DNA of 13,270 bases from assembly GCA_937901365.1 (NCBI GenBank), contig CALCEF010000141.1:1-13270 (forward strand), given 5' to 3'. Position 1 is the stretch's first letter, and each line of letters begins with the position of its first letter. The stretch comes from an uncultured euryarchaeote (GTDB lineage Archaea > Thermoplasmatota > Poseidoniia > Poseidoniales > Thalassarchaeaceae). Below are positions 1-13,270 of this stretch, piece by piece. The notes beneath the pieces are model-generated. The model made no database searches. It was not told the DNA's origin and worked only from the letters and a program-made list of their open reading frames with translations. The position numbers and the translations under genes were made by a program.

Positions 1-89
1 CGCTCCAATTGCGTCTCAGTACGCCCTTCTTTGGTAGGTGGCAAACGGTGTTCTGTCCGCCCCTCAAGGACGATTTCAGCCTCGGTCAA
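1..89 (-). CDS. Possible 5' part of an unidentified gene downstream of purM (cut by window edge)
   Basis: A minus-strand reading frame stays open for 29 codons from a TTG at 89-87 to the window edge, in the same frame as purM and just after its stop codon. The start is supported by GAGGTGAT at 100-93, a strong Shine-Dalgarno match that overlaps the purM stop and leaves five bases between its GGTG core and the TTG. The visible peptide is charged and begins roughly (M)TEAEIVLEGRTEHRLPP. I do not recognise a family from so short a piece. The tight placement suggests an operon with purM. The ATG at 94-92 is not usable because TGA follows after one codon. It could also be chance, since only 89 bases are visible. 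Confidence 0.42.
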   Translation of the reverse strand, partial: MTEAEIVLEGRTEHRLPPTKEGRTETQLE

Positions 90-92
90 TGC

Positions 93-100
93 ATCACCTC
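93..100 (-). promoter_or_regulatory. Shine-Dalgarno site overlapping the purM stop codon
   Basis: On the minus strand the bases GAGGTGAT overlap the last two bases of the purM stop codon and are complementary to the 3' end of archaeal 16S rRNA. The site is the main reason to accept the TTG at 89 as a start of a following gene. Confidence 0.45.
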
Positions 101-1223
101 AGTAGTGCTCAAAGACAATCTCAGGATTGCAATGTGTGACTTTGTGTCCATGGTCGCGAACCTCACCGACCACTTGAGTTCCTTCAAGGCGGCCCGCCAC
201 CCATTCGCAGACAGCATCCGCATGGTCAGAATCCACGACGAGAACCATGCCCATTCCGAGGTTGAATGTGCGGGCCATTTCCCAATCTGAGATTCCACCA
301 GTCGATTGAATCCAATCAAATTCGGGAAGAACCGGGAGTGGATTTTCAATATGCCAACCCAGAGTGTCATGCAATCGTAGTAGATTGGACAACCCCCCTC
401 CGGTGACGTGACAAATGCCGTGTAGTGCATCTGCGGGGCACGGTCCATTCCCGGCCCGACAAGCATCGATGAGGTCAGTGACAGGATCGACATAGATTCG
501 AGTTGGATTGAGAAGAACTTCACCCAACATAACGTCACCGTCACCCATTCGGACGATGTCTCGCCCAGGATGTTCAGTGGCGAACGGCGCTGCATCCGTG
601 TACGAAAGGCCGCTCAATTCCACGACCTTACGCACCAGTGAAAATCCATTGGAGTGCACACCACTTGCAGGCAACCCAATCATGACATCTCCAGATTGAA
701 TATTGGCGCCTGTAATCGCTGCACCTTTGGGTAGCCAGCCCAGCGCGGTTCCGGAGAGATCTAGTTCGGTAACGATGCCTGGAAGACTCGCAGTTTCCCC
801 ACCAGCGAGTGTAACTCGGGCGATTCGACAAGCTTCAGCGAGACTTGCACCGATGGCTGCGTGTTGTTCAGGGTCTGGCTTTGGAACAGCGATGTAGTCG
901 ACAAAAGCGATGGCTTCTGCGCCCACGCATAGTAGGTCGTTGACATTCATCGCCATGCAATCGATTCCGACACCACTCCAATGACCCATCATCGAAGCGA
1001 TTTGCAACTTGCTTCCAACCCCATCGGTGGCCAATGCCAGCAGGTTGTCTCCAAATTCGATTAGACCTCCAAATCCTCCGGGCAAATCGACAGGTGCTCC
1101 AGGGGTGCCAGCCGCTCGAACAGAACGCGAAAGCGCTCCGACCAGTGATGCGACTGAAGCCCCTTCTAGGTCGATGTCGACACCGCTACTCGCGTAGTCC
1201 AGACCCTCAGCCTCGTCGCTCAT
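99..1223 (-). CDS. purM: Phosphoribosylformylglycinamidine cyclo-ligase (AIR synthetase)
   Basis: PurM catalyses the ATP-dependent ring closure of formylglycinamidine ribonucleotide to aminoimidazole ribonucleotide in cytoplasmic de novo purine synthesis. The 374-residue product carries the family motifs in order: an N-terminal YASSGVDI-type segment (10-17), ATDGVGSK (65-72), GIDCMAMNVNDLL (87-98), LAGGETASLPGI (139-150), the GLPASGVHSNG loop (183-193), HVTGGG (272-277) and FNLGMGMVLVV (320-330). These cover the PurM/PurL-type ATP-binding core and the C-terminal AIRS domain. Length is slightly above the usual ~345. The ATG at 1223 is chosen because the conserved N-terminal segment follows at once; no convincing ribosome site precedes it, so the mRNA may be leaderless. 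It is divergent from the lipoprotein gene across a 122-bp spacer and may be followed on the same strand by another gene. Confidence 0.96.
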   Translation of the reverse strand: MSDEAEGLDYASSGVDIDLEGASVASLVGALSRSVRAAGTPGAPVDLPGGFGGLIEFGDNLLALATDGVGSKLQIASMMGHWSGVGIDCMAMNVNDLLCVGAEAIAFVDYIAVPKPDPEQHAAIGASLAEACRIARVTLAGGETASLPGIVTELDLSGTALGWLPKGAAITGANIQSGDVMIGLPASGVHSNGFSLVRKVVELSGLSYTDAAPFATEHPGRDIVRMGDGDVMLGEVLLNPTRIYVDPVTDLIDACRAGNGPCPADALHGICHVTGGGLSNLLRLHDTLGWHIENPLPVLPEFDWIQSTGGISDWEMARTFNLGMGMVLVVDSDHADAVCEWVAGRLEGTQVVGEVRDHGHKVTHCNPEIVFEHY

Positions 1224-1315
1224 CGGTTAATGCGAGTCGCAGCCCCCCCTTCATGATGCCGTCATCGACCGTTTCGCTCTACGAACAGGGCCGCAGCAGA
1301 CTTCATACCCCGACC

Positions 1316-1332
1316 CACCCCCTCCGGGGGTG
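1316..1332 (+). promoter_or_regulatory. GC-rich hairpin just upstream of the lipoprotein start
   Basis: CACCCCC (1316-1322) and GGGGGTG (1326-1332) form a perfect 7-bp stem with a TCC loop, ending 13 bases before the ATG at 1346. No T-run follows, so it is not a standard terminator. It lies in the 122-bp spacer between the divergent purM and lipoprotein genes, where I see no clear TATA box. It may be a 5'-leader structure affecting translation; the role is inference. Confidence 0.4.
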
Positions 1333-1345
1333 CGGAAGTGAAGTG

Positions 1346-4258
1346 ATGACCACGCAACGACGACTCCTCGTGCTGCTGATGACGACCCTCTTACTCGGTA
1401 CCGGCCTAGCCGGTTGCTTGGGTGGAGATGATGGTGGAGGTGCAACAGAACCGACGCCAGATCCAGATGGCGAAACAGGTGGAGATACCACCTTCGCAGA
1501 TTCAGATGGTGATGGAATTGTCGACCTTCTTGATCAGTGTGCAGATACACCTGCAGGCACCACTGTGGATTGGTCAGGTTGTCCCGAAGCCGCAGATACG
1601 GATGGCGATGGCGTCATCGACGATGATGACGATTGTCCTGGCACAGCAACAGATGCTGAAGTTGATGCCAACGGTTGTGAGATTGTATACGACACCGATG
1701 GTGACGGAGTAGAGGATGGCCTAGACGCCTGTCCTGGCACTTTGGCGGGCATCGAGGTTGATGCCAACGGTTGCGAAGTCGTCTACGATGCAGACAATGA
1801 TGGTGTGCAGGATGCTGATGACTTGTGCGCGGATACCGAAGATGGTGTCGAAGTGGATGCCGATGGCTGCGCAGTGCCACAAGACAGTGATGGCGATGGT
1901 GTTCTCGATGACGATGATCAGTGCCCAGACACACCCTCTGGAATTACAGTAGACGAGAACGGTTGTGAGATTGTTACCGGCCCCGTAATCGAAGTGAAGA
2001 TTGGTGTCTTGACACCGCGTACAGGTGACAATTCGCACCTTTCAGAAGGTCTTGAAAATGCAGCGCAGATGGCCGTTGAGGACATCAATGCAGCCCAGAG
2101 TGCTTACGAATTTTCATTGGTCTACTTTGACACAGAATCTTCTGGCTCAAAAGGCAGTGTAGGGTCTTGGTCATTGATTGAGGGCGATGGCGTATCTGGA
2201 ATTATTGGCGGCGCATCCTATTCGGTTTTAGACAATGCATTCACACCCCCACCCAACCAAAATCAAGCCAAACCCATTCAGCACCAAATTCCAATCATCA
2301 CCCCATTTGTAGCGGACGGTGGATTGGAAGAGATCTCTGATGATGGCCTAATGTGGCGTGTGATTCCCAGCGAATCAGACAGCGCTAATGGGGCTTTGAT
2401 GTGGTCCAATATTTACGAATTAAACAATCTTGCAATTTTCTACGAGGATAGTGGATTCGGTCGTTCATCTGAGAGGATCTTCTCGGCGTCTTATGATGAA
2501 TCCAGCATATGTGCTACCCTACCTTACCCAACCAATCCTACCGATGCTCAAATTGAGGCCGCTCGCGATGAGGCCGTTGACCTTGGTTGTGAAAATGCCG
2601 TCCTCTTCTCCAAAGATACAGACGCAGCGAGATTGATTGTGAAAATCAAGGGTGTTCTTCCAGAAGCAAGAATCGTAGCATCTCACCAATCTGGTTATGC
2701 AGAATTCCCAGAACTCATGGCCCCTAGTGTGCGTAACCTTGCACTCGGTGTTGTTGGAGCCAATGCTTCACAGACATGGGAATCACCTCTCCAATCCAAT
2801 TTCGAGGCCGATTATCTGGACGCCTTCGGCTCAAATGCACCATCTCATGCCGGCTCAGCCTACGATGCAATGATGATTATGGCACAAGCTGCAATTCAAG
2901 CGGGCTCTAGTACAGGTAGCGATATCAAGGCAGCCATCCCTACAGTCGGAACTGGCTATTCCGGAATTGGAGGCACAATCACCTTCGACGCATATGGAAA
3001 TACGCCCGAGATGATGTTTGATCTATTCCGCTTCGAGGAAGCGGGCGACACCGACAACGATGGTGAAGTTGACATGACGTTTGAGGAGATGGGATACTGG
3101 AATTCATGGGATGGAATCTCCTCTCAATGCCGTTCCAATGCAGGAACCGTAGTCATCGGTATGCTCAGCCCACAAACGGGAATCCATTCCCCTTACGCCC
3201 AAGGTGAGGAAAATGGCGTCCAATTGGGTGTCGATCTACTCAACATCAATCAGCGTGGTACTTGCTTTAGCTTGACGATTGCCGACACTCAATCAACGCA
3301 ATCAGGGGCTGCGAGCGCAATGCAGAATCTGGTGAATGCTGGTGTGGTCGGTGTCATTGGCCCTCACTCAACAGAGGAAGCCATCGGAGCACTGGTGGTC
3401 GCCGAAGCAAACAACGTGCCGATGATTACCTTCGGCGCTTTCTCAAACGAAGCCATGGAAAGTGCATGGGAGGGTTGTGGAGTCACATGTACACCTTCTG
3501 ACTATGGATATCTTTGGCGAGTATCCCCTGGCCAAGACCATCACGTATCTGCTCTGTCCGCACACATTTCGAACGGTGGTTACACCGATGTCGCCATCTT
3601 GAATGATGCTGGCAAAGACAACACTGCGATTGCAACCGCCCTCAGCACAGCGCTTGGAAGCACCTGTTCAGAACAATCATTCCCTGTGGGTCAAACCGAT
3701 TTCAGCACTGAAATTTCAGCCCTATCTGGATGTGATGCAGTTGTAATTCTGGCAGAGTCAACCGATGGTGCTGCGATCCTTGCTGAAATACACACTCAAG
3801 CATTGGACATCGCCAAAATCGGTGGCCATGGAATGGGTGACATCTCCATGGAAGACACAGTCTCAGACCCAGCACACATGGACGGATTGACAGGTATTCG
3901 CATGGGAATCGATCACGATTTGGCCGAGTATGATCACGAACTGAAATATGTGTACATGATGAATTATGGAACCGAATTGCAATCGTATGCAGCATGGGCT
4001 GGAGACGCCTCTCTCATCCTTGGAACAGCAGTACTGTTGGCCGATGTGGGTTCTCACACAGCAACTCCACAGAGAGTCAATGAACACGGTATTTCAGCCG
4101 CAGCGGATCAATATGCTGTGAGTAGCGGTGAAATTTCATTGAGCACAGTCGATGGTGAAACCAGTCACACCAACCTCGATGTCTATGAATGGAGTAACAC
4201 TGGTGAATTCACAGAGATCGGCCGCTGGCGCGAAGACCTCGGCTTGGTCATGTTCTGA
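1346..4258 (+). CDS. Lipoprotein with five TSP3 Ca-binding repeats and two tandem LivK-like ligand-binding domains
   Basis: The 970-residue product is a predicted surface-anchored solute receptor. Residues 1-24 form a lipoprotein signal: RR, a hydrophobic stretch, then lipobox LAGC with Cys24. A Gly/Asp/Glu/Thr-rich linker follows. Residues 52-211 are five consecutive 32-residue thrombospondin type 3 repeats, each starting with a DxDxDGxxD-type loop and holding cysteines at repeat positions 14 and 28. Two type-1 periplasmic-binding (LivK/Peripla_BP_6) domains follow, at about 217-595 (begins VKIGVLTPRTG) and 602-970 (begins VVIGMLSPQTG). Both carry an equivalent cysteine pair, C389/C415 and C774/C796, likely disulphides. 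A further Ca-type loop, DTDNDGEVD, lies at 568-576. The frame is open back to 1034 inside antisense purM, but the ATG at 1346 begins the signal peptide. No ABC permease or ATPase for branched-chain amino acids is adjacent, so the ligand is unknown. The last 11 bp overlap the convergent hydrolase gene. Confidence 0.9.
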   Translation: MTTQRRLLVLLMTTLLLGTGLAGCLGGDDGGGATEPTPDPDGETGGDTTFADSDGDGIVDLLDQCADTPAGTTVDWSGCPEAADTDGDGVIDDDDDCPGTATDAEVDANGCEIVYDTDGDGVEDGLDACPGTLAGIEVDANGCEVVYDADNDGVQDADDLCADTEDGVEVDADGCAVPQDSDGDGVLDDDDQCPDTPSGITVDENGCEIVTGPVIEVKIGVLTPRTGDNSHLSEGLENAAQMAVEDINAAQSAYEFSLVYFDTESSGSKGSVGSWSLIEGDGVSGIIGGASYSVLDNAFTPPPNQNQAKPIQHQIPIITPFVADGGLEEISDDGLMWRVIPSESDSANGALMWSNIYELNNLAIFYEDSGFGRSSERIFSASYDESSICATLPYPTNPTDAQIEAARDEAVDLGCENAVLFSKDTDAARLIVKIKGVLPEARIVASHQSGYAEFPELMAPSVRNLALGVVGANASQTWESPLQSNFEADYLDAFGSNAPSHAGSAYDAMMIMAQAAIQAGSSTGSDIKAAIPTVGTGYSGIGGTITFDAYGNTPEMMFDLFRFEEAGDTDNDGEVDMTFEEMGYWNSWDGISSQCRSNAGTVVIGMLSPQTGIHSPYAQGEENGVQLGVDLLNINQRGTCFSLTIADTQSTQSGAASAMQNLVNAGVVGVIGPHSTEEAIGALVVAEANNVPMITFGAFSNEAMESAWEGCGVTCTPSDYGYLWRVSPGQDHHVSALSAHISNGGYTDVAILNDAGKDNTAIATALSTALGSTCSEQSFPVGQTDFSTEISALSGCDAVVILAESTDGAAILAEIHTQALDIAKIGGHGMGDISMEDTVSDPAHMDGLTGIRMGIDHDLAEYDHELKYVYMMNYGTELQSYAAWAGDASLILGTAVLLADVGSHTATPQRVNEHGISAAADQYAVSSGEISLSTVDGETSHTNLDVYEWSNTGEFTEIGRWREDLGLVMF
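1499..1978 (+). repeat. Five in-frame tandem 96-bp repeats encoding TSP3 Ca-binding units
   Basis: Five units of exactly 96 bp (32 codons) lie end to end, seen from the equally spaced codon before the ..GC cysteine at 1565, 1661, 1757, 1853 and 1949. Units 2 and 3 share a near-identical stretch at about 1661-1678 and 1757-1774 (GTTGATGCCAACGGTTG). The others are diverged at DNA level but keep the protein pattern, pointing to old duplications plus one more recent exchange. Confidence 0.88.
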
Positions 4259-4880
4259 GAGCATCCAAGCAGATTTCGGCCGCCCTTTGGAAGTGCGACT
4301 TCGCATTTTGCATGCGATGCCCATCATCGAGTTCGATGAGTTCAACCACCTTCGCTTGTTCTTTTGCAACTCGCCTTGAATTTTCAAGGGGCACAACATC
4401 ATCCTGAATTCCATGTAGGATTACAGTTGGGTGATTCAATTCAGGCCAGGACATTTCTTCTGCGGTTTGCATGAAATCCCAACCAAGTGTCATCTCAAGT
4501 TCAAATCCACGATATTCGTATGCATCGGTGTCCTCCCACCGCTTCATTTCCTCAACGGTAAGTCGGTCATGCCACATTTCTGCAAGCCCGAAGGCAGGGG
4601 CGATGAGCAACAATCCAAACGACGCATCCGGTCGTAGCGCACTGGCGTTTGCAGCGGCCAAACCACCCATTGAGGAACCCACGACAAGATCAAAATCGCC
4701 GGCATCAATATGCTCGAGCAACACTCCGGTTTCTTGCTCAATATTCCAACCGTTTGCAGACATGATCGGTGCGACAACATCCCAGCCCAATTCCTCGATC
4801 ATGTGAGTCGGCTTTCCACCATTAGGAGAGCCTTCGAATCCGTGAGCGAACAGAACTCGCATATCATCCGCCCATCGCAT
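4248..4880 (-). CDS. Small alpha/beta-hydrolase, YqiA/esterase-like
   Basis: The 210-residue product is a probable cytoplasmic serine esterase of the alpha/beta-hydrolase fold, similar in size and start to YqiA-type (UPF0227) proteins. The visible features are the oxyanion-side HGFEGSP (13-19), the nucleophile elbow GSSMGG with Ser70, an acid residue in HGIQDDVVP (Asp160 or Asp161) and the catalytic His188 in DDGHRM. No signal peptide or membrane segment is seen. The substrate is unknown. The ATG at 4880 lies three bases after the stop of the PPC-domain gene, so the two are probably co-transcribed. A second ATG at 4862 (Met7) immediately precedes the conserved RVLFAHG strand and is an equally reasonable start. 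The 3' end overlaps the convergent lipoprotein gene by 11 bp. Confidence 0.85.
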   Translation of the reverse strand: MRWADDMRVLFAHGFEGSPNGGKPTHMIEELGWDVVAPIMSANGWNIEQETGVLLEHIDAGDFDLVVGSSMGGLAAANASALRPDASFGLLLIAPAFGLAEMWHDRLTVEEMKRWEDTDAYEYRGFELEMTLGWDFMQTAEEMSWPELNHPTVILHGIQDDVVPLENSRRVAKEQAKVVELIELDDGHRMQNAKSHFQRAAEICLDALRT

Positions 4881-4883
4881 TTT

Positions 4884-5312
4884 CTAGTCAAATTCTAGTC
4901 CGAGCAACTCAAAGTCAGCGAGAGGGCAACGCGTCATCATCGCATGATCCATGACCCTGATGTGAATTTCAGCTACAACATGGACCGTTGCTTGGAATAG
5001 ATGGCCCGCATGTACATTGTTGTCATCATCCGACCAGCAGCAGTGGATATGGGTGAACGGTTCTCCCTGCTTTGTGCGAGCAATATTGCCTGAGAGGCTT
5101 ACCAATTCAGATGGCGGGTCCAATGGTCGTCTTTGGTAAACGCCTTCTTCATTCATGTAACCATATTGATTGTCACGAGTTCGACCAATACCGCTCGTAA
5201 TCGCGGCCGCATCGAATCCAAGATTATCTGCCAGTTCCTTTAGTGCTGCATGAATTTCTTCCCCGGGGTCAAGCCGCACGAGGATGTCACTTCCTGAACG
5301 TGTGTGTTCCAT
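4884..5312 (-). CDS. PPC/DUF296 domain protein (AT-hook-associated PD1-like)
   Basis: The 142-residue product matches the single-domain PPC (DUF296) family: small trimeric proteins of poorly known role in prokaryotes, sometimes treated as DNA-binding because the plant relatives carry AT-hooks; no AT-hook is seen here. Support comes from the N-terminal GSDILVRLDPGEEI (7-20), LSGNI (73-77), the histidine motif HIH (88-90) and HAGHL (101-105), followed by a beta-rich AEIHIRV segment. The family start is typical at Met1 (ATG at 5312). The frame is open upstream to 5447, but those 45 extra residues are low in family-like content and overlap the inverted repeats of the spacer, so I reject the longer form. 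It is the first gene of a probable two-gene operon with the hydrolase and is divergent from mcm. Whether it binds DNA is unknown. Confidence 0.82.
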   Translation of the reverse strand: MEHTRSGSDILVRLDPGEEIHAALKELADNLGFDAAAITSGIGRTRDNQYGYMNEEGVYQRRPLDPPSELVSLSGNIARTKQGEPFTHIHCCWSDDDNNVHAGHLFQATVHVVAEIHIRVMDHAMMTRCPLADFELLGLEFD

Positions 5313-5365
5313 GCCCTCGGCTCCCTTTAGGCCGTTCAAAGGCCTTCCCTTCAAAATGGTAGGAA

Positions 5366-5377
5366 TTCCAATTGGAA
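5366..5377. promoter_or_regulatory. Dyad 1, TTCCAATTGGAA palindrome
   Basis: A perfect 12-bp palindrome lies 53 bp upstream of the PPC start. It shares its half-sites with two further dyads to the right. No G-run follows on either side at the ORB spacing, so it looks like a degenerate origin box or an operator half of the cluster. Confidence 0.5.
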
Positions 5378-5381
5378 AACC

Positions 5382-5392
5382 TTCCATTGGAA
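5382..5392. promoter_or_regulatory. Dyad 2, TTCCA-T-TGGAA
   Basis: A perfect 5-bp inverted repeat around one central base, with its centre about 15.5 bp from that of dyad 1. It is followed by AATCGCGATGG, which lacks the full G-run of an origin box. Confidence 0.5.
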
Positions 5393-5431
5393 ATCGCGAT
5401 GGCCCTGACAGCCCGCATCGTAGGCTTCTGA

Positions 5432-5451
5432 TTCCAGTGGAAATCATGGGG
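5432..5451 (+). promoter_or_regulatory. ORB-like element (dyad TTCCAGTGGAAA plus G-string)
   Basis: The dyad TTCCAGTGGAAA (5432-5443) is followed after four bases by GGGG (5448-5451). As I recall the archaeal origin recognition box bound by Orc1/Cdc6, it consists of this same dyad core followed by a short A-rich spacer and a G-string on one side, at this spacing. It lies 73 bp upstream of the mcm start. The match is by eye and only one copy is complete, so the origin role is inference. Confidence 0.5.
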
Positions 5452-5512
5452 TTTGGACCTCTTCTTCCACTAAGTTAATGGGATACGGATTATCGATGCG
5501 AATGCCCTGCGC

Positions 5513-5517
5513 GGAGG
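5513..5517 (+). promoter_or_regulatory. Ribosome binding site of mcm
   Basis: GGAGG lies seven bases before the ATG at 5525, an ideal spacing that fixes this start over the out-of-frame ATG at 5518. Confidence 0.75.
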
Positions 5518-5524
5518 ATGTCAG

Positions 5525-7660
5525 ATGCTTCAGGTTCATGATTCAGCGGCTCGATGGCGTTCCTTCTTTGAGGAAACCTGTGCCAATGAGATCTCCACAC
5601 TGGCAGCATCTTGGCCGAGACAAATTGCATTTACTCAGGATTTCGCACAAATTCAGTCATGGGATGTGCCGTTTGCAGAGTTGATTCTCAATCATCCTCG
5701 CGCTACGATTCGAAATGCCGATACCGTATTGGCAACTCTTTGCCGCGAATCTGGATACGAAGCAAATCCGAGAATACGAATCACTGGGCTTCCTCCCGAT
5801 GCGCTTCACAAATTGCGAGAGATTAGCAGTGAAGAAGTCGAAACTTTCACCACATCCGAGGTCATCGTCACTAAGGTTAGTGAATTAAAACCCCGAATTT
5901 ACAATGCAATTTTCACCTGCACAACCTGTGGGAACACAATCGAAATTTCACAACCCAATGAATTGGAATTGATTGAACCATTGGAATGTCCCGAAACTGG
6001 TGGTTGTGGTCGAAGGCGAGCCGGCGGTCAAACCCGATTCGATTTGCGCTGGGAAGATTCGGTCATGATCGACAACCAATGGATCGAGGTTCAGGAACTC
6101 CCGGAGAACGTGAAGCCAGGTTCACAACCAGTGCGTTTGAGTGTGCTTGCAGAAGCAGAATTGGCTGGAAAACACGTCCCTGGTGAGCGGATTCGAATCA
6201 ATGGAATTCCATATGTTCGTACCCTCAAGCGTGGAGGCGCAAAAACTCCAATGTTCGACATCTACATCTCGTTGCATTCAAGTGAGAGAAAGAACATCCC
6301 TCTCGAAGAAATCGAAATCACCCCGAGTGAAATTGAAGAAATTGAAAAGGTCGCTGACCGCGATGATTTGGTTGAATTGTTTGTTCGTTCAATCGCCCCC
6401 TCAATTATTGTCGGCGAAGAGAAAATGAATTGGATCAAGAAATCACTCGTTCTACAGTTACTCGGCGGAGTGGCCCGCAAATTCGACGATGGCACCCGAA
6501 CACGTGGTGATATCCACATTCTGTTGCTCGGTGATCCCGGTGTTGCTAAATCTCAGATTCTCTCATTTATGGGGCGAATTTCTCCACGCGGCCGATTTAC
6601 CACCGGTGGTGGAACGAGTGCTGCTGGACTGACTGCTGCAGCCGTTAGAGACGCGTTCAACGATGGTCGTTTCTCATTGGAGGCAGGTGCTCTTGTACTC
6701 GCCGACCTCGGTCTGTGTGCAGTTGACGAATTTGACAAGATGACGCCTGATGATCGGGGTGCAATGCACGAGGCGATGGAGCAGCAGAGAATCAACATCA
6801 ACAAAGGTGGAATCAGTGCGACAATGCCCACTCGGTGTGCTGTTCTCGCAGCTGCAAACCCAAGAGATGGCCGGTTCAAAGATGTTGATTGGGGCGACCC
6901 GTCGACATATCTCCACAAACAGATTGATCTTCCACCTCCCTTGATTTCACGTTTCGATATGGTTTGGATGATTCAAGATTCAGTCGACAAGGGTAGAGAT
7001 CGAAGAATTGGTGAACACATCATTCGCGTTAAGCGAAAAGGAGTCCCCGAACACCTGATTGAAAGTGGGCATTCTGTTGAACCAGATGCTCTGTTGAAGG
7101 ATCAAATATTCACAACCGATGTGGATGGAAATGATGTGCTGACAGCCGATTTCTTGCAAAAGTATGTGGCACATGCAAAGCGAACATATCACCCAACCAG
7201 CGACGACAAAGTCATGACAATATTGGTTGATCATTATACAGAAAAGCGTCAGAAGATGGATGACGATGTCAATTCGGTATCACTGACCGCTCGTTCTATT
7301 GAGGCTACACTACGAATGGCCGAGGCCAGAGCCCGATTGTATCTGAGAGAATATGTAACAGAAGATGATGCAAAACAAGCGATTGCGATGGATGGAATTT
7401 GGCGCCATCTGGCCAACGATTCGAATATCAATTCTGATCACACTGGAGTCCCAAAGAGGGCACAGAGCGCCGAGAGAACCATCATGGCTATCGTTCGAAA
7501 TCTGTGCCGTGAATTGGATGGTGAGTGCACAACACCTGAAGTTTACAATGTTGGACTTGAGCAAGGCTTCGACGAGGAGACCATCGATCGTGTACTCAAC
7601 AACATGCGGAATCGCGGTGATTTGTATTCCCCACGCATCGGTTTGTGGAGATTGAATTGA
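5525..7660 (+). CDS. mcm: Archaeal MCM replicative DNA helicase
   Basis: MCM forms a hexameric AAA+ ring that unwinds DNA 3'-5' at the replication fork. The 711-residue product has the full archaeal architecture: an N-terminal helical/OB region (about 1-255) with a zinc-binding set C132, C135, C155 and C161; a beta-hairpin region; and an AAA+ core with Walker A GDPGVAKS (336-343), the SPRGRFTTGGG segment (353-363), Walker B CAVDEFDK (398-405), sensor 1 in AAANP (Asn445) and the arginine-finger motif LISRFD (Arg476). A C-terminal winged-helix domain (about 650-711) ends in the typical RGDLYSPRIGLWRLN. No intein interrupts the ATPase motifs, although archaeal mcm genes often carry one. The start is set by GGAGG seven bases upstream. 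The gene is divergent from the PPC-hydrolase pair; gatE follows after 55 bp on the same strand. Confidence 0.98.
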   Translation: MLQVHDSAARWRSFFEETCANEISTLAASWPRQIAFTQDFAQIQSWDVPFAELILNHPRATIRNADTVLATLCRESGYEANPRIRITGLPPDALHKLREISSEEVETFTTSEVIVTKVSELKPRIYNAIFTCTTCGNTIEISQPNELELIEPLECPETGGCGRRRAGGQTRFDLRWEDSVMIDNQWIEVQELPENVKPGSQPVRLSVLAEAELAGKHVPGERIRINGIPYVRTLKRGGAKTPMFDIYISLHSSERKNIPLEEIEITPSEIEEIEKVADRDDLVELFVRSIAPSIIVGEEKMNWIKKSLVLQLLGGVARKFDDGTRTRGDIHILLLGDPGVAKSQILSFMGRISPRGRFTTGGGTSAAGLTAAAVRDAFNDGRFSLEAGALVLADLGLCAVDEFDKMTPDDRGAMHEAMEQQRININKGGISATMPTRCAVLAAANPRDGRFKDVDWGDPSTYLHKQIDLPPPLISRFDMVWMIQDSVDKGRDRRIGEHIIRVKRKGVPEHLIESGHSVEPDALLKDQIFTTDVDGNDVLTADFLQKYVAHAKRTYHPTSDDKVMTILVDHYTEKRQKMDDDVNSVSLTARSIEATLRMAEARARLYLREYVTEDDAKQAIAMDGIWRHLANDSNINSDHTGVPKRAQSAERTIMAIVRNLCRELDGECTTPEVYNVGLEQGFDEETIDRVLNNMRNRGDLYSPRIGLWRLN

Positions 7661-7677
7661 TTGAGATAGTTCAACAC

Positions 7678-7701
7678 CGCTGCCCCTTTAGGGGGGCAGC
7701 G
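7678..7701 (+). promoter_or_regulatory. Strong GC-rich hairpin between mcm and gatE
   Basis: CGCTGCCCC (7678-7686) pairs with GGGGCAGCG (7693-7701) in a perfect 9-bp stem around TTTAGG. It ends 14 bases before the gatE ATG and has no T-run after it. It may be a leader structure, a processing site or a poor terminator between mcm and gatE. A similar hairpin sits 13 bases before the lipoprotein start. Confidence 0.5.
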
Positions 7702-7715
7702 ACTGGCAAACTCCC

Positions 7716-9737
7716 ATGGCAGAAGACATTCCAGGGGATGTCTCAGACGCCAACGGGCTAGACCCAACCGCACTGGGCTTCATGTGCGGCCTTGAGGTCC
7801 ACCAGCAATTGGCCACCGGCAAGTTACACTCGCGTCAACCCAGCACTCTGTATGAGGATGGAATCGAAGACATCGAAGGACGATGGCCAAGCGCACATCG
7901 CAGATTGCGAGCCGCTCGCGGTGAAGGTGGTAGAATCGATATTGCTGCCCGCTTTGAACAACGCCGCAACCGCTCTTTTGTCTACTACCAATCACCCAAT
8001 GCAGGCCTCATCGAGATGGACGAAGCCCCTCCGTTGGAGCATGACAGTGACGCTGTCGAAGTCGCTTTGACGATGGCGGCGATGATGGATGCAAAACCTG
8101 TTGGCGCACTTCAAGCGATGCGCAAAACCGTGGTCGATGGTTCCAACACCAGCGGCTTCCAGCGAACAACTCTAATCGCTACACATGGTTCAATCCAAAC
8201 ACCAACAGGTCCTGTCGGAGTCGATGTCATCTGTTTGGAAGAGGACAGTGCACGGAAATTGGATACGCGTTCGACATCCGATGGTGAACAGGTCGTATAC
8301 ACCCTTGATCGATTGGGCGTCCCCTTGGTCGAGGTTGCAACAGCACCCGATGTCCAAACGCCTGAGCACGCCAAGGAAACCGCCCTAGCATTGGGCACAC
8401 TGCTCAGAGACACCCGTCGTGTACGCCGTGGCCTTGGCTCCATTCGGCAAGACCTCAACGTCAGCATCGGTGCTGGCGATCGTGTCGAAATCAAAGGTTG
8501 TCAGGACCTAGATTGGATTCCTCGAATCATCCGTCTTGAAATGGCTAGGCAGTTGCATTTCTACCGCTTGGCCAATGAACTCAGAGCCGAACTCGGTGTA
8601 GCACCACTTCCTACTCATCGAGATTTGGATGATGCTGAACTAGAAGCAACAGTGGCAGAAGCGGTCTCTAATCAATTACCATTTGAGTTGCAAGATGTCA
8701 CCACAGCACTTGCCTCATGCGAATCCAAAATGGTGGCTACCTCACTATCATCAGGTGCTGTTGTACTCGGTCTTTCTCTTCCAGGATTGGCCGGGAAACT
8801 TGGCACTAAAACCCTCGATGCAGAAGGCGCACAATTGCCTAGGTTGGGTCGTGAATTGGCCAGTGCTGCCAAACTGGCAGGTGTCAAGGGAATTTTCCAT
8901 TCAGATGAGCTTCCAGCATACGGAATTACAGAAGCAGAAACGGCGGCTTGCGCGGCAATTCTCGGTGATTGCTTTGTTCTTTGTGTTGCACCACAATGGC
9001 AAGCAGAATTGGCACTAGAGGGTGTGCATTCTCGCGCCAAAATGGCTTATCATCGAACCCCGCAAGAGGTTCGTAATGTCGTGATTCGCAAAGGCGCACC
9101 AGAGGATGGGACGACCACGGCGATGCGTCCCTTGCCCGGCGGCGCCAGAATGTATCCTGAGACCGACATCCCCACGACCCCAATCGCTCCAGAGAACTGG
9201 TCTTCAATCAAGGCGAATCTCCCTCCGTCTCGAGACGAACGGTTCGCTCGTTTGGGCACCACCGGTCTGTCAGAGAACCAAGTCTCTGCTCTCATTTCTG
9301 GAGAGTTAGACGATTATTTCATGGACGGAATTTCAGGTGAATTGGCTTTGCCTGAGAAGGCATGGGCGAGTGCATTACTAGATTATGGAACAGAGAAAAT
9401 CAACGCTCTCGCAGTCGCCATCCACCTTCGCGAATCTGGTTCGATTACTCGAGAAGGTGTCGAGCCATTGGTCAACGATGCAGATACAGAAGATCTTCCA
9501 ACTCTTCTCTCTTGGATGGCATCAGAAGCAGCCAGTCGAGGATTTGAACCCGCAGACACGGGGGCTGTCGATGCTGCCGTTGCAGAAGTTCTCGCTGAGC
9601 GGGCAGACTTTGTTGCCGAGCGTGGCATGGAAGCCCTTGGACCTTTGATGGGTGTAGTCATGGGTAAATTGGGTGGTGCAGCAGATGGGAAAGCGGTCTC
9701 AGCCGCTCTGAAAGAACAGATTCAGAGGCTGCTCTGA
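7716..9737 (+). CDS. gatE: Glu-tRNA(Gln) amidotransferase subunit E
   Basis: GatE works with the asparaginase-like GatD to convert Glu-tRNA(Gln) to Gln-tRNA(Gln), the archaeal route to glutaminyl-tRNA; GatE binds the tRNA and activates the glutamate with ATP. The 673-residue product starts its catalytic GatB-like domain with GLEVHQQL (25-32) and carries FVYYQSPNAGLIEMDEAPP-like sequence (88-106), DGSNTSGFQRT (141-151), EEDSAR (175-180), RLGVPLVEVATAPD (199-212), the GSIRQDLNVS strand (241-250) and the PETDIP motif (481-486). A GAD insert, diagnostic for GatE against GatB, spans roughly 320-450 and includes LPGLAGKLG and GVKGIFHSDELPAYGIT. The C-terminal GatB/YqeY domain ends in LMGVVMGKLGGAADGKAV. 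It is somewhat longer than the usual ~620-640 residues. gatD is not in the window. No ribosome site is obvious; the stop overlaps the next gene by one base (TGATG). Confidence 0.97.
   Translation: MAEDIPGDVSDANGLDPTALGFMCGLEVHQQLATGKLHSRQPSTLYEDGIEDIEGRWPSAHRRLRAARGEGGRIDIAARFEQRRNRSFVYYQSPNAGLIEMDEAPPLEHDSDAVEVALTMAAMMDAKPVGALQAMRKTVVDGSNTSGFQRTTLIATHGSIQTPTGPVGVDVICLEEDSARKLDTRSTSDGEQVVYTLDRLGVPLVEVATAPDVQTPEHAKETALALGTLLRDTRRVRRGLGSIRQDLNVSIGAGDRVEIKGCQDLDWIPRIIRLEMARQLHFYRLANELRAELGVAPLPTHRDLDDAELEATVAEAVSNQLPFELQDVTTALASCESKMVATSLSSGAVVLGLSLPGLAGKLGTKTLDAEGAQLPRLGRELASAAKLAGVKGIFHSDELPAYGITEAETAACAAILGDCFVLCVAPQWQAELALEGVHSRAKMAYHRTPQEVRNVVIRKGAPEDGTTTAMRPLPGGARMYPETDIPTTPIAPENWSSIKANLPPSRDERFARLGTTGLSENQVSALISGELDDYFMDGISGELALPEKAWASALLDYGTEKINALAVAIHLRESGSITREGVEPLVNDADTEDLPTLLSWMASEAASRGFEPADTGAVDAAVAEVLAERADFVAERGMEALGPLMGVVMGKLGGAADGKAVSAALKEQIQRLL
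9724..9728 (+). promoter_or_regulatory. Ribosome binding site of the propeller-DUF4430 gene
   Basis: AGAGG inside the gatE 3' end lies eight bases before the ATG at 9737, supporting this start and translation coupled to gatE termination. Confidence 0.55.
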
Positions 9738-11743
9738 TGCGACGCGTCTTGCTCATGGTCGGGTTGTTTCTGTTAGTATCATACCCCGGTCATGCAAGTG
9801 ACGCCCGTCACGCTGAGTGGGTCACAGATCCAATACTGCCCGATGTCCAATGGAATGCGAGTGTTGACATTGGCTACATCTCAACCGCGCCGTTGGTCAA
9901 GGAAGGTCTAGTCATCGTCAAGGGAGGAGGTGACCCCTTCACTGGGGAAGGGGCAGGCTTGGTTGCCTATCGCGCAGATACCGGTGTAGAGGTTTGGAGA
10001 ACCATTCACACAGCCAGTGACAGGGGCTTTGAGACGGCACCGTTGTTGCACATCTATGCATCAGAATCACCATCCTCCTGTTTGCCAACAACTGATTTGG
10101 TTGTCACAGGATGGACTTCTGGTCAACTCACAGCGTACGATTTTGCAACTGGAGTCGAATTGTGGAATCAATCTACAGATGCCCCGAATTGGGGCATTAC
10201 TGGTGGCGGCTTTTCGATGTCTGATGGCCAAATCGTATGGCCGACTGAAACAGGCATCATCCATGTTTGTTCATCGAATGGAACCACATTGCATCAACAT
10301 CATGATTCCAATTTACGCACCTATCGTGCCAACCTTGGAATATTGTTTGATTGGGAATCCGATGAGAATGGAACCATTGCGACATCTATGGAATGGTTGC
10401 AGGGAACTGAATCAGCTCACCTATTGCGGTACGACAGCAATTCCTCCTTAATCGAAGACATTGATCTTGTGACATTGGCCAACCTTACCGGAACCTGGCG
10501 AATCCGTTCGACACCGGTTTCAGTCATGGGACAGGGTGTTCTGCTCCATCTTCATGCGGATGGTGAATCACGACTCATTCGTTTGCATTGGAATGAAACC
10601 GGAGAACCAGAATTGCTTGATTCAATTTCGTTGGGCCCAGGTACTGCAACAACTCCAGCCGGCTTGGGATATCTATCCGCAGTTGCCGGTTTAGATGATG
10701 TGATTCATTATGGATTTTTCAATGGGTCCATGTCTGAAACAATTCGCTGGAATGCAAGCCATGTCGTAGGTGAAATCAGCTGGATCCAGTGGGGTGAGGT
10801 GGACGCGATTTGTTTACCACAAAATACAGCAGAAGGTTCGTGGCATATCGCCATCGATGTCAATCACAGTGTTGAATGGGTTCCAGATCAGGCTGGATAT
10901 CTAACCGCTGGTTGTGGTTCAGATGGCCAAGTTCATGCGGCTGCAAATGACGCCTCTTGGCTGGAAGTTCGATATGACCCCATAGATTGGAATTCGATAC
11001 ACAACGAAGCAGATCAAACGCTTGGAACAACGGATGAACCAACAACCGAGGAGCCTGAGGAAACCGAAGACGAAACACCCACTGAATCCAAAGGTTCCGA
11101 CATCCATTGGACTCCATTTATCATCCCATTCATCGGGGCTGGATTATTCCTCATTGTGGCACAGTTTGCAGTGAGTTCAGACACGCGTCGAATGATTCAG
11201 ATTGGCGCCATGTGCATGGTCATACTCGGACTGATCATGGCGGGTGCAATTTACAATACACAAATGGTCGATGAACCAGAACCCGATACGAGTCAGCGTA
11301 CACGTGCTGCAATGTTGGTGCCAGCACTGGCTGAGGGACTGGGCGAAAACGAGGTCCTCGTCTCTATTCACTTCCCGGAATCCTATGCTCCTGAACGTTG
11401 CACTGAAAGCGGTCTATACTTCGAGGGAACTGGCCAATCTTGGGAAATCGCTTCTCCACCGGAAGGCAGTTTTTGCATCATTGTTTCCACCGTGAAACTT
11501 GAAGCGGGGAAGACGGTTGAGATGGTGACTTTAGAGAGTCTTCACGAATACCAATTGACCTACGAAGTTGAACAACAAACCCTCGGCGCTTTCCTCCTCG
11601 ATATAGGGGATGCAGAAGGTGGAACAGATGGCCGATGGTGGAGCTACGATTTGAACGGCGGCTACGGCACGATTGGGATGGGTGAACAAGAGTTGCAGAA
11701 CGGCGATCATGTCGACTGGCATTTCGATGTGGGCCAGTTCTAA
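9737..11743 (+). CDS. Membrane protein with PQQ-like beta-propeller and C-terminal DUF4430 (transcobalamin-like) domain
   Basis: I know no named gene for this 668-residue architecture. Residues 1-20 form a signal peptide ending GHA. Residues ~25-425 look like a PQQ/quinoprotein-type beta-propeller, with repeat motifs GLVAYRADTGVEVWRT (74-89) and GQLTAYDFATGVELW (129-143). A Thr/Glu/Pro-rich linker (430-455) leads to two membrane helices at about 459-478 and 487-507. The C-terminal part, ~588-668, matches DUF4430: an LEAGKTV strand, GRWWSYDLNGGYGTIGMGEQ-like sequence and the ending LQNGDHVDWHFDV, resembling the yWxyxvNG..vG...xxlxdGDxvxW pattern. DUF4430 is found in the cobalamin-binding C-domain of transcobalamin/intrinsic factor and in prokaryotic secreted proteins. 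Both large domains should face outside. Ten N-X-S/T sequons lie in the propeller. Its start overlaps the gatE stop, and an ECF transporter gene follows after a hairpin, so a role in vitamin capture is plausible but inferred. Confidence 0.85.
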   Translation: MRRVLLMVGLFLLVSYPGHASDARHAEWVTDPILPDVQWNASVDIGYISTAPLVKEGLVIVKGGGDPFTGEGAGLVAYRADTGVEVWRTIHTASDRGFETAPLLHIYASESPSSCLPTTDLVVTGWTSGQLTAYDFATGVELWNQSTDAPNWGITGGGFSMSDGQIVWPTETGIIHVCSSNGTTLHQHHDSNLRTYRANLGILFDWESDENGTIATSMEWLQGTESAHLLRYDSNSSLIEDIDLVTLANLTGTWRIRSTPVSVMGQGVLLHLHADGESRLIRLHWNETGEPELLDSISLGPGTATTPAGLGYLSAVAGLDDVIHYGFFNGSMSETIRWNASHVVGEISWIQWGEVDAICLPQNTAEGSWHIAIDVNHSVEWVPDQAGYLTAGCGSDGQVHAAANDASWLEVRYDPIDWNSIHNEADQTLGTTDEPTTEEPEETEDETPTESKGSDIHWTPFIIPFIGAGLFLIVAQFAVSSDTRRMIQIGAMCMVILGLIMAGAIYNTQMVDEPEPDTSQRTRAAMLVPALAEGLGENEVLVSIHFPESYAPERCTESGLYFEGTGQSWEIASPPEGSFCIIVSTVKLEAGKTVEMVTLESLHEYQLTYEVEQQTLGAFLLDIGDAEGGTDGRWWSYDLNGGYGTIGMGEQELQNGDHVDWHFDVGQF

Positions 11744-11776
11744 TCAGGTAACACTCAAACACCGCTTTGTCTAGTG

Positions 11777-11799
11777 TCGCCTCCATAGGAGGCGATTTT
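11777..11799 (+). terminator. Terminator-like hairpin with T-run
   Basis: TCGCCTCC (11777-11784) and GGAGGCGA (11788-11795) form a perfect 8-bp stem with an ATA loop, followed directly by TTTT and then a T-rich CATTTCAGTTT. It lies 33 bp after the stop of the DUF4430 gene and could end the gatE operon transcript. Euryarchaeal termination relies mainly on T-tracts, so the stem itself may be accessory. If it is a true terminator, the next gene needs its own promoter. Confidence 0.55.
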
Positions 11800-11839
11800 C
11801 ATTTCAGTTTGGGGTTGGCAGGGTGAACGAGCGGCTCAG

Positions 11840-13270
11840 ATGGGTCCGCCCAGACACTTCCGTTTACCCTTCCTTGTTCTCGTCGTCGTCCTGCCCCTGC
11901 TGCTTGAATGGCGCTATCTTGCAGCTTGGGGAGGATTCCTGTTTCTATGGTCTGCAGCGATGGTCGGCCCAACCTCACTATTGCGATGGTTACGCGTTTG
12001 GATCCCGTTGTCAATTCTATACGGATTGATTCTCCTTTTGTTTAGTGGCACCGGCGATTGGCAACAAATTTTGTTGCTCATGGGTCGTTTGCTCATCGCT
12101 CTACTCGGAATGCAGATTTTGACTTGGTCAGTCCCTCCGTCAGATGTTGTCCGAGCCTTTGAATGGGCTCTACCTCGTTTGGGCGTATCCTTGGCCATCG
12201 CTTTGCGATTGGTGCCCCGATTGGAGCGCAGTGCGAAATGGCGTCTTGAAACACTTGAGGAACGCGGATTCATCGAACAAGAATCTGGCATGAAAGCGCT
12301 GAGAACACGAGCGTCGATTTGGCCTGGGTGGTTGGCTGATTCGCTGGATCATGCCCACGATTTGGGTGACGCTGTCCAGTCCAGAGGAATATTGGCGCCT
12401 CGGAGATGGCGCCATGGAGTCAGACGTAGAATCATTCAACGAGCGCTAGGTGAAGATGTTCGTGAAGATGGTGTCAACCCACATCATTTCTCTGATTCAG
12501 TTCAATTGGGACTCGATATAGAGATTAATTTGCCAGACGGCCGTAGTATCGGCCGACACAAAGAATTGCTAAGAGGTGGCAATATTGTGCTTCTCCGCGG
12601 CCCCTCAGGTTGCGGAAAATCCAGTTTATTGCGAGTCATTGCAGGGGTATCACCATGGCAGCATCCAGTGACAGTCAACGGCAAGGTCCACATCTCAGGA
12701 CACCCCACACTCGGCGAAGTCAATCTGGCGGATGGGCCGTTCACTGAATCGATATCATGCTGGATTCCACAAGATCCCGACCGCCATGGTTTGGCGGAAT
12801 CCGTTCAAAGAGAATTCAAGATCGCCCGCCGACTTTCTGGCCCTTGGAAACAACAAGAAATGCTCGAATGTCTCGGTGAGTGGGACCTTCTCGATAAATT
12901 GCAATCACAACCAGAGAACCTGTCCGAAGGAGAACAACAACGTCTGCTATTGGCTGCCCATCTGGATTCAGCCCAACCGATCTGGTTACTGGATGAAGCG
13001 GATGTCCATTTGGACGAAGCAGGCTTCATCCAACTAGGCAAAGCGGTCGTCAAACATCGTGCCCGAGGTGGCCTCATCATCGTTGTAGCCCATCGACAGG
13101 CTCGATGGAAACGGATTGCAGATCAAGTGATTGATATTGGCGAACCAATGCCACCCTTGGAGTACCCCTCAGTGTGGGTTGAGCGAGGCGAAGAAGTGGG
13201 ACTACCTCCGGAAGACACCCTGTTTTCCCATGAACTCAAACCGGTGCGCAGCGGCGATTTGGTCCTGGTT
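11840..13270 (+). CDS. ECF transporter energising module: EcfT (CbiQ) fused to an ECF ATPase, probably followed by a second ATPase (cut by window edge)
   Basis: The frame is open for 477 codons from the ATG at 11840 to the window end. Residues ~8-125 hold several hydrophobic helices of a CbiQ/EcfT transmembrane subunit. The two EcfT coupling helices follow, with ALRLVPRLERSAKWR ending in ERG (141-143) and a second ending QSRG (180-183), where the family usually has ARG/ARS. Residues ~220-435 are one complete ABC ATPase: Walker A GPSGCGKSS (254-262), Q-loop Gln311 (IPQDPD), signature LSEGEQQRL (361-369), Walker B WLLDEAD (382-388) and H-loop His418 (VVAHR). The last residues, HELKPVRSGDLVLV (464-477), repeat the pattern that precedes the first Walker A, so a second ATPase domain probably follows. 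ECF T and A proteins are normally separate; this is a T-A(-A) fusion. ATG 11840 is the first usable start after an in-frame stop at 11786. The S component and substrate are not visible. Confidence 0.87.
   Translation, partial: MGPPRHFRLPFLVLVVVLPLLLEWRYLAAWGGFLFLWSAAMVGPTSLLRWLRVWIPLSILYGLILLLFSGTGDWQQILLLMGRLLIALLGMQILTWSVPPSDVVRAFEWALPRLGVSLAIALRLVPRLERSAKWRLETLEERGFIEQESGMKALRTRASIWPGWLADSLDHAHDLGDAVQSRGILAPRRWRHGVRRRIIQRALGEDVREDGVNPHHFSDSVQLGLDIEINLPDGRSIGRHKELLRGGNIVLLRGPSGCGKSSLLRVIAGVSPWQHPVTVNGKVHISGHPTLGEVNLADGPFTESISCWIPQDPDRHGLAESVQREFKIARRLSGPWKQQEMLECLGEWDLLDKLQSQPENLSEGEQQRLLLAAHLDSAQPIWLLDEADVHLDEAGFIQLGKAVVKHRARGGLIIVVAHRQARWKRIADQVIDIGEPMPPLEYPSVWVERGEEVGLPPEDTLFSHELKPVRSGDLVLV

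Follow-up and report, generated by a model that had tools for sequence, protein, structure and literature searches.

The closest described counterpart of the transporter considered here is ECF-CbrT of Lactobacillus delbrueckii (PDB 6fnp; PMC5997447), whose S component is of the same family and has the PNVQPVT, SN-LG-G-WT-Q and GL-FD-HA-GN blocks in common with that of our archaea. ECF-CbrT likewise combines a T component with two A domains, and the AXXXA pair of its S helix 1 falls at the same two positions as in the S protein of the genus to which our DNA belongs. In the Lactobacillus system EcfT, EcfA and EcfA' are separate proteins, forming a module described as common to other S components, and CbrT alone supported no growth (PMC5997447); in the archaeal genus, in contrast, T, A1 and A2 form one chain (T-A-A), which adjoins one S gene and is accompanied by an ectoprotein with PQQ and DUF4430 domains. 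An A1-A2 fused EcfA (PMC6828968) has two ATPases in one chain, as T-A-A has, but lacks the T domain; this A-A fusion was found in the open-licence literature on T/A fusions, whereas a T-A-A chain was not. BtuM and solitary BioY represent S folds acting without an ECF module (PMC6072759, PMC11109136), as those of other MGII genera may, and the mechanism of solitary S components is called still unclear (PMC11109136). Unlike BtuM and solitary BioY, the genus of our DNA has the motor.

The window (the whole stretch of DNA analysed, 13,270 nucleotides) makes up the whole of contig C141, from a MAG that measures 1.76 Mb and has 81% completeness. We consider it highly probable that its last gene encodes a complete ECF module, T and two A domains in one polypeptide, probably dedicated to the CbrT-type (cobalamin) S component of the next gene. 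The forward frame 11840-13270 comprises 477 codons without a stop and is still open at the contig end. The T domain, with both coupling motifs named in the initial annotation (ERG and QSRG), runs into a complete A1, in which the Walker A, Q-loop, signature, Walker B and H-loop are all present (Table 1), that annotation having called the ATPase complete; ABC_tran matches residues 245-387 (6.8e-17), in one stretch only in this protein ending with the contig. Relatives 90% identical to the window protein are 653 aa long and align end to end as T, A1 and then A2, and this bears out the earlier proposal of a T-A-A chain. The second Walker A that had been predicted just past 13270 stands at the exact expected place in these relatives, where the sequence reads ...AGDLILVQGENGSGKTT, and the second signature and Walker B sought there are likewise found, the A2 motifs of full-length relatives being GENGSGKTT, LSTGERRR, MLLDEID and SHS. 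The full-length relative P0001 contains two ABC_tran stretches, and structural comparison gives a tandem NBD fold for T-A-A (VIA-align rows span residues 126-666 only). Judging from these relatives, the window's own protein would carry its A2 half beyond the contig end. A T-A-A match occurs in 15 of the 17 genomes of the genus (none in the other two); it is a whole uninterrupted frame in 12, ends with the contig in the window's genome and is split by runs of N in two. Forty-four of the 120 clusters listed are of at least 597 aa and sufficiently similar for a T-A-A; 26 of these were aligned, two of them only about 40% identical to the window protein.

Table 1. Features of the T-A-A locus (positions in the window unless a genome and contig are given; residues counted in the frame 11840-13270).
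Feature	Position	Strand	Remark
Gene 5' of T-A-A, PQQ/beta-propeller-like ectodomain and C-terminal DUF4430	9737..11743	+	PF13360 3.1e-8
Inverted repeat CGCCTCC-ATA-GGAGGCG, including Shine-Dalgarno-like GGAGG	11778..11794	+	
Probable non-canonical start codon ATT	11801..11803	+	inferred; 8 nt past GGAGG (7 in L011)
T-A-A single-chain ECF module	11801..13270	+	ends with the contig after the strand preceding the second Walker A
EcfT (T) domain with N-terminal WGWQGE motif	11801..12454	+	right border approximate
First coupling motif ERG, residues 141-143	12260..12268	+	Arg in 27/27
Second coupling motif QSRG, residues 180-183	12377..12388	+	Arg in 27/27
A1 Walker A GPSGCGKSS, residues 254-262	12599..12625	+	
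A1 Q-loop Gln311	12770..12772	+	Gln in 27/27
A1 signature LSEGE, residues 361-365	12920..12934	+	
A1 Walker B WLLDE, residues 382-386	12983..12997	+	
A1 H-loop His418	13091..13093	+	
HELKPVRSGDLVLV, start of A2	13229..13270	+	immediately before the A2 Walker A in relatives
Second hairpin sites	G000:C203:6727, G060:C44:7378, G067:C176:844, G068:C65:3190, G072:C193:3335		

The HMM check suggested with the initial annotation succeeded for the ATPase and, for the membrane part, only in homologues: the CbiQ match of the window protein itself is below threshold (E 0.17, 12 bits against a cut-off of 25; PF02361). A profile of ten T domains found exactly three sequences below 1e-3 in the PDB, all of them EcfT (2.1e-7, 2.5e-7 and 1e-4), and the alignments to the two best pass through both arginine motifs. 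Two homologues, P0046 and P0047, exceed the PF02361 cut-off (43.6 and 36.6 bits) and are 47% and 49% identical to the window in the T domain. Taken together, the profile matches and these two homologues identify the membrane part as a relative of EcfT, with the two arginine coupling motifs of a T component. A hydropathy scan of four MGII-type chains showed no hydrophobic segment after the second coupling motif, where P0046 has such segments at 230-248 and 256-274 and P0047 has none at the same thresholds; the EcfT match of the T profile stops at residue 248 of 280. The hydropathy suggests that the MGII T domain has been trimmed C-terminally where it joins A1. P0046 and P0047, one of which lies on a 3.0 Mb contig, agree with MGII in WGWQGE and at roughly half of the T-domain positions. 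Searching with the T region of P0047 found only P0047 itself and P0046, which are also the only proteins with a precomputed PF02361 label among the matches listed (two lists of 120 proteins each); the MGII chains themselves carry none, so further fusions may exist outside these lists.

WGWQGE is invariant in all ten T-domain rows, and the coding sequence therefore probably begins at 11801, 13 codons before the ATG at 11840. At the internal Met/Leu preceding GPP a usual start codon is not conserved, L009 having CTT and L012 CTG. In 15 distinct contexts of the genus the aligned start codon is ATT (10), ATC (3), ATA (1) or GTT (1), never ATG, GTG or TTG, and other T-domain proteins have Met at this codon. 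The hairpin of Table 1 lies 5' of T-A-A in all 15 contexts, with one stem mismatch (L006); its exact pattern has one to three sites per genome in 17/17 genomes of the genus and hence marks other loci too. The start is likely unusual and perhaps weak, and the combination of hairpin and non-ATG codon suggests weak or regulated initiation of T-A-A. A second hairpin site with a TTA/TAA loop is present in five of the 17 genomes (Table 1), and a copy with the ATA loop lies near another gene in G069 and G070.

The chain contains two ABC ATPases. Among 27 aligned T-A-A proteins both T-motif arginines and both Walker A lysines are invariant, as are, in both ATPases, the Walker B Asp/Glu, the signature Ser/Gly and the H-loop His. 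The Q-loop position of A2 lacks Gln in every one of them (Thr in 23, Ala in 3, Cys in 1), while its D-loop Asp is kept in 26. As a rough control, Q-loop-like words (QNP/QDP/QSP) occur twice in 12 of 16 outgroup A-A frames and once in the remaining four. A full set of catalytic motifs is accordingly not present at both ATP sites, which bears on mechanism and not on membership of the ECF class; since A2 lacks the Q-loop Gln, the two sites are probably unequal, giving an asymmetric pair.

In relatives the gene 3' of T-A-A, which in the window would lie past the contig end, encodes an S component overlapping the end of T-A-A, and its protein has an ECF S fold by structural comparison; it is the predicted cognate membrane S component. 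A single S sequence had 6fnp_A, CbrT of ECF-CbrT, as its sole PDB match (E 7.3e-17; 1.2e-28 with a profile), while RibU, FolT, ThiT and BioY chains were not found in this sequence search of the PDB. Of four S rows submitted to Pfam, two gave weak matches, to DUF6580 and ECF_trnsprt, and two gave nothing. The S protein is accordingly related in sequence to CbrT and not to the other S families, and cobalamin is its putative substrate, binding and transport alike.

The gene 5' of T-A-A is in keeping with this. Its product has a signal-peptide-like start (by eye), two hydrophobic segments (about 461-511) between the PQQ-like domain and DUF4430, and DUF4430 itself (PF14478, 1.8e-7, residues 602-663, 31.9 bits against a cut-off of 23.8), and it is a putative extracellular partner in substrate capture. 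DUF4430 is also found at the end of vertebrate transcobalamins (PMC4350170). In Lacticaseibacillus the DUF4430 protein LGG_02295/LRHMDP2_2713, encoded near rtpR (an adenosylcobalamin-dependent reductase), is listed, as an additional lipoprotein, among the components of a putative cobalamin ECF transporter (PMC9963975), so the link between DUF4430 and cobalamin ECF transport is not new but in print as an annotation. B12-binding domains occur in 59 of the 60 genomes of the order, and MGII have been reported as B12-auxotrophic, although adding B12 produced no response from them in the study concerned (PMC9296465).

The architecture, domain homology, gene order and conservation were seen directly; the substrate, docking mode, asymmetry and cycle are putative, the cycle being modelled on characterised ECF transporters. 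The PQQ/DUF4430 ectoprotein would capture or concentrate cobalamin at the cell surface, and the S protein would bind it and then topple, its helix-1 alanine face docking on the T domain; as the A1:A2 sandwich binds and hydrolyses ATP, the two arginine motifs of T would relay this, and S would be freed. An AXXXA in S helix 1 is described as the contact to EcfT, mutation of either Ala in ThiT having stopped transport (PMC11109136). The two aligned helix-1 positions are both Ala in 14/14 S rows of the genus (13 distinct, L003 being the same record as L120), and the whole helix-1 face is alanine-rich and near-invariant, with four distinct helix sequences in the 14 rows; coupling of S to T through this face may be expected by analogy.

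Other readings of the locus were weighed against a dedicated cobalamin module. T-A-A might be a group II motor common to several S components, cobalamin being one of its cargoes: a single T-A-A was found in the window's own genome, one motor serving several S components would be economical, and the PF02361 search, which misses T-A-A as well, gave no T in that genome. We regard this as unlikely, given that the T-A-A gene overlaps one particular S gene in relatives and that the alanine-rich helix face is so little varied. It is unlikely to the same degree that the substrate is another cofactor and not a corrinoid; S-component folds are common to many vitamins, and the weak Pfam matches reach two of four S rows only, but CbrT alone was found by sequence, B12-binding domains are nearly universal in the order, and the DUF4430 neighbour, with its published annotation in a cobalamin ECF transporter (PMC9963975), lowers this alternative and raises the main claim.

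Two further readings concern the chain itself. The substitution of the A2 Q-loop Gln in 27/27 could mean that the ABC half is degenerate or regulatory, binding ATP without powering import; against this, the other catalytic residues are kept in all 27 proteins in both domains, as is the Gln of A1, and we think this reading quite improbable. That the fusion is an assembly or frameshift artefact, as the split matches in two genomes of the genus might hint, has a negligible chance and was rejected: runs of N explain both splits, and the intact frame recurs in 12 of 17 genomes and T-A-A-like proteins in 44 listed clusters.

The earlier suggestion to look for the fusion in other MGII genomes gave a divided result, positive in the window's genus and negative in other genera of the samples searched. 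With P0001 as query (1e-40), four of 60 genomes of the order matched, and with P0047 seven of 389 genomes of the phylum, all of them of the window's genus. The T profile at 0.01 matched 13 of the 389, namely the seven of the genus and six others (1.5e-10 to 0.006), one of these in the same family (G294, 0.0027 over 31 residues); this profile misses many canonical T proteins. PF02361 was found in none of the 60 genomes of the order, in a search that misses the window's genus too. The fusion thus appears confined to the window's genus within these 60 and 389 genomes, and it can be argued, short of proof, that a T component is missing from other MGII. S homologues, on the other hand, occur in 57 of the 60 genomes and in 17/17 genera, and DUF4430 in 49. 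Seventeen stretches were read from 16 genomes of other MGII genera; S follows immediately upon the gene at the DUF4430 position in 15 of 16 (the two lie apart in G017), PF14478 being reached for 13 of those 15 genes, and no T-like or ATPase gene stands between the two in the other-genus stretches. LIV-type ATPase genes (by eye) were seen several kb off in L070 and L072. It seems that most relatives retain the part that binds B12 and lack the motor.

The S sequences differ in the same sense. The helix-1 pair is small in both positions (A/G/S/T) in 14/14 rows of the genus, in CbrT and in 25/26 outgroup rows, against three of 51 rows from other MGII (two loci left unscored), and any AxxxA in helix 1 occurs in 14/14 rows of the genus against 4/49 of other MGII (four loci unscored). 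Of the 26 outgroup rows no more than 12 have a strict AxxxA, and what tracks the motor is therefore a pair of small residues and not alanine as such. As the motor-less S proteins form one group in the tree, loss of the docking pair may represent one evolutionary event and not 51. On a tentative reading, to which we give slightly less than even weight, one MGII genus has a CbrT-type B12 transporter with a T-A-A motor, and the rest have lost the motor and retain CbrT and DUF4430 alone with a decayed docking face. The putative solitary CbrT of these genera would, to our knowledge, be the first to occur in nature.

Domain databases may list further T/A fusions; new here are the T-A-A fusion, an A2 without the Q-loop Gln (27/27) and a natural comparison with and without motor. 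A one-chain motor fixes the ratio and order of T, A1 and A2, and for that reason T-A-A offers a simple construct for single-molecule, cross-linking and structural study of how ECF modules expel S; it also lends itself to asking if both ATP sites are alike. The MGII comparison makes it testable how S components work without a motor, in ocean archaea reported to need external B12.

Operons of other Thermoplasmatota (L165-L193) resemble the locus in the gene order DUF4430–T–A-A–S and in their homologous S, but have T and A-A as separate genes. Other families of the phylum provided 26 S loci, and at 25 of them an A-A gene, whole or as a cut end, lies immediately 5' of S (L170 is unclear); T can be read at 22, in every case as a gene separate from A-A. 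Five of five T candidates tested pass PF02361 and DUF4430 was found in two of two tested, the remaining genes being named by position, length and motifs. These loci indicate that DUF4430–T–A-A–S is the wider arrangement, that T-A-A represents the same order fused, and that the corresponding place in other MGII has no motor. In L166, L167 and L168, long GC-rich frames were considered as further fusions and rejected, three-frame reading placing T and A-A in different frames; a 927-aa frame with apparently fused S (G093) was rejected likewise as a GC-rich frame with separate genes.

The phylogenies leave the history with two readings. In the A-A tree all eight T-A-A rows, P0046 and P0047 included, cluster together (SH-aLRT 100), their branch being very long (2.4); no source for T-A-A emerges, vertical descent from outgroup T and A-A being among the readings tried. 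In the S tree rooted on other families the window's genus falls outside all 14 other MGII rows (100/98). A tree constrained to group its S with the eight rows of its own family was rejected (p-AU 0.0017, or 0.0125 when helix 1 and the tail are removed), in a test that is not clean, the family failing to form one group even without the window's genus. The last two S trees leave out CbrT, as a long branch, and likewise L167 and L168. In the tree of the upstream GatE (midpoint root) the neighbour of the genus is g8, from its own family (90/87, short of the tool's star). Either T-A-A and S may have been transferred together, or the motor-less S may have changed in parallel after loss of the motor.

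Two minor observations concern neighbouring genes. The gene at the DUF4430 position encodes a short protein, of 152-220 aa, in most genera belonging to the window's own family (L069-L074, L083), and a long one, of 540-668 aa, in the window's genus, in G017 and in the other family (L068, L075-L080, L082, L084 and the window gene of Table 1). Further 5' in the window, 1340-4255 encodes a lipoprotein-like product; DxDxDG repeats can be seen in it by eye, and Peripla_BP_6 (5.9e-50) matches it in two stretches, as type-1 periplasmic-binding domains in tandem.
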